Assembly: GCA_016871315.1 (NCBI GenBank)
Contig: VFZE01000014.1
Span: 1 to 64,000 of the forward strand
DNA from: Acidimicrobiia bacterium
GTDB lineage: Bacteria > Acidobacteriota > Terriglobia > Bryobacterales > Bryobacteraceae
Length of the DNA stretch: 64,000 nucleotides
Direction: 5' to 3'
Below are positions 1-64,000 of the stretch, in pieces (positions within the stretch are counted from its first letter, which is position 1; every line of letters begins with the position of its first letter). The position numbers and the translations under genes were made by a program. The notes beneath the pieces were generated by a model. That model searched no databases and had not been told where the DNA came from. It worked only from the letters and a program-made list of their open reading frames with translations.

Positions 1-740
1 CGTCCGGTGGTGGTATGGTTTTTGGCCGGTGCTCGGCGGCCTGCGGCCGCCTGCGCTCCGGCTGGTTGGATGGTTTTCAACCCCAGCGACTCTCATTGGA
101 TTTGGTACATACAATGGGGGCAGGTCAAACATTCGCGCGACATCCCGCCGCCACCTAAAGAGGAGTGCGCCTCCCTCATAGCTCTCTCGACCAGGGAGCC
201 CGGACTGCGCGAACGTTTAAGCTTAGAGGCGACGCGCTGTCCGACAGACAGCTTCCGATGAGGAGGCCTCCTGCTGGAGGTATCGACCCATTCCCGACCG
301 ATCTTTAGACGCCGGATTGTGTCAGACCAAGCGGCTCAAGGGATCGGGGTCACCCTGCCGGGAGGCGCCACCAGTGAGGTTCGGTCCCCTCGGCCCGAAG
401 GGGCGGCGTTGGTGTGCAAAAGGGGCGCGGCACTCTTCAGATAGGCCAGAGTTGCGTCCCCCTCCTGCAAGCACTCCCGTAGTAGAATGGTGAGCCGACG
501 GATTGTAGTCCCGATGTGACGGTGGGTTGCCTCGATTAAGGCGCGTCCCGGCGTCGGGGTGCGGCGCATTGCATCCCGGCCCCTTGAAGACTGAGAGGCC
601 AGACATGCAGCTCCTCGAGGGCGGTTGGAAACTGGACCTTTTGTGCCGGACAGTTGGTCCAGAGATCGTTCGACGGACAAGGTCGTGCAACATCGATCAC
701 AAGAGGGCGGTGGTGCCAGTCTGCTAGAGGTGTGCGTGGC
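1..740. other. No convincing gene; GC-rich leader region before tRNA-Arg
   Basis: I see no coding frame here that I can support. A minus-strand frame of 114 codons (336-680) and an overlapping one of 123 codons (322-693) are rich in Arg, Pro and Thr, have no recognisable motif and no clear ribosome binding site. They look like chance open frames in GC-rich DNA. No tRNA, IS end or tandem repeat was seen. A short remnant gene cannot be excluded. Confidence 0.4.
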
Positions 741-817
741 TGGCGCGCCCGGAGAGACTCGAACTCCCGACCTGCTGGTTCGAAGCCAGACGCTCTATCC
801 AACTGAGCTACGGGCGC
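741..817 (-). tRNA. tRNA-Arg (anticodon TCG), CCA encoded
   Basis: Read on the minus strand, a complete cloverleaf begins GCGCCCG and closes with CGGGCGC, a G discriminator and an encoded CCA. The D arm is GCTC/GAGC and the T arm is GGGAG with the TTCGAGT loop. The anticodon loop CTTCGAA gives anticodon TCG, which reads CGA arginine codons. The anticodon stem has one mismatch at its outer pair. It is divergent from the CYTH gene that starts 27 bases away. Confidence 0.95.
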
Positions 818-843
818 GCTGTTAACATCATATCTGTTATCCC

Positions 844-1446
844 ATGCCGGCACCACGATACAGAGAAACGGAGATCAAGCTCGCGCTTGCGGACGCAGCC
901 ATCGGCAGGAAGCTGCTGAAAGCGGCCGGCTTCGCGTGCACCAGGAAACGGGCTCTGGAAAGCAACGTACTGCTGGACACCTCCGATGGCCGGCTGAGGC
1001 GCGACGGCCGCCTGATCCGGCTGCGGTGGACTGCCGGCGCATGTCTCCTTACTTACAAAGGCCCCCCCAAGTCCGGCCGGCACAAGAGCCGGCAGGAGAT
1101 CGAAGTCGACGTCGGTGACGGCAAGGCGATGCAGGTGATCCTCGAGCAGCTTGGATTCCTCCCCTCCTATCGTTATGAAAAGTACCGCAGCGAGTACCGG
1201 CGCTCAAGCGAAGCCGGCGTGGCGACACTGGACGAGACGCCAGTCGGGGTCTTCTTCGAGCTGGAAGGAAGTCCATCCTGGATCGATAAGGCCGCAAAGA
1301 GCCTAGGATTCCGCCGGAGCGACTACATCACCAAGTCTTATGCGACACTTTGGGGGGAGCAGTGCGAAGAGGCGGGAAAATTGACGGGAAAGGGTATGGC
1401 ATTCCCCCCTTCCCACACTAGTAGTACCCTCAGTAAAAACACTTAG
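844..1446 (+). CDS. CYTH domain protein (class IV adenylate cyclase / thiamine triphosphatase fold)
   Basis: A 200-residue protein of the CYTH (triphosphate tunnel metalloenzyme) superfamily, whose members hydrolyse or cyclise triphosphates such as ATP, thiamine triphosphate or inorganic triphosphate. The diagnostic ExExK motif is at the N-terminus (E8, E10, K12). Regularly spaced basic and acidic residues follow (RLIRLRW near 57, QEIEVDV near 83, EKYRSEYR near 113, FFELEG near 138), as expected of strands lining the tunnel. The last 25 residues are low-complexity and probably not part of the fold. No substrate can be assigned from sequence alone. The ATG is the first start after tRNA-Arg and precedes the ExExK motif by seven residues, as is usual in this family. 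Confidence 0.85.
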   Translation: MPAPRYRETEIKLALADAAIGRKLLKAAGFACTRKRALESNVLLDTSDGRLRRDGRLIRLRWTAGACLLTYKGPPKSGRHKSRQEIEVDVGDGKAMQVILEQLGFLPSYRYEKYRSEYRRSSEAGVATLDETPVGVFFELEGSPSWIDKAAKSLGFRRSDYITKSYATLWGEQCEEAGKLTGKGMAFPPSHTSSTLSKNT

Positions 1447-1557
1447 TACCTTAAAATTCAGTTGTTTACGTGGTTTCCTGATGCTACTCTGAGTTAGGAA
1501 CTGAAACGCAATCCGGTTCCAGGATACTTGGGAATTCATCGGATGGGAGACCCATAA

Positions 1558-1998
1558 ATGCTAACCAGCATCGTCATCATTGGCATATCCGCCTTGATGT
1601 TTTGCTACTGGTTCCGCTACACTTGCTCGCTAATCCTGCGCACGGAATCGGGCCAAGACTACACCACGGAGGTGGCAGCGGCGAACCGATTGAGTTTCCT
1701 GTCTGTACGAAAGGAACTGGCGGAGGCGCCGCAGGAACAGCTCGGTGAGCTGCAATCCAAGTTGGACCGGGATTTCGAGATCGTGAAGTGCCTGTTACGG
1801 CATAGCGAAGCATTGGAGCGCAGCGGCTCTCCGGAGGAATTGATGCTGCGTATCGACTATCAAAGTCTCAAAATGTGGTGCTGGATTGGAAGGCGGCTGG
1901 CGCCATCCTCCGCCAAGAGGGCATTGGAGGAAATGTCGCTGATCGTCGGCCATTTCGCGAACTCCTTCGCAGAACGGGCAGCGGCCACCAGGGCTTGA
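1558..1998 (+). CDS. Hypothetical single-pass membrane protein
   Basis: I do not recognise this 146-residue protein. It opens with one hydrophobic segment (about residues 3-24, rich in Ile, Leu and Phe, with two Cys), followed by a soluble, mostly helical, charged tail with Leu/Glu-rich stretches suggestive of a short coiled coil (about 55-85). That layout suggests an inner-membrane anchored protein with a cytoplasmic helical domain. It lies 58 bases upstream of the MoxR gene in the same direction and could be part of that operon. The ATG follows GGGAGACCC at a plausible ribosome-binding distance. Coding status rests on frame length and composition only. Confidence 0.6.
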   Translation: MLTSIVIIGISALMFCYWFRYTCSLILRTESGQDYTTEVAAANRLSFLSVRKELAEAPQEQLGELQSKLDRDFEIVKCLLRHSEALERSGSPEELMLRIDYQSLKMWCWIGRRLAPSSAKRALEEMSLIVGHFANSFAERAAATRA

Positions 1999-2056
1999 GC
2001 TCAAGCCACACCGGAAAATCCCGCCTGTCAATTCGGGATCGTCATAGAATGGTGTA

Positions 2057-3046
2057 GTGCCGCAGGAGTTGAACCCGCAACAGTCGATCGAACTGCTCGA
2101 TCTCATCCGCCAGGAAATCTCGAAGATCATAGTCGGCCAGCGCGACGTCGTCGACGGCGTCCTGATCTGCCTGCTGGCCGGCGGCCACGTGCTGCTGGAA
2201 GGCGTCCCCGGGTTGGGCAAGACCACGCTGCTACGCACGCTGTCCCGGGTCCTGCACTTGAAGTATTCCCGCATCCAGTTCACGCCGGACCTGATGCCCG
2301 CCGACATTGTCGGCAGCATGATCATGGAGACCGATGAACGCGGGTCGAAGGCGCTGCGGTTTCAGCCGGGTCCGATCTTCGCGCATCTGGTGCTAGCCGA
2401 TGAGATCAACCGCGCCACGCCGAAGACGCAATCGGCATTGCTGGAGGCGATGCAGGAGCGGACGGTCACCTCCGGCACCACGACGCATCAGCTGGAGGCC
2501 CCGTTCCTGGTGATGGCGACTCAGAATCCCATCGAAATGGAAGGCACCTATCCATTGCCGGAGGCGCAACTGGACCGCTTCCTGATGAAGGTGCTGGTGA
2601 ACTACCCGTCGCGGGAGGAGCTGAACCGGATCGTCGAGCGGACGATCCAGCTGGAAGAGGCCGAAGTGGGGATTCAAGCCGAGCGGGACTCCATCCTCCA
2701 GTTGCGCGCCGTCTGCCACCAAGTGCTGGTTGCTCCGCACGTGCAGGAATACGCGATTGATCTGGTCATGGCCACGCAAGCCGGGTCGCCTCATTCCCAC
2801 AAGCTGGCGCAGAAGTACATCCGCTACGGCAGTTCGCCGCGCGGCGCGCAAGCACTGGTGGAGTGCGGCCGCGTGCTGGCTTTGATGAACGGGCGCTTCC
2901 AGCTCAGCATCGACGACATCCGCACCGTGGCTCCGGCCGTGTTGCGCCACCGCATCATTCTCAATTTCGACGCTCACGCCGACGGGCTTACTCCCGACAA
3001 CCTGCTCACGGAGGTGATCGCGGAGCGCACCCCGGTTGCCACCTAA
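2057..3046 (+). CDS. MoxR-family AAA+ ATPase
   Basis: A 329-residue AAA+ ATPase of the MoxR group, chaperone-like proteins that act with vWA proteins to insert cofactors or mature protein complexes. Walker A is GVPGLGKTT (about 49-57). Walker B is LVLADE (about 111-116), followed by the INRA sensor region, and the MATQNP sensor-1 motif lies near 155. Length matches the family. GTG is the chosen start because the protein then aligns from the usual N-terminal helix ([12 protein letters not shown]). It is the first gene of a four-gene run with DUF58 and two membrane vWA proteins, the standard MoxR/Bat arrangement. Confidence 0.93.
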
Positions 3047-3098
3047 CGCCAACATATACTGAAAAGGGGCGCGAAGCCCGCCCGGAGAAAGCATCACC

Positions 3099-3983
3099 TT
3101 GGCCACGCAGGCGCTCATTGACCGCAAGTTTCTTGAAAAACTGGAACGGCTGACGATCCGCTGGCGGAAATCGTTTCCGGGTCTCGTCGGCGGACATAAC
3201 AGCTCCCGTTTCGCGGGCCCCGGGCAGGAGTTTCTCGATCACCGCCATTTCCACCACGGCGACGACTTGCGCGCGGTGAACTGGCGCGCCTATCTGCGTC
3301 TGGAGAAGCTATTCCTGAAGATGTTCCAGATCGAGCCGCGCGTGCCGGTGCGGCTGCTGCTGGACACCAGCCTCTCGATGACCACCGGCTCGGCATCCAA
3401 ATTCGCTTATGCGCGGCGTCTGGCCGCGGCGCTCGCCTATGTCGGACTGGTGCGGCTGGACACGATGGTGATCGTCCCCTTTTCCGGCACGCTCGGTGAA
3501 CCGCACACCTGCTCCGGCGGGCGGCACCGGTTCTCTCCGGTGGCCGATTTTCTCACCGCGCTCACGCCGCATGGCCAGACCGATTTCTTGCAGGTGGCGC
3601 GCCAGTTCGTCAACCGTTATATGCAGCGAGGCCTGCTGGTAATTGTTTCCGATTTTCTTTCTGCGCAGGATTGCGAGAAGCCGCTTCAGTACCTGGCAGA
3701 ATTCGGCCATGAACTTTTCCTGGTGCAACTGTGGGCGGAGGAGGACCGCACACCGCCCTGGGACGGCGAGCTCGAGCTGCTGGATGTGGAGACCGGCCAG
3801 CGGCTGAATCTGGATTTCGACGCCGAGGCCCGCCTGCGCTACACCGAGGAGTTCGACACGCATGGCGATCAGGTGCAGAAAGTGGCGCTGCGCAACGGCG
3901 GCCGCTACGTCGGCATTCCCACCTCGATGCCCGTGGAGGATGCCATCTTCGGGCCCATTCATTCGGCGCAGGGGCTTCGGTAG
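3099..3983 (+). CDS. DUF58 / vWA-like protein of the MoxR operon
   Basis: A 294-residue DUF58 protein. The family signature [18 protein letters not shown] spans about 50-67, and a vWA-type metal site DTSLS lies at 89-93 after a hydrophobic strand. DUF58 proteins are partners of MoxR ATPases in Bat/aerotolerance-type clusters, thought to bind metal and client proteins, but the biochemical role is unsettled. TTG is the likely start: GGAG lies about ten bases upstream and the frame begins just before the conserved N-terminal helix. The next gene starts directly after the stop codon, so translation is probably coupled. Confidence 0.9.
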
Positions 3984-5909
3984 ATGTTTCTGTTCAACCT
4001 CAGCCTGGCCGAATTCATGGCGCTGTTTTCCATCGCCAGCTCCGTCGTCATCGCGCTCTACCTGCTGGACCGTTCGCGACGCAAGGTGATCGTCGCCACG
4101 CTGCGCTTTTGGTCTGCCGCCCGGCGTCCGGTGAATTCGCCCACGCAGCGGCGCATCCGTCAGTGGCCGAGCCTGCTGATGCAGTTGGCGGCGCTGGGCT
4201 GTCTGCTGCTGGCCATCGCGCAGCTGCGCTGGGGAAGCCGTGACGCGGTTGGCCGCGACCATGTGCTGATCCTGGACACGTCGGCCTGGATGTCGGCGCG
4301 CGGCGCCGATGGCGTTCCGCTGTTTGAACAGGCGCGCGCGCAGGCGCTTGCTTATCTGCGAGTCATCCCGGCTTCCGACCGGCTGCTGATCCTCCGCGCC
4401 GATGCGCTGGCCACCCCGCTCACCTCGTTCGACACGGATCATGCAAAGCTCGAGCAGGCTTTGCGGAGCGCGCAGCCAGGCGAGTCTGGCTTGGACCTGT
4501 CGCAAGCGCTGGACTACGCCCGCCTGCTACAGCAGCGCTCCGGCAGGCCGCCGGGCGAGATTATCTACGCCGGCGCCGGCCGCACGCAGGCAGCCGAGGC
4601 GCTCTCGGCTCCCACAAATCTTCGCCTGCTGCCCGTCAAGACGCGGCCCGATAACGTCGGAATGCGCCGCATCGGGTTGCGCCGTTCGGCGACCGATGCC
4701 GAGCTGTGGCACGTGCTGGTCTCGGTGCGCAACTACGGCGGCAGGCCGCAGGAGGCTGAAGTCGCCATCCAGTTTGGCAGGGCGCCCGCCGGATTCCGCC
4801 GCATTCCGCTTGCGCCCGGGGAGGAACGTGAAGCCTCCTTTGAGTTGCGCACCCGCGCCGCCGGGCTGCTGGAGGCCCGCCTTCGCTCCGGCGGCAATGG
4901 ACTGGTATCCGACGACCGGGCCGTTCTGGAACTTCCCGCGCTTGCATGGATTCCGGTCGAGGTCTGCTCGGATCAGCCGCAACAACTGCGGCCTCTTCTT
5001 GACGCACATCCAAACCTCCAAATGCAATTCCGATCTCCCTTCGAATGCCGCAACGGACAGGAGGGCGGCATTGTCATCTATGACCAGTTCATTCCTTCCG
5101 CTGCTCCTCAGGCCGGCGCCGTCTATCTGAACCCGCCATCGGCCGGCTCTCCGGCGCCTGTACGCGCCTCCGTCTCCAATACCCGCCTGGAAAAATGGCT
5201 GGCGGGCCATGCCATCGCCGCGGGGATGCGGCGGCAGGATCTGCTGCTTGACTCGGCCCGCGTCTTTGAAGCGCCGGCCGGCTGCGCCGCGGTCGCTGAA
5301 ACCGAGCAAGGTCCGGTGCTGGTGGCTTGCTCCCCGGCGGACCAGCCCAAGCGCGTGGTCCTGGGTTTTCATCCGATGAGCGCGTCGCTCCGCTATGAGT
5401 TGGCGGTGCCGCTTATCTTCGCGAACATCCTACGCTGGATGCAGCCCCAGGGATTTCCGCCATCTGAGTTGGTGGCCTCCGGCGTCGGCCACGTGAGTGT
5501 GCCAGTTTCCTCCGATGCCGACCCGGCCCGGCTGTCTGTCACCGCCGAGGATGGCGCGGCACTTCCCTTCTCGGTCCATAACGGGGCGGTGCGCTTCCTT
5601 TCCGCGCGGGCAGGCAAAGTGCGGGTAAAGGAGGCGAACCGCGAAAGCATCCATTCGCTGGTCCTGCCGGAGATTCCCGAACAGGTCTGGGACGCCCCGG
5701 CCCAGCTCCGGCGCGGCCTGCCCGGCCGCGTCCTATCGAGCGCTTCCAGCCGCGACTTGTGGCGCTGGCTGGCCCTGCTGGGCGGCCTGCTTCTGCTGGC
5801 CGAGTGGTTGCTGTTCGCGCCCGGCCCTTCCGGAACGCGGTGGCCGGGTTTCCCGGTGCGGTTTCCGGGTAAAGGCGTGGAGCAGACCTCCATGCGGAGG
5901 GCCTCATGA
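3984..5909 (+). CDS. BatA-like membrane protein with degenerate vWA domain
   Basis: A 641-residue inner-membrane protein. The N-terminus has the BatA-type layout: a hydrophobic helix (about 8-28), a basic loop, and a second helix (about 55-75). A vWA-like domain follows from about residue 90, and a last helix sits near 590-612 before a short tail. The metal-site motif reads DTSAW instead of DxSxS, so the third ligand is lost and metal binding may be weakened. The middle is a beta-rich region (about 200-330) resembling an extracytoplasmic Ig-like domain. It overlaps the next gene by four bases (ATGA). The role is inferred from the MoxR-DUF58-vWA context: envelope-associated assembly or stress tolerance. 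Confidence 0.82.
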   Translation: MFLFNLSLAEFMALFSIASSVVIALYLLDRSRRKVIVATLRFWSAARRPVNSPTQRRIRQWPSLLMQLAALGCLLLAIAQLRWGSRDAVGRDHVLILDTSAWMSARGADGVPLFEQARAQALAYLRVIPASDRLLILRADALATPLTSFDTDHAKLEQALRSAQPGESGLDLSQALDYARLLQQRSGRPPGEIIYAGAGRTQAAEALSAPTNLRLLPVKTRPDNVGMRRIGLRRSATDAELWHVLVSVRNYGGRPQEAEVAIQFGRAPAGFRRIPLAPGEEREASFELRTRAAGLLEARLRSGGNGLVSDDRAVLELPALAWIPVEVCSDQPQQLRPLLDAHPNLQMQFRSPFECRNGQEGGIVIYDQFIPSAAPQAGAVYLNPPSAGSPAPVRASVSNTRLEKWLAGHAIAAGMRRQDLLLDSARVFEAPAGCAAVAETEQGPVLVACSPADQPKRVVLGFHPMSASLRYELAVPLIFANILRWMQPQGFPPSELVASGVGHVSVPVSSDADPARLSVTAEDGAALPFSVHNGAVRFLSARAGKVRVKEANRESIHSLVLPEIPEQVWDAPAQLRRGLPGRVLSSASSRDLWRWLALLGGLLLLAEWLLFAPGPSGTRWPGFPVRFPGKGVEQTSMRRAS

Positions 5910-8404
5910 GCTTCGAACGCTGGTGGGTGCTGCTGCTGACGCCCGCGCCTTTGATTTGGCTGTTCTGGGGGCTGAGGAAATACGGGCTGCGCATCGGTTT
6001 CCTCCTGAAGGCGCTGGCGCTGTTTTGCGTACTGCTGGCGCTGGCCGAACCCGTGCTGCCCACTTGGGAAACCAAAGTGGCGGTGGTCTATCTTGCCGAC
6101 ACCTCCGCCAGCCTGACCGAGGCCGATCTCCATCGAGCCAGCGCCATTGCCGGCTCGCTTGAGAATCAGCGCGGCCGGCACTGGCTGCGCGTGGCGCCGT
6201 TCGCGCGGCAGACGCGGGAATTGACGCCCGCGGAAATGGCCGGAGAACTCATGCTCCAGCCGACGGCTGGTGAAGCGGGACGCATCAGCGACCTGGAAGC
6301 GGCGGTTCGCGAGGCAGCCGGCTCGCTGCCTGCCGGGATGGTGCCACGCCTGGTGCTGGCGACCGATGGCCGCGAGAATCGCGGCAGCCTGGTGCGCGCC
6401 GCATACCAGGCCAGCCTTCTCGGCATTCCCATCGACACGTTTCTTCTGCAAGGCAAGCCGCGCCCGGCGCTGAGGCTGGAGGCCGTGCGCCTGCCATCGC
6501 TGGTCTTCAGCGGTGAGCGCTTCGCCATGGATCTGGAGGTGGCCAGCCCGGCGCCGGTAACGGCCACTGTTTCCCTGATGGCGGAAGGACGCATGCTCGG
6601 GGAGAGCCAGGCGCCGCTGGAGGCCGGCATGAACCTGGTTCGCCTGCATGCGAGCGTCGGCTCGCAAGGGGCGATTGAACTTTCCGGCAGCCTGCGCGCC
6701 GATGGCTACGGGGAAGCCAGCTTTGCCCGCGCGGTTTCCCTGCGCAAGCCCCGGCTACTCTACGTCAGCCAGGACCCGCCGGGCACGGAGACGCACCTCA
6801 TCAGGGCACTGGCCGCGGCGCAGTTCGAGATACAGCAAAGGACTCAGCTTGGTGACGGCCGTTTGGATGAGTTCCAGATTGCGGTGCTCAACAACCTCGA
6901 CCTGGAATCGATTCCGCCGGCGCGCAAAGCCGATCTCGAGAACTTCACGCAGCAGGGCGGGGGCCTGTTGGTCATCGGCGGAGAGCGCAATATCTATGCC
7001 GAGAACAAGCAGATTGAAGACGCCCTGGATCGCGCGCTGCCTGCCAAGCTCGCGCCGCCCCGATCGCCCGAAGGCACCTGTGTCGTGCTCATCATCGACA
7101 AGTCCTCCTCGATGGAAGGCAAGAAGATGCAGTTGGCCAGGCTTGCGGCGATCGGCGTCGTCGACAACCTGCGCCCCATCGACATGGTGGGCGTGCTCAT
7201 CTTCGACAACTCGTTCCAATGGGCGATTCCCATCCGCAGGACCGAGGATAAGGGGCAGATGAAGCGCCTGGTGGCCGGCATCACGCCCGATGGCGGTACG
7301 CAGATCGCCCCGGCGCTTTCAGAATCCTACCGCCGTATCGTCAGCATGCCCGCCACCTTCAAGCACATTGTGCTGCTCACTGACGGCATATCCGAGGAAG
7401 GCGACAGCATCGCCCTCTCCAAGGAAGCGGCCGGCCAGAAGGTCACCATCTCCACCGTCGGTCTTGGCCAGGACGTCAACCGTGCTTATTTGGAGAAGGT
7501 TGCCTCGTTCGCGAAGGGAAAATCCTACTTCCTGAGCGATCCGGTGGGGCTGGAACAGATTCTGCTGCGCGACGTGCTGGAGCATACCGGCTCAACCGCG
7601 GTGGAAAGGCCCATTTCCCCGAAGGTGGTAAAGCAGGCCGAGATACTCGACAAGGTCGGGATGGAAACGGCGCCGCCCCTCAAAGGCTATGTTCGTTTCA
7701 TCGCCAAGCCGTCGGCCGAGACGCTGCTTTCGATGGACGGCAAGGACCCGCTGCTGACACGCTGGCAGTTCGGGCTGGGCCGCTCGGCCGTCTTTGCCTC
7801 GGACGCCAAAAGCCGCTGGGCGGCCGACTGGGTGGGGTGGCCCGGCTACGACAAATTCTGGGCAAACCTGTTGCGCGATCTGCTGCCGCATACGCAACCC
7901 GCGCAGGCTTCGCTCGACTTCGACAGCTCCACCGGCGAATTGATCGCCGGCTACAAGCTTGGCCGCCAGTTTCCGGAGCCGGCCCGGCCCCCGGATATTT
8001 TCGTTATCGGACCAGACGGATTCCGCAAGCCGGTTGAACTGCGCAAGCTGGCGCAGGGAACCTACCGCGGCACGGTGGAAATCGGCGACCGGCGCGGCCT
8101 GTTCCGCGTCCGGCCACTGGAGGAATCCCGCGCTTTCCCGGAGATCGGCTATTACCGCCAGGAGCCTGAACTCAGCGAGTTCGGCGCCGACGAGCCCCTT
8201 CTGCGCCGCGTTTCGGAGTTCACCGGCGGACGTTTTCAGCCATCCATCGCCGGCGTCTTCGATGCCGGCGGCAGGGCCATTCCCACCTCGATGAACCTTT
8301 GGCCCGGCTTGCTTGCGCTGGCGATTCTGCTGAGCCTGGCCGAGCTGGTGCACCGGAAATGGAATGGCGTCATGGAGTGGATGCGCGCTTTCCGTGGCCG
8401 CTGA
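5906..8404 (+). CDS. Large membrane protein with two vWA regions and a GATase-1-like segment
   Basis: An 832-residue protein closing the MoxR operon. Two N-terminal hydrophobic helices (about 8-25 and 33-52) precede a first vWA-like strand with DTSAS (about 66-70). A class I glutamine-amidotransferase-like segment (GGGLLVIGGE, about 350-360) has no visible catalytic Cys-His pair, which is common in this family. A second, intact vWA domain starts with DKSSS at 398-402 and continues with the LLTDG strand. A C-terminal helix lies near 800-825. The bulk is expected to be periplasmic. The start ATG overlaps the previous stop. It probably forms a membrane complex with the preceding gene, powered by the MoxR ATPase. 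Confidence 0.85.
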   Translation: MSFERWWVLLLTPAPLIWLFWGLRKYGLRIGFLLKALALFCVLLALAEPVLPTWETKVAVVYLADTSASLTEADLHRASAIAGSLENQRGRHWLRVAPFARQTRELTPAEMAGELMLQPTAGEAGRISDLEAAVREAAGSLPAGMVPRLVLATDGRENRGSLVRAAYQASLLGIPIDTFLLQGKPRPALRLEAVRLPSLVFSGERFAMDLEVASPAPVTATVSLMAEGRMLGESQAPLEAGMNLVRLHASVGSQGAIELSGSLRADGYGEASFARAVSLRKPRLLYVSQDPPGTETHLIRALAAAQFEIQQRTQLGDGRLDEFQIAVLNNLDLESIPPARKADLENFTQQGGGLLVIGGERNIYAENKQIEDALDRALPAKLAPPRSPEGTCVVLIIDKSSSMEGKKMQLARLAAIGVVDNLRPIDMVGVLIFDNSFQWAIPIRRTEDKGQMKRLVAGITPDGGTQIAPALSESYRRIVSMPATFKHIVLLTDGISEEGDSIALSKEAAGQKVTISTVGLGQDVNRAYLEKVASFAKGKSYFLSDPVGLEQILLRDVLEHTGSTAVERPISPKVVKQAEILDKVGMETAPPLKGYVRFIAKPSAETLLSMDGKDPLLTRWQFGLGRSAVFASDAKSRWAADWVGWPGYDKFWANLLRDLLPHTQPAQASLDFDSSTGELIAGYKLGRQFPEPARPPDIFVIGPDGFRKPVELRKLAQGTYRGTVEIGDRRGLFRVRPLEESRAFPEIGYYRQEPELSEFGADEPLLRRVSEFTGGRFQPSIAGVFDAGGRAIPTSMNLWPGLLALAILLSLAELVHRKWNGVMEWMRAFRGR

Positions 8405-8409
8405 TCCGC

Positions 8410-8439
8410 TTGCGCTTCGGCCCGCGGCGGCGGGATAAT
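8410..8439 (+). promoter_or_regulatory. Possible sigma70-type promoter for the secreted repeat protein
   Basis: TTGCGC and GATAAT are separated by 18 bases in the gap after the vWA operon, followed by AGAGG upstream of the next ATG. The match is moderate and was judged by eye only. Confidence 0.3.
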
Positions 8440-8462
8440 TCACCAAGAGGTTACTCGCCGGT

Positions 8463-9104
8463 ATGAAACTAACGGTTGTTTTGTGTACTCTGCTGCCGGC
8501 CGCCATGGCGGCCAACGTAGCCGGGAAATGGGATGTAACGGCCCAGGCATCCAATGGGCGCGAATACAAGCTGGTTATGGAGCTCGTCGAAAAAGAAGGC
8601 AAATGGAGCGGCTCGATGTCCAACGAGCGCGGCTCGATGCCGCTCGAGGAGATTCAGGTGGAAGGCGACGATCTGCGCTACTCCTTCACCGCCGGCGCCA
8701 GCCTGATTAAGGTGAAGCTGAAGCGCGAGGCGGAAACCCTCAAAGGCGACTTCGATTCGCCCGAAGGAATCACGGGAACGCTCACCGCTTCCCGCGCGGT
8801 GGAGAAAGAGAAGCCTTCGCTGCTCGGGCTGTGGAATGTGACCGCCAAGATGAGCGACGGCATGCAGCACACGGTCAAGCTGAAGCTGGAAGAAAAAGAT
8901 GGCGTGCTCACCGGCGCGCTGGTTGTTCCCGACGGCCCCGTGCTGCCGCTGACAAGCCTTACCAAGGAAGGCGACGGCGTCAGCTTCAAGGTGGGCACCG
9001 AGGAGGGTTCCTTCACCGTGAAGCTGGCCATGGCCGGCGCCGGCATGAAGGGAACCTACACCCGCGGCGACGGACGCAGCGGGGAAGTGGAGGCGGTGCG
9101 CTGA
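8463..9104 (+). CDS. Secreted protein with two tandem beta-rich repeats
   Basis: A 213-residue exported protein of unknown function. A signal peptide covers about residues 1-16 (hydrophobic core, AMA cleavage region). The mature part is an internal duplication: about 20-112 and 119-213 can be aligned, each opening with GxWxVTA, then a charged strand (KLVMELVEK / TVKLKLEEK), a glycine turn, a PL strand and a closing LKGDF / MKGTY strand. This is the pattern of a small beta-barrel or lipocalin-like extracytoplasmic domain, common in Acidobacteriota. It converges on etfA with a six-base gap. No catalytic motif is seen. Confidence 0.75.
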   Translation: MKLTVVLCTLLPAAMAANVAGKWDVTAQASNGREYKLVMELVEKEGKWSGSMSNERGSMPLEEIQVEGDDLRYSFTAGASLIKVKLKREAETLKGDFDSPEGITGTLTASRAVEKEKPSLLGLWNVTAKMSDGMQHTVKLKLEEKDGVLTGALVVPDGPVLPLTSLTKEGDGVSFKVGTEEGSFTVKLAMAGAGMKGTYTRGDGRSGEVEAVR

Positions 9105-9110
9105 GCCAGG

Positions 9111-10088
9111 TCAGCCTTTCGCCTTTTTGATTTCCTCGATCAAAGCAGGGACCACCTCGAACAAGTCGCCGACGATGCCGTAGTCGGCAACCTCGAAGAT
9201 CGGCGCGTTGGGGTCCTTGTTGATCGCCACGACGCACTTGGAGCCTTTCATGCCCACCAAGTGCTGAATCGCGCCGGAGATACCCACCGCGAAGTAGACC
9301 TTCGGCGCCACGGTCTGCCCGGAGCTGCCGACTTGGCGATCCATGGGAAGCCAGCCGTTATCGCAGATCGGCCGCGAGGCGGCCACTTCCGCGCCCATCG
9401 CGGCGGCCAGTTCCTGGATGAGCGAAAGGTTCTCCTGCTCCTTGATCCCACGGCCCGCGGAAACAATCAGGTCGGCGGCCGTCAGGTCAACCGCGCGTGC
9501 CGATTCCCGGAACGGTTCTTCCACCTTGATGCGGATTTGAGCGGCTTCCAGCGCAGGCGTAAGAACCTCCACCTCCGCCGAACCGGCCTCCACGTGCTCG
9601 GCGCGGTAGGCGCCGGCCTGTATGGAGATATACTGCGTTCCGCCGCCCGCGGCGCGGTAGTCCGCGTTTAGTTTTCCCTGGAACATCTGGCGCACCGCCA
9701 CCGCCGCGCCGTCCTTCACTTCGATGCGCAGCACGTCGCTTACCAGCAGGCCGCCCAGCCGGGTGGCAAGCCGGGGCGCGAAGTCGCGAACCCGATACGT
9801 GTGCGGGAACAGGACCATCGACGGCTTGGCCATGTCGACGAGTTCGGCCAGCGCCACCGTGTAGGCATCGGCGGTGTAGTGGTCGAGCAACTCGTGTTCG
9901 ACGTGGTAGACCTTATCGAGCTTCTTGCCACCCAGTTCCCCGGCGAGCGCCGCTGCGCCGTGGCCGAGCACCGCGGCCGCAACCGGAATTCCCAGCGCGG
10001 GGCCCATCTGCTGGCCCGCCGCCAATGCCTCCCAGCTCATCCGGTGCCAGGCGAGGCGGGATTGCTCCATCACCACAAGTACGCTCAT
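9111..10088 (-). CDS. etfA: Electron transfer flavoprotein, alpha subunit
   Basis: A 325-residue FAD-binding alpha subunit of ETF, which accepts electrons from acyl-CoA and other dehydrogenases and passes them to ETF:quinone oxidoreductase. The C-terminal FAD domain shows the expected motifs: SAGRGI (about 205-210), the GSSGQTV loop, and YFAVGISGAIQHLVGM, then INKDPNAPIFEVADYGIVGD. The ATG overlaps the etfB stop (ATGA), so the two subunits are translationally coupled. It is the last gene of an acpP-fabF-etfB-etfA run. Confidence 0.96.
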   Translation of the reverse strand: MSVLVVMEQSRLAWHRMSWEALAAGQQMGPALGIPVAAAVLGHGAAALAGELGGKKLDKVYHVEHELLDHYTADAYTVALAELVDMAKPSMVLFPHTYRVRDFAPRLATRLGGLLVSDVLRIEVKDGAAVAVRQMFQGKLNADYRAAGGGTQYISIQAGAYRAEHVEAGSAEVEVLTPALEAAQIRIKVEEPFRESARAVDLTAADLIVSAGRGIKEQENLSLIQELAAAMGAEVAASRPICDNGWLPMDRQVGSSGQTVAPKVYFAVGISGAIQHLVGMKGSKCVVAINKDPNAPIFEVADYGIVGDLFEVVPALIEEIKKAKG

Positions 10089-10855
10089 AGCACCCTCACT
10101 TCGAACTTGAGAATCTCGGCCAGCTTCGCCGCCTGCTCCTTGGCGGTGCCCGGCAGCAGCGTGGTCTGCTTAGCCCGCTGCGGCATGTAAACCCGTTCCA
10201 GGCTCACTTTCGGCGCCGCGGTCACGCCGAGCCCGTCCGCCGAAAGCTGCTTCACTTCCTTCGTCTTGGCTTTTTTGATACCCATCAGCGTGGCGTAACG
10301 CAATTTGTTGATTCCGCTCTGAATCGTCAGGACAGCAGGGAGCGGCATAGTCATGTGCTGGAACCAGCCGTCCTCCAGTTCGCGCTTCACGCGGATACCG
10401 GCTTCGGTCTTCTCCACTTGCATGATGATGGTCGAGTGCGGCAGCCCGAGCAGCTCCGCCAGGATCACGCCCGTCTGTCCGTAGCCAAGATCATCGGATT
10501 GCAGGCCTGTCAGAATCAGGTCCGGCTTCACCTCGGCGGCAGCCTTTGCCAGCAACTGCGCCACACCCAGCAGGTCAAACCGGCCGAGATCCTCTTCTTC
10601 CACGTGAACGGCTCGATCGGCGCCCTTGGCCAGCGCCTCGCGTATGGTTTGGGAAGCGCGCGCCGGGCCCGCGCACAAGGCGACTACCTCGCCGCCATGC
10701 TTCTCCTTGAGCTGGAGAGCCTCCTCCAGCGCATAGGCATCGGGTTCGTTGATCTCCGCCGACAGGTCCGCGTCTTCCATCCAACGGCCGGAGCTGCTGA
10801 CCTTGAGCTGGGAATCGCGCGAGGGAACCTGCTTGATGGCAACCAGGATCTTCAT
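10085..10855 (-). CDS. etfB: Electron transfer flavoprotein, beta subunit
   Basis: A 256-residue ETF beta subunit carrying the AMP-binding fold. It begins with the characteristic MKILVAIKQVP, has the INEPDAYALEEALQL segment and the DLILTGLQSDDLGYGQTG nucleotide-binding loop, and ends in the usual helical tail. It starts 15 bases after the fabF stop. Linking ETF to acyl carrier protein and ketoacyl-ACP synthase suggests co-regulation of fatty-acid synthesis and beta-oxidation electron flow, but that is inference from position. Confidence 0.96.
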   Translation of the reverse strand: MKILVAIKQVPSRDSQLKVSSSGRWMEDADLSAEINEPDAYALEEALQLKEKHGGEVVALCAGPARASQTIREALAKGADRAVHVEEEDLGRFDLLGVAQLLAKAAAEVKPDLILTGLQSDDLGYGQTGVILAELLGLPHSTIIMQVEKTEAGIRVKRELEDGWFQHMTMPLPAVLTIQSGINKLRYATLMGIKKAKTKEVKQLSADGLGVTAAPKVSLERVYMPQRAKQTTLLPGTAKEQAAKLAEILKFEVRVL

Positions 10856-10870
10856 GACACTCTCCGCGGG

Positions 10871-12112
10871 CTAATCTGTGATGCGCTTGAAAATGAGGCA
10901 GCCGTTGGTGCCTCCGAAGCCGAAAGAATTCGTGAGCGCATGATCAATCTTCATCGGACGGGCCGTATTGGGCACGTAATCCAGATCGCAGCCTTCGCCG
11001 GGCTGGTCATGGTTGATGGTCGGCGGCGCAATCTGATCTCGCACCGCCAGCACCGTGATGCCGGCTTCCAATCCGCCGGCGCCACCCAGCAGGTGGCCGG
11101 TCATCGACTTGGTGGAACTGACCGCCAGCTTGTGGGCATGCTCGCCGAAGGTTCTCTTGATGGCCAGTGTCTCGATCTTGTCGCCGACGTCGGTGGAGGT
11201 TCCGTGGGCATTGATGTAATCAACCGATCCGGGCTCGATATTCGCGTCGCGCAGGCAGTTGCGCATGACGCGGTAGGCCCCGTCGCCGTCGTCCGGCGGG
11301 GAGGTGATGTGGAACGCGTCGGCGCTCATTCCGTAGCCAGCCAGCTCCGCCAGGATCGGCGCGCCCCGATTTCGCGCCGTCTCCAGCTCTTCCAGCACGA
11401 GAATTCCCGCGCCTTCTCCCACCACAAATCCATCCCGGTCCGCGTCCCAAGGGCGGCTGGCCTTCACCGGTTCATCGTTGCGCTGCGATAGGGCGCGCAT
11501 CGCCGCAAAGCCGCCTACGCCCAGCGTCGTGATGCAAGCCTCAGCGCCGCCGCAAAGCATTACGTCGGCGTCGCCGCGCTGAATGATCTTGAAGGAGTCG
11601 CCGATAGCATGCGCGCTGGTGGTGCAAGCTGTCGCCGTCGCCGAGTTCGGCCCTTTTGCCCCCATGCGCATGGAGACATGTCCGGAAGCCAGGTTGATGA
11701 TCGTCGCCGGAATGAAGAACGGCGAAATCCGGCCCGGCCCTTTTTCAAGGAAATTCTTATGCTCGCGCTCGATGATCTCGAATCCGCCGATGCCGCTGCC
11801 GATGTAGACGCCTGTGCGCTCGTCGTTTTCCGGTGTGACCTTCAGATCGGCTGCTTTCATGGCGAACTCGGAGGCGGCGATGGCGAACTGGATGAAGCGC
11901 GCCATCTTGCGCACTTCCTTTTTGTCGATCCAGTTCAGCGGGTCAAAGCCGCGCACTTCCCCGGCGATACGGGAATTGAATTCCGCAGCGTCAAATTGCG
12001 TGATCGGCCCGATGCCGCTGCGGCCCGCCTTCAGGCACGCCCACGTCTCTTCGGTCCCTACGGCAAGCGGGGACAACAAACCTACTCCGGTGACTACGAC
12101 TCTTCGAGACAA
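10871..12112 (-). CDS. fabF: Beta-ketoacyl-ACP synthase II
   Basis: A 413-residue condensing enzyme that elongates acyl-ACP with malonyl-ACP. The catalytic triad is intact: Cys163 in ATACTTSAH, His in NAHGTSTD (about 303) and His in TKSMTGHLLGGAGG (about 340). Length and the C-terminal NSFGFGGTNGCL match FabF. It follows acpP in the same direction, as in many bacteria, with about 60 bases between them. No anomaly was seen. Confidence 0.97.
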   Translation of the reverse strand: MSRRVVVTGVGLLSPLAVGTEETWACLKAGRSGIGPITQFDAAEFNSRIAGEVRGFDPLNWIDKKEVRKMARFIQFAIAASEFAMKAADLKVTPENDERTGVYIGSGIGGFEIIEREHKNFLEKGPGRISPFFIPATIINLASGHVSMRMGAKGPNSATATACTTSAHAIGDSFKIIQRGDADVMLCGGAEACITTLGVGGFAAMRALSQRNDEPVKASRPWDADRDGFVVGEGAGILVLEELETARNRGAPILAELAGYGMSADAFHITSPPDDGDGAYRVMRNCLRDANIEPGSVDYINAHGTSTDVGDKIETLAIKRTFGEHAHKLAVSSTKSMTGHLLGGAGGLEAGITVLAVRDQIAPPTINHDQPGEGCDLDYVPNTARPMKIDHALTNSFGFGGTNGCLIFKRITD

Positions 12113-12175
12113 ATTTCAAGCTCCGTGAAGCAGACTGCAACGGGGGCGCGCGCTTGCGCCCGGGCGCCTGCGGCG

Positions 12176-12412
12176 CTATTTGCCGCTTTTGGCCTTAATG
12201 TAGTCGATCGCGTCTTTTACCGTGGCGATCTTCTCGGCGTCTTCATCGGGGATGTCCAGATCGAACGCTTCCTCAAACGCCATCACAAGCTCCACAATGT
12301 CCAGGGAGTCGGCGCCAAGGTCGTCGACGAACGACGCGGTGCCATCCACTTGCGCTTCATCCACGCCCAACTGCTCGACAATGATCTGCTTTATCTTCTG
12401 TTCAACCGACAT
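12176..12412 (-). CDS. acpP: Acyl carrier protein
   Basis: A 78-residue acyl carrier protein. The phosphopantetheine attachment serine is Ser36 in GADSLDIVE, with the typical acidic helix II ([16 protein letters not shown]) after it. The frame is open further upstream, but the ATG at 12412 is chosen because GGAGGATC lies directly before it and the protein then starts at the conserved SVEQKIKQI helix. It heads the acpP-fabF-etfBA group. Confidence 0.97.
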
Positions 12413-12499
12413 GGATCCTCCATCTGGTCCACTAAAGGGATTGATTCTAGCCGTTTTCACCGCTCCAGTGCAAGTTTCGCCCTCCTCTAAGCATGAGTT

Positions 12500-15487
12500 T
12501 CACCGCAGCGTGATCCACATCGGGCTCACCCACACTAATTCCCCATCGGCCTGCTCGCCGCGCACGTAGTAATAACTCGTCTTGCCCTTCTCCGCGTTGC
12601 CATCCTTCCAGACAAAATCCACATTCTTGGTTTTCGGCTCCCCCGAGTATACATACTGGTTGTCCTTTACGATATGCACCTTAGTGAATTCCGCCGTCCC
12701 CCACAGCTTTACATGGATCGAGGGAGGCTCCGATTGCGTCCATTCTTCGCCCATGAAGTGCTCCCCGCTGCGCACATCGGCCAGGATGTTCTCCGTAGCT
12801 CCGTAAACGCGCCGCTTCTTGAATGCTTCCATCACGGCCGCGCGCGTAGGCTCGGTCACCCACAGGTTGCAATAGGACATGTGCGTCGAGATGTGGTCGC
12901 TCGATGCCTGGAAGCCCAGCCGGTAACCTTTCTGCAAGGCCAGGCTCACGAAACCAAGCGGCCGCCAACCGCCGATAGAGTCCATTTCGTTGTTGGATCG
13001 CGGCCCGTCCGGAATCTCGTAGTTCTGCCGGTGGCCCTGGTAAATCTCCACCACCGGCTCGACGATGGGGTCAGAGTCGCGCCAGTCGGTGCCCATGTTC
13101 GTGCCCGACGTGTGCGAGGCGACGATGCCATCGAACTTCCGCAGGTACTTATAGAGCATGAGAGTGTCCGGCGCCGGAGCAAAGGGCGCATCGTCGGGCA
13201 GCTTCGCAAGACGCGGCAGCGGCCGGACGCCGCGGCGCGCCATCACCGTGTTGCGGTGGCCTTCCGGATACCGGACGCTGCGCTCAAAGCTGAACATCGG
13301 CGTGTATTTGCCGTGCAGATGATAGGCGTCGGTCAGCTTCTGCTGCGTCCACCAGTAGTACTCATAGCCGGCGCCGTTGTCGTGATCGCAGCAGCCTCCC
13401 CAATCCATGTAGGCGGCATCGATCATGTAGCGGTAGGCATCGATCAGCGGTCCGTCATTGCCGCCGTCGCCGGACATTTCCGTGTGCCTGTGGAATTCGC
13501 CGCGCAAAAGCTGAACGGCGCTGCCACCGGCCCGCGCGCGGTACTGCCTCATCCGCGCCACCTGCTCCCATTCCGCCTTCACGATTGCGCCCGGCATCCC
13601 GGCTTTCTCGAGCGGCGCCGCCTTCAGCCTGGCCACGCCGGGCTTTGCCTCGATCGCGATCTCGGAGGCGTACAAGTCCGAGTTGATGCCCTCCAGCCCG
13701 CGCCTGCCGCCCCCAGGCACCAGCGCCTGCCGGTGATCGGTGGTGGAAACCATCAGGAGCGTTCCGGGCGCGACGGCCGCCAGCGCCGGACGCACGTCCA
13801 GCAGGCCGTCGCTGTGGTGCGCATCCACCGGACCGTGCCACCTTTGGCCGTCGAAGTAGGCCACCTGCTCCGACCAAACGGAGCCCACGGGCGATCTGAC
13901 GCCGGTCGCCACACGGTAGGCAAGAAATACCAAGCCGGTGGAATCCACCGCGATGCGCGGAAAACTGTTTCGTGGAAGAGGCGGCGCCTGCGCCGCCGCG
14001 TTCGGCTGCCGGCGCGCCGCCAGTTGCGGATTGGGAAACGGCATGCCCGTCATCCCTTCCTGCTGCCGCGCGCGCCTGCGCCTCACGTCGGTCCGCCCGC
14101 CGGGCAGCGTGTCGGTCACGGCATCCTCGGTGACAAAGACCGTGCCGCGGTCCAGACATTTCAACTGCAGGTTGTGGCCCTGGTACAGCCCGATTCCGGT
14201 GGTCTCATAGGCGCCGAAATCCTTCCCCCACTTCACCTCCGATGCCTCGTAGGCCACCCAGATCCGCCCCTGGGGATCGTAGGCCACACTCGGCCGTGCC
14301 TCAAACGTCTCTGCCGCCGCCACCGCCTCCGGCGCCTCCATCTTCAAGCCTCGGTCGAACTTCATCCGCCGCAGGAAGACGTCGTAGTCCCCCTTGTCAT
14401 AGGTGTCCCAGGCCACAGCCACTTCGCCGCCGGAGGCCGCGGCCGCGATCGCCGGGTCCCAATCGCTTGCGCCCGACACGCTCACTCGCTGCTCCCGGCT
14501 GAACCGGTCGCCCTCCTGCACCGCCGCCAGCACTTCCAGGTTCCCGTTCCGGAAGGCCTGCCACGCCACCCAAACCCGGCCGTTGGAATCGGCCACCGCC
14601 ACAGGATTGACGTCCATGCCGGCATCGGTGGTCAGCCGCATTTCCGATGACCACTTCCCGTCGGCCTGATACTTGGCGAAAAGGTCGAAATTGGATTCCC
14701 GGTTCGACGACCAGATCACCCACACGCGTTTGCCGCCATCCACGGCAACCGCCGTCCGCATCACGTCCTGGCCCGTGGCCGAAACCGGCTGGCCGGCGCT
14801 CCATGTCCGCTTGGACTTGGAATAATGCATCAGCTTCACCTGATCGCCGCCCACCGGCCGCGCCAGGAAATCGAAATCGCCGGGTTCCTGGCGGAACTGC
14901 CCTGTTACGACCTTCGACCGGTCTCCATGGGTGAAGTCGACATAGACAAGGTAGACGTTGTCGCCTGACTGCGCCAGGGCCGGATAATCCTGTTCTTCGG
15001 CCGAGGTGGTCAGTTGGGTCGTCGCTGGCACCCGGTCCACTCGCGCGCGCCCGCTCAGCACCGTCTTGGTTTCTCCATAGGGCAGCTCCAGCGAGGTGAA
15101 ACTGAAACTGCCGTGCGGCGTGCGCACCTGAAAATCGGCGTGCGGATTCTCAAGCGCCACGGTGACGATCACCCCGTTGTCTTCCATCGGCCCGGTCTGC
15201 TGCGCGTTGCCAGCACGCCCGCGCCGTGTCGAGATCTTCCAGCTGGAGCGGTAGTCGGTGGAATCGTTGCCCGCAAAACGCCACCCCTGGATGCTGCGTA
15301 CGGTTCCGCCGGTCACGCTGATCTCCCCGTCCCAATTGGCAGGCTCCGCATCGGTGATGCCCAGCAGTATACGGAAACTAACCGAAGCGGGCACGGTCAG
15401 TTCGCTCTGACGGCCGCCCTGTGGATAGAGCAGGAATCCCGCTACGGCAAGCGCTGCGGATGCCGCAAACCAACTGATCTTTCTCAT
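12500..15487 (-). CDS. Secreted two-part protein: WD/propeller-like N-half and PHP/DUF3604-like C-half
   Basis: A 995-residue exported protein. A basic start and hydrophobic stretch (about 4-20) form a signal peptide. From about 100 to 600 there are repeated strands such as RVWVIWSSNRESNFDLFAKY, VWVAWQAF and VAVAWDTYDKGDYDVF, typical of a beta-propeller. After about residue 660 a metal-dependent hydrolase-like domain follows: GEFHRHTEMSGD, CCDHDN, SHTSG and SSDH resemble the His/Asp ligand pattern of PHP-type phosphoesterases and DUF3604. The substrate is unknown. ATG 15487 is preferred over the one five codons upstream because GGGGAGG lies just before it. It follows the OPT transporter by 17 bases. 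Confidence 0.75.
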   Translation of the reverse strand: MRKISWFAASAALAVAGFLLYPQGGRQSELTVPASVSFRILLGITDAEPANWDGEISVTGGTVRSIQGWRFAGNDSTDYRSSWKISTRRGRAGNAQQTGPMEDNGVIVTVALENPHADFQVRTPHGSFSFTSLELPYGETKTVLSGRARVDRVPATTQLTTSAEEQDYPALAQSGDNVYLVYVDFTHGDRSKVVTGQFRQEPGDFDFLARPVGGDQVKLMHYSKSKRTWSAGQPVSATGQDVMRTAVAVDGGKRVWVIWSSNRESNFDLFAKYQADGKWSSEMRLTTDAGMDVNPVAVADSNGRVWVAWQAFRNGNLEVLAAVQEGDRFSREQRVSVSGASDWDPAIAAAASGGEVAVAWDTYDKGDYDVFLRRMKFDRGLKMEAPEAVAAAETFEARPSVAYDPQGRIWVAYEASEVKWGKDFGAYETTGIGLYQGHNLQLKCLDRGTVFVTEDAVTDTLPGGRTDVRRRRARQQEGMTGMPFPNPQLAARRQPNAAAQAPPLPRNSFPRIAVDSTGLVFLAYRVATGVRSPVGSVWSEQVAYFDGQRWHGPVDAHHSDGLLDVRPALAAVAPGTLLMVSTTDHRQALVPGGGRRGLEGINSDLYASEIAIEAKPGVARLKAAPLEKAGMPGAIVKAEWEQVARMRQYRARAGGSAVQLLRGEFHRHTEMSGDGGNDGPLIDAYRYMIDAAYMDWGGCCDHDNGAGYEYYWWTQQKLTDAYHLHGKYTPMFSFERSVRYPEGHRNTVMARRGVRPLPRLAKLPDDAPFAPAPDTLMLYKYLRKFDGIVASHTSGTNMGTDWRDSDPIVEPVVEIYQGHRQNYEIPDGPRSNNEMDSIGGWRPLGFVSLALQKGYRLGFQASSDHISTHMSYCNLWVTEPTRAAVMEAFKKRRVYGATENILADVRSGEHFMGEEWTQSEPPSIHVKLWGTAEFTKVHIVKDNQYVYSGEPKTKNVDFVWKDGNAEKGKTSYYYVRGEQADGELVWVSPMWITLR

Positions 15488-15504
15488 CACACGCCTCCCC
15501 ATGA

Positions 15505-17529
15505 CTACATCATCGCCGTCGGCGGGGCCGGCTCGTCCGGACTGCCGGCATTTCTCAACGGCAAAAGGATGAGCACCAGTGTCAGCACACCCATCACTCC
15601 CATCCCCAGCAGGTACGATTCATTCCCGAAATTAGGAATTGTGCCAGCCGGCAGAAACTGCATGCCCGACCAAACCAGCCCCAGCAGTGCCTCGCCGGCG
15701 ATTAAACCTGACGCGGTCAGCACGCCGGCATTCTCCACGCGGGCCTTCTGCGCATCGTTGTACCGGCGCTTTGTCGCCATCGAATCGGCGATCCAGCGGA
15801 TGATACCGCCGACGAAGATCGCAAACGTCGTCTGGAACGGCAAATACATTCCCACCGCCACCAGCATCGGGCTGCGCACCTGCGCCATGATCATCACCAC
15901 GCCCATCAGCATGCCCGCCACCACCAGCGGCCACGCCATGTCGCCGCCCACGATCCCCTCCGCCAGCATCGCCATCAACCCCGCCTGCGGCGCCGCCAGC
16001 GCCGTACCGCCGAACCCGGTCCCGCCCGCCCGCAGGTCCCCTTCATTCAGCAGCCATAGCGGGAAGAACATCAGCGCGCTCGCCACGACCACGGCGATCA
16101 ACTCCACAATTTGAATCGTTCGCGGCGTGCCGCCCAGAATGTAGCCGACCTTGAAATCCTGAAGCAGTTCGCCTGCCACCGCCGACGACACGCAGACCAC
16201 TGCCGCCACGCCCAACACCACCGCTACACCGCTCATCCCCGTCGCGCCCAAGGCCACCATCAGCAGCGCCGCGATGAGCAAGGTAGATAGCGTGATGCCC
16301 GAAATCGGGTTGTTCGTCGAGCCAATCAGTCCCACCAGGCTGCCGGAAACCGTCGCGAACACGAACCCGACAATCAGCATGACCAGCGCCGCGATCAGCC
16401 CCGCCGTCACATTGCCCGACAGGTAGACATAAAGCGCGATCATCGCCGCGAACATCACCCCGATCAGCGCGAAGACCACCTTCGAACTCATGTATTGCTC
16501 GGTTCGCCCAACCTCCTCCGTGCCGCCTTGTCCGCGAACCTCGCCCACCGCCCTGCGCAAGCCTTCCTTCAGGCTTTTGCGCATCCGGAACATCGTGAAA
16601 GCCGCGCCCACCAGCATGCCGCCTACCGCAATCGGCCGCACGATATAGCGCCAGATGGCGCCCGACATCTGATCCCAGCTCTGCGTCGGCGTGTCGGCCG
16701 GGAACAGCGTTTGCAGCTGCGGTCCCATGAAATAGACCAGCAGCGGCACAAAGACGCCCCAGGCCATCACGCCGCCGGCGAAGTTCAGCGCCGCCAGCTT
16801 CGGCCCAATGATGTAGCCGACGCCGATGTAGGCCGGGCTCACCTCAGGTCCGGATAGCGAAGTAAACCCGCCTACCGAAGCCGCCTGGTTGGGGTCGGTG
16901 GCGCTCAGCCTTACGCGGCTGGTTCCCAGCGTACCGATCGCGATGTCCTGGAACCGATGCTCGGGCGCGTAGAGGTTGAATTTGCCCGCCAGGTACGCGA
17001 CGCCGCCGATGGCGATGTTGTAGAAGAGAAACTTCACCGCTTCGGCGCCGCGCCGCCCGGCTTTGTGGATCTCCGCCGCCGCGGTTGATTCCGGAAACGG
17101 CAGCTCGGGATCCTCCACCATCACCCGCCGCACCAGCGAAATGAACAGCACGCCGATGATGCTGCCCACCATCATCAGCGCCGTCGATTTCCAATACGCG
17201 TCGGCGACGCTGAACGACGGCCATGCCCGCGCGATCACGAAGGCCGGCAGCGTGAAAATCGCCCCGGCCGCCACTGATTCGCCGATCGAGCCCGCCGTCC
17301 GGCAGATGTTCTCCTCGAGAATCGACGCCCGCCACAGCCGCAGAATCGCCATCCCCACCACCGCCGCAGGATAGGTGGCGGCCACCGTGATTCCCGCCCG
17401 CAGCCCCAGGTACGCATTCGCTGCCCCCAGTATCAGCGTCAGCACGATCCCCACCGCCACGGCGCGGAACGTGAACTCGGTCATTTGTACCGTGATCGGT
17501 ACGTACGGCTGGTGCTTTTTTGCGCTCAT
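15505..17529 (-). CDS. OPT-family oligopeptide transporter
   Basis: A 674-residue polytopic inner-membrane protein of the OPT (oligopeptide/siderophore) family. It has many hydrophobic helices and the family sequence AVVGMAILRLWRASILEENICRT...GSIGES near the N-terminus. NPISGITLSTLLIAALL and the GGTPRTIQIVELIAVVVASAL region lie in the second half. It is expected to couple uptake of peptides or metal chelates to the proton gradient. The start at 17529 (MSAKKHQPYVP) is preferred over an upstream in-frame ATG because it gives the usual short cytoplasmic N-terminus. It is followed by the secreted propeller/PHP protein in a probable two-gene operon. Confidence 0.9.
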   Translation of the reverse strand: MSAKKHQPYVPITVQMTEFTFRAVAVGIVLTLILGAANAYLGLRAGITVAATYPAAVVGMAILRLWRASILEENICRTAGSIGESVAAGAIFTLPAFVIARAWPSFSVADAYWKSTALMMVGSIIGVLFISLVRRVMVEDPELPFPESTAAAEIHKAGRRGAEAVKFLFYNIAIGGVAYLAGKFNLYAPEHRFQDIAIGTLGTSRVRLSATDPNQAASVGGFTSLSGPEVSPAYIGVGYIIGPKLAALNFAGGVMAWGVFVPLLVYFMGPQLQTLFPADTPTQSWDQMSGAIWRYIVRPIAVGGMLVGAAFTMFRMRKSLKEGLRRAVGEVRGQGGTEEVGRTEQYMSSKVVFALIGVMFAAMIALYVYLSGNVTAGLIAALVMLIVGFVFATVSGSLVGLIGSTNNPISGITLSTLLIAALLMVALGATGMSGVAVVLGVAAVVCVSSAVAGELLQDFKVGYILGGTPRTIQIVELIAVVVASALMFFPLWLLNEGDLRAGGTGFGGTALAAPQAGLMAMLAEGIVGGDMAWPLVVAGMLMGVVMIMAQVRSPMLVAVGMYLPFQTTFAIFVGGIIRWIADSMATKRRYNDAQKARVENAGVLTASGLIAGEALLGLVWSGMQFLPAGTIPNFGNESYLLGMGVMGVLTLVLILLPLRNAGSPDEPAPPTAMM

Positions 17530-17557
17530 CCGCCTGAGCGTACAATTTCCGGGCGGC

Positions 17558-18877
17558 CTACGCAACCGCGGCAGGCTCGCGCTCGAACACCTTTTTCAGC
17601 AGCGGCGGCGTCATCACCGTGGTCAGCATCACCATGACCACCATTGCCGACACCGTGCCCATGTCGAACACCGGCTTGCCGCTCACCAGAAGCGAAGAGG
17701 CCATGCCCGTGAAGATCAGCCCCACCTCACCACGCGGAATCATGCCTACCCCCACCGCCAGCCGGTTCAATCCCCGTTCGGTCACTCCCAACGAGCAGAC
17801 CTGTTTGCCCGCGATGGCGACCAGCGAAAGCGCCGCCGCAAAACCCAGCACGGACCATGACCCGAAGGCCCGCAAATCCACCCGCAGCCCCATGAACACG
17901 AAAAACATCGGCACAAACACGGTCGCGATCGGTTTGATCAGCGTTCCCACCGGCGGGTGCCCGCGCCGCAGGAACACCTCGTAGTCGGACTCCTCCAGCA
18001 CCAGCCCGGCCGCGAACGCGCCGACAATCGGAGCCAGTCCCAGCACGCCCGCAAGCGCCGACAGCGCGAAGCAGTAACAGATCGCCAGCGCCAACGGCAG
18101 GCCGTGAACCTTGAAGTACTTCGCCACGCGCAGCGCGTTCAAGTGAACGCGGCGTCCGATGATGATGGCTCCCACGAGAAACGCCACCGACTTCCCGATA
18201 ATCAGCACCACCGGCCCAAACTCGATCTTCGCGCTGCCGCTCGCCCCCATCGACGTCACCATCCCCGTCACCACGGCCAGAATGATCAGCCCCAGCACGT
18301 CGTCCACCACCGCCGCGCCCAAGATGATCCTCGCCTCCTTGGTGTGCGTCTTGCCCAGGTCCTGCATCACGCGCGCCGAGATTCCCACGCTGGTGGCCGC
18401 CAGCGTCGCCCCCGCGAACAGGTGGACCCACCAGCCCGCCTGCGGCAGAAACATCGCCGATGTCGCGTAACCCAGCCCCATCGGCGCCGCCACGCCGATT
18501 ACTGCCACCAGCATCGCCGAGCCGCCCACCTTGAACAGTTCATGCATGTTGGAATCCAGACCCACTTCAAACAGCAGCAGGATCACGCCGATCTCGGCCA
18601 TCAGCATCAATCCGGAGTTTGTCTTCAGCGGCTCCAGGATCGTGATCCCCGCCAGCAGGTCCAGATTCCCCAGTAGCATCCCTGCCGCCAGCTCTCCCAG
18701 CACCGCGGGCTGCCCCATACGCTCGGTCACCTCGCCGCCCAGCTTTGCCGCCAGCAGCACCACAACCACGCCCAGCAGCACGTTGACGATCTCCGCCGCG
18801 TGGCCTCCGGTTCCGGCCGGCCACGCCGGACCCGCGCTAAGAGACAATACGAGCGCCAGCAGCGCAAACTTGGGCAT
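17558..18877 (-). CDS. Monovalent cation:proton antiporter (CPA2/KefB type)
   Basis: A 439-residue membrane antiporter with a leading signal-like helix, then about twelve hydrophobic segments. Family features include GQPAVLGELAAGMLLGNLDLL, the MAEIGVILLLFEVGLDSN segment, DDVLGLIILAVVTG and the late GMIPRGEVGLIF motif. It should exchange Na+ or K+ for H+ across the inner membrane. The frame is open far upstream through the transketolase gene on the other strand, so the start is set at 18877 (18904 is possible). It diverges from the transketolase gene across about 60 bases that must hold both promoters. No RCK/TrkA domain follows the transmembrane part. Confidence 0.9.
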   Translation of the reverse strand: MPKFALLALVLSLSAGPAWPAGTGGHAAEIVNVLLGVVVVLLAAKLGGEVTERMGQPAVLGELAAGMLLGNLDLLAGITILEPLKTNSGLMLMAEIGVILLLFEVGLDSNMHELFKVGGSAMLVAVIGVAAPMGLGYATSAMFLPQAGWWVHLFAGATLAATSVGISARVMQDLGKTHTKEARIILGAAVVDDVLGLIILAVVTGMVTSMGASGSAKIEFGPVVLIIGKSVAFLVGAIIIGRRVHLNALRVAKYFKVHGLPLALAICYCFALSALAGVLGLAPIVGAFAAGLVLEESDYEVFLRRGHPPVGTLIKPIATVFVPMFFVFMGLRVDLRAFGSWSVLGFAAALSLVAIAGKQVCSLGVTERGLNRLAVGVGMIPRGEVGLIFTGMASSLLVSGKPVFDMGTVSAMVVMVMLTTVMTPPLLKKVFEREPAAVA

Positions 18878-18940
18878 CCATTTATGATAGCCCGGCAGCC
18901 ACATAGCCCCGAGCCTCCTTATTGCTATCCTGGAGTGAAC

Positions 18941-19774
18941 ATGGCAACACTGACTCAGACAGCTGGGCTGGAGCAGCTCCAGGCCATCTGCAAGACCATC
19001 CGCAGGCACATCATAGAAATGACGGGAGCCGCCAAATCGGGGCATCCGGGCGGTTCGCTTTCCGCCGTGGAAATCCTCGTCAGCCTGTATTTCGGAGGCC
19101 ATCTCCGCCACGATCCCGCCAAACCTGATAGGGCCGATCGCGACCGTTTTCTCCTCTCCAAGGGCCACGCCTGTCCCGTGCTCTACGCCGTCATGGCCGA
19201 ATGCGGCTACACCCCCATTGATCAGCTGAACACCCTGCGCAAGCTCGGCTCCATCTATCAGGGCCATCCCGACCGCCGCTTCATCCCATCGCTGGAAGGT
19301 TCCACCGGCTCGCTCGGCCAGGGGCTCTCCCTCGCCATTGGAATGGGACTGGCGGCGCGCCTCGACAACTCTCCCGCGCGCGCCTATGTTGTGCTCGGCG
19401 ACGGTGAGATTCAGGAGGGCCAGATCTGGGAGGCCGCCATGTTCGGCGCCTATCACAAGGTCGACAACGTCGTCGCCATCGTCGACTACAACAAGATTCA
19501 GCTCGACGGCTTCGTCAAGGACATCATGGAGCTGGAGCCGCTCGCCGATAAGTGGCGCGCCTTCGGCTGGCACGTCATCGAAATCGACGGCCACAACCTT
19601 GCCGCTCTGGGCGCCGCCTGGGACGAGGCCAGGGCCACCAAGGGCAAACCAACCGCCGTCATCGCCCATACCATCAAAGGCAAGGGCGTCAGTTTCATGG
19701 AAAACAATCCCAAGTGGCACGGCGTCGCCCCGTCGCCCGATGAAGTCGCTATGGCCCTCAAGGAGCTTGCCTGA
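18941..19774 (+). CDS. Transketolase, N-terminal (thiamine diphosphate) subunit
   Basis: A 277-residue N-terminal half of a split transketolase, which moves two-carbon ketol units in the non-oxidative pentose phosphate pathway. The thiamine diphosphate motif GDGEIQEG...N is present (about 153-180, ending VAIVDYNKIQLDG), with the GHPGGSLS and GSLGQGLSLAIG segments of the cofactor site. ATG 18941 is chosen because GGAG stands seven bases upstream. Its stop overlaps the start of the C-terminal subunit by one base (TGATG), so the halves are translationally coupled. Confidence 0.95.
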   Translation: MATLTQTAGLEQLQAICKTIRRHIIEMTGAAKSGHPGGSLSAVEILVSLYFGGHLRHDPAKPDRADRDRFLLSKGHACPVLYAVMAECGYTPIDQLNTLRKLGSIYQGHPDRRFIPSLEGSTGSLGQGLSLAIGMGLAARLDNSPARAYVVLGDGEIQEGQIWEAAMFGAYHKVDNVVAIVDYNKIQLDGFVKDIMELEPLADKWRAFGWHVIEIDGHNLAALGAAWDEARATKGKPTAVIAHTIKGKGVSFMENNPKWHGVAPSPDEVAMALKELA

Positions 19775-20748
19775 TGCCGGCACAGACACGATTTGAACTC
19801 AAGCCCGGCGCCGCCACGCGCGAAGCTTTCGGCAAAGCGCTGGTCGATCTCGGCCACGCCAACAAGGACGTAGTCGCCTGCGACGCCGACCTTTCCAAGT
19901 CCACCTTCACCGCTCCCTTCGCCAAGGAGTTTCCGGACCGCTTTTTCTCCTGCGGCATCGCCGAGGCCAACATGGTCGCCATCGGCGCGGGACTGGCTTC
20001 CTCCGGCAAGATCGCCTTTGTCTCCAGCTTCTCCTGCTTCGTGCTGAACAAGGGTTTCGAGCAGTTGCGCGTAACGGTCGCCTACCCGCAGATCAACAAT
20101 GTCAAGGTGGTCGGCACCCACAGCGGCATCTCCATCGGTGAAGACGGCCCGTCGCAGATGAGCATCGAGGATCTCAGCCTCGCCACCGCGCTTCCCGGCT
20201 TTGTCGTCCTCAGCCCCTGCGATGAGGTTTCGATGAAGGCGCTCGTCCACGCCGCCGCCGCTTACCCGGCCCCGGTATTCATCCGTGCCGGGCGAGCCAA
20301 GGCGCCGATCGTCTACGCCGCCGACCGGAAATTTGCAATCGGCAAGGCCGTCGAACTCATCCCCGGCAAGGATCTCACGATCATCGCCCACGGCTTGCTG
20401 GTTGCCGAAGCCATCCGCGCCTCCGAAGCGCTGGAGGCCGAAGGCATTTCCGCGCGTGTCATTGACATGCACACGATCAAGCCGCTCGACCGTGATGCCG
20501 TCGCCAAGGCGGCCTCGGAAACCGGCGCCATCGTCGTTGCCGAAGAGCATCTCACCGACGGCGGGCTCGGCGTAAAGGTTGCTCAAGCCGCCGCCGAAAC
20601 GCATCCCTGTCTGATGGAGTTCGTCGGCATTCGCGGCACGTACGCTGAGTCTGGTTCGCCGGAAGGCCTGCTCGACAAGTACGGCCTGCTGGCGCGCGAT
20701 GTCATCGCCGCCGCGCGCCGCGCGCTCGATCGCAAGCGCGCCCGCTGA
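19774..20748 (+). CDS. Transketolase, C-terminal subunit
   Basis: A 324-residue partner of the preceding gene, containing the pyrimidine-binding and C-terminal domains. GIAEANMVAIGAGLASSGKIAF carries the Glu that activates the thiamine ring, THSGISIGEDGPSQMSIEDLSL follows, and the C-terminal part (IAHGLLVAEAIRASEALEAEGISARVIDMHTIKPLD) is typical. Split transketolases of this size are widespread in archaea and many bacteria. The gene is followed after nine bases by the two-component pair. Confidence 0.95.
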   Translation: MPAQTRFELKPGAATREAFGKALVDLGHANKDVVACDADLSKSTFTAPFAKEFPDRFFSCGIAEANMVAIGAGLASSGKIAFVSSFSCFVLNKGFEQLRVTVAYPQINNVKVVGTHSGISIGEDGPSQMSIEDLSLATALPGFVVLSPCDEVSMKALVHAAAAYPAPVFIRAGRAKAPIVYAADRKFAIGKAVELIPGKDLTIIAHGLLVAEAIRASEALEAEGISARVIDMHTIKPLDRDAVAKAASETGAIVVAEEHLTDGGLGVKVAQAAAETHPCLMEFVGIRGTYAESGSPEGLLDKYGLLARDVIAAARRALDRKRAR

Positions 20749-20757
20749 TACTCTCTT

Positions 20758-21387
20758 ATGCCCGAGCCTCCGCTTCCGGTTGTGGAAGGGCTGGCGCTGG
20801 CCGCAGGCCAGGCCCGCAACCGGGAGCGCGCTCGTCTGGCCGCCATTCTCCACGATTCCATCTGCCAGTCGCTCAACGTCGTCGGCATCGAACTCGATCT
20901 GATCGCGATGGATTTCTCCCACGTCCCCCAGTTGGCCGAACGCCTTGCCGCCGTGCGCGCCTCGCTGGAAACCTCCTTCGAACAGGTTCGCTCTCTTTCC
21001 TACGACGTCATGCCTTCTCCCGCCGCGCGGCTGGGCTTGAAGGTTGCCCTGGAGCGGCTCGCCGCCCTGCATCCCTGCGTCACGATCACCGCCGCCGAGT
21101 CCGGCCCGGCTCTCGACACCGCGCGTGCCGCCGCATTCTATGCAATCGCCGAGCTCTCCATCGAGGAATCGCTTCGCCGCTGCCAGGATGCGCGCATCTC
21201 CGTTGAACTCGACGGCTCCCGGCTCACCGTTTCCACTAACGCGCCGGCCACCGCCTCCGATGACCTCGCCTGGCTTCTTGCGCATACACGAATGACGCTG
21301 GCGGCGCGCTCGGCGGGACTCTCGCTTTTTGTCTCGCCAGCAGACGCTTCGCAGGATACAATGATTCAGATTTCCGCTGAGAGATAA
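20758..21387 (+). CDS. HisKA_3-type sensor kinase-like protein with degenerate ATPase region
   Basis: A 209-residue soluble protein. The dimerisation and phospho-acceptor helix of NarL-partner kinases is clear: RERARLAAILHDSICQSL, with the candidate His at residue 32, and a second helix with SLSYDVMPSPAARLGL. The C-terminal half should be a HATPase_c domain, but the N box is not readable (AELSIEESLRRCQDARIS sits where N is expected) and no DxGxG or glycine-rich G2 box is seen. It has no sensor or membrane segment. It lies five bases upstream of a NarL/LuxR regulator and presumably works with it, either as a divergent kinase or as a phosphotransfer or phosphatase partner. Confidence 0.75.
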   Translation: MPEPPLPVVEGLALAAGQARNRERARLAAILHDSICQSLNVVGIELDLIAMDFSHVPQLAERLAAVRASLETSFEQVRSLSYDVMPSPAARLGLKVALERLAALHPCVTITAAESGPALDTARAAAFYAIAELSIEESLRRCQDARISVELDGSRLTVSTNAPATASDDLAWLLAHTRMTLAARSAGLSLFVSPADASQDTMIQISAER

Positions 21388-21392
21388 CCCAC

Positions 21393-22073
21393 ATGCCGTT
21401 TAGTGTGTTGCTGGTTGAAGATCATCAAATTGTTCGTGACGGAATAAAGGCAATCCTGGAACGATGTGAGGATTTTCAGGTAATCGGCGGAGTCGACACC
21501 GGTACCGAAGCCATTCTCTTCTGCCGCCGGACTCCCCCCGACCTTGTTGTCATGGATCTTTCTCTTCCCGGTTTGAATGGAATCGAAACAACCGCCGAGG
21601 TGCTGCGCCACTGCCCGTCCACGCACGTCGTCGTGCTGTCCGCGTTCGACGATGACAAGCATGTGTTGTCCGCCATCCGTGCCGGAGCCCATGGCTTTCT
21701 TGTCAAGAAAGCCTCCCTGCTTGACCTCATCGATGCGCTCCGCACTGTCGCCCGCGGCGGCCTCTATTTTTCTCCCGAAGTCTCGACCAAGCTCGTCCGC
21801 CGTTTCCAGGTCGGCGACCTTGACGATTCTGCCGAACCCCCCCAGCCCTTGCGCCAGCTCTCCCCGCGCGAGCTCCAGGTGCTGAAGCTTGTCGCCGAAG
21901 GAAAAAGCAGCAAGGAGATCGCCGTCACTCTTCAGCTCGGCCTGGAAACAATCCGCAGCTACCGCAAAACGATGATGCGCAAGCTCGGCGTCAACAACGT
22001 CGCCAGCCTCACGCAGCTCGCTATATCTACTGGTCTAACCGGGTCACACGCCACCGAACCCAAGGAGCTTTGA
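21393..22073 (+). CDS. NarL/FixJ-family response regulator
   Basis: A 226-residue two-domain regulator. The receiver domain has the acidic pair (E9, D10), the phospho-acceptor Asp55 in VVMDLSLPG, and the conserved Lys near 108 (FLVKKAS). The C-terminal LuxR-type helix-turn-helix begins at LSPRELQVLKLVAEG (about 152) and includes SSKEIAVTLQLGLETIRSYRKTMMRKLGV. It is probably a transcription activator or repressor controlled by the atypical kinase just upstream. Its targets are unknown, though the amidohydrolase overlapping or abutting its end is a candidate. Confidence 0.93.
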   Translation: MPFSVLLVEDHQIVRDGIKAILERCEDFQVIGGVDTGTEAILFCRRTPPDLVVMDLSLPGLNGIETTAEVLRHCPSTHVVVLSAFDDDKHVLSAIRAGAHGFLVKKASLLDLIDALRTVARGGLYFSPEVSTKLVRRFQVGDLDDSAEPPQPLRQLSPRELQVLKLVAEGKSSKEIAVTLQLGLETIRSYRKTMMRKLGVNNVASLTQLAISTGLTGSHATEPKEL

Positions 22074-22075
22074 TC

Positions 22076-22993
22076 GTGCAGACACCCTGGGGAGATATTC
22101 CCGTCTCCGATGCTCACGTCCATTTCTTTTCGCACCGCTACTTCTCCTTGCTCGCCGCGCAGCGCAATTGCTCCTTCGCCGACCTGGAGCCTATCCTCGG
22201 TTGGACCATGCCGCCCGAACAGCCCGAGCAGCTCGCCAATGACTGGGTCCAGGAAATGATCACCCACGGCGTCGCCCGCGCCGCCATCATCGCCTCCATC
22301 CCCACCGATGAATCCTCCGTCGATGCGGCCGTCCGCGCCTATCCTAAGCGCTTCTACGGCTACTTCATGATCAACCCGACGACCGGCGAAGCCACGCCCG
22401 CCGTCGAGAAAGCGCTGGCCGGCCCCTTCCTGCAGGGCATCTGTTTCTTCCCCGCCATGCATCGCTACTCCATGCATGATGAGCGCGTGCTGCCGCTGCT
22501 CGAGATGGCCTCCTCAAAGCCGGGCACCGTGATCTTTGTCCACTGCGGCGTGCTGACCGTCGGCATTCGCCGCAAGCTAGGCCTTCCCTCTCCGTTCGAC
22601 ATGCGCTTCTCCAACCCGCTCGATATCGCCTATCTCGCCCACCGCTTTCCCACTCTCTCCTTTGTCATTCCTCATTTCGGCGGCGGCATGTTCCGCGAAG
22701 CCCTCATGCTCTGTGATCTCTGCCCCAACGCCTACCTCGACACTTCCTCCACCAATAGCTGGGTCAAATACCAGGAACCGGGCTGCGATCTCACCACCGT
22801 CTTCCGCCGCTCTCTGGAGATTGCAGGGCCCCAGCGTCTTCTGTTTGGCTCCGACTCCAGCTTCTTCCCACGCGGCTGGCAGAAGCCCCTTTTCGATCAA
22901 CAGGTGGAGATTCTCCACAATCTCGGCGTCACCGAGCCCGATGCCCGCGCCATTTTGGGCGAGAACCTTCAGCGGCTCCTGTCCCGCGGTTGA
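22076..22993 (+). CDS. Amidohydrolase-2 family metal-dependent hydrolase
   Basis: A 305-residue TIM-barrel hydrolase of the amidohydrolase_2 (ACMSD/resorcylate decarboxylase-like) family. The metal motif DAHVHFF is near residues 13-19, FVHCG near 155, FVIPHFGGG near 196 and LFGSDSSFF near 257, giving the usual His/Asp ligands. It probably hydrolyses or decarboxylates a small aromatic or cyclic compound; the substrate cannot be named. GTG 22076 is preferred over TTG 22070 because AAGGAG then lies nine bases upstream. It directly follows the response regulator. Confidence 0.88.
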   Translation: MQTPWGDIPVSDAHVHFFSHRYFSLLAAQRNCSFADLEPILGWTMPPEQPEQLANDWVQEMITHGVARAAIIASIPTDESSVDAAVRAYPKRFYGYFMINPTTGEATPAVEKALAGPFLQGICFFPAMHRYSMHDERVLPLLEMASSKPGTVIFVHCGVLTVGIRRKLGLPSPFDMRFSNPLDIAYLAHRFPTLSFVIPHFGGGMFREALMLCDLCPNAYLDTSSTNSWVKYQEPGCDLTTVFRRSLEIAGPQRLLFGSDSSFFPRGWQKPLFDQQVEILHNLGVTEPDARAILGENLQRLLSRG

Positions 22994-23022
22994 TGCTATC
23001 CTGAGCACGGAAAGCCTTCGCC

Positions 23023-23832
23023 GTGTCTGCGCGACTCACATTCTGCGTCATGGCGGCTCTTGCCGCCGCTTCCGCGGCAAACATCGGCGGTTCCTGGACC
23101 GCCTACCCCGCCGAAGATCCCGGCTCCGTCCAAATCCAGCTTCGCCGCGAAATCCTCATCGGCGGCCGCGATTGGATCGTCGTCAAGACCGGCGATCTGC
23201 TCCAGGAAGAGAGTTCATTCCGCCTCGTCCGCGGCGCCGGCACATTGCACTTCACCGGCGCGCTCAAGGACCGCCGCGGCCAGGGAACCTTCCGTTTCGA
23301 GCGTAACGACAGCTTTCGTGATGCCCTCCGCCTGGTCGCGCCCGATTGGTGGAACGACGAGAGACTCTTCGCCATGACCCTGCGCGATGTCCCCATCGAT
23401 TACTTGAAGTCGCTGCACGCCTCCGGCTACAAGGCCAAATCCGCCTTCGATATTCTGCTCCGCCATCCCGCGCAGCCGCCGCTGCTCGACGCCACCGCGG
23501 AAAACCTCGCCCGGCTGCGCTCGTTTCAAGTCCCCTCCAGCTATTTGCACCGCCTCTCGGAGTCCGGCTACCTTCTTTCTTCCGAGGAAGCACAGCAGCT
23601 TCATTTCCACAACGTCTCGCCCGACCTGCTCCGCCAGATGAAGCTCTCCGGCCGCGACAACCTCTCCGTCTCCGACATGCTCAAACTCCAGACGCACGGC
23701 GTCACCAGCTTCGACATTCAACGCCTCCAAGCCAACGGACACACCAATCTATCCGCTGACGATATTGTCCGGCTCAAGAACGGCGGTCCGGAAAACTCTA
23801 CTCCTCCGCCTTCTTCGCAGCCACACCCTTGA
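23023..23832 (+). CDS. Secreted protein with C-terminal helical repeats
   Basis: A 269-residue exported protein I do not recognise as an enzyme. A signal peptide (about 1-20) is followed by a beta-rich domain (GGSWTAYPAEDPGSVQIQLRR, about 22-100). From about 120 the sequence is built of short repeats of roughly 20-25 residues that alternate a hydrophobic helix and a G-[YHV] turn (YLKSLHASGYKAKSAFDIL, YLHRLSESGYLLSSEE, LLRQMKLSGRDNLSVSDMLKL, DIQRLQANGHTNLSADDIVRLK). Similar repeats accompany M56/BlaR1-type peptidases in Acidobacteriota. GTG is the start, with GGAAAG upstream. The last 35 bases overlap the convergent TPR gene. Confidence 0.75.
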   Translation: MSARLTFCVMAALAAASAANIGGSWTAYPAEDPGSVQIQLRREILIGGRDWIVVKTGDLLQEESSFRLVRGAGTLHFTGALKDRRGQGTFRFERNDSFRDALRLVAPDWWNDERLFAMTLRDVPIDYLKSLHASGYKAKSAFDILLRHPAQPPLLDATAENLARLRSFQVPSSYLHRLSESGYLLSSEEAQQLHFHNVSPDLLRQMKLSGRDNLSVSDMLKLQTHGVTSFDIQRLQANGHTNLSADDIVRLKNGGPENSTPPPSSQPHP

Positions 23833-24934
23833 CGCTTTTCTTGGGGCTCGGCCGCTCCGCCACCCGCATCTGGCGCAGGTGGTTCTCCAGTTGCGTTTTT
23901 AGCTCCGCATGCTCGGCACGATCCACCGACAGCACTTGTAGCGCATCTTTGTATAGCTTCGCCGCTCCCTCCCTGTCGCCGCGGCCGCGCAGCACACCCG
24001 CCTCCCGTCTCAATCCCGTTGCGAAAAACAGCGCCCGGATCGAGTTCGCCTCCGCGCTGGCCGCCTCCCCTTCCTGCCGGCCCTCCTGCTCCCGGTAAAA
24101 AAGCGCCAGCTTGTCCAGGATCATCGATACCATCGGATGCTCCTTGCCCACGGAGTCCTTCCACACCGAAAGCAGCCGCAGGTAAACCGGCTCCGCTTCC
24201 GCGTATTTCTTCTGTCCGAACAGCACGTAACCCAGCCCGTCGAGCGAGGAAATCAAATCCGCTTCGCTCAATCCCATCGACTGTTCCTTGATCCGCAGCG
24301 AGTGCCGGAACACGCGTTCCCCGTCTTCATATCTTTGTTTCGCGATCAGCACAGTTCCCAGACGGTCCAGTTCCGGCAGCAGCGCCACGTGATTCTCCCC
24401 ATGCACTCGTTTCCGGAACTCCACTGCCATCCCCAGCGCGTTCGCCGCCAGGTCCGGCTGCTCCTGGTCGACATGGAAAAGCGCCATCCGGCTGAAAGTA
24501 TCCGCCAGCGCCGCGTGTCCTTCCAGGCTGTCATACGCTTTCCGGTGCTGCAGGCTCATCACCCGGTGCAATCGCTCCAGTCCCCGCTCGTATTTCTTCT
24601 GCTTCCGGCAGAGCATCGCCCACTCCGTCAAATCGTCCGCCAGTTCTGCCCCCGTTTCTCCCCGCGATTCACGCACCTCAATCGCCCGCTGCAGAAACTC
24701 CTCCGCTTCCGCCAGCCTGCCCATCACCCCCATCGTCCGCGACAGCGCCTTCAGAATCTCGTACGGATTCTCCTTGCAAACTGCATCCTGCTCGCAATCC
24801 GTCAGCGCCTTCCCCAGCAATTCCGCGCTTCGTGCGTATTCCCCCTTCAAGTAGCTGGCCCGCCCCTGCTCCAGCAGCTCCTGCCCGGAAGCCAGTCCCG
24901 CCACAAGACACGTCAGCACCCGCACGAGCCTCAT
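23798..24934 (-). CDS. Secreted tetratricopeptide repeat protein
   Basis: A 378-residue protein made mostly of TPR-like helical pairs, for example ELLEQGRASYLKGEYARSAELL, EAEEFLQRAIEVRE, RYEDGERVFRHSLRIKE and KYAEAEPVYLRLLSVWK. These spacings resemble kinesin-light-chain-type repeats, which bind other proteins. MRLVRVLTCLVAGLASGQ at the chosen start looks like a signal peptide, so the protein is likely periplasmic. The C-terminal tail is Lys-rich. The frame is open upstream to 25003, but that extension would spoil the signal sequence. It is convergent with, and overlaps by 35 bases, the preceding secreted repeat protein. Confidence 0.82.
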   Translation of the reverse strand: MRLVRVLTCLVAGLASGQELLEQGRASYLKGEYARSAELLGKALTDCEQDAVCKENPYEILKALSRTMGVMGRLAEAEEFLQRAIEVRESRGETGAELADDLTEWAMLCRKQKKYERGLERLHRVMSLQHRKAYDSLEGHAALADTFSRMALFHVDQEQPDLAANALGMAVEFRKRVHGENHVALLPELDRLGTVLIAKQRYEDGERVFRHSLRIKEQSMGLSEADLISSLDGLGYVLFGQKKYAEAEPVYLRLLSVWKDSVGKEHPMVSMILDKLALFYREQEGRQEGEAASAEANSIRALFFATGLRREAGVLRGRGDREGAAKLYKDALQVLSVDRAEHAELKTQLENHLRQMRVAERPSPKKSVKGVAAKKAEE

Positions 24935-25083
24935 GACGCCTTGGACGGCGAATCTGCCCAAAAGGTTCCTGGTCTGAAAAAACCTCAAAATAGCTCTTGA
25001 CACTTAAGAGAATACTTAAGTATTATGGTCTCAACCGCGCGGTTCGACACTTTTCGACATCTATCGACAAGAAAGGACCCTAT

Positions 25084-25533
25084 ATGCGATCTATTCGCCT
25101 GCTCACTGGTTTTCTGCTTGCCGCCTGCGCCTTCACCGCGGGCGTCGAGGCCCCGTTTTCCACCTCCCTGGCCAAGGTCACCATCCTCGTCCACGATCAG
25201 GATGAGGCCCTCAAGTTCTACACGGAGATGCTCGGCATGGAGAAACGCTTCGATCAAACCGCCAATGGCATGCGCTTCCTCACCGTCGCGCCCAAAGGCC
25301 AGCCACTGCCCGAGCTCATCCTTCTGAAGGCCGATTCTGACAAACAACACCTGGTGGGCAAGAACCCCACCTGGGTCATCGACACCGACGACTGCCGCAA
25401 GGCATATGCCATTCTGAAAAACCGCGGCGTGAAGTTCTTAACCGAACCCGCCGTGGCATCCTATGGCATTCAGGCGACGTTCGCCGACCTCTACGGCAAC
25501 CCGTTCGCCCTGGTGGAAAGGAAGAAACACTGA
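25084..25533 (+). CDS. Exported VOC/glyoxalase-fold protein
   Basis: A 149-residue protein of the vicinal-oxygen-chelate superfamily (glyoxalase, bleomycin resistance, dioxygenase relatives). The first half has VTILVHDQDEALKFYTEMLGM, the second half QATFADLYGNPFALVER, the usual paired beta-alpha-beta-beta-beta motifs. It is preceded by a signal-like segment (about 1-20), which is uncommon for this mostly cytoplasmic family. ATG 25084 follows GAAAGGACC. It begins a three-gene operon with an ArsR regulator and an AHSA1 protein; the stop overlaps the regulator's CTG start. The substrate is unknown. Confidence 0.86.
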   Translation: MRSIRLLTGFLLAACAFTAGVEAPFSTSLAKVTILVHDQDEALKFYTEMLGMEKRFDQTANGMRFLTVAPKGQPLPELILLKADSDKQHLVGKNPTWVIDTDDCRKAYAILKNRGVKFLTEPAVASYGIQATFADLYGNPFALVERKKH

Positions 25534-25835
25534 GCGACGTCTTCAGAGCACTGGCCGATCCAAGCAGGCGCCAACTGATGGACCGTCTTCTGGAGGGCGA
25601 GCTTCCCGTGATGGAGCTCGCCCAGACCTTCCAGATGACCCTACCCGCCGTCAGCCAGCACCTGAAGGTACTTCGTGAAGCCGGCCTGGTCAGCGAACGC
25701 CGCCTGGGACGGCAGCGCCTGTACCGGCTGGAGGCCACGCCGCTCCGCGAAGTGGCCGACTGGCTGACCCACTACGAAAAGTTCTGGCCGGCCAGGCTCA
25801 AGAAGCTCGGTGAACATCTGGACAAGAACCCATGA
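25530..25835 (+). CDS. ArsR-family transcriptional regulator, apparent CTG start
   Basis: A 101-residue winged-helix repressor. Family features are SDVFRALADPSRRQLMDRLLEGELPV at the N-terminus, the recognition region MTLPAVSQHLKVLREAGLV, and a wing ERRLGRQRLYRL. The only ATG in frame (25578) would delete the first, highly conserved helix. CTG at 25530 restores it, overlaps the previous stop as CTGA, and has GGAAAGGAAG upstream. I therefore place the start there, on inference. It is sandwiched between the VOC and SRPBCC genes, an arrangement typical of ArsR-AHSA1 pairs, and probably represses its own operon. Confidence 0.85.
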   Translation: MSDVFRALADPSRRQLMDRLLEGELPVMELAQTFQMTLPAVSQHLKVLREAGLVSERRLGRQRLYRLEATPLREVADWLTHYEKFWPARLKKLGEHLDKNP

Positions 25836-26302
25836 CACGCGACCTGGAATTCGAAGAAACTTACCCCTTCCCGCCCGAGCGCGTCTGGCGCGCCATCACC
25901 GATTCCGCGGCCATCGCCGACTGGCTCATGCCGAACGACTTTCAGCCTGTGGTCGGTCACCGCTTCCGCTTCGTTTCCAAACCCATGCCCGGCTGGGACG
26001 GCATCGTGCATTGCGAGGTGCTGGAAGTCGATCCCCCACGCCGCCTGGTTTACTCCTGGAACAGCGGCAACGGCTCGGTCAACACCACCGTCCGCTGGAC
26101 CCTGGAACCGGTGGCCTCCGGAACACAGCTACGACTGGAACAAACCGGATTCCGGGGCGCCAAGGCTCTCATGATCAGCTACTTCATGGGCAGCGGCTGG
26201 AAGGGCATAATCCGCAAACACATCCTGGCCGCCATCGGGAGGGTCGACGCCGCGACTGGTGTCTATACCTCAGCCGGCCCATTGCACGACCACTGTAAGT
26301 AG
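25832..26302 (+). CDS. SRPBCC/AHSA1-like protein
   Basis: A 156-residue START-fold protein of the AHSA1 (Hsp90 activator homology) subgroup. It begins with the family pattern EFEETYPFPPERVWRAITDSAAIADWLMPNDF, continues with VHCEVLEVDPPRRLVYSWNSG, and ends with a long helix (MGSGWKGIIRKHILAAIG). Such proteins bind hydrophobic ligands; function in bacteria is mostly unknown. The start overlaps the ArsR stop (ATGA), confirming the operon VOC-ArsR-AHSA1. Confidence 0.92.
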   Translation: MTRDLEFEETYPFPPERVWRAITDSAAIADWLMPNDFQPVVGHRFRFVSKPMPGWDGIVHCEVLEVDPPRRLVYSWNSGNGSVNTTVRWTLEPVASGTQLRLEQTGFRGAKALMISYFMGSGWKGIIRKHILAAIGRVDAATGVYTSAGPLHDHCK

Positions 26303-26342
26303 TCGAGCAGAGAGCCCGGCTGTTAGCGGATACTTGAGCGAG

Positions 26343-27518
26343 ATGTGGAAAAGGTTCAGATGGTCCCTGCTTCTGCTCACCGTGAGCATCGTTGTTTCCA
26401 TCGGAATGGCTGAGGTGCTGCTCCGGCTATGGGGATATCGCTTCTCCGGCTCCAATTACCAGAAGGACCCGGTTTTGGGATGGTCGCTGCGTCCCGGCTC
26501 GGAGTGCTGGGAGGCGGAGGAAGGGATCGCCTGGAACGTCATCAACAGCCATGGCTTCCGCGACCGTGAGCGGACAATCCAGAAACCAAGTGGAACCTAC
26601 CGCATTGCGGTACTCGGCGACTCGATAGCGGAGGGGCGCGGCGTTGCCCTCGAAGATGTATTTACCGCGGTTCTGGAGAGAAAGTTGAACGACTGCCCGG
26701 CCTATCGCGGCCGCAAGGTCGAGGTGCTCAACTTCGGCGTGCCAGGTTATGGCACGGCACAGGAATTGCTTCAGTTCCGCCACACGGCCGCCGCTTACTC
26801 GCCTGACCTGGTGATTCTTCAGTTCTACGCCGGTAATGATATGTTCAACAACATCCGCGAGCTGAACGTCTCCGATGCCGATTCGTCGCCCTACTTCCTG
26901 CTGAAGGACGGCAAGCTCGTCGCGGACAACTCTTTCCGGGAGAGGCCCAGCCACCAGGAGGCGGCCATCCGGCGGAAGAACTTCGCGGCAAACTTGATGA
27001 ACAGTTCACATCTCGCGCTGATGCTGTACAAGCTGGTCCGGGTCCGCGCGCAGCAGGCTGTACCCGGCCAAACCCTGCCGGCATCGGAAGGCCCGCCGAA
27101 AAACTTCCCGAGCATCTATCCTTACCTGCCGCCACAGATCCCGGCTATGGAACAAGCCTGGGCAGTGACCGAGGCCCTCATCGAGGAATTCCACCGCGAG
27201 GTTACCTCGCGCGGAACCGGGTTTCAGCTGATTGTGCTTCCGTTGAACGGCCAGATCCACCCCGATCTGGAAGTTCGGCGCCGCTTGCAGGAGCATATGG
27301 GTGTCCCGGATCTCTACTACCCTGATCGCCGCTTGGAGGAGCTAACCTCGCGAGCCAAGATCGACTACTTCAGCCTGACAAAACCTATGGGCGATTACGC
27401 CGTCAAGAACCAGGTGTATCTCAGCGGGTTCGTTAACACCGCCCCCGGCGACGGCCATCCGAACGAAAAAGGACACCGACTGATCGCTGACCTGTTGCAT
27501 CAGCGGTTGTGTCAATAG
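26343..27518 (+). CDS. Membrane-anchored SGNH/GDSL hydrolase
   Basis: A 391-residue protein with an N-terminal transmembrane or signal helix (about 8-28) and an SGNH hydrolase domain. Block I is VLGDSIAEG with the nucleophile Ser94. The oxyanion Gly lies in NFGVPGYGTAQE, block III is FYAGND, and block V is DGHPNEKGH near the C-terminus with the catalytic Asp/His. SGNH enzymes act as esterases, lipases or acyltransferases on cell-surface polymers. The frame is open upstream, but ATG 26343 (MWKRFRW) gives a proper membrane anchor. The end overlaps the MaoC gene on the other strand by seven bases. Confidence 0.87.
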   Translation: MWKRFRWSLLLLTVSIVVSIGMAEVLLRLWGYRFSGSNYQKDPVLGWSLRPGSECWEAEEGIAWNVINSHGFRDRERTIQKPSGTYRIAVLGDSIAEGRGVALEDVFTAVLERKLNDCPAYRGRKVEVLNFGVPGYGTAQELLQFRHTAAAYSPDLVILQFYAGNDMFNNIRELNVSDADSSPYFLLKDGKLVADNSFRERPSHQEAAIRRKNFAANLMNSSHLALMLYKLVRVRAQQAVPGQTLPASEGPPKNFPSIYPYLPPQIPAMEQAWAVTEALIEEFHREVTSRGTGFQLIVLPLNGQIHPDLEVRRRLQEHMGVPDLYYPDRRLEELTSRAKIDYFSLTKPMGDYAVKNQVYLSGFVNTAPGDGHPNEKGHRLIADLLHQRLCQ

Positions 27519-27976
27519 TACGCCCGCACCACCCACTCCGCCGCGCACACCGGCTTGCCGCCGCCTTCGGTCTCCACCGTCACTTTCCAGATCACCTGCA
27601 CGCCACCCTCGACATCCTCCACCGCCCCCACCGCGAATCGCGCGCGGATCTTCGCTCCCGCCGGGACGGCCGCCGGAAACCGCACCTTGTTCAGCCCGTA
27701 GTTGATCCGCATCTTGAACGCCCCCCGCAGCTCCACCGCCTCCCGGCTCAGGTGCGACAGCATCGATAGCGTCAGGAACCCGTGCCCGATCGTCGTCTGG
27801 TACGGCGACTCCATGTTTGCCCGCTCCCGGTCGATGTGAATCCACTGCCGGTCCTCGGTCAGCTCCGCGAAGCCGTCGATCTTCTCCTGCGGGATCTCGT
27901 ACCAGCCGCTGACGCCCACCTCTTCGCCGACAAGGCTGCGCAGCTCCCCCACCGTTTCAATCACTCGTCCAGGCAT
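27512..27976 (-). CDS. MaoC-like (R)-hydratase
   Basis: A 154-residue hot-dog-fold protein of the MaoC-like dehydratase group, which hydrate enoyl-CoA or similar thioesters. The catalytic Asp/His motif is visible in FAELTEDRQWIHIDRERA (about 38-55), followed by TTIGHGFLTLSM. The length is that of single-domain bacterial members. GTG two codons upstream (27982) is an alternative start. TATAAT lies on the coding strand only two bases before that GTG, leaving room for almost no 5' leader. It converges with the SGNH hydrolase gene, overlapping it by seven bases. Confidence 0.92.
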   Translation of the reverse strand: MPGRVIETVGELRSLVGEEVGVSGWYEIPQEKIDGFAELTEDRQWIHIDRERANMESPYQTTIGHGFLTLSMLSHLSREAVELRGAFKMRINYGLNKVRFPAAVPAGAKIRARFAVGAVEDVEGGVQVIWKVTVETEGGGKPVCAAEWVVRAYY

Positions 27977-28165
27977 GGCCACTCATTATAGGATAAGTGG
28001 GATGTCCCGCCGGAAATTCACTGGCGCCCGCTTACCCCGCAAGCCTGGGACGATTTCGAGACCCTCTTCGGCGCGCGCGGCGGTTGCGGCGGCTGCTGAT
28101 GCATGGCTTGGCGTCAGTTTATCGGGATCGAAAACCCGCAAAATCATGCGCCGGAAAGTGACCTC

Positions 28166-29245
28166 ATGAAACTCGTTCTTCGCACTCTGCTCCTTCTCGC
28201 CTTGGCCGCGCTGCTGCCGGCGCAGCAGAGTGCGGTCCCTGGAAAGGAATGGGAGCGCTGGCCGAACCCGGAAGCGGCCGGCTATTCCTCCAAACGCCTG
28301 GAAGCCGTCCGCGGTTGGCTGCAATCGCTGCCCACCACCGCAATGATGGTTGCCGTCGACGGCAAGTCCCTGTTCGAGTACGGCGATCTCTCGCACCTGA
28401 GTTACCTCGCATCGGTGCGCAAATCCATCCTCGCCATGCTCTACGGCAACTACGTCGAGCGTGGCGTCATCGACCTTGATAAAACGCTCAAGGAGATCGG
28501 CCTCAACGACATTCAGGGCCTCCAATCGCGCGAGCTGGAAGCCACCGTCGAACACCTCATCTCGGCACGCTCCGGCGTCTACCATCCGGCCTCCAATCCC
28601 GGCGATAACACCGACAGCGCTCCACCACGCAACTCCCAGCGCCCCGGCGCTTACTATCTCTACAACAACTGGGATTTCAACGCCGCCGGAGCCGCCTTCG
28701 AGAACCTCACCGGCATCGACATCCATGATGCGGTCGAAAAAGACCTGGCCCGTCCCATCGGGATGCAGGATTTCGACCGCTCCAAGCAGCAGAAATCCGG
28801 CGACCCCAAGCGCAGCCAGCACATGGCCTATCACATGTGGCTCTCCACGCGCGATATGGCTCGCATCGGCTTGCTCATGCAGCGCGAAGGCGACTGGGGG
28901 GGCAAGCAGGTGATCCCGCGCGCATGGGCACGCCGCATCATCAGTCTCGTCACTCCCTTCGCCGACATGAACCCGCCGTCTCTCCGTTCGACAGGCCAAC
29001 CCTCACGCTGGGGTTACGGCTACATGTGGTGGGTTTGGGACGCGCCGGCCAATGCCTCCGGCGCCTTCCGCGGCGCCTACACCGGCATGGGAGCCATCGG
29101 CCAATACATCACCGTGCTTCCGCAACTCAACATGGTTATCGCTCACAAAACCGACCCTGCCGGCCGCCGTGCCGTGAATTCACTCGACTACATGGCGACG
29201 CTGCACATGCTGATCGCCTCCAGGTGCCAGGGTCCATGTCAGTAG
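28166..29245 (+). CDS. Secreted serine hydrolase, beta-lactamase/class C fold
   Basis: A 359-residue exported protein of the serine beta-lactamase / penicillin-binding protein superfamily. A signal peptide covers about 1-20. The SxxK motif is SVRK with nucleophile Ser83 and Lys86. The YxN motif is within YLYNNWDF (about 165), and HKT near the C-terminus replaces KTG. Such proteins are esterases or peptidases more often than lactamases. ATG 28166 is chosen over an upstream in-frame ATG because it starts the signal peptide. The last codons overlap the start of the DUF1592 gene by ten bases. Confidence 0.88.
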   Translation: MKLVLRTLLLLALAALLPAQQSAVPGKEWERWPNPEAAGYSSKRLEAVRGWLQSLPTTAMMVAVDGKSLFEYGDLSHLSYLASVRKSILAMLYGNYVERGVIDLDKTLKEIGLNDIQGLQSRELEATVEHLISARSGVYHPASNPGDNTDSAPPRNSQRPGAYYLYNNWDFNAAGAAFENLTGIDIHDAVEKDLARPIGMQDFDRSKQQKSGDPKRSQHMAYHMWLSTRDMARIGLLMQREGDWGGKQVIPRAWARRIISLVTPFADMNPPSLRSTGQPSRWGYGYMWWVWDAPANASGAFRGAYTGMGAIGQYITVLPQLNMVIAHKTDPAGRRAVNSLDYMATLHMLIASRCQGPCQ

Positions 29246-31107
29246 TGCGCAGCGCCATCCTCCTAGCCGTTGCCTGGCTTGCCGCCGCCCAGCAGTATTC
29301 ATTCCCGCAGGCGCAGGCCGTGCTCACGAAGTACTGCCTTGCCTGCCATCAAGGCAAGACGCCATCCGGCAATTTCGACATCGCGCGCGTCCGTTCCCCA
29401 CAAAGCATCCAGCAGAACCCACGCGCCTGGACGCGCATGCTCGCCCGCATCAACAACGGAGAGATGCCGCCGTCCAACGCGCCTGCCATCCCCCTGGAAA
29501 TGCGCGATCAGTTCCTTTCCTGGGCCGATCACAGGCTTCGCACCGCCGCTTGCGCCGATGGCATCACGCCCGGCCCCGCTCCCATGCGCCGTCTTAATCG
29601 CGCCGAATATGCCGCCACAGTCCGCGACCTGCTCAACATCCATTTCAACGCCGGACACGATCTTCCCGCCGACGGCGCCGGCGGTGAAGGCTTCGACAAT
29701 GCCGCCGAGACGCTGTTCCTTTCCCCCATTCACGCCGAGAAGTATCTCGAAGCCGCGCGCACGGCGCTGGAATATGCCTTTGCCGATCCGCGCTCGCGCT
29801 CCCGCTTCATGATCGCCGCGCCGTCATCCGAAATCACTCCAGATCAAGCGGCCCGCAAGATTCTCGAGACCTTCCTCCCCCGCGCCTTCCGCCGCCCGGT
29901 CGATCCCGCCGAAACCGCCTCCTACCTCGCGCTGTTTGACAGCGCCGCCCGCCGTGGCGAGGATTTCGACCGCTCTGTCCAATACGCCTTGCAGGCCGTT
30001 CTCATCTCTCCACACTTCCTGTTCCGCATCGGCGATCAGACTCCCACCACCGAACCCAAGCTTATCGGCGATTACGAGATCGCTCAGCGGCTCTCCTATT
30101 TCCTCTGGGGCTCCATGCCCGATCAGCCGCTGTTCGAGCTGGCCGCCAAGGGCGAGCTGCAGAATCCCGCCGCGCTCACCGCGCAGATCGAGCGCATGCT
30201 CAAGGACGCCCGCACGCTCGAGTTCGCCGAGAACTTCACCGAACAATGGCTGGGCACGCGCGAGCTCGGCCGCGATATCAAGCCCGACGCCAAGCTCTTC
30301 CCCGAATACTGGGACGCGGAAACGCAGGCCGCCATTCGCTATGAGCCCATCATTTTCTTTCAGGAGATCCTCGCCGGCAACCTCTCCCTGCTGAACCTGA
30401 TCGATTCCAAGTTCACCGTCCTTAACAACAAGCTGCAACGCCACTACGGCATCCAATTGAAGGAGCGTCTCCGCCAGCAGCCCGTTAGAGTTGATCTGCC
30501 CGAGGGCACGCGCCGCGGGGGACTCCTCTCCATGGCCGCCGTGCTCGCCGTCTCCTCTTACCCCACCCGCACCAGCCCTGTCTTGCGCGGCAAGTGGGTG
30601 CTGGAATCGCTGCTCGGCACTCCGCCGCCTCCGCCTCCGCCCAACGTCCCCGAGCTTCCCGAAGCGCACGGCGAGACCGCCTCGCTCACCCTCCGCGAAC
30701 GCCTCACACTGCATCGCCGCAACCCCGGCTGCGCCACATGCCACAATCGCATCGATCCCATGGGCTTTGCTCTCGAGAACTACGATGTGCTCGGCCGCTG
30801 GCGCACCGAAGATGCCGGTAAGCCCATCGACGCTAAGGGCCAGCTGCCTGACGGGGAAACTTTCGACGGCCCTGACGAGCTCAAAGCACTGCTGCTCGAA
30901 CGCAAGCAGCTGCTCATGCGCAACCTCACCGCCAAGCTGCTTGCCTACGCGCTCGGCCGCGGACTGACGCTGGAAGACTACTGCTCGGTCGACCAGATCA
31001 CCGCCAAGCTCGAGGCCGAAAACTACTCCTCCCATACCCTCATCCGGGAGATCGTGTTAAGCATCCCGTTCAGGTATTATGAGAGGAAGCGAGAGGGCCA
31101 ACCATGA
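29236..31107 (+). CDS. Planctomycete-type cytochrome protein with DUF1587/1592/1588/1585 domains
   Basis: A 623-residue exported protein. A signal peptide (1-18) is followed by a haem motif CLACH (34-38) in an N-terminal cytochrome c-like (PSCyt/DUF1587) part. DUF1592 and DUF1588 regions follow (YEIAQRLSYFLWGSMPD near 278, YPTRTSPVLRGKWVLESLLGTPPPPPPPNVPEL near 438). A second CATCH haem motif lies at 499-503 in the HNRIDPMGFALENYD segment, and the protein ends with a DUF1585 helix bundle. These proteins occur with DUF1552 proteins; their role is not established, though redox handling of polymers is often suggested. The next gene's ATG overlaps the stop (ATGA). Confidence 0.9.
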   Translation: MSVVRSAILLAVAWLAAAQQYSFPQAQAVLTKYCLACHQGKTPSGNFDIARVRSPQSIQQNPRAWTRMLARINNGEMPPSNAPAIPLEMRDQFLSWADHRLRTAACADGITPGPAPMRRLNRAEYAATVRDLLNIHFNAGHDLPADGAGGEGFDNAAETLFLSPIHAEKYLEAARTALEYAFADPRSRSRFMIAAPSSEITPDQAARKILETFLPRAFRRPVDPAETASYLALFDSAARRGEDFDRSVQYALQAVLISPHFLFRIGDQTPTTEPKLIGDYEIAQRLSYFLWGSMPDQPLFELAAKGELQNPAALTAQIERMLKDARTLEFAENFTEQWLGTRELGRDIKPDAKLFPEYWDAETQAAIRYEPIIFFQEILAGNLSLLNLIDSKFTVLNNKLQRHYGIQLKERLRQQPVRVDLPEGTRRGGLLSMAAVLAVSSYPTRTSPVLRGKWVLESLLGTPPPPPPPNVPELPEAHGETASLTLRERLTLHRRNPGCATCHNRIDPMGFALENYDVLGRWRTEDAGKPIDAKGQLPDGETFDGPDELKALLLERKQLLMRNLTAKLLAYALGRGLTLEDYCSVDQITAKLEAENYSSHTLIREIVLSIPFRYYERKREGQP

Positions 31108-32435
31108 GCCGATTCCCTATTTCCCGGCGAACACTTCTGCGAGGCGCAGGCGCCGCACTCGGCCTGCCGTGGCTGGAGGCGATGACCCCCAAGGCCCACG
31201 CAGCCGCCGGTAAGGGGCCAGTCCGCATGGCCTTCCTCTACATGCCGAACGGTGTTCACGAGAACATGTGGACCCCGGAAGGCACGGGCCGCAACTTCAC
31301 GCTCTCGCCCACGCTCGAACCTCTCAACGATTTCAAGGACGATATCGTCGTCCTCACCAACCTGTGGAACAAGGGTAGCCGGGGCGGGGAAGGCCACTAC
31401 GTCAAGATCTCCGGCTTCCTCACCTGCACCACCGTCACCAAAACGCTCGGCGTCGACATCAACTGCAACGGCATTTCGATGGACCAGGTGGCCGCGCAGC
31501 GCGTCGGCAAACGCACGCCGCTGCCTTCGCTCGAACTCGGCATCGCGCCCGTCTCCACCGGCGTCGACAAGAACGTCGGCTACACGCGCGTCTATGGCGC
31601 GCACGTCGCCTGGAGCGGCCCCACCTCCCCGCTCGCCCGCGAGATCAATCCGCGCCTGGTTTTTGAGCGCCTGTTCCGCGCCAACGATCCCAACGCCTCC
31701 ACCGTCAGCCACGACAAGCCGCTGCTTGACCGCGTTCTGGAAGACGCCCGCCAGCTCCGCGGCCGCTTGGGCATAAACGACCGCATTCGCCTCGACGAAT
31801 ACCTCTCCGTCGTCCGTTCGCTCGAAGACCGCATCGATCGCGCCTCCAGCCCCGAGCCGTCCGACTGGAAGCCCCGCGCCGCGCTGGATCCCGCCGCCAA
31901 GCCCGAAGGAATCCCCAAGGAGCACGCCGATCACGTCAAGCTCATGTTCGACATGATCGCTCTTGCCTTCCAGACCGACTCGACGCGCATCGCCACCTTC
32001 ATGTTCGGCAACGAGGTCAGCAACCAGAACTTCTCGTTCCTGCCTGGCGTCAGCGGCGGCCACCACAATACTTCGCACCACGAAAACGACGCCGACAAGC
32101 TGCGCCAGTACCAGCTCATCAACCGCTGGCATATTCAGCAGTACGCCTACCTCCTCGGCCTCCTCCGCTCCATGCGCGAAGGCGACTCCCATGTGCTCGA
32201 CAATTCGATGATCCTGTTCGGCTCCGGCCTCCGCGACGGCAACAAGCACGACCCGCACAACCTGCCCATCGTTGTCGCGGGCCGCGCCGGCGGGCGCCTC
32301 GACTCCGGCCAGCACCTCACCTACGGCCCCGATTCGCCGCTCTCGAACCTCTACGTTTCCATGCTGGAGGCTTTCGGTACCCCTGTCGACCGTTTCGCCG
32401 ACAGCACCGGCCCGCTCCCGGGCGTCCTCGCTTAG
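31104..32435 (+). CDS. Tat-exported DUF1552 protein
   Basis: A 443-residue protein with a twin-arginine signal (ISRRTLLRGAGAALGLPWLE, about 6-25) and the DUF1552 domain over almost the whole length: FLYMPNGVHENMWTPEGTG, QNFSFLPGVSGGHHNTSHHEND and NSMILFGSGLRDGNKHDPHNLPIVVAG. The last resembles the metal-binding half of the alkaline phosphatase superfamily, so a metal-dependent periplasmic enzyme is plausible. Its translation is coupled to the DUF1592 gene (ATGA), and the pair recurs on the minus strand at 36-40 kb. Three hairpins follow the stop codon. Confidence 0.9.
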   Translation: MSRFPISRRTLLRGAGAALGLPWLEAMTPKAHAAAGKGPVRMAFLYMPNGVHENMWTPEGTGRNFTLSPTLEPLNDFKDDIVVLTNLWNKGSRGGEGHYVKISGFLTCTTVTKTLGVDINCNGISMDQVAAQRVGKRTPLPSLELGIAPVSTGVDKNVGYTRVYGAHVAWSGPTSPLAREINPRLVFERLFRANDPNASTVSHDKPLLDRVLEDARQLRGRLGINDRIRLDEYLSVVRSLEDRIDRASSPEPSDWKPRAALDPAAKPEGIPKEHADHVKLMFDMIALAFQTDSTRIATFMFGNEVSNQNFSFLPGVSGGHHNTSHHENDADKLRQYQLINRWHIQQYAYLLGLLRSMREGDSHVLDNSMILFGSGLRDGNKHDPHNLPIVVAGRAGGRLDSGQHLTYGPDSPLSNLYVSMLEAFGTPVDRFADSTGPLPGVLA

Positions 32436-32436
32436 C

Positions 32437-32482
32437 GCCCCGTGTGGGGCAAACTTCAGTTTGCGCGAGGCTTCAGCCTCGC
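32437..32482. terminator. Three tandem hairpins after the DUF1552 gene
   Basis: Three adjacent perfect inverted repeats follow the stop: GCCCC-GTGT-GGGGC (32437-32450), GCAAACT-TC-AGTTTGC (32449-32464) and GCGAGGC-TTCA-GCCTCGC (32465-32482). The last two carry CTTCAG loops. There is no U-tract, so this may act as a mRNA 3' end stabiliser or REP-like unit rather than a simple intrinsic terminator. The 113 bases after it, up to the next ATG, show no gene. Confidence 0.55.
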
Positions 32483-32595
32483 CGATGTTCACTGTCCGAA
32501 TCCGAACACCTCCATCCCGCCAGCGGACAACTACCGCCCCACCCCCTCCCGTTTTCAGTCACTTACCATGGCCCCGGAATTGCTCTCTCCACCGC

Positions 32596-35058
32596 ATGCG
32601 CTCCTTTCTTCAAGACGTCCGCCATGGCGCGCGCATGATCGCCCGCCGCCCCGGGCTGCTCGCCGCCGCCGTGCTCTCCCTAGGTCTCGGCATCGGAACC
32701 AACACCGCCATCTTCAGCCTCGTCAACGCTATCCTCCTCCGGCCCATGCCCGTCGCCGACCCGCATCAAATCGTTTCTATCTACACCAGCGATTACAGCG
32801 GCCCTCTCTACCGCGCATCCTCCTACGCCGACTTCCTCGACTTCCGCTCCAGAACCACCGATGTCATGGCCGGTGTCGCCGCCTTCACTCTTCAGCCGAA
32901 GCGGCTGGAAACCGGCGATCACACCGAGCGCACCCTCTCTGCCGTCGTCAGCGGCAACTACTTCTCCATGCTCGGCTTCAAACCGCTTCTCGGAAGGCTC
33001 TTTCTTCCCGAAGAAGACTCCAAGCCCGGCGTTTCGCCCGTCGCCATCGTCAGTGAAAGCTTCTTCCGCCGCCACTTTCCCGGTGAGTCATTCACCGAGG
33101 GCAAGACCATTCGCCTCGGCAAAAGCCTCTCCCCTATCGCCGGGGTGGTCCCCGATGAAGCCGCCCGCATCATGCGGGTCATCCGCGTCGACGTTTTTCT
33201 CCCGGCGATGTCGGAACTCTCCGCCGAGGACGCCGCCAGCCGCGGCAATCGAGGCTATTTCGTCCTGGGCCGGCTTCGCCCGGAGGCAACCGTCGAGCAG
33301 GCTCGCGCCCGCTATTCCGTACTCGGCTCTCAGCTCTACAGTCAATTCCCCGATGAGTGGTCCAACCTCCGCCAGCAGCCCCGGACAATCTCTCTAGTCC
33401 CGGAAAAAGATTCCCGCGTGCCGCCCGACATGCGCCTGACCGTGACCGCCTTCCTCGGCGTCCTGCTCGCCGTCGTCGCATTGGTGCTGCTCATCGCCTG
33501 CGCCAACCTCGCCAATCTCCTGCTCGCGCGCGCCATGGAACGCCGCCGGGAGATCGCCGTCCGCCTGGCGCTCGGCGCCGGACGCGCGCATCTGCTGCGC
33601 CAGCTTCTAGCCGAGAACCTGGTCTTGTCGCTGCTCGGCGGCTTGGCCGGCCTGCTCTTCGCGCTCTGGACAGTCGACCTGCTGATGAGCTTCCAGCCGC
33701 CACTGGAAATCTCCGTCGCTCTCGATGCCGCCTTCGACTGGCGCGTGCTCCTTTTTACCGGCTGTATCGCCCTGCTCACCTCCGTAGCCTTTGGGCTTGG
33801 GCCCGCGCTCCAGGCGCGCCGCGTGGATATGGTCGGCGGCCTCAAGGACACAGGCAGTCTCGATTCCAAGCGTCCGGGCCGCTTCTCTCTCCGTGGATCT
33901 CTTGTGGTTGTGCAAGCCGCGGCTTCCATGCTTTTGCTCACCGGCGCGGGCCTGTTCGTGCGCAGCCTTATCCATGCCGGTGCGATCGACCTCGGATTTC
34001 AGCCCGACCGACTCATACTCCTTTCCACCGATCTCGACACGCAAGGCTACTCCAGGCCGCGGCAGCTGGAGTTCCTTTCGGGAGCCGTGCAAGCCCTCGC
34101 CGCTGTTCCCGGAGTCGATTCCGTAGATGTCTCCCTCAGTCTCCCGCTCGGAGTGGGCGGCGGTTCACGCCGCAGCTTCACCATGGAAGATTACAAGCCC
34201 GCGCCCAATGAAGACAGCGAACACTACTACAACATCGTCGGGCCCGACTACTTCAAGGCCATGTCCATCCCCGTCCTGCGCGGACGCGGCTTCACCGGGC
34301 AAGACCGCGAAGGCGCCCCACGCGTAGCAGTTGTCAATGAAGCCTTCGCCGCACGCTTCTGGCCTTCGCAAAACCCCCTCGGCAAAGGCATCGGCGTTGG
34401 GCGTGATTTCCTGAATCCCATGACCATTGTCGGCGTCACGCGGGACTCCAAGTACAACAGCCTGTCGGAATCGCCCACGCCGTTCGTCTACCTCCCTCTG
34501 CTTCAAAACGCAGGCGGCATCGGCGTCTTCCACGTGCGTGCCGCCTCCGCCATCTCGCCCGCTCTGATCGAATCGCTCCGGCGCCGGCTCTCGGAAGTAG
34601 ATAAGACCGTGCCCGTCTTCGACGTCAAAACGATGAATGAGCACTTGGCTGCCTCGCGTCTTCCCGCGCGCCTCGCGGCTTCACTACTTGGCGGCTTTAG
34701 CCTGCTTGCGCTGCTGCTGGCCGCCATCGGCCTCTACGGCGTTATGGCATTTTCCGTGAGCCGCCGCACGCGCGAAATCGGTATCCGTATCGCGCTTGGC
34801 GCGGGAAGGAGGGAAACGCTCGGCCTCGTGCTCTCGCAAGGCATGCGCCTCACCATGATCGGACTTGCCATCGGTATCGCCGCCGCCATTCCGCTGGCGC
34901 GCCTCGTCTCCGGCTTCCTGCACGGCATCCGTGGGCTCGATCCCGCCAGCTTCCTGGGAGCCGCCGCCGTGCTCGCCTCCGTCTGTCTCGTGGCTTGCTA
35001 CATCCCCGCTCGACGCGCCGCCCGCGTCGATCCTCTGCGAGCGCTGCGCTACGAATAA
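32596..35058 (+). CDS. ADOP-family ABC transporter permease (MacB/FtsX duplicated)
   Basis: An 820-residue permease of the acidobacterial ADOP type. It starts with the family signature QDVRHGARMIARRPGLLAAA and a first helix, then a periplasmic MacB_PCD domain (about 50-260). The first FtsX core (LLIACANLANLLLARAMERRREIAVRLALGAGRAHLL, about 297-335) is followed by a second periplasmic domain and a second FtsX core (AAIGLYGVMAFSVSRRTREIGIRIALGAG, about 710-740). It ends in a last helix and the usual PLRALRYE. No ATPase gene is adjacent. ATG 32596 is at the conserved N-terminus; the frame is open far upstream inside DUF1552 but without support. Confidence 0.93.
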   Translation: MRSFLQDVRHGARMIARRPGLLAAAVLSLGLGIGTNTAIFSLVNAILLRPMPVADPHQIVSIYTSDYSGPLYRASSYADFLDFRSRTTDVMAGVAAFTLQPKRLETGDHTERTLSAVVSGNYFSMLGFKPLLGRLFLPEEDSKPGVSPVAIVSESFFRRHFPGESFTEGKTIRLGKSLSPIAGVVPDEAARIMRVIRVDVFLPAMSELSAEDAASRGNRGYFVLGRLRPEATVEQARARYSVLGSQLYSQFPDEWSNLRQQPRTISLVPEKDSRVPPDMRLTVTAFLGVLLAVVALVLLIACANLANLLLARAMERRREIAVRLALGAGRAHLLRQLLAENLVLSLLGGLAGLLFALWTVDLLMSFQPPLEISVALDAAFDWRVLLFTGCIALLTSVAFGLGPALQARRVDMVGGLKDTGSLDSKRPGRFSLRGSLVVVQAAASMLLLTGAGLFVRSLIHAGAIDLGFQPDRLILLSTDLDTQGYSRPRQLEFLSGAVQALAAVPGVDSVDVSLSLPLGVGGGSRRSFTMEDYKPAPNEDSEHYYNIVGPDYFKAMSIPVLRGRGFTGQDREGAPRVAVVNEAFAARFWPSQNPLGKGIGVGRDFLNPMTIVGVTRDSKYNSLSESPTPFVYLPLLQNAGGIGVFHVRAASAISPALIESLRRRLSEVDKTVPVFDVKTMNEHLAASRLPARLAASLLGGFSLLALLLAAIGLYGVMAFSVSRRTREIGIRIALGAGRRETLGLVLSQGMRLTMIGLAIGIAAAIPLARLVSGFLHGIRGLDPASFLGAAAVLASVCLVACYIPARRAARVDPLRALRYE

Positions 35059-36243
35059 CTACCCGCGGAAGATCTCGCGCATCCGCTTCGCCGCCAGCTT
35101 CTCATCGCCCGGCTCGTTCATGAACACCGTGAATTCCAGCCACTGCTTGCCGCGAATCACGCAGATCCTCGGTTCCCCGGCGCGAAGCTGCTTCTCCACA
35201 TCCGCCACTGTCAGTCCGCGCCCTGTCTCATCCCAGCTCACCTTCACACGATGCACACGGCGCGTGAGGTCAAACGGCGTCCGTTCCGCTTTCACGCCCT
35301 TCAACTTGTTGAACTCCGCGATCAGAAAATCGGCCTGCCGCGCGCTTTCACGGTCCAGCGCCTCGAAATCCAGCTTCGCGTACTGCTCGCACGCCAGCCA
35401 CACGCCCACCATCTCCTCACGGCCCACCTTCATCGGACGCCCGAGTGAGTCCGAATGCGGATTGGAGTTCAGCCACGACGCCCGGATTAGATCCTTCCGC
35501 CCCGCCAGAATCCCGGAACACTGCGGCCCCCGCATATGCTTGCCGCCGCTGATTGCGATCAGCTCCACACCCTGCGCCCCCAGTTTCGGAATGTTGCCCC
35601 ACGGCGGCAGCATGTTCGCCGCATCCACCATCAGCGGCACACCCGCCTTCTTCGTCACCTCCAGGCACTCGGCCAGCGGAATCGGCGTCTCCCATTCCCA
35701 GTCGTGGCTGGAGCCGCCCAGGAAATACATCATCGCCACCGGCCCGCGAACCGCAGCCTCCAGTTCCGCGCGCGTCTCCACCTCGACAATCTTGACGCCC
35801 GTGTTCCGCACCGCATGGTCATATCCGTTGCGATGCCGCTTCTGGATCACAACCTGCGTCTTCATCCCCAACAGATCCGGCAGCCGCCGCACCTTCGCCG
35901 TATCCTCGCCCGTAAGGCACGCGCAGGTTCCCAGGCAAATCGCGCCCGCCGCACCGGTGGTCACCATAGCTGACTCGGTCCCGCACAGCCGCGACAGCCG
36001 CTCCCCGATCTTCTCCTGCAACTCCTCGAGCGAAACGTACTCGCGCGAAGCCTCCTCCATCGCCTCGTGCAACCCCTCGCGGATCTTCGACGCGCCGATC
36101 GTCGTGTGCGTCCCCTGGAAGTTGATCAGCGGCCGGATACCCAGCTCTTGGTAAATGCTCCCGCGCTTGCGCGCGGCCACCCCCACTTTCCCGAACGGCA
36201 GCATTGCCGCCGCCGCAAGCATGATCCTGCGGCTCGTCTTCAC
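35059..36243 (-). CDS. Tat-exported SelA-like PLP-dependent enzyme
   Basis: A 394-residue fold-type I pyridoxal-phosphate protein related to selenocysteine synthase SelA and D-glucosaminate-6-phosphate ammonia-lyase. The PLP lysine lies in ISGGKHMRGPQ (about 237-247), the Asp that contacts the ring in VPLMVDAANM, and INFQGTHTTIGAS is the SelA-type N-terminal strand. A twin-arginine motif TSRRIML starts the protein, giving predicted export, which is rare for PLP enzymes. GTG 36243 is chosen because it overlaps the DUF1552 stop as GTGA and begins this signal. True SelA is cytoplasmic, so I do not call it selA. Function is probably racemisation, lyase or transamination of an unknown extracytoplasmic substrate. 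Confidence 0.82.
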   Translation of the reverse strand: MKTSRRIMLAAAAMLPFGKVGVAARKRGSIYQELGIRPLINFQGTHTTIGASKIREGLHEAMEEASREYVSLEELQEKIGERLSRLCGTESAMVTTGAAGAICLGTCACLTGEDTAKVRRLPDLLGMKTQVVIQKRHRNGYDHAVRNTGVKIVEVETRAELEAAVRGPVAMMYFLGGSSHDWEWETPIPLAECLEVTKKAGVPLMVDAANMLPPWGNIPKLGAQGVELIAISGGKHMRGPQCSGILAGRKDLIRASWLNSNPHSDSLGRPMKVGREEMVGVWLACEQYAKLDFEALDRESARQADFLIAEFNKLKGVKAERTPFDLTRRVHRVKVSWDETGRGLTVADVEKQLRAGEPRICVIRGKQWLEFTVFMNEPGDEKLAAKRMREIFRG

Positions 36244-37544
36244 GCCAGCCCTTCCAGCGCCCCCGTGCTGTCGCCGAAGCTCTTCTCCATCACACCCATC
36301 CGGTTCAGCAACGCCAGGTGCAGGTTGCACAGCGGCGTCTTTAGCGGAGCCCGCAGCCTCCTGCCGGGCCGCAGCGTCCCCTTGCCGCGCCCCGCCAGAA
36401 TCAGCGGCAGATTCTCCTCCAGATGCCGGTTCCCGTCCTTCAGCGACGATCCAAACAAGATCATCGAATTGTCCAGCAGCGACCGTCCGCCTTCATCCAG
36501 GCTCCGCGCCTTGTTCAGGAAATAGGCCACCTGCTCCACGTGCCAGGTCACAATCTTCTCGTACTGCGACCGCTTCTCCTCCTCGTTCCTGTGGTGCGAC
36601 AGCGAATGGAACCCGCCCTTCACCCCCGGCAGGAACGAATAATCCTGCTGCGTCTGCGCATCGCCCATCATGAACGTCGCGATCCGCGTCGTGTCCGTCC
36701 AGAAGGCCAGCAGCAGAATATCCATCATCAGCCGCACGTGCTCCTGGTGCGTGCTCGGAATCCCGGAAGGCCGCTCCAACGGGAACTTGCCTTCGTTCAC
36801 CCAGCGCTTCTGCGGCTGCTTTGCCGCCTCCAGGCGCTTCTCCACCGCGCGTAGCGATTCGAAGTATTCGTCCAGCCTGTTCTGATCGCCGCGGCTGCGC
36901 TCGCGCCGCAGCGCCTTCGCCTCTTCCTGCACGAGGTCCAGCACGCTCGACTCCACCGGCGACTTCGAAGTCCGGAACAAGCGGTCAAAGGCCAGTTGCG
37001 GGTTCACTTCCTTGGGAACCGGCGTGTGCGGATCGCGCCAGCAGATGAACGAACCGTACATCCGCGCAAAGCCGCCGCCCGCCGTATCAATACCCGTCCG
37101 CGGCACATCAATGCCCAACTCAAACGACGGCAGCGGCGTCTGCGATCCGATATGCTGCGCCGCCAGCTGATCCGCGCTGGTTCCGCCGGAATCGAGATCA
37201 TTCCCCGAAGTCCGCTCCACGTAACCGCCCGACAGCCACGCCGGAACCTTCGGCCAGTGCCCGTTGCGCCCGACCGTATTCTTATTCCAAAGATTCTCAA
37301 GCAGCAGGAATTCGCTCTTCAAATTCTCGAGCGGCTTCAAGTGCGGCGTGAACTCGTAATCCTCGCCGTCTCCCGCCGGGGTCCAGTGATCCGGCCGCAC
37401 CCCGTTCGGCATGAACAGAAATGCCATACGCAGCGGCGGCTCACTCCGCTTCGCAGTGGCAGCGCCAAGCGACTCCAGCCACGGCAGCGACATCGCCGCT
37501 CCCAATCCCCGCAATACCGTCCTGCGCGATATCTCTTTTTTCAT
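36240..37544 (-). CDS. Tat-exported DUF1552 protein (second copy)
   Basis: A 434-residue paralogue of the protein at 31104-32435, starting with a twin-arginine signal (EISRRTVLRGLGAAMSLPWLES, about 3-25). The DUF1552 hallmarks are FLFMPNGVRPDHWTPAGDG, DYSFLPGVKGGFHSLSHHRN and NSMILFGSSLKDGNRHLEENLPLILAG. It follows the second DUF1592 gene by about 30 bases on the minus strand, and its stop overlaps the GTG of the SelA-like gene (GTGA). The three genes therefore form a coupled operon whose products are probably all periplasmic. Confidence 0.92.
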   Translation of the reverse strand: MKKEISRRTVLRGLGAAMSLPWLESLGAATAKRSEPPLRMAFLFMPNGVRPDHWTPAGDGEDYEFTPHLKPLENLKSEFLLLENLWNKNTVGRNGHWPKVPAWLSGGYVERTSGNDLDSGGTSADQLAAQHIGSQTPLPSFELGIDVPRTGIDTAGGGFARMYGSFICWRDPHTPVPKEVNPQLAFDRLFRTSKSPVESSVLDLVQEEAKALRRERSRGDQNRLDEYFESLRAVEKRLEAAKQPQKRWVNEGKFPLERPSGIPSTHQEHVRLMMDILLLAFWTDTTRIATFMMGDAQTQQDYSFLPGVKGGFHSLSHHRNEEEKRSQYEKIVTWHVEQVAYFLNKARSLDEGGRSLLDNSMILFGSSLKDGNRHLEENLPLILAGRGKGTLRPGRRLRAPLKTPLCNLHLALLNRMGVMEKSFGDSTGALEGLA

Positions 37545-37574
37545 CCCAGTTTCCTGCCTTACCTCAGCCTATCA

Positions 37575-39890
37575 CTACCTCACAGCCTTCTGGCGCTCTC
37601 TTTTCTTCGCCGGCGCGGAATGTTCAGTCTGCAATCCTTCACTTTGACTGTTGCGGAACGGCACGCTCAGCGCCACATCCCGCACCAGCCTCCGCGCGCG
37701 ATACCCGTCTTTTTCAAGCGCCGTCACCAGCCGGTGCACCGTGCAATGATCGCCGTCCTGCAACCCGCGCCCCAGCGCATACCCAAGCACCTTGCCCGCC
37801 ATGTGCCTGAGAAACTCCTCTTTCCGCTTCACCAGAATCTCCCGCAACTCCGCCGGCCCGTCGAACTTCTCACCCGACGGCAGCATCCCCGTCGCGTCCA
37901 CCGGACGCCCGCTCTCGCTATCCCGCCAACGCCCCATCCAGTCGAAATTCTCCAGTCCCAGCCCGATCGGGTCCATCACGTTGTGGCACGCCGAGCAGGA
38001 CGGATCGGCGCGATGCCGCGCCAGCTTCTCGCGCATCGTCTTCCCCGCGTCCTGCTTTCCGCCGGTCTCGAGTCCCGGCACATCCGGCGGCGGCGACGGC
38101 ACCGGAGTCCCGAACAGCGTCTCCAGCACCCACGCCCCGCGCAGCACCGGACTGCTCTGCTTATAGTGTGACGTCATCGCCAGAACCGAACCCAGTCCCA
38201 GCACGCCGCCGCGCCGCGCGTCCGGCCACATCACCTTTTGAAACTCCGCCCCCGCCGTTACCTTTCCCTCCAGCTCATAAAACCGCACAAGCCGCTCCGT
38301 CAGGAACGAGTAGTTCGCCGTCAGCAGTTCCAGCAAACTCCGGTTCTCGCCGATCAAGTGATGGAACAGCAGCACCGGCTCCTGCCGCAGATCCGCCGAC
38401 ACCTCCGGCGTATAGTAATGTTGCAGTTCCGTCAGCATTGGCACCACGCGTCCGCCGACATCCTTTGTCCCCAGCCACTGCCCCACGAAACTATCGGCGA
38501 AACCGCGCGACCGTGGATCATCCAGCATCCGCTCCACCTGCGCCGCCAGCACCAGCTCATCCTGCAGCCGCCCTTCATCGGCCAGCCGCAACAATTCCTC
38601 ATCCGGCATCGACGACCACAGGAAATAGGACAATCGCGACGCCAGCTCATGACTTGACACCGGATGTATCCCCGGCCCCGCCAGCTCCTTCTCAATCCGG
38701 AACAGAAAATGTGGTGACAGCAGCGCCGACTTCAGCGCCAGCTTGATCCTTTCCTCATACGGATCGCCCCGCTCGGCCGCCTGATCGTAAAGGGCTAAGT
38801 AGCGCGCCACCTCCTGCGTCTGTACCGGCCGGCGGAACGCACGCCGCAAAAACCGCCCCAGCAGCCGCTCTGCTGCCTTGCGCGGCTCGAACGGCGCTTG
38901 CCCCGGCTCCATCCCGAACAACCGGTAATGCAGCACGCGCTTTTCCGGCGTTGGGTCGGCCTGCCGGTGCTCCACCGTCAGGCTGTAAAAATCGGCCGGC
39001 GAATCGTCCGTCATCACCGTCACCGTATGCGATCCGCGTGTCAGCCGTGCAAGGTGAATACGCGCCGTGGCACCGCCGTTGGCATCCTTCTGGTACTGCA
39101 AAGCCGCCGCGGCGCCCCCATCCACCTTCACGAACATCTTCCGCTCGCGGTCCCGCGGCCGTTCAATCGAAACGCGCAGGCTGTAGTCGCCCTCGATGTA
39201 TATCGCAAAGCTGGCCGACACCTCTTCATTCGGCCCCAGCACGCGCGCTGCCTTCTCGCGCGGCGCGGCGGGCGCCATCTCCGCCGACCGGAATACCTTG
39301 TTCAACGGCGGCGTGATGATCGCCCTGTCCACCGCCTGCTGCGCGGCCTCCAGATACCGCTCCATCATCATCGGCGGAATAAACAAGGTCTCCGCATTCG
39401 TATCGAACCCCTCCCCGCCCGCCTCGTCCACCGGAAACAGGTCCGACACGGGCAAATCCACACCCAGCAAATCCCGTAATGTCGCGTGATACTCGCGCCG
39501 GTTCAGCCGCCGCGCCATCGCCGGACCCGCGTAATCCCCTCCGCTGCACGCCGTCTGCCGCAGCCGCTCCTCCACCCAGCTCACAATCCGGAACCGGTCA
39601 TCCTCGCTCAGCTTCGATTCGCCCGGCGGCATAGTCCGGTTGCGCAATTGCGCCGCCACGCTGCGCCACAACCCGCGCTTCGTTTCGATGTCGGCCGCCT
39701 CTTGCGCCCTCAGAAAATCAAACCGGTTCTTCGCGTTCGCCGGATTGTGGCATGCCATGCAATTGGCCGCCAGCGCAGGCTTGATATGCAGCCCGAACTC
39801 ATCACCCTGCGCGTACAGCGCCCCTGCCGCCAGAACCAGTAAAATGAGCACTATTGCAACTCTACAATCGGTGGATCGCCCGCGCAACAA
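37575..39890 (-). CDS. Planctomycete-type cytochrome protein, DUF1592 family (second copy)
   Basis: A 771-residue exported protein, longer than its paralogue at 29.2 kb because of an added carbohydrate-binding-like beta domain (about 220-320, DYSLRVSIERPRDRERKMF...HTVTVMTDD). A hydrophobic stretch (about 11-30) is the signal. Haem motifs are CMACH near 48 and CSACH near 630, and DUF1592/1588/1585 segments (ELASRLSYFLWSSMPDEEL, SSPVLRGAWVLETLFGTPVPSPPPDVPGL) are clear. TTG 39890 is chosen because GGGGGAG lies seven bases upstream; the GTG at 39923 is an alternative. That Shine-Dalgarno lies inside the left inverted repeat. Confidence 0.87.
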   Translation of the reverse strand: MLRGRSTDCRVAIVLILLVLAAGALYAQGDEFGLHIKPALAANCMACHNPANAKNRFDFLRAQEAADIETKRGLWRSVAAQLRNRTMPPGESKLSEDDRFRIVSWVEERLRQTACSGGDYAGPAMARRLNRREYHATLRDLLGVDLPVSDLFPVDEAGGEGFDTNAETLFIPPMMMERYLEAAQQAVDRAIITPPLNKVFRSAEMAPAAPREKAARVLGPNEEVSASFAIYIEGDYSLRVSIERPRDRERKMFVKVDGGAAAALQYQKDANGGATARIHLARLTRGSHTVTVMTDDSPADFYSLTVEHRQADPTPEKRVLHYRLFGMEPGQAPFEPRKAAERLLGRFLRRAFRRPVQTQEVARYLALYDQAAERGDPYEERIKLALKSALLSPHFLFRIEKELAGPGIHPVSSHELASRLSYFLWSSMPDEELLRLADEGRLQDELVLAAQVERMLDDPRSRGFADSFVGQWLGTKDVGGRVVPMLTELQHYYTPEVSADLRQEPVLLFHHLIGENRSLLELLTANYSFLTERLVRFYELEGKVTAGAEFQKVMWPDARRGGVLGLGSVLAMTSHYKQSSPVLRGAWVLETLFGTPVPSPPPDVPGLETGGKQDAGKTMREKLARHRADPSCSACHNVMDPIGLGLENFDWMGRWRDSESGRPVDATGMLPSGEKFDGPAELREILVKRKEEFLRHMAGKVLGYALGRGLQDGDHCTVHRLVTALEKDGYRARRLVRDVALSVPFRNSQSEGLQTEHSAPAKKRERQKAVR

Positions 39891-39891
39891 A

Positions 39892-39930
39892 GGGGTCACT
39901 CCCCCATTGGTCAAATATTGCACGTTAAGG
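39892..39930. repeat. Left arm of 39-bp inverted repeat pair
   Basis: This copy reads inward as GGGGTCACTCC...GGTCAAATATTGCACGTTAAGG and pairs in inverted orientation with 42327-42365, 35 of 39 positions identical. It contains GGGGGAG on the minus strand, which serves as the ribosome binding site of the DUF1592 gene starting at 39890. Confidence 0.85.
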
Positions 39931-40039
39931 GACTGAGGCCATGGCGGGCACCGAGTGGCACGGTAGGGTTGTTTTCCTCAGCCCACTGCCTCACTCTTTG
40001 CACGGCGCGGCCGGCTGCAATCTGGTATGGTTTCTTCAT
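39911..40039 (-). CDS. Small ORF of 42 codons, possible transposase N-terminal remnant
   Basis: Translation gives MKKPYQIAAGRAVQRVRQWA followed by EENNPTVPL and an unrelated tail ending in the inverted repeat. AAAGGAGAG stands eight bases before the ATG, an excellent ribosome binding site. That site is part of the outer stem of the three-way junction at 40042-40106. The basic helical N-terminus reminds me of transposase N-termini, but I cannot name the family. The tail from residue 30 is encoded by the direct repeat and the inverted repeat, so the ORF looks cut off by a deletion junction. Confidence 0.4.
   Translation of the reverse strand: MKKPYQIAAGRAVQRVRQWAEENNPTVPLGARHGLSPLTCNI
39933..39958. 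repeat. 26-bp direct repeat, copy 1
   Basis: Begins CTGAGGCCATGGCGGGCACC and is identical over 26 bases to 40467-40492. It sits two bases inside the left inverted repeat. The distance between copies is 534 bases. Confidence 0.85.
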
Positions 40040-40041
40040 TA

Positions 40042-40106
40042 GCGACTCTCCTTTCAATGGTTGAAAACATTGCCCAGAGGCTACCACGCCTCTGGGCGAG
40101 AGTCGC
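40042..40106 (-). promoter_or_regulatory. Three-way-junction leader burying the Shine-Dalgarno of the 42-codon ORF
   Basis: Read on the minus strand, the outer stem is GCGACTCTC (40106-40098) with GAGAGTCGC (40050-40042), nine pairs. Inside are a ten-pair hairpin GCCCAGAGGC-GTGGTA-GCCTCTGGGC (40097-40072) and a six-pair hairpin TTTCAA-CCA-TTGAAA (40066-40052). GGAG of the ribosome binding site is partly in the outer stem, two bases before the ATG of the small ORF. Every pair is Watson-Crick. The layout is that of a translational control element. Confidence 0.5.
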
Positions 40107-40256
40107 AACTTTCAACGAACTACCGGGCAATCTCCCGTACCGTGTGATCTCCCGAACATCAGGGGAAAAGAATCGGACTAGTGATGCTATCATCACCGCT
40201 CATCCGCTTGCAATCGGGAGCCGCATTTCAACGTACTGGAGAAGCTCACCGCAGCG

Positions 40257-40305
40257 GTCAAGGCTGCGCCGTCTTCGGCGCACCGCGTAGCGGCTTGGCC
40301 TTGAC
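40257..40305. ncRNA. Compact three-way junction, structured RNA candidate
   Basis: Closing stem GTCAAGGC (40257-40264) with GCCTTGAC (40298-40305). Within it are TGCGCC-GTCTTC-GGCGCA (40265-40282) and CCGC-GTA-GCGG (40283-40293). It lies 25 bases from the larger fold at 40331 and may be one domain of the same RNA. The strand is not determined. Confidence 0.4.
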
Positions 40306-40330
40306 GGCGAGGATGAGCGCATAGACTGGA

Positions 40331-40474
40331 GGCCTGGGGAACAGGCGTTTTGAGCGACCAGCGGGAGCGCCCCGTAGGGCAATAACACCTGATCCCCTGC
40401 CAGACGGCGAGTCGGGGAGAGTCGAGAGAGGGGAACTCCTCTCTCGTAGGGTCGCAGGGGCAACGCCTGAGGCC
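40331..40474. ncRNA. Four-helix structured RNA candidate
   Basis: A long closing helix is formed by GGCCT (40331-40335) with AGGCC (40470-40474), CAGGCGTT (40342-40349) with AACGCCTG (40462-40469), and GCGACC (40354-40359) with GGTCGC (40450-40455), separated by a GGGGAA bulge and a small internal loop. It encloses three hairpins: GCCC-CGTA-GGGC (40369-40380), a CCCC/GGGG plus GCC/GGC hairpin (40394-40417), and CGAGAGAGG-GGAACT-CCTCTCTCG (40423-40446). No convincing protein is encoded on either strand. I do not recognise the class; an orphan HEARO/omega-type or IS-associated RNA is one possibility. The strand is undetermined. Confidence 0.5.
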
Positions 40475-40492
40475 ATGGCGGGCACCGAGTGG
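40467..40492. repeat. 26-bp direct repeat, copy 2
   Basis: Identical to 39933-39958. Its first eight bases form the 3' side of the closing helix of the four-helix RNA candidate. The gap from here to the hydrolase start at 40599 contains no other gene that I can see. Confidence 0.85.
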
Positions 40493-40598
40493 GTTTGCGC
40501 AGGTCCTGGCGGGAGGGAAACTCTACACTGCGCCGTTACTCAGGAGAATCGGCACAAAGCGGCCTCGAGTGGTAGTATCGCTGGCTGGGGGTAGCCGT

Positions 40599-42182
40599 AT
40601 GGCTGAATCTCGGAAGCTCGCGCTTCTGCCACTGATACCGTTCCTGCTGCCGACGCAGGTGCTCTGCCTCGACGGGTATTGGCAAGGCTCCGCACTCTTT
40701 CGCGGGCAGTGGCGCTTCATGGAAGCCGAGTTCTCGGAAAGCCCTCAAGTCCGGGCCAAGATCGATCTGCCCCAGCAACGTCACGAGCTAAAGAACTTCA
40801 AGCAGGGAAACGGCGTGTTGGAGTTCACTTTGCAGCGCGGCTCGTCCGAACTGAATTGCCGGGGAACGCTGCGCGACGACTGGATCGTTGGAGCTATTGA
40901 AGTCCAGTCGTCGCATGGCGCGTTCCAGTTGAGGAGGGTGGCAGACCGCCAGTTTCGACGACTCGCAGATGTTTTGGGCACCTACCGGGCCGGCGATGGC
41001 CGACTCATATCTGTTGCGAAGTTCGGATTCGGCGATGACGTCGAACGGCTTTCGCTGCTTGACTCGAAGATCGGTTCTTGGGGAATGCTGCTGCACCAGA
41101 CGGGTAATCGTTTCTCGTTCATGCCAGCCAGGTACGCCCCCTTTCCGGCAACCATGCAGGTGGAGTTCACACTGGACGCATCATCGGCTGCGCATACGGT
41201 TCGCCTCATCGACAAGGGTAAGGTCGTTGCCGTGGCAAGCCGCGTTGAACCCTACCGGGAGCACGCAGTCCGCTTCCCCGGCGAGGGTGTAGTGCTGTCA
41301 GGTACGCTAATCAAGCCGGCCAGTCACCCGCCACACCCGGCGATCGTGGTCCTCCACAGCTCCGGGCACCAGTCGCGCAACGGCCCGGTGGCATATTTCA
41401 GGCTTCTTGCGAACTTTTTCGCAGCGCAAGGGATCGCCACTCTGATCTACGACAAGCGTGGAGTCGGTGAGTCGACCGGCGAGTGGGCTACTGCTTCATT
41501 TGATGATCTGGCGGGAGACGGGTTGAAGGCGATTGAGTTTCTGAAATCACAAGCCGACATCGACTCCAAGCGCATCGGGCTCTGGGGAATCAGTCAGGGC
41601 GGATGGTTAGCGCCGCTCGCGGCATCACGTTCCAGCGACGTGGCGTTCATTGTTCCCGTTTCTGGCCCCGCGGTGGGCACCGGTGAGCAGGAGATCTATC
41701 GCGTTGTCAATTGGCTGAGGAAAGAAGGCTTCACATCAGATGAAGTAACGGCGGCGGAGCACCACATGAGGCTTTTCTTCGCCGTTGTCGACGAGAAAGC
41801 GGGCTGGGATTCGCTGGAAGCTTCAACAAAGCGAGCCCGTAATTCCCGCTGGGCATCGTTCGTCCAGTTGCCTTCCTCGTTGAAGGATCTGACGTGGTGG
41901 ATGCGGATGCGGGGATTTGATCCGGCGAAGCTCACAGCCGGGCTTACCTGCCCCAGTTTGCATCTCTTCGGATCACTGGATGATGACGTCCCCACCAATG
42001 AGAGCGCGCGGATTCTGGCTTCCCTGCCGGGGAAGGAGCGCCGAACTGTGAAGGTGTTCAAAGGTGCCGACCATTTCATGTTGGTCGTGCCCAAAGCGGA
42101 CACCACCGGGTTAATGCCTGTGTTGTCGCCGGGGTACCTCGAAACGATGGTGGCGTGGGTGCGCAGTCTCACGCGACGATGA
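40599..42182 (+). CDS. Secreted alpha/beta hydrolase
   Basis: A 527-residue exported protein. A signal peptide (about 1-22, LALLPLIPFLLPTQVLC) precedes a beta-rich N-terminal region of unknown type (about 25-230). An alpha/beta hydrolase domain of the dienelactone hydrolase / prolyl oligopeptidase type follows. The oxyanion strand is VVLHSSGHQSRNG, the nucleophile elbow GISQGG (Ser about 331), the acid in LFGSLDDDVP (about 457) and the base in GADHFM (about 491). ATG 40599 follows GGGGG and starts the signal. It is the only intact protein gene between the two inverted repeats and could be cargo of a decayed mobile unit. The substrate is probably an ester. Confidence 0.85.
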   Translation: MAESRKLALLPLIPFLLPTQVLCLDGYWQGSALFRGQWRFMEAEFSESPQVRAKIDLPQQRHELKNFKQGNGVLEFTLQRGSSELNCRGTLRDDWIVGAIEVQSSHGAFQLRRVADRQFRRLADVLGTYRAGDGRLISVAKFGFGDDVERLSLLDSKIGSWGMLLHQTGNRFSFMPARYAPFPATMQVEFTLDASSAAHTVRLIDKGKVVAVASRVEPYREHAVRFPGEGVVLSGTLIKPASHPPHPAIVVLHSSGHQSRNGPVAYFRLLANFFAAQGIATLIYDKRGVGESTGEWATASFDDLAGDGLKAIEFLKSQADIDSKRIGLWGISQGGWLAPLAASRSSDVAFIVPVSGPAVGTGEQEIYRVVNWLRKEGFTSDEVTAAEHHMRLFFAVVDEKAGWDSLEASTKRARNSRWASFVQLPSSLKDLTWWMRMRGFDPAKLTAGLTCPSLHLFGSLDDDVPTNESARILASLPGKERRTVKVFKGADHFMLVVPKADTTGLMPVLSPGYLETMVAWVRSLTRR

Positions 42183-42326
42183 CCTCTCCTGTCAGACCTG
42201 GCCAAGTGGTTCCTTGGATAGCCCTTGCCTTGTCGCCCAGCGTAGAGGAAACAGTGCCGCGCGCTCTCGGAGGGTCACTCCTCTGATGGTGATGAGCTTA
42301 TGTGGTCGCCAGAAACGCACCCTTCT

Positions 42327-42365
42327 CCTTAACGTGCAATATTTGACCGTTGGAGGAGTGGCCCC
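42327..42365. repeat. Right arm of 39-bp inverted repeat pair
   Basis: Inverted copy of 39892-39930 with four mismatches. Read outward it ends with TTGGAGGAGTGGCCCC, again a Shine-Dalgarno-like GGAGGAG. The Oar-like receptor fragment begins at the very next base. A shorter match, GGGTCACTCC, also occurs at 42272-42281. Between the hydrolase stop and this repeat (42183-42326) I see no gene. Confidence 0.85.
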
Positions 42366-43128
42366 GAAGTCAACGGCAAGCTGCCCATCCTGCGCAATCC
42401 CTACCAGGCCACCGGAGCCTCCTCCTATCAAATCAGCGACGGTCTTTTCCTCAACAACGCCTCCACCTCCAACTTCGCTCCGCGCTTCGGCTTCGCCTGG
42501 GATCCCTTCCGCACTGGCAAAACTTCCATCCGAGGCGGCTTCGGCCTCTTCTTCGACACGCCCTACAACGGCGACCTCATCGACCCCGCTGTCGTCGCGC
42601 CTCCTTTTCGTCTCCCGCCGCGAACTCAACGCGCGCATTCCGCAGATCCTGCCCGACGGCCGCAAATTCTTCCCCACAACCGCGCCCAAGTGGAACCCCG
42701 CCGTCGGCAGCATGACCCTGTTCGCCACCGACTCGAAGGCCTGGTACGACGGTCTGCAAACCAGCTTCCGCCAGCGCTTCCGCAACAGCTTCACGCTCGA
42801 CCTCGGCTACACATTCTCGAAAGCCATCGATCAGGCGCCCGTCGCCATCCTGACCTCCGGCAATCCCGTTACCGGCGACATGGACCGCTGGTACGATCCC
42901 AACGCCTTCGAGCTTCCCCAAGCCGGCTTCTTCGGCAATCTTGGCCGCAACACTTTGATCGGCCCGCCGTTTGCCAACTTCGACCTGCCCGGTAACGCCC
43001 AGAACGCGACCTCGGCCCGCTTCATCTTCACCGATACCTCCGGCCGGGCCAACCTCGCCGCCACGCGCCCCGTCAAGACCACTAACGACCCGCGCGAAAT
43101 CCAGTTCGCCCTCAAACTTATCTGGTAA
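42366..43128 (+). pseudogene. Oar-like TonB-dependent receptor fragment, frameshifted
   Basis: The C-terminal part of an outer-membrane receptor of the carboxypeptidase-regulatory/Oar type common in Acidobacteriota. The first 230 bases read, in one frame, [15 protein letters not shown], then [13 protein letters not shown] and [11 protein letters not shown], typical of the late barrel. After about 42600 the homology continues in another frame: [29 protein letters not shown], and a proper C-terminus ending FALKLIW. The N-terminal plug, most of the barrel and a central block are missing. The fragment begins directly at the inverted repeat, so the truncation and the repeat are probably linked. 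Confidence 0.8.
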
Positions 43129-43130
43129 CC

Positions 43131-43144
43131 GCCCCGCCAGGGGC
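43131..43144. terminator. Small GC hairpin after the receptor fragment
   Basis: GCCCC-GCCA-GGGGC stands two bases after the receptor stop codon. It has no U-tract. It could be the old transcription end of the receptor gene. Confidence 0.3.
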
Positions 43145-43161
43145 TCCGTCCAAGTTCACAG

Positions 43162-43791
43162 ATGAAACGAGCCCTCATCCTCGTGCTGGCCGCCGCGCCC
43201 CTACTCGCGCAACCGTACGCTTTCCGCAAGCACTACATCTCCGCCGGCGGCGGTGGCGGCGTCCCCGCCAACGACCTTTCGCCCTTCTTCTCCGCCAGCC
43301 CCGTTGTCGGTTTCCACTACGGTTACCGCTTCCACGAATACTTCCAAATCGACGCCGGCTTTGACGCCGTCTTCCACGCCGCCAAGGTCCGCGATTTCTT
43401 TCAAAGCGAAATCGGCGACCTGCGCATTCGCGACTTCCAGTACATGGTCCCCCTTGGCGGACGCGCCATTCTCCCCATCGCCTCCAACCGCGTTCTGCTC
43501 AGCTTCGGCGGCGGCGCCGCCTACCTCCGCTACCAGGAATCCATCCGCCAGCCCTTCGGCGACTCCGGCTTCCGGTTTGAATGTCCCGTCTGCCGCTCCC
43601 GCTCCGGTTGGGGCTACTACGGCCTGATCGGCGGCAGCGTCGCCCTCGATCGCGCCCAGCATTTCCGGCTCGGCGTCACCACGCGCCTCTACCGCGCCGA
43701 CACCACCGGCGACGCCTTCGGCCTCCTTCCGCCCGTCCGTTCCTCCGACAGCTGGGTCAACACCGCCGCGGAGTTCACGTTCAGCTTTTGA
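43162..43791 (+). CDS. Outer-membrane beta-barrel protein
   Basis: A 209-residue exported protein. The signal peptide is MKRALILVLAAAPLLAQ (about 1-17). The mature part alternates short amphipathic strands and turns (HYISAGGGGGV, VGFHYGYRFHEYFQIDAGFDAVF, RVLLSFGGGAAYLRYQES, YYGLIGGSVALDRAQHFRLGVTTRLYR) and ends in AEFTFSF. A terminal Phe after alternating aromatics is the usual barrel insertion signal. The pattern fits an eight-stranded OmpA/OmpX-like porin fold. Two cysteines (CPVC) lie near residue 139. It follows the receptor fragment by 33 bases. The function is unknown. Confidence 0.75.
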   Translation: MKRALILVLAAAPLLAQPYAFRKHYISAGGGGGVPANDLSPFFSASPVVGFHYGYRFHEYFQIDAGFDAVFHAAKVRDFFQSEIGDLRIRDFQYMVPLGGRAILPIASNRVLLSFGGGAAYLRYQESIRQPFGDSGFRFECPVCRSRSGWGYYGLIGGSVALDRAQHFRLGVTTRLYRADTTGDAFGLLPPVRSSDSWVNTAAEFTFSF

Positions 43792-43840
43792 GAAGCCTCG
43801 CTCCTTGCACCAGCATTCCTCCAACTGATAGCCTGACCCG

Positions 43841-45037
43841 GTGCCGCTCCTAACCAGACGCAGTTTCCTCGCCGCCCCACTGGCGCTCCAGGCCCAGCCC
43901 GCCCAGCGCCTCAACGTCCTGATGTTCGCTGTCGATGATCTGCGTCCCGAGTTCGGAGCCTACGGCAGCAAGATCGTCCGCAGCCCGAACCTCGACCGGC
44001 TGGCCCGCTCCGGCATCCTCTTCCGCCGCGCCTATTGCCAGCAGGCCGTCTGCTCGCCCTCGCGCTCCAGCCTCCTCACCGGCACGCGCCCCGACACCAC
44101 CAAGGTCTGGGATCTGGAAACCCACTTCCGCGCCGCGCTGCCCGGCGTCGTCACCTTGCCGCAGCATTTCAAGAACCACGGCTATCACGCGCAAGGCATG
44201 GGCAAGCTCTATCACGGCGGCTTCAACGACGAAGCATCCTGGTCCGTCCCCTGGACCGCCGGCCAGCCCGTCCATCGCCCTTACGCGCTCGAGCAAAACC
44301 GCGCCATCGTCGCCAAGCGCGCGGCCGAAGCCGGCGCCGCCGCCAAGAAGAAAGGAGCCGCCAGAGTACGCACCAACGGCCCCGCATACGAAAGCGCAGA
44401 CGTCCCCGACAATTCCTATCCAGACGGCGCCGTCGCCGACCTCGCCATCGCCGCCCTCCGCGAGCGCGCCGCCCAGCCCGACAAACCTTTCTGGCTCGGC
44501 GTCGGCTTCGTCAAGCCCCACCTACCCTTCGTCGCCCCGAAAAAGTACTGGGACATGTACGACCCGCGCGAGATCCAGCTTGCCCGGAATCCGTTTCCGC
44601 CCAAGGACGCCCCCAGCTACGCCGTACAGCCCGGCGGCGAGTTGCGCAACTATTGGGGCGTCCCGCCCGGCCGCATCCCCGACGATTTCGCCCGCACGCT
44701 CAAGCACGGCTACTACGCCTCGATCAGCTACATGGACGCCCAGCTCGGCCGCGTGCTCGACGAGCGGGAGCGCACCGGCCTCGCCCAAAACACGGTAATC
44801 GCGCTTTGGGGCGATCACGGCTGGAAGCTCGGCGAGCATGACGGCTGGTGCAAGCACAGCAACGTCGAAAACGACACTAAAGTTGTCCTCGTCTTCTTGA
44901 TGAACCCGTGCAGGGCCACAAGCCTTTCCTCATGGAGGCAAATCAGTACTCGTGCCGCCGGGTTCCCGGGCAAGGCTGTACGGATCTCCCACAACCCTTC
45001 TCCGAGCACCGGTTCGCTGCCTGCCGCGGTGCGGTAG
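43841..45037 (+). pseudogene. Iduronate-2-sulfatase-like sulfatase, 3' end replaced
   Basis: The first 346 residues (to about 44880) are a normal Tat-type secreted sulfatase: LTRRSFLAAP signal, metal motif FAVDDLRPEFG, the sulfatase signature CSPSR with Cys71 (the residue converted to formylglycine), GKLYHGG, KPHLPF, and LWGDHGWKLGEH. After NVENDTK homology stops abruptly; the remaining 52 codons are the antisense of a truncated toxin gene. The missing C-terminal domain is about 100 residues, so the protein is unlikely to be functional. GTG is the start. The nearby FGE-like gene is not an obvious partner. Confidence 0.85.
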
Positions 45038-45078
45038 AAGTGCAGCGGTATCTTCTGCTGCTTTGGGTCATCCGCCAT
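44881..45078 (-). pseudogene. Truncated HigB/Gp49-type toxin fragment
   Basis: Reads MADDPKQQKIPLHFYRTAAG, SEPVLGEGLWEIRTALPG and then RVLICLHEERLVALHGFIKK. The ends match the RelE/HigB-like phage Gp49 toxin family (type II toxins that cleave mRNA on ribosomes). The middle 25-30 residues normally lying between SEPV and GLWEIR are missing, and so is everything after KKTRTT, where the sulfatase sequence begins. No antitoxin gene follows. I recognise this from the family pattern. The palindrome upstream (45097-45114) could be its former operator. Confidence 0.7.
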
Positions 45079-45096
45079 GAACCTTCTGCAGAACAC

Positions 45097-45114
45097 TGTA
45101 CCATATAATGTACA
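45097..45114. promoter_or_regulatory. Palindrome TGTAC-N8-GTACA, probable toxin-antitoxin operator
   Basis: An 18-base palindrome with an AT-rich centre (CATATAAT) 19 bases upstream of the toxin-fragment start. This is the size and position expected for autoregulation of a HigBA-like operon. TATAAT is embedded in it. Confidence 0.4.
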
Positions 45115-45158
45115 TGCCGGGATAGGAAGAAACTTCTCCCCCCATCCGTCACCCCCAC

Positions 45159-45470
45159 ATGACCCGCTGGCTGTGTGCCCTCACCCTCGCCAGCATCCTC
45201 CAAGCCTCCGCCATCCACGAGAAGCTGAAGCCCTGCCCCAACACCCCCACCGACCTCTGCGGTACCCATGAAGTCTTCGAAAACCGCGCAACACGCCAAG
45301 GCCGCAGGATCGCGCTCAACATTGTCGTCCTGCCCTCGCTCACCCAACCCGCCCTGCCCGACCCGCTCGCCGTCCTGGTCGGCGGTCCCGGCCAGGCCGC
45401 CACCGAAGGCGCCGCCGGCGAGCGCCGCCGCTTCTCGCAAATTCTCGCCCAGCGGGGCAGGAAGTATTGT
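45159..45470 (+). pseudogene. N-terminal fragment of a TAP-like alpha/beta hydrolase
   Basis: About 100 residues are readable: a signal (MTRWLCALTLASILQASA), then CGTHEVFENRATRQGRRIAL, LNIVVLPSL and LVGGPGQAATEGA, the last being the HGGPG-type oxyanion loop of tripeptidyl/proline-iminopeptidase-like hydrolases. Homology stops after ILAQRG, just before the catalytic serine region. The frame then runs into tRNA-Glu. The break lies within about 20 bases of the tRNA 3' end, the usual boundary of integration events. Confidence 0.7.
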
Positions 45471-45477
45471 AAAGAAA

Positions 45478-45555
45478 TGGCGTCCCCAGCGGGATTCGAA
45501 CCCGCGTTATCGCCGTGAAAGGGCGGTGTCCTAGGCCGGGCTAGACGATGGGGAC
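45478..45555 (-). tRNA. tRNA-Glu (anticodon TTC), CCA encoded
   Basis: On the minus strand the gene runs GTCCCCA ... TGGGGAC, G discriminator, CCA. D arm, anticodon loop CTTTCAC (anticodon TTC, glutamate) and T arm GCGGG with TTCGAAT are all present. The outer anticodon-stem pair is mismatched. Truncated genes abut its 3' end, so it is a candidate integration site. Confidence 0.95.
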
Positions 45556-45602
45556 GTTTTCAGGCAGGAAGAACCAACTACCTTCTCTAATGTAGCACGG
45601 AA

Positions 45603-45938
45603 CTAGAGGGTCTTCAGGTAGGCGATGAGGTCGTCCTTTTCCTTCTTTTCGAGCATCTCTTCGTAGGCGGGCATGCCGTTGCCGCCTTGGTCGACCACCT
45701 TACGAACGGCGGCTTCCGAGATCTTGGTCTTGCCGTCGGCGAGAGTGGCCTTCTTGAAGAGTCCCTTGAGGCCGGGGCCCATTTTCTTCTCTTCGCTGTC
45801 GGCGTTATGGCAGACACCGCACTGTTCGAATACTTCCTTGCCTTTGGCGGCGTCGCCGGCTTTTTGCGCGGGCGCCGGGGCAAGGGCGACAAAGAGTGCC
45901 AAACACAGACCGGATGCGAAAACGTTGCGAATGCTCAT
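45603..45938 (-). CDS. Periplasmic monohaem cytochrome c
   Basis: A 111-residue class I c-type cytochrome. A signal peptide covers about 1-25. The haem-binding site is CGVCH at 40-44, and the distal ligand is the Met in GGNGMPAYEEML (about 90). The MGPGLKGLFKKA segment is typical. It should carry electrons in the periplasm. It is divergent from the glycosyltransferase gene. No cytochrome oxidase genes are nearby. Confidence 0.92.
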   Translation of the reverse strand: MSIRNVFASGLCLALFVALAPAPAQKAGDAAKGKEVFEQCGVCHNADSEEKKMGPGLKGLFKKATLADGKTKISEAAVRKVVDQGGNGMPAYEEMLEKKEKDDLIAYLKTL

Positions 45939-45999
45939 ACTGTTAACGGTGAACCTCCCAGAAGAAATAGTTTACAATTTTGCGGCATAGTTGCGCTAT

Positions 46000-46587
46000 A
46001 TGGCCCCACTGGTGATCCTGTTCGCGAAAGCTCCCGTCGCCGGGCGCGTGAAGACGCGGCTGGGGCTGGAGGCTTCGCGCGCGGCGCGTCTGCATGAGGC
46101 GATGGTGCGCGATACGCTGGCGATGCTGCGCGCGCTTGATGCGGAGCTGGAGCTGCACACCGATGTTGCTACAGACGCCTGGGCGGAGTTCGCCGTTCCG
46201 CGAAAGCTGCAAGCGGCGGGGGATCTGGGCGCGCGAATGCTGGCGGCGCTGGAGGCGGGCCGGCAGGTGATGATCGTGGGCAGCGATGCGCCGACGCTGC
46301 CGCTGGGGCACTTGGAGTGGTTGCTTGCGTTGAGCGCGGATGTGGCGCTGGGGCCGGCCGAGGACGGCGGCTACTATGCGATCTCGTGCCGGCGGATTCA
46401 CCAGCGGATGTTCGCAGGTGTGGAATGGTCGACGCGGCGGACGCTGGAGCAGACGGTGGCAGCGGCTGAGGCGTGCGGGTTGAGCGTGGAGTTGGGGCCG
46501 GTATGGTTTGATGTGGATTCACCGGAAGACTTGGCGAGGCTTTGCGCGGCGGGCTGGAGAGAGGGAGAATCTGAGATATGGGATTGA
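46000..46587 (+). CDS. TIGR04282/DUF2064 family glycosyltransferase
   Basis: A 195-residue protein of the DUF2064 GT-A-like family (cofC/GT-like nucleotidyl- or glycosyltransferases). VILFAKAPVAGRVKTRLG at the N-terminus is the nucleotide-binding signature, IVGSDAPTLPLGHLEWL contains the DxP metal motif, and LGPAEDGGYYAIS is the second diagnostic motif. The substrate is unknown. Start ATG 46000 is uncertain; TTG 45991 would add three residues. The last ten bases overlap the start of the bcp gene in another frame. Confidence 0.85.
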   Translation: MAPLVILFAKAPVAGRVKTRLGLEASRAARLHEAMVRDTLAMLRALDAELELHTDVATDAWAEFAVPRKLQAAGDLGARMLAALEAGRQVMIVGSDAPTLPLGHLEWLLALSADVALGPAEDGGYYAISCRRIHQRMFAGVEWSTRRTLEQTVAAAEACGLSVELGPVWFDVDSPEDLARLCAAGWREGESEIWD

Positions 46588-47033
46588 GATCAGGCGATAC
46601 GGCTCCGGAGATCGATGTGGGAACCGATAGCGGGGAGCCGTTCCGGCTGTCGGAGTTGCGCGGCTCCAAAGTGGTCTTATTCTTTTATCCGAAAGCGGAC
46701 ACGCCGGGTTGAACGAAGGAGGCCTGCGAGTTCCGGGATGAACTCGATTCGTTCAAGCAGAAAAAGACGGTGGTTGTCGGGATATCGGCGGACAAGCAGG
46801 CCGCGCAGGCGCGCTTCCGCGGCAAGCACGGTCTTCCCTACACGCTGCTCTGCGACACGGACCATAAGGTGGCCAAGGCGTACGGGGTTTGGAAGGAAAA
46901 GAAACTCTACGGCAGGAAGTACATGGGGACGGAGCGGACGACGTTCGTGATCGGGCCTGACGGAGTCGTTCAGGAGATCTTTTCGAAGGTGAAGCCGGCG
47001 GGCCATGCGGCCGAGGTTCTGGAGAAGCTGTAG
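46578..47033 (+). CDS. bcp: Bcp-type peroxiredoxin with in-frame TGA (probable selenocysteine) at the catalytic position
   Basis: A 151-residue peroxiredoxin of the BCP/PrxQ group, which reduces hydroperoxides with electrons from thioredoxin. The sequence is MGLRSGDTAPEIDV..., then VVLFFYPKADTPG, TGA, TKEACEFRD, then KKTVVVGISADKQAAQARF and RTTFVIGPDG. The TGA (46710-46712) falls exactly where the family has the peroxidatic Cys (TPGCT); the resolving Cys is at position 50. Reading frame and homology are continuous on both sides, with no frameshift, so a pseudogene is less likely. A stem-loop starts 15 bases after the TGA. No other selenocysteine machinery was recognised in this window. ATG overlaps the glycosyltransferase end; GGGAG lies upstream. 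Confidence 0.85.
46727..46746 (+). promoter_or_regulatory. Candidate bacterial SECIS hairpin of bcp
   Basis: CGAGTTC (46727-46733), loop CGGGAT, GAACTCG (46740-46746): seven perfect pairs with a six-base loop containing GG. The apical loop begins 22 bases after the TGA, within the spacing known for bacterial SECIS elements. It lies inside the coding sequence. Confidence 0.65.
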
Positions 47034-49421
47034 TTACTGGCGGAGTAGGGCGATGGTTGCACCTGCGCCGCCTTCTTCCGGTCCGGCTTCCTGAAAACTT
47101 TCGACGTGTGCGTGGCCTGAGAGCAGTTCCGCAACGGCGCGCTTGAGGATTCCCATGCCGTGGCCGTGCACGATGCGGACGCGGCCAACACCGGCCAGCA
47201 TTGCCTTGTCGAGGAACTTGTCGACTTCCCCGCACGCCTCTTCGGCGCGTTTGCCGATGATGTTGATTTCGCGTGTCAACACATTCCAGTCCGGACCCGC
47301 CTTGAGCGTGACGTTTTTCGGGAGGCGTGAGGGTGTGGCGGTCTCGGGCAGAACCTCGACGATATCGGCGCGCTCCACTTGCAGCTTCATGAAACCGGCC
47401 TCGACTTCGACGGCCTCTTCGCCGAGCAGACGGCGGACGGTTGCGGGCTGGCTGACGCCTTTCAGGCGCACGCGTGCGCCCTCCCGAATACTGAGCTGAG
47501 GCGGTTCGGGACGGCCGGCGGCGGTAATTTCGCGCTGGAACTCCTCCTTGAATTCGCGGCGTTCGCGGGCGGCCTTTTGGCGGGCGCGGGCGGAGGTTTC
47601 CAGCGCATCGATCGTCTCGCCGGCGCGCTTCTGAAACTCGGCCAGCAGCTTGTCGGCGCGTGTTTCCAACTCCTCGAGCTTGGCTTTCTCCCGCTTTTCC
47701 CAAAGCTGTTTCAGTCCGGCGCGCTCGGTTTCCAGGGCGGCCATTTCGGTGCTGAGTTCGCGCTCGCGGGCGGTCACCTCATCCAGGCGCTGCTCCATCA
47801 ACTGGAGAAAGCGAGCCAGGTCGCGCTGGGAGGAGGAGAGCGACTGGCGCGCCTTGTCGATCAAGGCAGAAGGAAGCCCCAAGCGGTGGGCGATGTCGAG
47901 TCCGGCGGAGGAGCCAGGAGCGCCGGTGCGCAGGTGATAGGTGGGCTCGAGCGTGGCTTCGTTGAAGCTCATGGAGCCGTTGAGGACGCCTTCGGTGTTT
48001 GCGCCGTAGATCTTGGGAGCGACCAGGTGGGTGGAGGCGAGCGTAAAGGCGCCCCAGCGACGGCAGTGATCGACGATGGCCACGCCCAGCGCTCCGCCTT
48101 CGTCGGGATCGGTGGCGCGGCCGAGCTCGTCGAGGAGAACGAGGGAATGCGGACCGGCCAGCTCCAGCATCTCCTTGACGCGGGCGATGTGGGCGGAGAA
48201 GGTGCTGAGGCTGTGCTCGATGGATTGGTTGTCGCCGATGTCGGCGAGCACCTGCTCAAACAGCGGCAGTTCGGCGACCTCGCACGGCACGGGCAGTGCA
48301 GACTGGGCCATGAGGGCAAACAGGCCGATGGTCTTCAGGGCGACGGTTTTGCCGCCGGTGTTGGGTCCGCTGATGAGGAGCGTGCGTGTGGAGGATTCGA
48401 GCGTCAGCGAGAGCGGCACGACGGACTTGCTCTGGCGGTGGAGGACGTCTTCAAGAAGCGGGTGACGGGCGCGGGCCAGAGCAAGGCGTGGGGAGTTCTC
48501 CGGGCTGAAGCGAGGGACGACACAGCGGAAATCGGCGGCGAAGCGGGCCTTGGCGAACAGGAAGTCGAGCAGCGCGAGCACTTCGCGGGCGATGGCGATT
48601 TCCGCTGCCGCTTCGCGGAGCTTCGAGGTCATTTCGGCCAGAATGCGGTGGACCTCGCGGAGCTCCTGTTCGCGCAGCCTGACCAGGTCGTTATTCAAGC
48701 CGACAGTTTCAAAAGGCTCGATGAATAGGGTGTGGCCGGTGCCGCTGGCGGCGTGGATGACGCCGTCGATCTTTTTTTTCTGGCCGGAGACGACGGGGAC
48801 GACGAAGCGCTCATTGCGGATAGTGACGAAATCTTCCTGCAGTACACCGTCGTCGCGGTGAGAGCGTAGGAAGCGTTCGAGCGACTCCTGAATGAGGCGT
48901 TGCTGTCGCTCCAGGTCCCGGCGGATGCGTCCGAGCGCGACGCTGGCATGATCTGCAACGGAGCCATCGGGCAGGATCTTTCCGGTGAGATCGTTCAGCA
49001 AGGGACGGAATTCCCCGATGCGGGAGGCATGGGCGCCGAGCAGAGGGTAACGCGTGGAGGCGGCGTTGAGAATAGAGCGGACGCCGGAGGCTCGATCGAG
49101 CAACCCGGTCAGATCGAGGATCTCTTTGCCTTCCAGCACGGCGCCTTCCATGCCCAGCTTGCCGGTGTGAGGAGTGACATCAGGCAGTCCATCGAAGCGG
49201 AGACGGATGGCTGCGCCGCGGGCGGCGGTCTGCGGTTCCAGGCAGGCCTGCCAGTAGGCGATCGCTTCGGTGGTTTCCCGGAGCGAGGCTTCGATGGCGG
49301 CGCGGTTGTCGTCCGGGTGCACGTCTTCGAGCAAGGTGTGGCCGGCGGGGCTGGAGAGGTAGCGGGCGATGAGCGACTTGAGTGGACCGAACTCCAGCAG
49401 CGAGGCGCTCCAGCGTTCCAT
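47034..49421 (-). CDS. mutS2: Endonuclease MutS2
   Basis: A 795-residue MutS2 protein, an ATPase with a C-terminal Smr nuclease domain, involved in suppressing recombination and in ribosome rescue. Walker A is LLISGPNTGGKTVALKT and Walker B SLVLLDELGRATDPDEG, with the STHL motif after it. A long coiled coil (about 510-620) separates this from the Smr domain, whose hallmark VRIVHGHGMGILKRAV is near 750. ATG 49421 starts at the usual MERWSASLLEFGPLK; an upstream in-frame extension has no support. It is the last gene of the five-gene operon from 53.4 kb, four bases after the Nudix gene. Confidence 0.95.
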   Translation of the reverse strand: MERWSASLLEFGPLKSLIARYLSSPAGHTLLEDVHPDDNRAAIEASLRETTEAIAYWQACLEPQTAARGAAIRLRFDGLPDVTPHTGKLGMEGAVLEGKEILDLTGLLDRASGVRSILNAASTRYPLLGAHASRIGEFRPLLNDLTGKILPDGSVADHASVALGRIRRDLERQQRLIQESLERFLRSHRDDGVLQEDFVTIRNERFVVPVVSGQKKKIDGVIHAASGTGHTLFIEPFETVGLNNDLVRLREQELREVHRILAEMTSKLREAAAEIAIAREVLALLDFLFAKARFAADFRCVVPRFSPENSPRLALARARHPLLEDVLHRQSKSVVPLSLTLESSTRTLLISGPNTGGKTVALKTIGLFALMAQSALPVPCEVAELPLFEQVLADIGDNQSIEHSLSTFSAHIARVKEMLELAGPHSLVLLDELGRATDPDEGGALGVAIVDHCRRWGAFTLASTHLVAPKIYGANTEGVLNGSMSFNEATLEPTYHLRTGAPGSSAGLDIAHRLGLPSALIDKARQSLSSSQRDLARFLQLMEQRLDEVTARERELSTEMAALETERAGLKQLWEKREKAKLEELETRADKLLAEFQKRAGETIDALETSARARQKAARERREFKEEFQREITAAGRPEPPQLSIREGARVRLKGVSQPATVRRLLGEEAVEVEAGFMKLQVERADIVEVLPETATPSRLPKNVTLKAGPDWNVLTREINIIGKRAEEACGEVDKFLDKAMLAGVGRVRIVHGHGMGILKRAVAELLSGHAHVESFQEAGPEEGGAGATIALLRQ

Positions 49422-49425
49422 CGGC

Positions 49426-49881
49426 TCAACCCTTGTTGTTGCGCTTGTCGAAGGCGCGCTCGATGACGGCAAGAGTGCCGTCGGTGAGCTTGTATCCGGC
49501 CAGTTCGCGACGCTTGACCCAGCGCACGTTGCTGGCATCGTCGGAAGCCTTCATTTCGCCGCCGGTGATCTTGCAGAGGTAATCGATCAACACGTAGTGG
49601 TATTCGGCCGCGCCGTTGTTGTCGCGCATGATGCGCTCGAAGATTTCGAAGACGGAGAGGGGCTTTACTTCGAGACCGGTCTCTTCGAGCACTTCGCGCC
49701 GGATGGCGTCGGAGAGCTGCTCGCCGGCTTCGAGCACGCCACCGGGCAGCGACCAGTAGCCCTTCAGCGGCTGCTTGCCGCGCTCGACCAGCAGGATGGA
49801 GCCGCGCTGAAAGATCAGCGCGCCGACGCCGAGGATGGGGCGCAGCGGGTAGCGGCGCGCGTCCTGATCGCGGCGGCTAAT
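49426..49881 (-). CDS. Nudix hydrolase, non-canonical start
   Basis: A 151-residue Nudix hydrolase (pyrophosphohydrolase, ADP-ribose or similar substrate). The Nudix box is GGVLEAGEQLSDAIRREVLEETG with all conserved residues. RPILGVGALIFQRGSILLVERGKQPLKGYWSLP is the normal N-terminal strand region. The first ATG, GTG or TTG in frame is a GTG (49737) inside the Nudix box, too late for a functional protein. Upstream the frame is open to an ATT (49881) that overlaps the SMP-30 stop codon and has AGGGAG nine bases before it, so I place the start there tentatively. It is translationally linked to SMP-30 and MutS2. Confidence 0.8.
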   Translation of the reverse strand: MSRRDQDARRYPLRPILGVGALIFQRGSILLVERGKQPLKGYWSLPGGVLEAGEQLSDAIRREVLEETGLEVKPLSVFEIFERIMRDNNGAAEYHYVLIDYLCKITGGEMKASDDASNVRWVKRRELAGYKLTDGTLAVIERAFDKRNNKG

Positions 49882-50746
49882 ACTGCAGCGCTCCCTTGAC
49901 GTCGAGGCGGATGCGATAGACGGAGGTGCGGGCGGTGACGTAGAGCGTCATCAGGTCCGGATCGCCGAAGGTGCAATTGGCGGGCGTCTCCGGCAATTCG
50001 ATCCTGTGGAGGAATTTTCCAGCGGCGGTATAGACGGCCACGCCCTTGCAGGTGATCCAAAGGTTGCCTTTCTCGTCGACGCGGATGCCGTCTGGCGGGC
50101 CGTCGATGCCGGAGATCAGCACGCGTTCCTTCGTGGCCCGCCCGCGGCTGTCGAGATCATAGGCGCGGATATTGCGCTCGTCGGAGTTGGCGACGTAGAG
50201 AATCTTGCCGTCCGGCGAGATGGCGATTCCGTTGGGGCGGCCCTCGGGTTTGGCGATCAGTTCGACGGGTCCTTTGGGGGGGATGTGATAGACGCCGTAG
50301 AAATCGAGCTGGCGTCCCTCGGCCTGATTGCCGAAGGCGGGGTCCGTGAAATAGATGTGGCCGTCCTTGCGGACGACGACATCGTTGGGCGCGTTGAAGT
50401 GTTTGCCCTGATAGTCGGCGGCGACCACTTCCAGGTTTCCCTTTTTGTCGATGCGTGTGAGCCGGCGCGCGCCGCCTTCACAGGAATAGAGGTTGCCCCT
50501 GGCATCGAAGGTGTTGCCGTTGGTGCGGTTGGAATTGCCGCGGTAGAGTTCGGGCTTTTCGCCGGGCACCAGTTTCCAGACGTTCTGATTGGGCACGTCG
50601 GAGAACAGGAGAAAACCTTCGCGGCTCCAGACGGGGCCTTCGGTGAAGGTGTAACCGCCGGCGACCTTTTCAATCTTGATGTCGGAGAAGTCCTGCGCCG
50701 GGAGGCAGGCGGCGCACAGAATCAGGAGAAACGGGGAACGTGTCAT
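49877..50746 (-). CDS. SMP-30/gluconolactonase-family protein
   Basis: A 289-residue exported six-bladed propeller of the SMP-30/gluconolactonase/LRE family, Ca-dependent lactonases. A signal peptide covers about 1-17. Metal and active-site markers are FTEGPVWS (Glu), FNAPNDVVV (Asn) and GPPDGIRVD (Asp). It probably hydrolyses a sugar lactone. It follows the PSCyt1-FGE gene by 12 bases. The neighbouring Gfo/Idh/MocA oxidoreductase could make such a lactone, a plausible but untested link. Confidence 0.9.
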   Translation of the reverse strand: MTRSPFLLILCAACLPAQDFSDIKIEKVAGGYTFTEGPVWSREGFLLFSDVPNQNVWKLVPGEKPELYRGNSNRTNGNTFDARGNLYSCEGGARRLTRIDKKGNLEVVAADYQGKHFNAPNDVVVRKDGHIYFTDPAFGNQAEGRQLDFYGVYHIPPKGPVELIAKPEGRPNGIAISPDGKILYVANSDERNIRAYDLDSRGRATKERVLISGIDGPPDGIRVDEKGNLWITCKGVAVYTAAGKFLHRIELPETPANCTFGDPDLMTLYVTARTSVYRIRLDVKGALQY

Positions 50747-50758
50747 GACAGTTTGAAT

Positions 50759-52075
50759 CTACTCTTTTTCGACCCCGTTGTTCCAGTAGGCATACATTTC
50801 TTCCGGCGAGGGTGTTTGCAAGGGGCGGACCAGGCGGAAGCCCAGCCATTGGGCGTCGGTGTGATACCAGATGCTTTTCGGCAGCTGCGGGTCCTGCATT
50901 TTCCAGGAAGGATCAGAGGAGGCGCGGGCGGCGCAGCGGCACGGCGACGGATCATCGTTCCAGGAGCCGCCGCGAACCGAGTGCGGATACGGTGTGGTGG
51001 AAGGCGCAAAGGCAAGCTGGCCGCGGCGGCCGTAGAAATCGGCGGCATACTGATCGAGCGTCCACTCCATGACGTTGCCTAGCATGTCGTGCAGGCCCCA
51101 AGGATTGGGCTTCTTTGCGCCCACCTTCTGGTATTTGCCGTTCGAGTTGGCTTCAAACCAGGCGTATTCGCCGAGCTGGGAGGGATCGTCGCCGAAGGAG
51201 TAGGCCGTGTTGGTCCCAGCGCGGCATGCGTATTCCCATTCGGCTTCCGTGGGCAGACGGTAGAAGCTGCCGGTGCGCGCGCTGAGCCACTGCGCGTATT
51301 TGCTGGCGGCGTGATGAGTCATGGAGATCGCGGGGAAGCCATGCATGCCCATGCCGAAGCTCATTTCGACGTATGGGCGCGTGGGGTGCGCGACGGCATC
51401 GACAGCGGGGTCGACGCCGGCCTTGGCGAATTGGAACAGGCGGTACTCATCCCAGGTGACCTCGTGCTTGCCCATCCAGAAGGGGGCGATTTTCACGGTG
51501 TGCCGAGGGCCTTCATCGTTGCGGCGTCCCGGCTCTGAGGCTGGCGAACCCATGGTGAATTCGCCGCCGGGGATGGGAACCATGTCGAAGCCGACGTTGG
51601 TTCCGGCGATGGTTTCCCGGTACGGCTCCATATGATGAGGCGGCTGGCGCTCGGAGATGCGGCGGTGGAGTTCGCGCACCAACTCCTTGTCGTCCTTGAA
51701 ATCGGTCTTGGGCGGGCCGAGTTCGAGGGTGACCGGCCAGTCGGCGCCTTCGATGATCCACTGGCGGATGAGGCCCTTTTGTTCCGGAGTGAGGGCGGGA
51801 CCGCCGGGCGGCATGGCGCGCGCCACGTTGGAGGGCAGCAGGGTGAGCGTGTAGAGGAGGCTGGAGTCGGGCTTGCCCGGCACGAGCACCTTGCCCTTGA
51901 ATGCGCCTTCTTCGACGTGCTTGCGCGTATGCATCTGCAGGCCGCCGTAGGAGCGCTTTTCGCCGTGGCAGTCCAGGCATGCCGTTTCCAGTATCGGTTT
52001 GATCTGGCGGACGAAGTCGATCCTGGCGTGCGAGGCCGCGGCAAGGGTGAGTAAGAAAATGGCTGCGCGCATCAC
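50759..52075 (-). CDS. Fusion of PSCyt1 cytochrome c and FGE-sulfatase domain
   Basis: A 438-residue exported protein. A signal peptide (1-17) is followed by a planctomycete-type cytochrome domain with CLDCH (about 34-38) and AMPPGGPALT. From about 165 there is a formylglycine-generating-enzyme-like domain: MVPIPGGEFTMGSPASE, YRLPTEAEWEYACRAG, NPWGLHDMLGNVMEWTLD and VRGGSWNDD. In true FGE two active-site Cys lie just after GGSW; here only CRC is seen and the first Cys position is Asp, so classical sulfatase activation is doubtful. Its ATG overlaps the oxidoreductase stop (ATGA). No sulfatase is intact nearby. Confidence 0.85.
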   Translation of the reverse strand: MMRAAIFLLTLAAASHARIDFVRQIKPILETACLDCHGEKRSYGGLQMHTRKHVEEGAFKGKVLVPGKPDSSLLYTLTLLPSNVARAMPPGGPALTPEQKGLIRQWIIEGADWPVTLELGPPKTDFKDDKELVRELHRRISERQPPHHMEPYRETIAGTNVGFDMVPIPGGEFTMGSPASEPGRRNDEGPRHTVKIAPFWMGKHEVTWDEYRLFQFAKAGVDPAVDAVAHPTRPYVEMSFGMGMHGFPAISMTHHAASKYAQWLSARTGSFYRLPTEAEWEYACRAGTNTAYSFGDDPSQLGEYAWFEANSNGKYQKVGAKKPNPWGLHDMLGNVMEWTLDQYAADFYGRRGQLAFAPSTTPYPHSVRGGSWNDDPSPCRCAARASSDPSWKMQDPQLPKSIWYHTDAQWLGFRLVRPLQTPSPEEMYAYWNNGVEKE

Positions 52076-53352
52076 AGCAGCTGCGTGACTCCGGGGCGCG
52101 GCAAACCGGGGACAGTGAGACTGCCGTCCCAGGCCAAGCTGAGGGGTGTAAGGAGTTCGTTGCTGTGGAGAGCCTGCTCCCAGGTGACCTGCTGTCCGGT
52201 GTAGGCGGCCATGCGGCCCATGATGGCGAGCAGGGTGGAATGGGCCATCCAGACTCCGTCGTTCAGCGGCTTGCCCTGGCGGATGGAGGCGAACAGAGCG
52301 TCGTGCTCGGCCTGGTACATGTCGTTGCGGGCGCCTTCGAAGCTCCAGGTCTTCTCCCCGGTGATGCGAGGCAGGGGACCCCGGCCGATGGTGATCTGGC
52401 CTTTTGAGCCCATGATGTAGTCGGCGTTTTCGTTGTAGCAGTTTTCGATTTGCCGGCAGCCCATGAAGGCGCGCGCGCCGTTGGGGAACAGGTAATTGAC
52501 CTCGAAGTGGTCGAAGATGTTGCCGCCGTGTGCGGGGATCTGGCGGCCACCAACGGCGACGCAGCTGACGGGGTCGGCGTCCTGAAAGGCCCAGGCGATC
52601 TTGTCGACGCTGTGGACGGCCTGCTCAACGAGCCCGTCCCCGGAAAGCCAGGAGAAGTTGTACCAGTGGGAGATCTGCCACTCGACGTCGCTGATGCCGG
52701 CGGGCCGGGTGTCGGCTGGCGGCATGGGTTTGACGGGGCTGGTGTAGTAGGTGGCGTAGTAGCCGACGATAGCCCCGATGGCGCCGTTGCGCAGCTGGTC
52801 CATGGTGGCGCGGATCTGGTTGCTGTAACGCCAGCAGAAGCCGGAGACCAGGGAGAGGTTTTTCTGTTTGGCCAGGGCGGCCGATTCCAGCACGTTGCGG
52901 ACGCCGGGGGAGTCCACAGCGACTGGTTTTTCGCAAAAGACATGCTTGCCGGCCTCGATGCAGGCGCGGAGATGCTGGGGCCGGAAGCCGGGCGGGGTGG
53001 CCAGCAGAACGACATCGACGCCGGAGGCAATGAGGTCCTGATAGGAGTGAAGGCCGACGAACTGCTTTTCCTTCTCCACCTTAACCTTGGGGCCGGCGGC
53101 GCGGCGGAGGCGCTCAAGGGAGCTGTCGATGCGCTCCTGATAGACGTCGGCGACGGCTGTAAGTTCTGCATAATCATCGGCTTTAAGCGCCTGGGCGGCG
53201 GCTCCCGTGCCTCGCCCTCCGCAGCCCACCAAGCCCACCTTAATGGGCTGGGCGGATTGCGCGGAAAGGACGGCGGGGAAGCCGGCTTGCAGAGCTAGGG
53301 CTCCCGTTTGGAGGAACTTGCGGCGGCCGGGCATTGAGTCGGTCATTGACAT
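52072..53352 (-). CDS. Tat-exported Gfo/Idh/MocA oxidoreductase
   Basis: A 426-residue NAD(P)-binding sugar oxidoreductase. A Tat-like signal (GRRKFLQTGALALQAG, about 8-25) is followed by the Rossmann motif KVGLVGCGGRGTGA and the dinucleotide-site KPVAV pattern HVFCEKPVAVDS. It has the C-terminal beta domain typical of Gfo/Idh/MocA. Exported members with Tat signals act like glucose-fructose oxidoreductase and carry their cofactor. ATG 53352 follows AGGGAG. It heads the operon with PSCyt1-FGE, SMP-30, Nudix and MutS2. Confidence 0.9.
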   Translation of the reverse strand: MSMTDSMPGRRKFLQTGALALQAGFPAVLSAQSAQPIKVGLVGCGGRGTGAAAQALKADDYAELTAVADVYQERIDSSLERLRRAAGPKVKVEKEKQFVGLHSYQDLIASGVDVVLLATPPGFRPQHLRACIEAGKHVFCEKPVAVDSPGVRNVLESAALAKQKNLSLVSGFCWRYSNQIRATMDQLRNGAIGAIVGYYATYYTSPVKPMPPADTRPAGISDVEWQISHWYNFSWLSGDGLVEQAVHSVDKIAWAFQDADPVSCVAVGGRQIPAHGGNIFDHFEVNYLFPNGARAFMGCRQIENCYNENADYIMGSKGQITIGRGPLPRITGEKTWSFEGARNDMYQAEHDALFASIRQGKPLNDGVWMAHSTLLAIMGRMAAYTGQQVTWEQALHSNELLTPLSLAWDGSLTVPGLPRPGVTQLL

Positions 53353-53533
53353 GGCAACTCCCTTTTTCCTCCTAATTATAGCGGCCAGTGTATCCCTGCC
53401 GTTCAACCCTGGGAAATGTTGATGCGCAAGGATAACCTAATCGATTAAAATATCGTCTGTTACGTGGGGAGAGAGCGACAGGTCGCCGACCTTGCCTCAA
53501 CCCGTCAGGGACCAACTTGAAGAGGACTCCAAA

Positions 53534-55315
53534 ATGCAGCTCCAGAAACCGGTATCCGCTCCCCAGAAGGAGCATGCTGCACCGAAACTGGTCAGCCCGA
53601 AGCAGGCTGAGCCGCGAAAACTCAAAGGCCTATTGATCGCAGCCATTCTGCTGCTTGCCGCCACGGTGGCGGGCTGGCAATGGAACCGTTCCAACGTCGC
53701 GCGGAACGCCAATCAGGCGGCGGCCGCCACAATCCGGTCGACGGCTGCGGCCAAGCGAACTCTGCACAGGACAGTTCGCATCACGGGCTCTACATCGGCC
53801 GAGAAGTTCGTGACAGTAATGACGCCGCAATTGCGCGGCAGCCGGGGCAGTTCCGGCCGTGGCGGCCCTTCCGGGACCTTCAATGCGGGCGGTTCGCGAG
53901 GCTCCACAGGTTCATCGGGGCGAAGCAGCTCAGGTGGTTCCTCCGCATCTTCCACGACGGCAGCGGCGATGGCCGGAGGCTCGAGTGGGGCTTCCGCTGG
54001 TGGCGGCGCCACGGCGGGGTCGGAATCACGAGGCGCGTCGGCGATGCGATCGGCAACCAGCCGCGTCAGCAGCAGCTCGCGCTCATCCAGCAGGTCCAGC
54101 GGCGGCAGCCGCGGCGGCGGGAGCGCCACGATGGGTTCGGAAGGTGTGGGTAACACGGCGGGCTTGCCGGGCGGTGGCGGCGGTGGATTCAGCGGTGGTG
54201 GCGGCGGTGGAATGTCGATGGGCGGGCGCGGCGGCGGCCCGGGTGGCGGCGGGGGTGAGTTCACTCTGGTGCTGCAAGACGCGGCAAAGCCGGGCAGCAG
54301 GGTAAGAAAGGGCGACGTGGTTGCCGAGTTTGACCGGCAGTACATGCTCACACGGCTGGACGACTACCGGGCCAGCGTTACGCAGACCGAATCCAGTTAT
54401 AAGAAGATGCTGGCGGACCTGGAAGTCAGCCGGAAGAATCATCAGCAGACCATCCGTTCCGCGGAGGCCGATTACGAAAAGGCGAAGCTGGATATGCGAA
54501 CCACTCCGGTGCGATCCGATATCGACGCCGAAAGGCTGCGGCTGACGCTGGAAGAAGCCGAGGCGCGGCTGAAACAGCTGAAGCAGGAGGTTCAGTTCGT
54601 CGAAGTGGGGATCAAGGCGGATACGCGGCGGGCGGATCTGGAACTGCAGCAGGCGCGAGTGGAGTTGAAGCGCGCCGAAGCGAACGCGGACCGGATGCTG
54701 ATCAAGGCTCCCCTCGATGGGATCGTGGTGATGCAAAACACGTTCCGGGGCACGGAGTTCGACCAGATCAAGGTGGGAGACCAGTTGTTTTCCGGCCAGA
54801 TGTTCATGCAAATTGTCGAGTCCGGCTCGATGGTGGTGAACGCGACGGTGAACCAGGTGGATGCCGAGAAGCTGCGGATCGGGCAAAAGGCGCGGGTGAA
54901 ATTTGACGCGTTCGCGGATCTGGAGTTGCCGGCGCATGTTTTCGCCATCGGCACGGTGGCCAAGTCCAGCCGGTATCGTCCGGATTGGGTGAAGGAAATG
55001 GCGGTGGTACTGAAGCTGGACAAGATGGACCCGCGAGTGATTCCGGACTTGTCGGTGGCAGCCGATGTGATTCTCGAGTCGGCTGAAGAAGCGGTAACGG
55101 TACCGTTGGAGGCCGTGCATCAGGAAAGTCCCTCTGAGGGCAAGCCCGGACGCACCTATGTGCACGTCGCCAACAAGGGCGGCTGGGAGAAGCGCTACGT
55201 GGAATTGGGTCTTTCCAACAACATCGGCGCGGCCATTGCCAGTGGCTTGAAGGAGAATGAGCGCGTGGCATTGGAACTGCCCCGCAGTAGCAAACCGGTC
55301 CCGGCCGGCACGTAA
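53534..55315 (+). CDS. Membrane fusion protein (HlyD type) with Gly/Ser-rich insertion
   Basis: A 593-residue periplasmic adaptor of an efflux or export system. A transmembrane helix (about 32-52) anchors it. The lipoyl half-motif ITGSTSAEKFVTVMTP is split from its other half LVLQDAAKPGSRVRKGDVVAEFD by about 145 residues (98-243) of nearly pure Gly, Ser and Ala with Arg. A coiled coil (about 275-385) and the LIKAPLDGIVVMQN region follow. ATG 53534 (AGAGGA upstream) is preferred over TTG 53492. The insertion gives this gene very skewed composition. Confidence 0.85.
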   Translation: MQLQKPVSAPQKEHAAPKLVSPKQAEPRKLKGLLIAAILLLAATVAGWQWNRSNVARNANQAAAATIRSTAAAKRTLHRTVRITGSTSAEKFVTVMTPQLRGSRGSSGRGGPSGTFNAGGSRGSTGSSGRSSSGGSSASSTTAAAMAGGSSGASAGGGATAGSESRGASAMRSATSRVSSSSRSSSRSSGGSRGGGSATMGSEGVGNTAGLPGGGGGGFSGGGGGGMSMGGRGGGPGGGGGEFTLVLQDAAKPGSRVRKGDVVAEFDRQYMLTRLDDYRASVTQTESSYKKMLADLEVSRKNHQQTIRSAEADYEKAKLDMRTTPVRSDIDAERLRLTLEEAEARLKQLKQEVQFVEVGIKADTRRADLELQQARVELKRAEANADRMLIKAPLDGIVVMQNTFRGTEFDQIKVGDQLFSGQMFMQIVESGSMVVNATVNQVDAEKLRIGQKARVKFDAFADLELPAHVFAIGTVAKSSRYRPDWVKEMAVVLKLDKMDPRVIPDLSVAADVILESAEEAVTVPLEAVHQESPSEGKPGRTYVHVANKGGWEKRYVELGLSNNIGAAIASGLKENERVALELPRSSKPVPAGT

Positions 55316-55337
55316 TTCATTACGGAGTGGATGCAGT

Positions 55338-56642
55338 ATGTCGAAGGATATTAAACCGAAACAGCGGCTGGGGCAGGTTCCGGCCAGCCGCGTGCGGAAG
55401 ATCATAGGCTGGGCGGTGCTTGTGGCGCTGGCCGGCGGCGGCGCCTGGGCGGCTTATCGCTATACGGGGACCACAACGGTGGAAGTGCCCGTGGTGCGCG
55501 TGCGCAAAGGCGAGTTTGTGATCAGCGTCAAGACGCGCGGAGAGATACGCAGCTCCAATTCCGTGGTTCTGGCCGCACCCCAGGTGCCCGAGCAGAAGAT
55601 CACGAAGCTGGCCGAATCCGGCAAGCCGGTGAAGAAGGGCGACGTGGTGGTGGAGTTCGACGCCGCGCAGCAGGATCAGTACTACTTGGAACGTTCCACC
55701 AGCGTGCGCACGGTGGACAGCGAAATGGTGCAGATGAAGGCGTCGCACAAGATCACCGACGAGATGGACGGCATGAACCTGATGACCTCGCAGTACAACG
55801 TGCAGCGCGCACAGCTGGAGGCGAGCAAGGCCGAGGTGGTCAGCGAGATTGAAGGGGAAAAGAGCCGCATCGACGTCGGCGTGAGGGAAGGTGAGTTGGG
55901 ACTGGTGAAGACCACGATCGACTCGCACAAGGTTTCCCAGGGCGCAGATCTGGAACGCCTGCAGCAAAAGAAGGACAAGACGGTGCGAGACCTGGATCGG
56001 GCCAAAGACTATCTGTCGAAGATGGTGATCCGCGCACCGATTGACGGGATCGTGAATATCCTGCCGAATTTCCGCGCTTCCGGCAGCTTCGGTTCCTCGC
56101 CGCCTCCGTTCAAGGAAGGCGACCGCGCATGGACCGGCGCCGCCATCGCGGAGATTCCGGACCTGACGCAGATGCGCGTCGAGCTGAAACTGGATGAGGT
56201 GGACCGCGGCAAGCTCCAGATCGGCCAGCAGGTGCGCGTACGTGTCGATGCGCTGCCGGAAAAGGAACTGATCGCCGAGCTGGATTGGATCAGCCCAATC
56301 GCGGCCATCAGCTGGCGCGGCATGGGCCTTACGGAAAAGACGTTTCCGGCCCGCGCCACCCTGAAGAATCTGGACCCACGGCTGCGGCCCGGTATGAGCG
56401 CGAGCGTGGAGATACTGATCGAGACGCAGCCGAACGTGCTGCTGATTCCGGTGCGGGCCAGTGTCGTGAATCGGGGCAAGCCGGCCGTATATATCCAACG
56501 CGGCGCTCAATTCCAAATGATCGAAATTGAAGTGGGCAAGCGTAACGAAAACGATCTGGTTGTGGTCAAAGGATTAAAGGAAGGCGACGCGGTTGCGATG
56601 GAGAATCCTGTCGAGGCAGCCAAGCGCGCCAAGAAGATTTAG
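55338..56642 (+). CDS. Membrane fusion protein (HlyD type)
   Basis: A 434-residue periplasmic adaptor. An N-terminal helix (about 20-38), lipoyl parts VISVKTRGEIRSS and GKPVKKGDVVVEFD, a coiled coil (about 115-225) and a beta-barrel segment MVIRAPIDGIVNIL / VRVDALPEKELIAELDWI follow in order. Unlike its two neighbours it has no Gly-rich insertion. It starts 22 bases after the previous adaptor. It likely assembles with the TolC-like and permease proteins downstream. Confidence 0.92.
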   Translation: MSKDIKPKQRLGQVPASRVRKIIGWAVLVALAGGGAWAAYRYTGTTTVEVPVVRVRKGEFVISVKTRGEIRSSNSVVLAAPQVPEQKITKLAESGKPVKKGDVVVEFDAAQQDQYYLERSTSVRTVDSEMVQMKASHKITDEMDGMNLMTSQYNVQRAQLEASKAEVVSEIEGEKSRIDVGVREGELGLVKTTIDSHKVSQGADLERLQQKKDKTVRDLDRAKDYLSKMVIRAPIDGIVNILPNFRASGSFGSSPPPFKEGDRAWTGAAIAEIPDLTQMRVELKLDEVDRGKLQIGQQVRVRVDALPEKELIAELDWISPIAAISWRGMGLTEKTFPARATLKNLDPRLRPGMSASVEILIETQPNVLLIPVRASVVNRGKPAVYIQRGAQFQMIEIEVGKRNENDLVVVKGLKEGDAVAMENPVEAAKRAKKI

Positions 56643-56690
56643 TGAAAACAGGGCTCGGCATACGGGCCCGGCATCAGAGTTGAGAATCCC

Positions 56691-58802
56691 ATGAAGAAGA
56701 TACTTCTCCGCATTTCCATCGTGCTGGTCATCGCCGCGGTGGCCTGGGGAGGCTACACGGCCTACAAGAAAATCCCTCAGGCGCGCCAGCAGCAGATTCC
56801 CACCACCAAGGTCCGGCAGGGCGACGTGATCGTCAAGACATTCGCGCGCGGCGAACTGCGCGCCGTGCGTTCGGCGTCGCTGTTTGCTCCCAACCTGTTC
56901 GGCACCGTGCAAGTGACCAAGCTGGCCTCGCTGGGCTCCTTCGCGCGGGAGAAGGACCTGGTGGCCGAATTCGACGATTCCGAGCTGCTCAGCCGGCTGG
57001 AGGAGAAGGAGCTCGAGATCGAGCAGATCGACGAGCAGATCAAGAAGGCACGCGCCGACCTGGCTATCCGCAACAACCAGGACCAGGTGGAGCTGATGAC
57101 GACGAAGTACTCGGTCCGGAGAGCGGAGCTCGAGGTGAAGCGCAATGAGCTGATCTCGGCGATCGATGCCAAGCGCAACCTGCTGACGCTCGAGGAGTCG
57201 CAGCGGAGGCTGAAGCAGCTGGAAAGCGACATCATCAGCCGCCGGCAGTCTGCCGAGGCTGAACTGGCCGTATTGCAGGAGCGGCGCAACAAAGCCGTGC
57301 AGGAGTTGAACCGGGAAAAGCAGCGGCTGAGCCAGGTGAAGCTGCTCTCCCCGATGAGCGGGCTGGTGGCGATCCGCCAGAACCGCGGGTCTGGCTTCAT
57401 GATGATGGGCCAGCAGCAGCCCGACATCCGGGAAGGTGATCAGCTGCAGCCGGGCATGCCTGTGGCCGATATTCTGGACCTGTCGGAGCTGGAGGTTGTG
57501 GCCCGCGTGGGTGAGTTGGACCGCGCGAATCTGACCGAAGGCCAGGACGTGGTGATCTCGTTGGACGCGATGGCTGACAAGACCTTGCAAGGCAAGATCA
57601 AGTCGATGAGCGGCACTGCCAGCGCCAACATTTTCTCTTCGGATCCGGCGAAAAAATTTGACGTCGTCTTTTCGATCGACATGAAGCAATTGTTGAGCGC
57701 ACTGGGCGCCAGCGAGGTGCAGATTGCAAGAGTTCTCGCCACCGCGGAAGCCAACCGCAAACGCGGGCCCATCGCCGGGGCTAATCCGGCGATGGCGATG
57801 ATGGGAGCGATGGGCGGCGGATTGCCGGGTGGCGCCGCCATGATGGCGATGGGTGGCGCCGGTGGCGGCAGTGGAGCAGCTGGCGCGATGATTCAGTTTC
57901 GCGGCGGTCCCGGCGGCGGTGAAGGCGGCGGTCAGGGCGGTCAAGGTGGTGGCCAAGGCGGCCCCGGTGGTGGCGGCGGCTTCCGGATGGGAGGCGGTGG
58001 CCAAGGCGGAGCCGGAGGCGGTTTCGGCGGGATGACCGACGAGCAGCGCACCAAAATGCGTGAAGCCATGCAGAAAGCCCTCGGCGGCAAGAACATGCAA
58101 GACCTGTCACCGGAAGAGCGGCAGGACGTTTTCACGAAGATGCAGGCGGAATTGCAGAAGGCCGGCATCACGATGCCCGGGCGCGGCGAGCGTAAGGGCG
58201 GCGAAGGCAAGGCCGGTGAAGGCAGAGGCGGTGAAGGCGGAGAAGGCCGGCGCCAACGCGGTGAAGGCCAGCAGAAAGGTGAATTCGCCGGAGAAGGTGG
58301 AGGGCGTCGCGGTGGTGGTGAGGGTCCGCAGGGCGGCGGCCCCGGCATGGGCGGCCCTGGCATGTTGATGGGTATGGGCGGCGGCGGCCAACAGTTTACG
58401 TCGAAGGACATCGAAAACGCCAAACTGCCTCCCCCTCCGGAAGAGGACGATCAACTGGAAGTGCTGTTGCGGCCAGGCCTTCTCGCCGATGTCGAGATCA
58501 TCGTCGAGAAAATACCGAACGCCATTCACGTGCCTGTCCAGGCCGTGTTCGAAAAAGACGGAAAGAGCATTGTGTACGTCAAAGAAGGTACGCGGCTGGC
58601 GGCCAGAACCATCAAGCCGGTGAAGCGGAGTGAGTCGGTGATGATCGTCTCCGAAGGGGTAAAACCGGGAGAAGAGGTGGCGCTGATGGATCCCGACGCC
58701 AAACCCGGCGACAAGAAGGGCGGCGAAAAGGGCGGAAGCAGCGGTGGCGGTGGCGGCGGAATGCCGATGAGCATGCCCGGCGGCGGAAGGAAGGGAGGCT
58801 GA
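56691..58802 (+). CDS. Membrane fusion protein (HlyD type) with long Gly-rich region
   Basis: A 703-residue adaptor. The N-terminal helix (4-22), lipoyl halves, coiled coil (about 90-220) and LLSPMSGLVAIRQN are normal. From about residue 363 to 570 the sequence becomes Gly/Met/Gln-rich (GGQGGQGGGQGGPGGGGG type), broken by a charged helical segment MTDEQRTKMREAMQKAL plus DLSPEERQDVFTKMQAELQK (about 448-492). It then returns to the adaptor fold (DQLEVLLRPGLLADVEIIVEK, about 582-602) and ends in another Gly/Met tail. The insertion lies in the membrane-proximal part of the adaptor. It is followed by the permease. Confidence 0.85.
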   Translation: MKKILLRISIVLVIAAVAWGGYTAYKKIPQARQQQIPTTKVRQGDVIVKTFARGELRAVRSASLFAPNLFGTVQVTKLASLGSFAREKDLVAEFDDSELLSRLEEKELEIEQIDEQIKKARADLAIRNNQDQVELMTTKYSVRRAELEVKRNELISAIDAKRNLLTLEESQRRLKQLESDIISRRQSAEAELAVLQERRNKAVQELNREKQRLSQVKLLSPMSGLVAIRQNRGSGFMMMGQQQPDIREGDQLQPGMPVADILDLSELEVVARVGELDRANLTEGQDVVISLDAMADKTLQGKIKSMSGTASANIFSSDPAKKFDVVFSIDMKQLLSALGASEVQIARVLATAEANRKRGPIAGANPAMAMMGAMGGGLPGGAAMMAMGGAGGGSGAAGAMIQFRGGPGGGEGGGQGGQGGGQGGPGGGGGFRMGGGGQGGAGGGFGGMTDEQRTKMREAMQKALGGKNMQDLSPEERQDVFTKMQAELQKAGITMPGRGERKGGEGKAGEGRGGEGGEGRRQRGEGQQKGEFAGEGGGRRGGGEGPQGGGPGMGGPGMLMGMGGGGQQFTSKDIENAKLPPPPEEDDQLEVLLRPGLLADVEIIVEKIPNAIHVPVQAVFEKDGKSIVYVKEGTRLAARTIKPVKRSESVMIVSEGVKPGEEVALMDPDAKPGDKKGGEKGGSSGGGGGGMPMSMPGGGRKGG

Positions 58803-58805
58803 CCA

Positions 58806-60065
58806 ATGGCGGGTGGACTGTCCGGCGTACTGCCTGAAATTTACATGGGGCTCACCAGCCTGCTGGTGCATAAGCTCCGCAGCCTGCTGACGATGCTGGG
58901 AATGATCTTCGGCGTCGGCGCCGTGGTGGCCATGTTGTCGATCACCGCGGGCGCGCAGAAGGACATCATCGCTTCCATCGATCTGCTAGGTGTCAACAAT
59001 ATTCTGATCGAAGCCAAGGAGGCCGTGGACCGTAATGAACTGCAGGCGCGGCGCACGATTTCCCCGGGGCTGACCTTCCGCGACTTCCGCGCGATTGCGG
59101 AGAACGTTCCGGGCTTGGCGGCGCTGACACCACGCAAGCGGTTCAAGCCGCTGAAGGTGATCCCGAAGACCGCGAATGAGGCGCCGACGCTGATCGGCGT
59201 CGAACCTTCTTACCTGGAGATCCAGAGTTTGAAGATTGTGGAAGGCCGATTTTTTACCGAACAGGAGAACCGGGATTCGATTCCGGTCTGCGTGCTGGGT
59301 GAAACGGCAAAGGTGAACCTGCTGGGCTACGACCCGGCGGTGGGAAAATTCGTCAAGGTCAACGACACGTGGCTGGAAGTGATCGGGGTTCTGGCGCCCC
59401 AGGCAACGGCCGACTCGGAGGTGGAAGGCCTGGAGGTGGTGAACCGGAACAACCTGGTGATCAGCCCTCTGAACACCGTGATGCGGCGGTTTGAGGACAA
59501 CAACAGCTACCTCAAGGACGAGATCGACGGCATCTATATCAAGGTCAACAACGGGACCGATTCGGTGGAGACAGCGGGCGTGGTAACGGCGATTCTGGCC
59601 GCCACGCATAAGGATGCCGGCGATTTCACCGTGGTGGTTCCGGCCGGACTCCTGGAACAAAAACGCCGGACCTTGAACATCTTCAACGTCGTCATGATTT
59701 GTATCGCGGGTATTTCGCTGCTGGTGGGAGGCATCGGTATCATGAACATCATGCTGGCCACCGTGCTGGAGCGGACTCGCGAGATCGGAATCCGCCGCGC
59801 CATCGGCGCGCGGCAGGCCGACATTGTCCGGCAGTTCCTGACCGAAGCGGTGCTGATTTCGATTCTCGGCGGCTCCATCGGAATCGCCTTCGGATTCAGC
59901 CTTTCCTGGGTGATTGCCGCCGCCGCGGGATGGTCGACGGTGGTAACCACCTCATCCATCGCGGTCGCCTTTACAGTCTCGGTCGGAATCGGGCTGATGT
60001 TCGGCATCTACCCCGCCGTTCAGGCTGCTAAACTCGATCCCATCGAAGCGATTCGCTACGAGTAA
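58806..60065 (+). CDS. MacB/FtsX-type ABC transporter permease, stand-alone
   Basis: A 419-residue permease: first helix (about 17-45, KLRSLLTMLGMIFGVGAVVAMLSI), a periplasmic MacB_PCD domain (about 50-270), and three C-terminal helices with the FtsX signature LLVGGIGIMNIMLATVLERTREIGIRRAIGAR (about 308-340). It ends PIEAIRYE as MacB does. MacB normally carries an ATPase at its N-terminus or has a LolD-like partner; none is present in this operon. Start ATG lies three bases after the preceding stop. Confidence 0.93.
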   Translation: MAGGLSGVLPEIYMGLTSLLVHKLRSLLTMLGMIFGVGAVVAMLSITAGAQKDIIASIDLLGVNNILIEAKEAVDRNELQARRTISPGLTFRDFRAIAENVPGLAALTPRKRFKPLKVIPKTANEAPTLIGVEPSYLEIQSLKIVEGRFFTEQENRDSIPVCVLGETAKVNLLGYDPAVGKFVKVNDTWLEVIGVLAPQATADSEVEGLEVVNRNNLVISPLNTVMRRFEDNNSYLKDEIDGIYIKVNNGTDSVETAGVVTAILAATHKDAGDFTVVVPAGLLEQKRRTLNIFNVVMICIAGISLLVGGIGIMNIMLATVLERTREIGIRRAIGARQADIVRQFLTEAVLISILGGSIGIAFGFSLSWVIAAAAGWSTVVTTSSIAVAFTVSVGIGLMFGIYPAVQAAKLDPIEAIRYE

Positions 60066-60076
60066 TCAAATCAACC

Positions 60077-61741
60077 ATGCGTAACCGACATTTTGCCATC
60101 CTTGCCTTGGCGTGCGCGCCACTGGCGGCTCAGCAGCTATTGCCAGTGCCCAGTTTTCCCAAGGGCGACTATTTCCGGGCGGGTTTTTCCGGCCCTTCCA
60201 CGCCGAGAGTGGAGTTGCAGCCACCGGTCCGCCTCTCTGACTTCGTGGTGGACGGCAAGCTGGAAATCTCGCTGCGTTCCTACCTGGAACTGGTTCTTGC
60301 CAATAACACCGAAATCCAAATCCAGAAGCTTTCCATTGAGATTCAACGGAACGCGATCACGCGTGCTTTTGCGCGGTTCGATCCGGTCCTTACCGCCGGC
60401 TTTCGCGCCACGCGCACGACGACGCCGACCAACGACGTGCTGGCCGGAGCGGCCACGCTGAGCCAGTTGACGCAGCCCTACAACCTGGGCTACCAGCAGA
60501 TTCTGGAAAACGGGACCACGGTAAACGTCGGTTTCAACGGCGTGCGGCAGACCACGAACAACTCGTTCGCCACATTCAACCCGTCGCTGACGGGCAACTT
60601 CGCTTTCAACTTCACGCAGCCGCTGCTGCGGGACCGCGGAGGGTACATCCAGAAGCTGCCGGTGATGGTGGCGCGCAGCCGCTTCCGGCAGAGCCAGTAC
60701 CAGATGCAGGACCAGGTAATGCGCCTTTTGCAGCAGGCCGAGCTTGCGTATTGGAGCGTGATCGAGGCGCGTGAGGCGTTGGTGGTTCAGGAGAAAGGTC
60801 TGGCATTGCAGCAGGCGCTGCTGGAGCGGTCGCAGCGCGAACTGCAATTGGGCGCCATATCCGCATTGGAAATCTATCGTCCGCAGCAGAGCTATGCGAG
60901 CTCAGAGATTCAAGTGACGCAGGCCCGCTATCGGTTGCAGCAGGCCGAGGACGTGCTGCGCAGGCAGATGGGCGCGGACTTGAATCCCGATTCCCGGAAT
61001 ATGCCGTTGCAGCTGACAGAGACCGTGCTGCCGCCCGCGGATGACCGTCCCATCGACAAGGAAAGTCAGGTAGAGACTGCCTACCGCAGCCGGCCGGATT
61101 TGAGGTCCACGTTGCAGGCTCTCGACATCGACGACCTTAACTACAAGCAGGCGAAGAACGCCTACCAACCGGACCTGTCGCTGACCGGGAATTACACGGC
61201 CACGGGCCGCGGCGGCGTGTTCACCCAGCGGACCAACGTGTTTGCCGGTGACGGTTCGCGTAGCACGGTGACGAGCATTATCCCCGGCGGTTTCGGAGAT
61301 GCGCTGAGCCAGGTGTTCGGGTTTGACTTTCCGATCTACGGTTTCAGCCTCACGCTGCGGCTGCCCTTGCGCGACCGGCGCGCGGCCGCGGACCTGGCCG
61401 ACGCACAAATTAGCAAGCGGCTAAACAGCCTGCGCGCGCGGAGCGTGGAGCAACAGATCCGGCAGGAAGTTCTGAACGCGGTCACTCAGGTGGAGAACAG
61501 CCGGGCCAGCGTACGGCTGGCGCAGGTGGCGCTTGATTTCTCGAAGAAGAACGAAGAGGCCGAACAGAAGCGGTATGACCTGGGCGTCACGACGATCTTC
61601 TTCCTGCTGGACGCGCAGACGGCGCTGACCAACTCCGAATCGAATCTGGTTACCCAATCGGTGCAGTACCGCCGCAACCTCCTCAATCTGCTTCGCACGA
61701 CCGGACAGCTGCTGGAAGAGCGCGGCGTGGTGATCGAGTAA
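60077..61741 (+). CDS. TolC-family outer-membrane efflux protein
   Basis: A 554-residue outer-membrane channel component. A signal (about 1-18) precedes the OEP architecture: two copies of a long helix-pair/strand unit, for example LRSYLELVLANNTEIQIQKLSIEIQ and VEQQIRQEVLNAVTQVENSRASVRLAQVALDFSKKNEE. Strand regions (LTGNFAFNFTQPLLRDRGG, LSLTGNYTATGRGG) contribute to the barrel. It completes the export machine with the three adaptors and the permease. The ATG follows the permease stop by 11 bases. Confidence 0.92.
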   Translation: MRNRHFAILALACAPLAAQQLLPVPSFPKGDYFRAGFSGPSTPRVELQPPVRLSDFVVDGKLEISLRSYLELVLANNTEIQIQKLSIEIQRNAITRAFARFDPVLTAGFRATRTTTPTNDVLAGAATLSQLTQPYNLGYQQILENGTTVNVGFNGVRQTTNNSFATFNPSLTGNFAFNFTQPLLRDRGGYIQKLPVMVARSRFRQSQYQMQDQVMRLLQQAELAYWSVIEAREALVVQEKGLALQQALLERSQRELQLGAISALEIYRPQQSYASSEIQVTQARYRLQQAEDVLRRQMGADLNPDSRNMPLQLTETVLPPADDRPIDKESQVETAYRSRPDLRSTLQALDIDDLNYKQAKNAYQPDLSLTGNYTATGRGGVFTQRTNVFAGDGSRSTVTSIIPGGFGDALSQVFGFDFPIYGFSLTLRLPLRDRRAAADLADAQISKRLNSLRARSVEQQIRQEVLNAVTQVENSRASVRLAQVALDFSKKNEEAEQKRYDLGVTTIFFLLDAQTALTNSESNLVTQSVQYRRNLLNLLRTTGQLLEERGVVIE

Positions 61742-61780
61742 AGCCCGCTCTTAGGCGATAATGGGAGTGGTCTCCCGCCG

Positions 61781-63700
61781 ATGGGCCGTATCCGTGTCCT
61801 TTCCGACGTAGTCGCCAACAAGATCGCAGCCGGGGAAGTCGTCGAACGTCCCGCCTCCGTCGTCAAGGAGCTATTGGAAAATTCCCTTGATGCCGGCGCG
61901 ACGAGTGTGCGCATTGAGGCGGAAGCAGGCGGACGCCGCCTGATCCGCATCACCGACAACGGCTGCGGAATGCTGCGCGATGACGCGCTGCTGGCATTTG
62001 AGAGGCACGCCACCAGCAAGCTGAGCGACGTCAAGGACCTGCTGTCGATTTCGACACTCGGGTTTCGCGGCGAGGCGCTGCCGTCGATCGCCTCCGTGTC
62101 GCGGCTCACGCTGGAGACGAGGGCGCCTGAGGAGACCACCGGCTCGCGCGTCGAGATCGCCGGCGGGAAGATCCTGCGCTGCGATGAGGCGGCACTGGCA
62201 AACGGCACCATCATCACCGTGCGCGACCTTTTCTTCAACGTTCCGGCGCGGAAGAAGTTCCTGCGATCGGAACAGACCGAGCTGGCGCATATCGCCTCGC
62301 TGGCCACGCACTATAGTCTGGCCTATCCGGACAAGGCCTTTGAGTTGCGGCATAACGACAATGAGCTGATCAGCGTTACCCCGGCGGGCACGATGCGGGA
62401 GCGTGTATTTCAGGTGTTCGGCTCGCAGACGCTCGATGAGTTGGTGGAACTGGGCGAGCTGAGGAGAGAAATGCCGTCCGATGATGATGCCGGGAACCGT
62501 CGCATCATTTTGCGTGGCTTTGTTTCTGGTCCGCAAGTGCAAAAGAACAACCGCAATGCCATCTTCCTTTTCGTCAACGGACGGCTGATCAAGGACCGGC
62601 TGCTGCAGCACGCGCTGAATGCCGCCTACCACAACCTGATCCCGCCGAGCGCCTATCCATTCGCCCTGCTGTTTGTCGAATGCCCCTGCGAAGAGGTGGA
62701 CGTGAACGTGCATCCGTCGAAGACGGAGGTCCGGTTCCGGCGCGGCTCCTGGGTCCACGATTTTGTCCGCGATTCCATCCGCGACGTTCTGATGAGGCAA
62801 CGGCCGGTGGCGGCGGTTCCAACCTCATCCGCGGCGCGCGCGCCGGCGCAGCCGGGCGCCGGGTTGCCGTATTCGGAATTCACGCAGGGGATTGAGAATC
62901 TTCACTTCCGGCAATCAGATGCGGAGGCGCCCCGGGAGGCGCCGGTGGAACAGCTGCCGCAGTTCACGCTGCGTCAGCCTGCCCCGCACAATCCCCGCCT
63001 CGATTTCGGCGCGCCGCTGGTAGAGCCCGTGCCGCCGCCGGTGCGGCAGACTAGGATTCCCGACACGCACGGGCCATTGCCTCCAGGGCTGGCCGAGGAG
63101 CCATCGCCGAGCCTGGAAGTTCTCCAGGACCTGCGGCCGATCGGCCAACTGCATGACAGCTTCATCGTGGCGGCCGGGCGCGACGGGCTGTGGATTATCG
63201 ATCAGCATGTGGCGCATGAGCGCATCCTGTTCGAGAAGGTGCTGCGCCAGATGGCTGCGGGGATGGTGGAGCGGCAGCAGCTGCTGATGCCGATCCTGGT
63301 GGAGCTGACGGCCCCGCAGCAGGTGGAGTTCTCACGGATCGCCGCGGAGCTGGCGGCGGCGGGCTTTGAAGTGGAGCCGTACGGGCCGCGGACGATCGCG
63401 GTGAAGGCAGCTCCGGCCGATGTGAGCCTGGGCGAGATTGAACGGGTGCTGTTCGAGATCCTCGAGATCGCCGATAAGGAGCTGCGCAACGCCAGCTTTG
63501 AGGAGGTCCGGCAGCAGATGGCGGCCTCCATTGCATGCCGGGCGGCAATCAAGATCAATACGCCGCTCGATGCACATAAGATGCAATGGCTGGTGGATGC
63601 GCTGTCGGCATGCCAGTTTCCGATGAGCTGCCCGCATGGGCGGCCGATCGCGCTGCGCTATGCGACGAGGGAGATTCTGAAGGCGTTCCACCGCATCTGA
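61781..63700 (+). CDS. mutL: DNA mismatch repair protein MutL
   Basis: A 639-residue GHKL ATPase that couples mismatch recognition to strand removal. N-terminal motifs are intact: NKIAAGEVVERPASVVKELLENSLDAG (Glu and Asn of motif I), DNGCGM (motif II), and TSKLSDVKDLLSISTLGFRGEALPSIASVS (motif III). The linker (about 340-450) is Pro-rich and the dimerisation domain is conserved to the end (ACRAAIKINTPLDAHKMQWLVDAL, CPHGRPIALRY). The C-terminal metal-site motif of MutL endonucleases (DQHAxxER) is represented by IDQHVAHERILFEK. The ATG is 39 bases after tolC-like. Confidence 0.97.
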   Translation: MGRIRVLSDVVANKIAAGEVVERPASVVKELLENSLDAGATSVRIEAEAGGRRLIRITDNGCGMLRDDALLAFERHATSKLSDVKDLLSISTLGFRGEALPSIASVSRLTLETRAPEETTGSRVEIAGGKILRCDEAALANGTIITVRDLFFNVPARKKFLRSEQTELAHIASLATHYSLAYPDKAFELRHNDNELISVTPAGTMRERVFQVFGSQTLDELVELGELRREMPSDDDAGNRRIILRGFVSGPQVQKNNRNAIFLFVNGRLIKDRLLQHALNAAYHNLIPPSAYPFALLFVECPCEEVDVNVHPSKTEVRFRRGSWVHDFVRDSIRDVLMRQRPVAAVPTSSAARAPAQPGAGLPYSEFTQGIENLHFRQSDAEAPREAPVEQLPQFTLRQPAPHNPRLDFGAPLVEPVPPPVRQTRIPDTHGPLPPGLAEEPSPSLEVLQDLRPIGQLHDSFIVAAGRDGLWIIDQHVAHERILFEKVLRQMAAGMVERQQLLMPILVELTAPQQVEFSRIAAELAAAGFEVEPYGPRTIAVKAAPADVSLGEIERVLFEILEIADKELRNASFEEVRQQMAASIACRAAIKINTPLDAHKMQWLVDALSACQFPMSCPHGRPIALRYATREILKAFHRI

Positions 63701-63701
63701 C

Positions 63702-64000
63702 TTATTCCCATTCGATGGTGGCGGGCGGCTTGTGCGTGAGGTCATGGAAGACGGCGCAAAGGCCTTCCGCGTTCAGAAGCTCGGAGGTCATGCGGCTACG
63801 CAAAGGCTCCTCCATCTTGACCGCCTGCGCGGTCATTCCATCGACGGAGTGTATAGGGCGCAGGACAACGGAGTCAGGCCGGTCGAGCGTGCCGCAGGGA
63901 ATCAGGATCACGGGGAATTGCCAGACTTTGGAGTCGAAGCCGGCCTCGTGACTGAGGCGGCGCACGATGGCGTCGGCGCGGCGCAGGCGGTGAAGCCGCT
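63702..64000 (-). CDS. guaA: GMP synthase (glutamine-hydrolysing), C-terminal fragment
   Basis: Only the last 98 codons are inside the window; the gene continues past the right edge. The readable end, RLHRLRRADAIVRR, FPVILIPCGTLDRPDSVVLRPI, DGMTAQAVKM and VFHDLTHKPPATIEWE, matches the dimerisation domain of GuaA, which makes GMP from XMP. The stop codon is one base from the mutL stop, so the genes are convergent. Confidence 0.93.
   Translation of the reverse strand, partial: RLHRLRRADAIVRRLSHEAGFDSKVWQFPVILIPCGTLDRPDSVVLRPIHSVDGMTAQAVKMEEPLRSRMTSELLNAEGLCAVFHDLTHKPPATIEWE

Follow-up and report, generated by a model that had tools for sequence, protein, structure and literature searches.

The window (the whole stretch of DNA analysed, 64,000 nucleotides in length) contains a bcp/prxQ gene that very probably makes a Bcp/PrxQ-type thiol peroxidase with selenocysteine (Sec) as its peroxidatic residue. 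Codon 45 of this gene is an in-frame UGA, which would be decoded as Sec via a hairpin downstream of it, and a probability of about 0.96 is given to this reading. The genes of the Sec machinery are present in the genome, TGA recurs at the same codon in relatives of the gene, and comparison of the homologues reveals a stem found in Sec forms only. The original prediction of a selenoenzyme is supported by all three lines of evidence.

The gene, its TGA codon and the Sec machinery

The features of the locus, with their positions in the window, are:

45991-46587, forward strand: upstream gene of the TIGR04282 glycosyltransferase family, which shares its last 10 bases with the start of bcp and has a normal TGA stop
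46578-47033, forward strand: bcp/prxQ gene, predicted Sec peroxiredoxin, 151 codons with the TGA read through
46710-46712, forward strand: TGA, the predicted Sec45 at the peroxidatic position (P-x3-T-x2-U), from the translation and the comparison of homologue codons
46718-46754, forward strand: possible longer selenocysteine insertion element (SECIS) with a weak lower stem, -10.1 kcal/mol
46725-46727, forward strand: TGC, codon of the predicted resolving Cys50; the stem begins at its third base
46727-46746, forward strand: predicted SECIS upper hairpin, stem 46727-46733 with 46740-46746, loop 46734-46739 (CGGGAU)
47034-49538, reverse strand: mutS2, convergent neighbour abutting bcp (TIGR01069, 721 bits)

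The bcp frame is open from the ATG at 46578 to the TAG at 47033, with the exception of a single in-frame TGA at codon 45. In translation the context of this codon is YPKADTPG-U-TKEACEFRDEL. The residues P38, T42, U45 and C50 (P38-K-A-D-T42-P-G-U45-T-K-E-A-C50) conform to the P-x3-T-x2-C/U motif, and the predicted resolving cysteine, C50, lies five residues past U45, where most Bcp/PrxQ members have it. The read-through protein matches the AhpC-TSA family PF00578 over residues 6-133 (138.2 bits, cut-off 26; E 1.8e-40) and, over residues 3-150, the Bcp model of NCBIfam, NF006960 (152.9 bits, cut-off 140). Both matches span residue 45 and homology is therefore found on both sides of the TGA, in agreement with the original claim of a bcp frame open on either side of one TGA at 46710. 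It had also been claimed that standard gene callers would miss or split the gene. This holds for the mechanical list of open reading frames only (table 11, at least 60 aa), in which an 87-aa remnant at 46770-47033 is the sole product in the bcp frame.

The genome of the window, that of an acidobacterium, is an assembly of 166 contigs with a completeness of 98.34%. A search of it for selA, selB, selD and selC (tRNA-Sec) had been proposed, and all four were found. The match to selB scores 382 bits, above the cut-off, that to selA 485 bits and that to selD 353 bits. The best match to the tRNA-Sec model scores 69.5 bits (gathering score 47) and has the anticodon UCA. Two places in the genome lie above the gathering score, of which ARAGORN and Rfam assign the best to tRNA-Sec and the other to tRNA-Ser; the family search is not very specific, as 5 of 14 control genomes also exceed the score. 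The selD gene has its own in-frame TGA, within AHAKAAGUASKLS, and is predicted to encode a Sec-containing selenophosphate synthetase (L097, G000:C12:114032-114955).

One in-frame TGA is present in 4 of the 21 AhpC-TSA matches of the genome (bcp, L185, L189 and L190), positioned in each at the redox motif. L185 (G000:C5:142205-142579) is a second predicted Sec peroxiredoxin with the motif FTGGUTKEM, no cysteine at +5 and, as judged by eye, an apparent signal peptide. L189 (G000:C8:99955-100350) is an AhpC-TSA protein with a WUPYC motif and a long C-terminal extension, and L190 (G000:C27:24897-25283) is one with a WUPFC motif. The motifs of both resemble those of known UxxC Prx-like thiol:disulfide oxidoreductases. 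Distant redoxins (E of approximately 1e-12 to 1e-20) with exactly one in-frame TGA recur across 61 relatives, which suggests that these Acidobacteriota have several families of Sec redoxins. Other selenoproteins in the 64-kb window were sought by a coarse scan of codon composition, which reduced 361 TGA-interrupted frames to eight; by eye, these were taken for antisense frames or for adjacent genes that share a frame. The scan is no proof of absence, as the bcp gene itself was missed by it.

Codon 45 and the downstream hairpin among homologues

Homologues were drawn from three sources: the best 80 of 426 contig loci, matches with E <= 1e-35 in 61 relatives, and matches at the same threshold in 116 of 297 genomes from the phylum. 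Removal of five duplicates from the 256 rows (L107, L110, L136, L184 and L280, where L107 is identical to L009 and L110 to L010 over the matched stretch) left 251. The distant Cys paralogues L175 and L187 passed a filter of E 1e-20 and are counted in the Cys rows. Across the 251 rows, window gene included, codon 45 is TGC in 178, TGT in 41 and TGA in 32, with no other codon recorded. The comparison of relatives at this codon, a check named at the outset, thus yielded 31 other homologues with TGA, 219 with TGC or TGT, and no random disruptions. Among the TGA rows are Acidobacteriota, Myxococcota (two Anaeromyxobacter included) and one Gemmatimonadaceae record.

The selA gene is present in all 15 TGA-form genomes tested, 7 of 7 among relatives of the window's family and 8 of 8 in a wider phylum set. 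This wider set consists of 35 genomes chosen by hand from the 116 (8 TGA forms and 27 Cys forms), and selA was found in 8 of its 27 Cys-form genomes. Within the window's own family selA occurs in 55 of 61 relatives, and its presence there does not separate Sec from Cys forms. Two full-length selA matches were seen in a single genome (G262). The only genome of the same genus that was searched (G001, 86% complete) contained no close Bcp copy, its best match having an E of 1.3e-17.

The glycosyltransferase gene is located just before bcp in the Sec relatives L010, L024 and L164 and in the Cys relatives L009, L011, L111 and L115, many other loci being too short to hold it. This shared upstream gene places the Sec and Cys versions at one orthologous position. 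The Sec/Cys label changes nine times on the best quick tree of 156 rows and likewise on that of 251 rows; the starred branches of the 156-row tree force only two such changes. The quick tree, built from 251 short proteins, is poorly resolved and gives no direction of Sec/Cys change. For Prx, a 2006 survey infers five Cys-to-Sec events and no Sec-to-Cys event (PMC1794560).

The perfect 7-pair hairpin with a GG-containing loop that had been described 15 bases after the TGA was confirmed in both stem and loop (CGGGAU), with a minimum free energy (MFE) of -7.8. The published model of the bacterial SECIS (bSECIS) gives a loop of 3-9 nt, a stem of 4-16 bp, a spacing of 16-37 nt, a G in the first two loop positions and an MFE of at most -7.5 (PMC13188914). 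In the bacterial SECIS check that had been suggested for the locus, the hairpin of the window gene agrees with this model at every point, with a loop of 6 nt (C-G start), 7 bp, 21 nt from UGA to loop and -7.8. The model was applied in the author's own coding and is loose, as 80 of the 219 Cys forms pass it too. The lower stem of the possible longer element is drawn differently in other folds of the region, with no significant z.

By itself, the hairpin of the window gene is weak evidence. Its 20 bases, cut out post hoc, give a z of -2.33, with 7 of 200 shuffles as good, and longer stretches fold no better than shuffled sequence (46713-46755, z = -0.44; 60 bases from 46711, z = -0.87). Synonymous shuffles of the gene contained a model hairpin as good in 25 of 60 cases (13 of 40 in a separate set), and the same 7/7 stem was kept in 22,964 of 100,000. 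The stem often survives synonymous shuffling because the peptide nearly dictates it. The hairpin alone was consequently rejected as proof, and it becomes convincing through the comparison of homologues.

A run of at least 6 of the 7 window-stem pairs is found in 6 of the 32 Sec forms and in none of the 219 Cys forms. All 7 pairs are formed in the window gene, L018, L020, L035 and L067 (5/32), and L164 has 6. Two Cys forms reach a run of 5, and the nearest Cys relative, L009, has a run of only 1. Among the six Sec genes with the stem, 41 of 42 cells pair (97.6%; slid controls at most 47.6%), a figure that is partly by construction because the six were chosen for forming the stem. Paired changes on both sides occur in 3 of the 7 pairs, which 12 of 500 shuffles reach, and the covariation score is reached by 1 of 500, in a count based on only these six sequences selected as stem-forming. 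Two of the six, from Anaeromyxobacter terrae (L018) and A. soli (L020), have the 7-pair layout in common with the window gene at 56% identity, with compensatory changes in the stem.

A second, shorter hairpin layout, with the loop 17 nt after the UGA, has all 7 core pairs in 20/32 Sec forms and 5/219 Cys forms. The Bcp family uses two distinct hairpin layouts downstream of the one UGA; that this may be new to the literature is a weak claim. Hairpins in agreement with the bSECIS model occur in 27/32 Sec forms (synonymous control 42%), compared with 80/219 Cys forms (control 33%). The energy limit of the model is failed by five of the 32 Sec forms, namely L033, L164, L166, L172 and L173; L164 has a window-type stem at -5.5, and no hairpin of L033 agreed with the model.

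The absence of the full stem from all 219 Cys forms speaks against a one-base error at 46710. Under a sequencing or assembly error, or a fresh mutation, an ordinary Cys gene would have had its TGC replaced by TGA; the division of the assembly into 166 contigs, together with the TGC of the nearest homologue (L009, 68% identity), could be taken in favour of this. However, four other TGA genes have the complete stem in common with the window gene where L009 has almost none of it, the same codon is TGA in 31 other homologues and the genome contains the Sec machinery, which leaves an error or fresh mutation very improbable. Translation of the UGA as Trp, or leakiness through an altered code or near-cognate read-through, would account for a frame that stays open past the TGA. 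This open frame is the only point in its favour, and the upstream gene stops normally at a TGA (46587). From knowledge of the family, an enzyme with Trp as its peroxidatic residue would be inactive. As tRNA-Sec and selB are present in the genome and the homologues have only Cys codons or TGA, decoding other than as Sec is extremely unlikely. A decaying pseudogene, to which the one in-frame stop might point, is hardly credible for 151 codons with no other disruption, a score of 152.9 bits to the Bcp model and a stop that falls exactly on the catalytic codon, as in the 31 other homologues.

For the predicted selenoprotein, decoding, chemistry and reductant can be proposed from what is known of the family. 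UGA45 would be read as Sec by SelB and Sec-tRNA(Sec), aided by the hairpin that follows closely within the coding sequence. The selenolate would attack hydrogen peroxide or an organic peroxide to form a selenenic acid. Cys50 would then form a selenenylsulfide, to be reduced by thioredoxin.

The resolving cysteine

Cys50 is missing from 10 of the 32 Sec forms (7 Ser, 2 Asn and 1 His) and from 8 of the 219 Cys forms, a difference with a Fisher p of 6e-6 when kinship is ignored. The Sec forms without a cysteine at +5 are L024, L062, L069, L164, L165, L166, L167, L170, L172 and L173. No cysteine is found at any aligned position in L024, L062, L166, L167, L170, L172 and L173. The Cys forms without it (L240, L242, L249, L263, L269, L273, L278 and L282) have a KDNT/RDNT motif in common and probably represent a one-Cys Bcp clade. 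The statement that Cys50 is never lost in Cys forms, which had held on 156 rows (0/124), was abandoned at 8/219 on 251 rows.

On the 251-row tree, which is weak, there are 8 changes at Cys50 among Sec rows and 2 among Cys rows, equivalent to about 8 losses in Sec forms against 1-2 in Cys forms. By parsimony, Sec branches make up 9.4 of 69.9 length units and carry 8 of the 9 losses; a single regain falls among the Cys branches. The binomial p for losses on Sec branches is 8e-7, with the best topology of the weak tree taken as given. A stricter test of independent pairs, applied to the tree of 156 rows, found only two pairs on starred branches (median p 1) and thus lacked power.

It is tentatively proposed, at slightly under even odds, that a peroxidatic Sec makes the resolving cysteine less necessary, such that Sec forms repeatedly lose Cys50 and the SECIS overlapping its codon is rebuilt in at least two registers. 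The forms without Cys50 would then be one-Sec peroxidases whose selenenic acid has an external thiol as its direct reductant, in the manner of the Sec glutathione peroxidases. The window gene, with Cys50 still present, would be an intermediate state.

A somewhat doubtful alternative is that the codon is shaped by the SECIS stem and not by chemistry, and that this accounts for the loss of Cys50 in Sec forms. In the short-form hairpin, a change from TGC to TCC displaces the bulge by a single position, and the stem still has 7 or 8 pairs. The codon is TCC in 7/7 Ser forms, and six of these (L062, L069, L165, L167, L172 and L173) adopt the short-form stem with a shifted bulge; the fold of L170 is different. 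With the codon at the SECIS, the uniform TCC and the shifted-bulge folds indicate that RNA shape may help to choose Ser. However, Asn and His forms also exist (L164, L166 and L024), and Cys50 is kept in 22/32 Sec forms, most of them with a hairpin that agrees with the model, so that structure does not force the loss of Cys50. Loss of the resolving cysteine in Sec Bcp proteins was not mentioned in the literature searched, with most subscription journals outside that search. The pattern of loss at Cys50 may be new to the literature, a weak claim because of this limited coverage.

Relation to known selenoproteins and significance

As a Sec Bcp family is already listed, the window gene joins a known kind of selenoprotein. 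'Peroxiredoxin (Prx)', COG1225 (Bcp), with the motif TxxU, is one of the listed selenoprotein families (PMC9312934), and the same Prx family appears in a further source (PMC13188914). The window protein shares with this family the domain, the P-x3-T-x2-U motif and the peroxidatic Sec, and differs in the organism. The 2006 survey records 12 Sec Prx in bacteria, lists three Sec peroxiredoxins for A. dehalogenans, and gives for Acidobacteria 3 selenoprotein families with 4 selenoproteins (PMC1794560). In a 2016 survey the number of Prx selenoproteins is 91 (PMC5029168). The TXXU site of an Anaeromyxobacter Prx is given in a figure legend (PMC1914089), and the deep-Sep paper includes Occallatibacter riparius (Acidobacteriota), with 3 known selenoprotein genes (PMC12013277).

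Its score above the NF006960 cut-off likens the window protein to the thioredoxin-dependent thiol peroxidase Bcp/PrxQ. Matching PDB chains are 5enu (residues 18-149), 5iph and 3gkn (both residues 19-149). The chain of 5enu, for which an alignment was displayed, has a peroxidatic Cys and lacks one at +5. A peroxidatic Cys is the general rule among Bcp enzymes. PrxU of Eubacterium acidaminophilum is also a Sec peroxiredoxin, but of another Prx subfamily. Membership of PrxU was rejected for the window protein, which scores 40.3 bits (cut-off 270) against NF040737, the NCBI PrxU model that, by its name, presumably covers the E. acidaminophilum protein.

The finding corrects the annotation of a gene which an ordinary list of open reading frames cuts to its 87-aa remnant. 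It also adds a well-supported predicted Sec peroxiredoxin to a phylum for which the 2006 survey recorded few selenoproteins. The Sec and Cys versions beside the same upstream gene are close natural pairs for the question of what selenium buys the enzyme. These pairs also bear on whether the resolving cysteine becomes dispensable.
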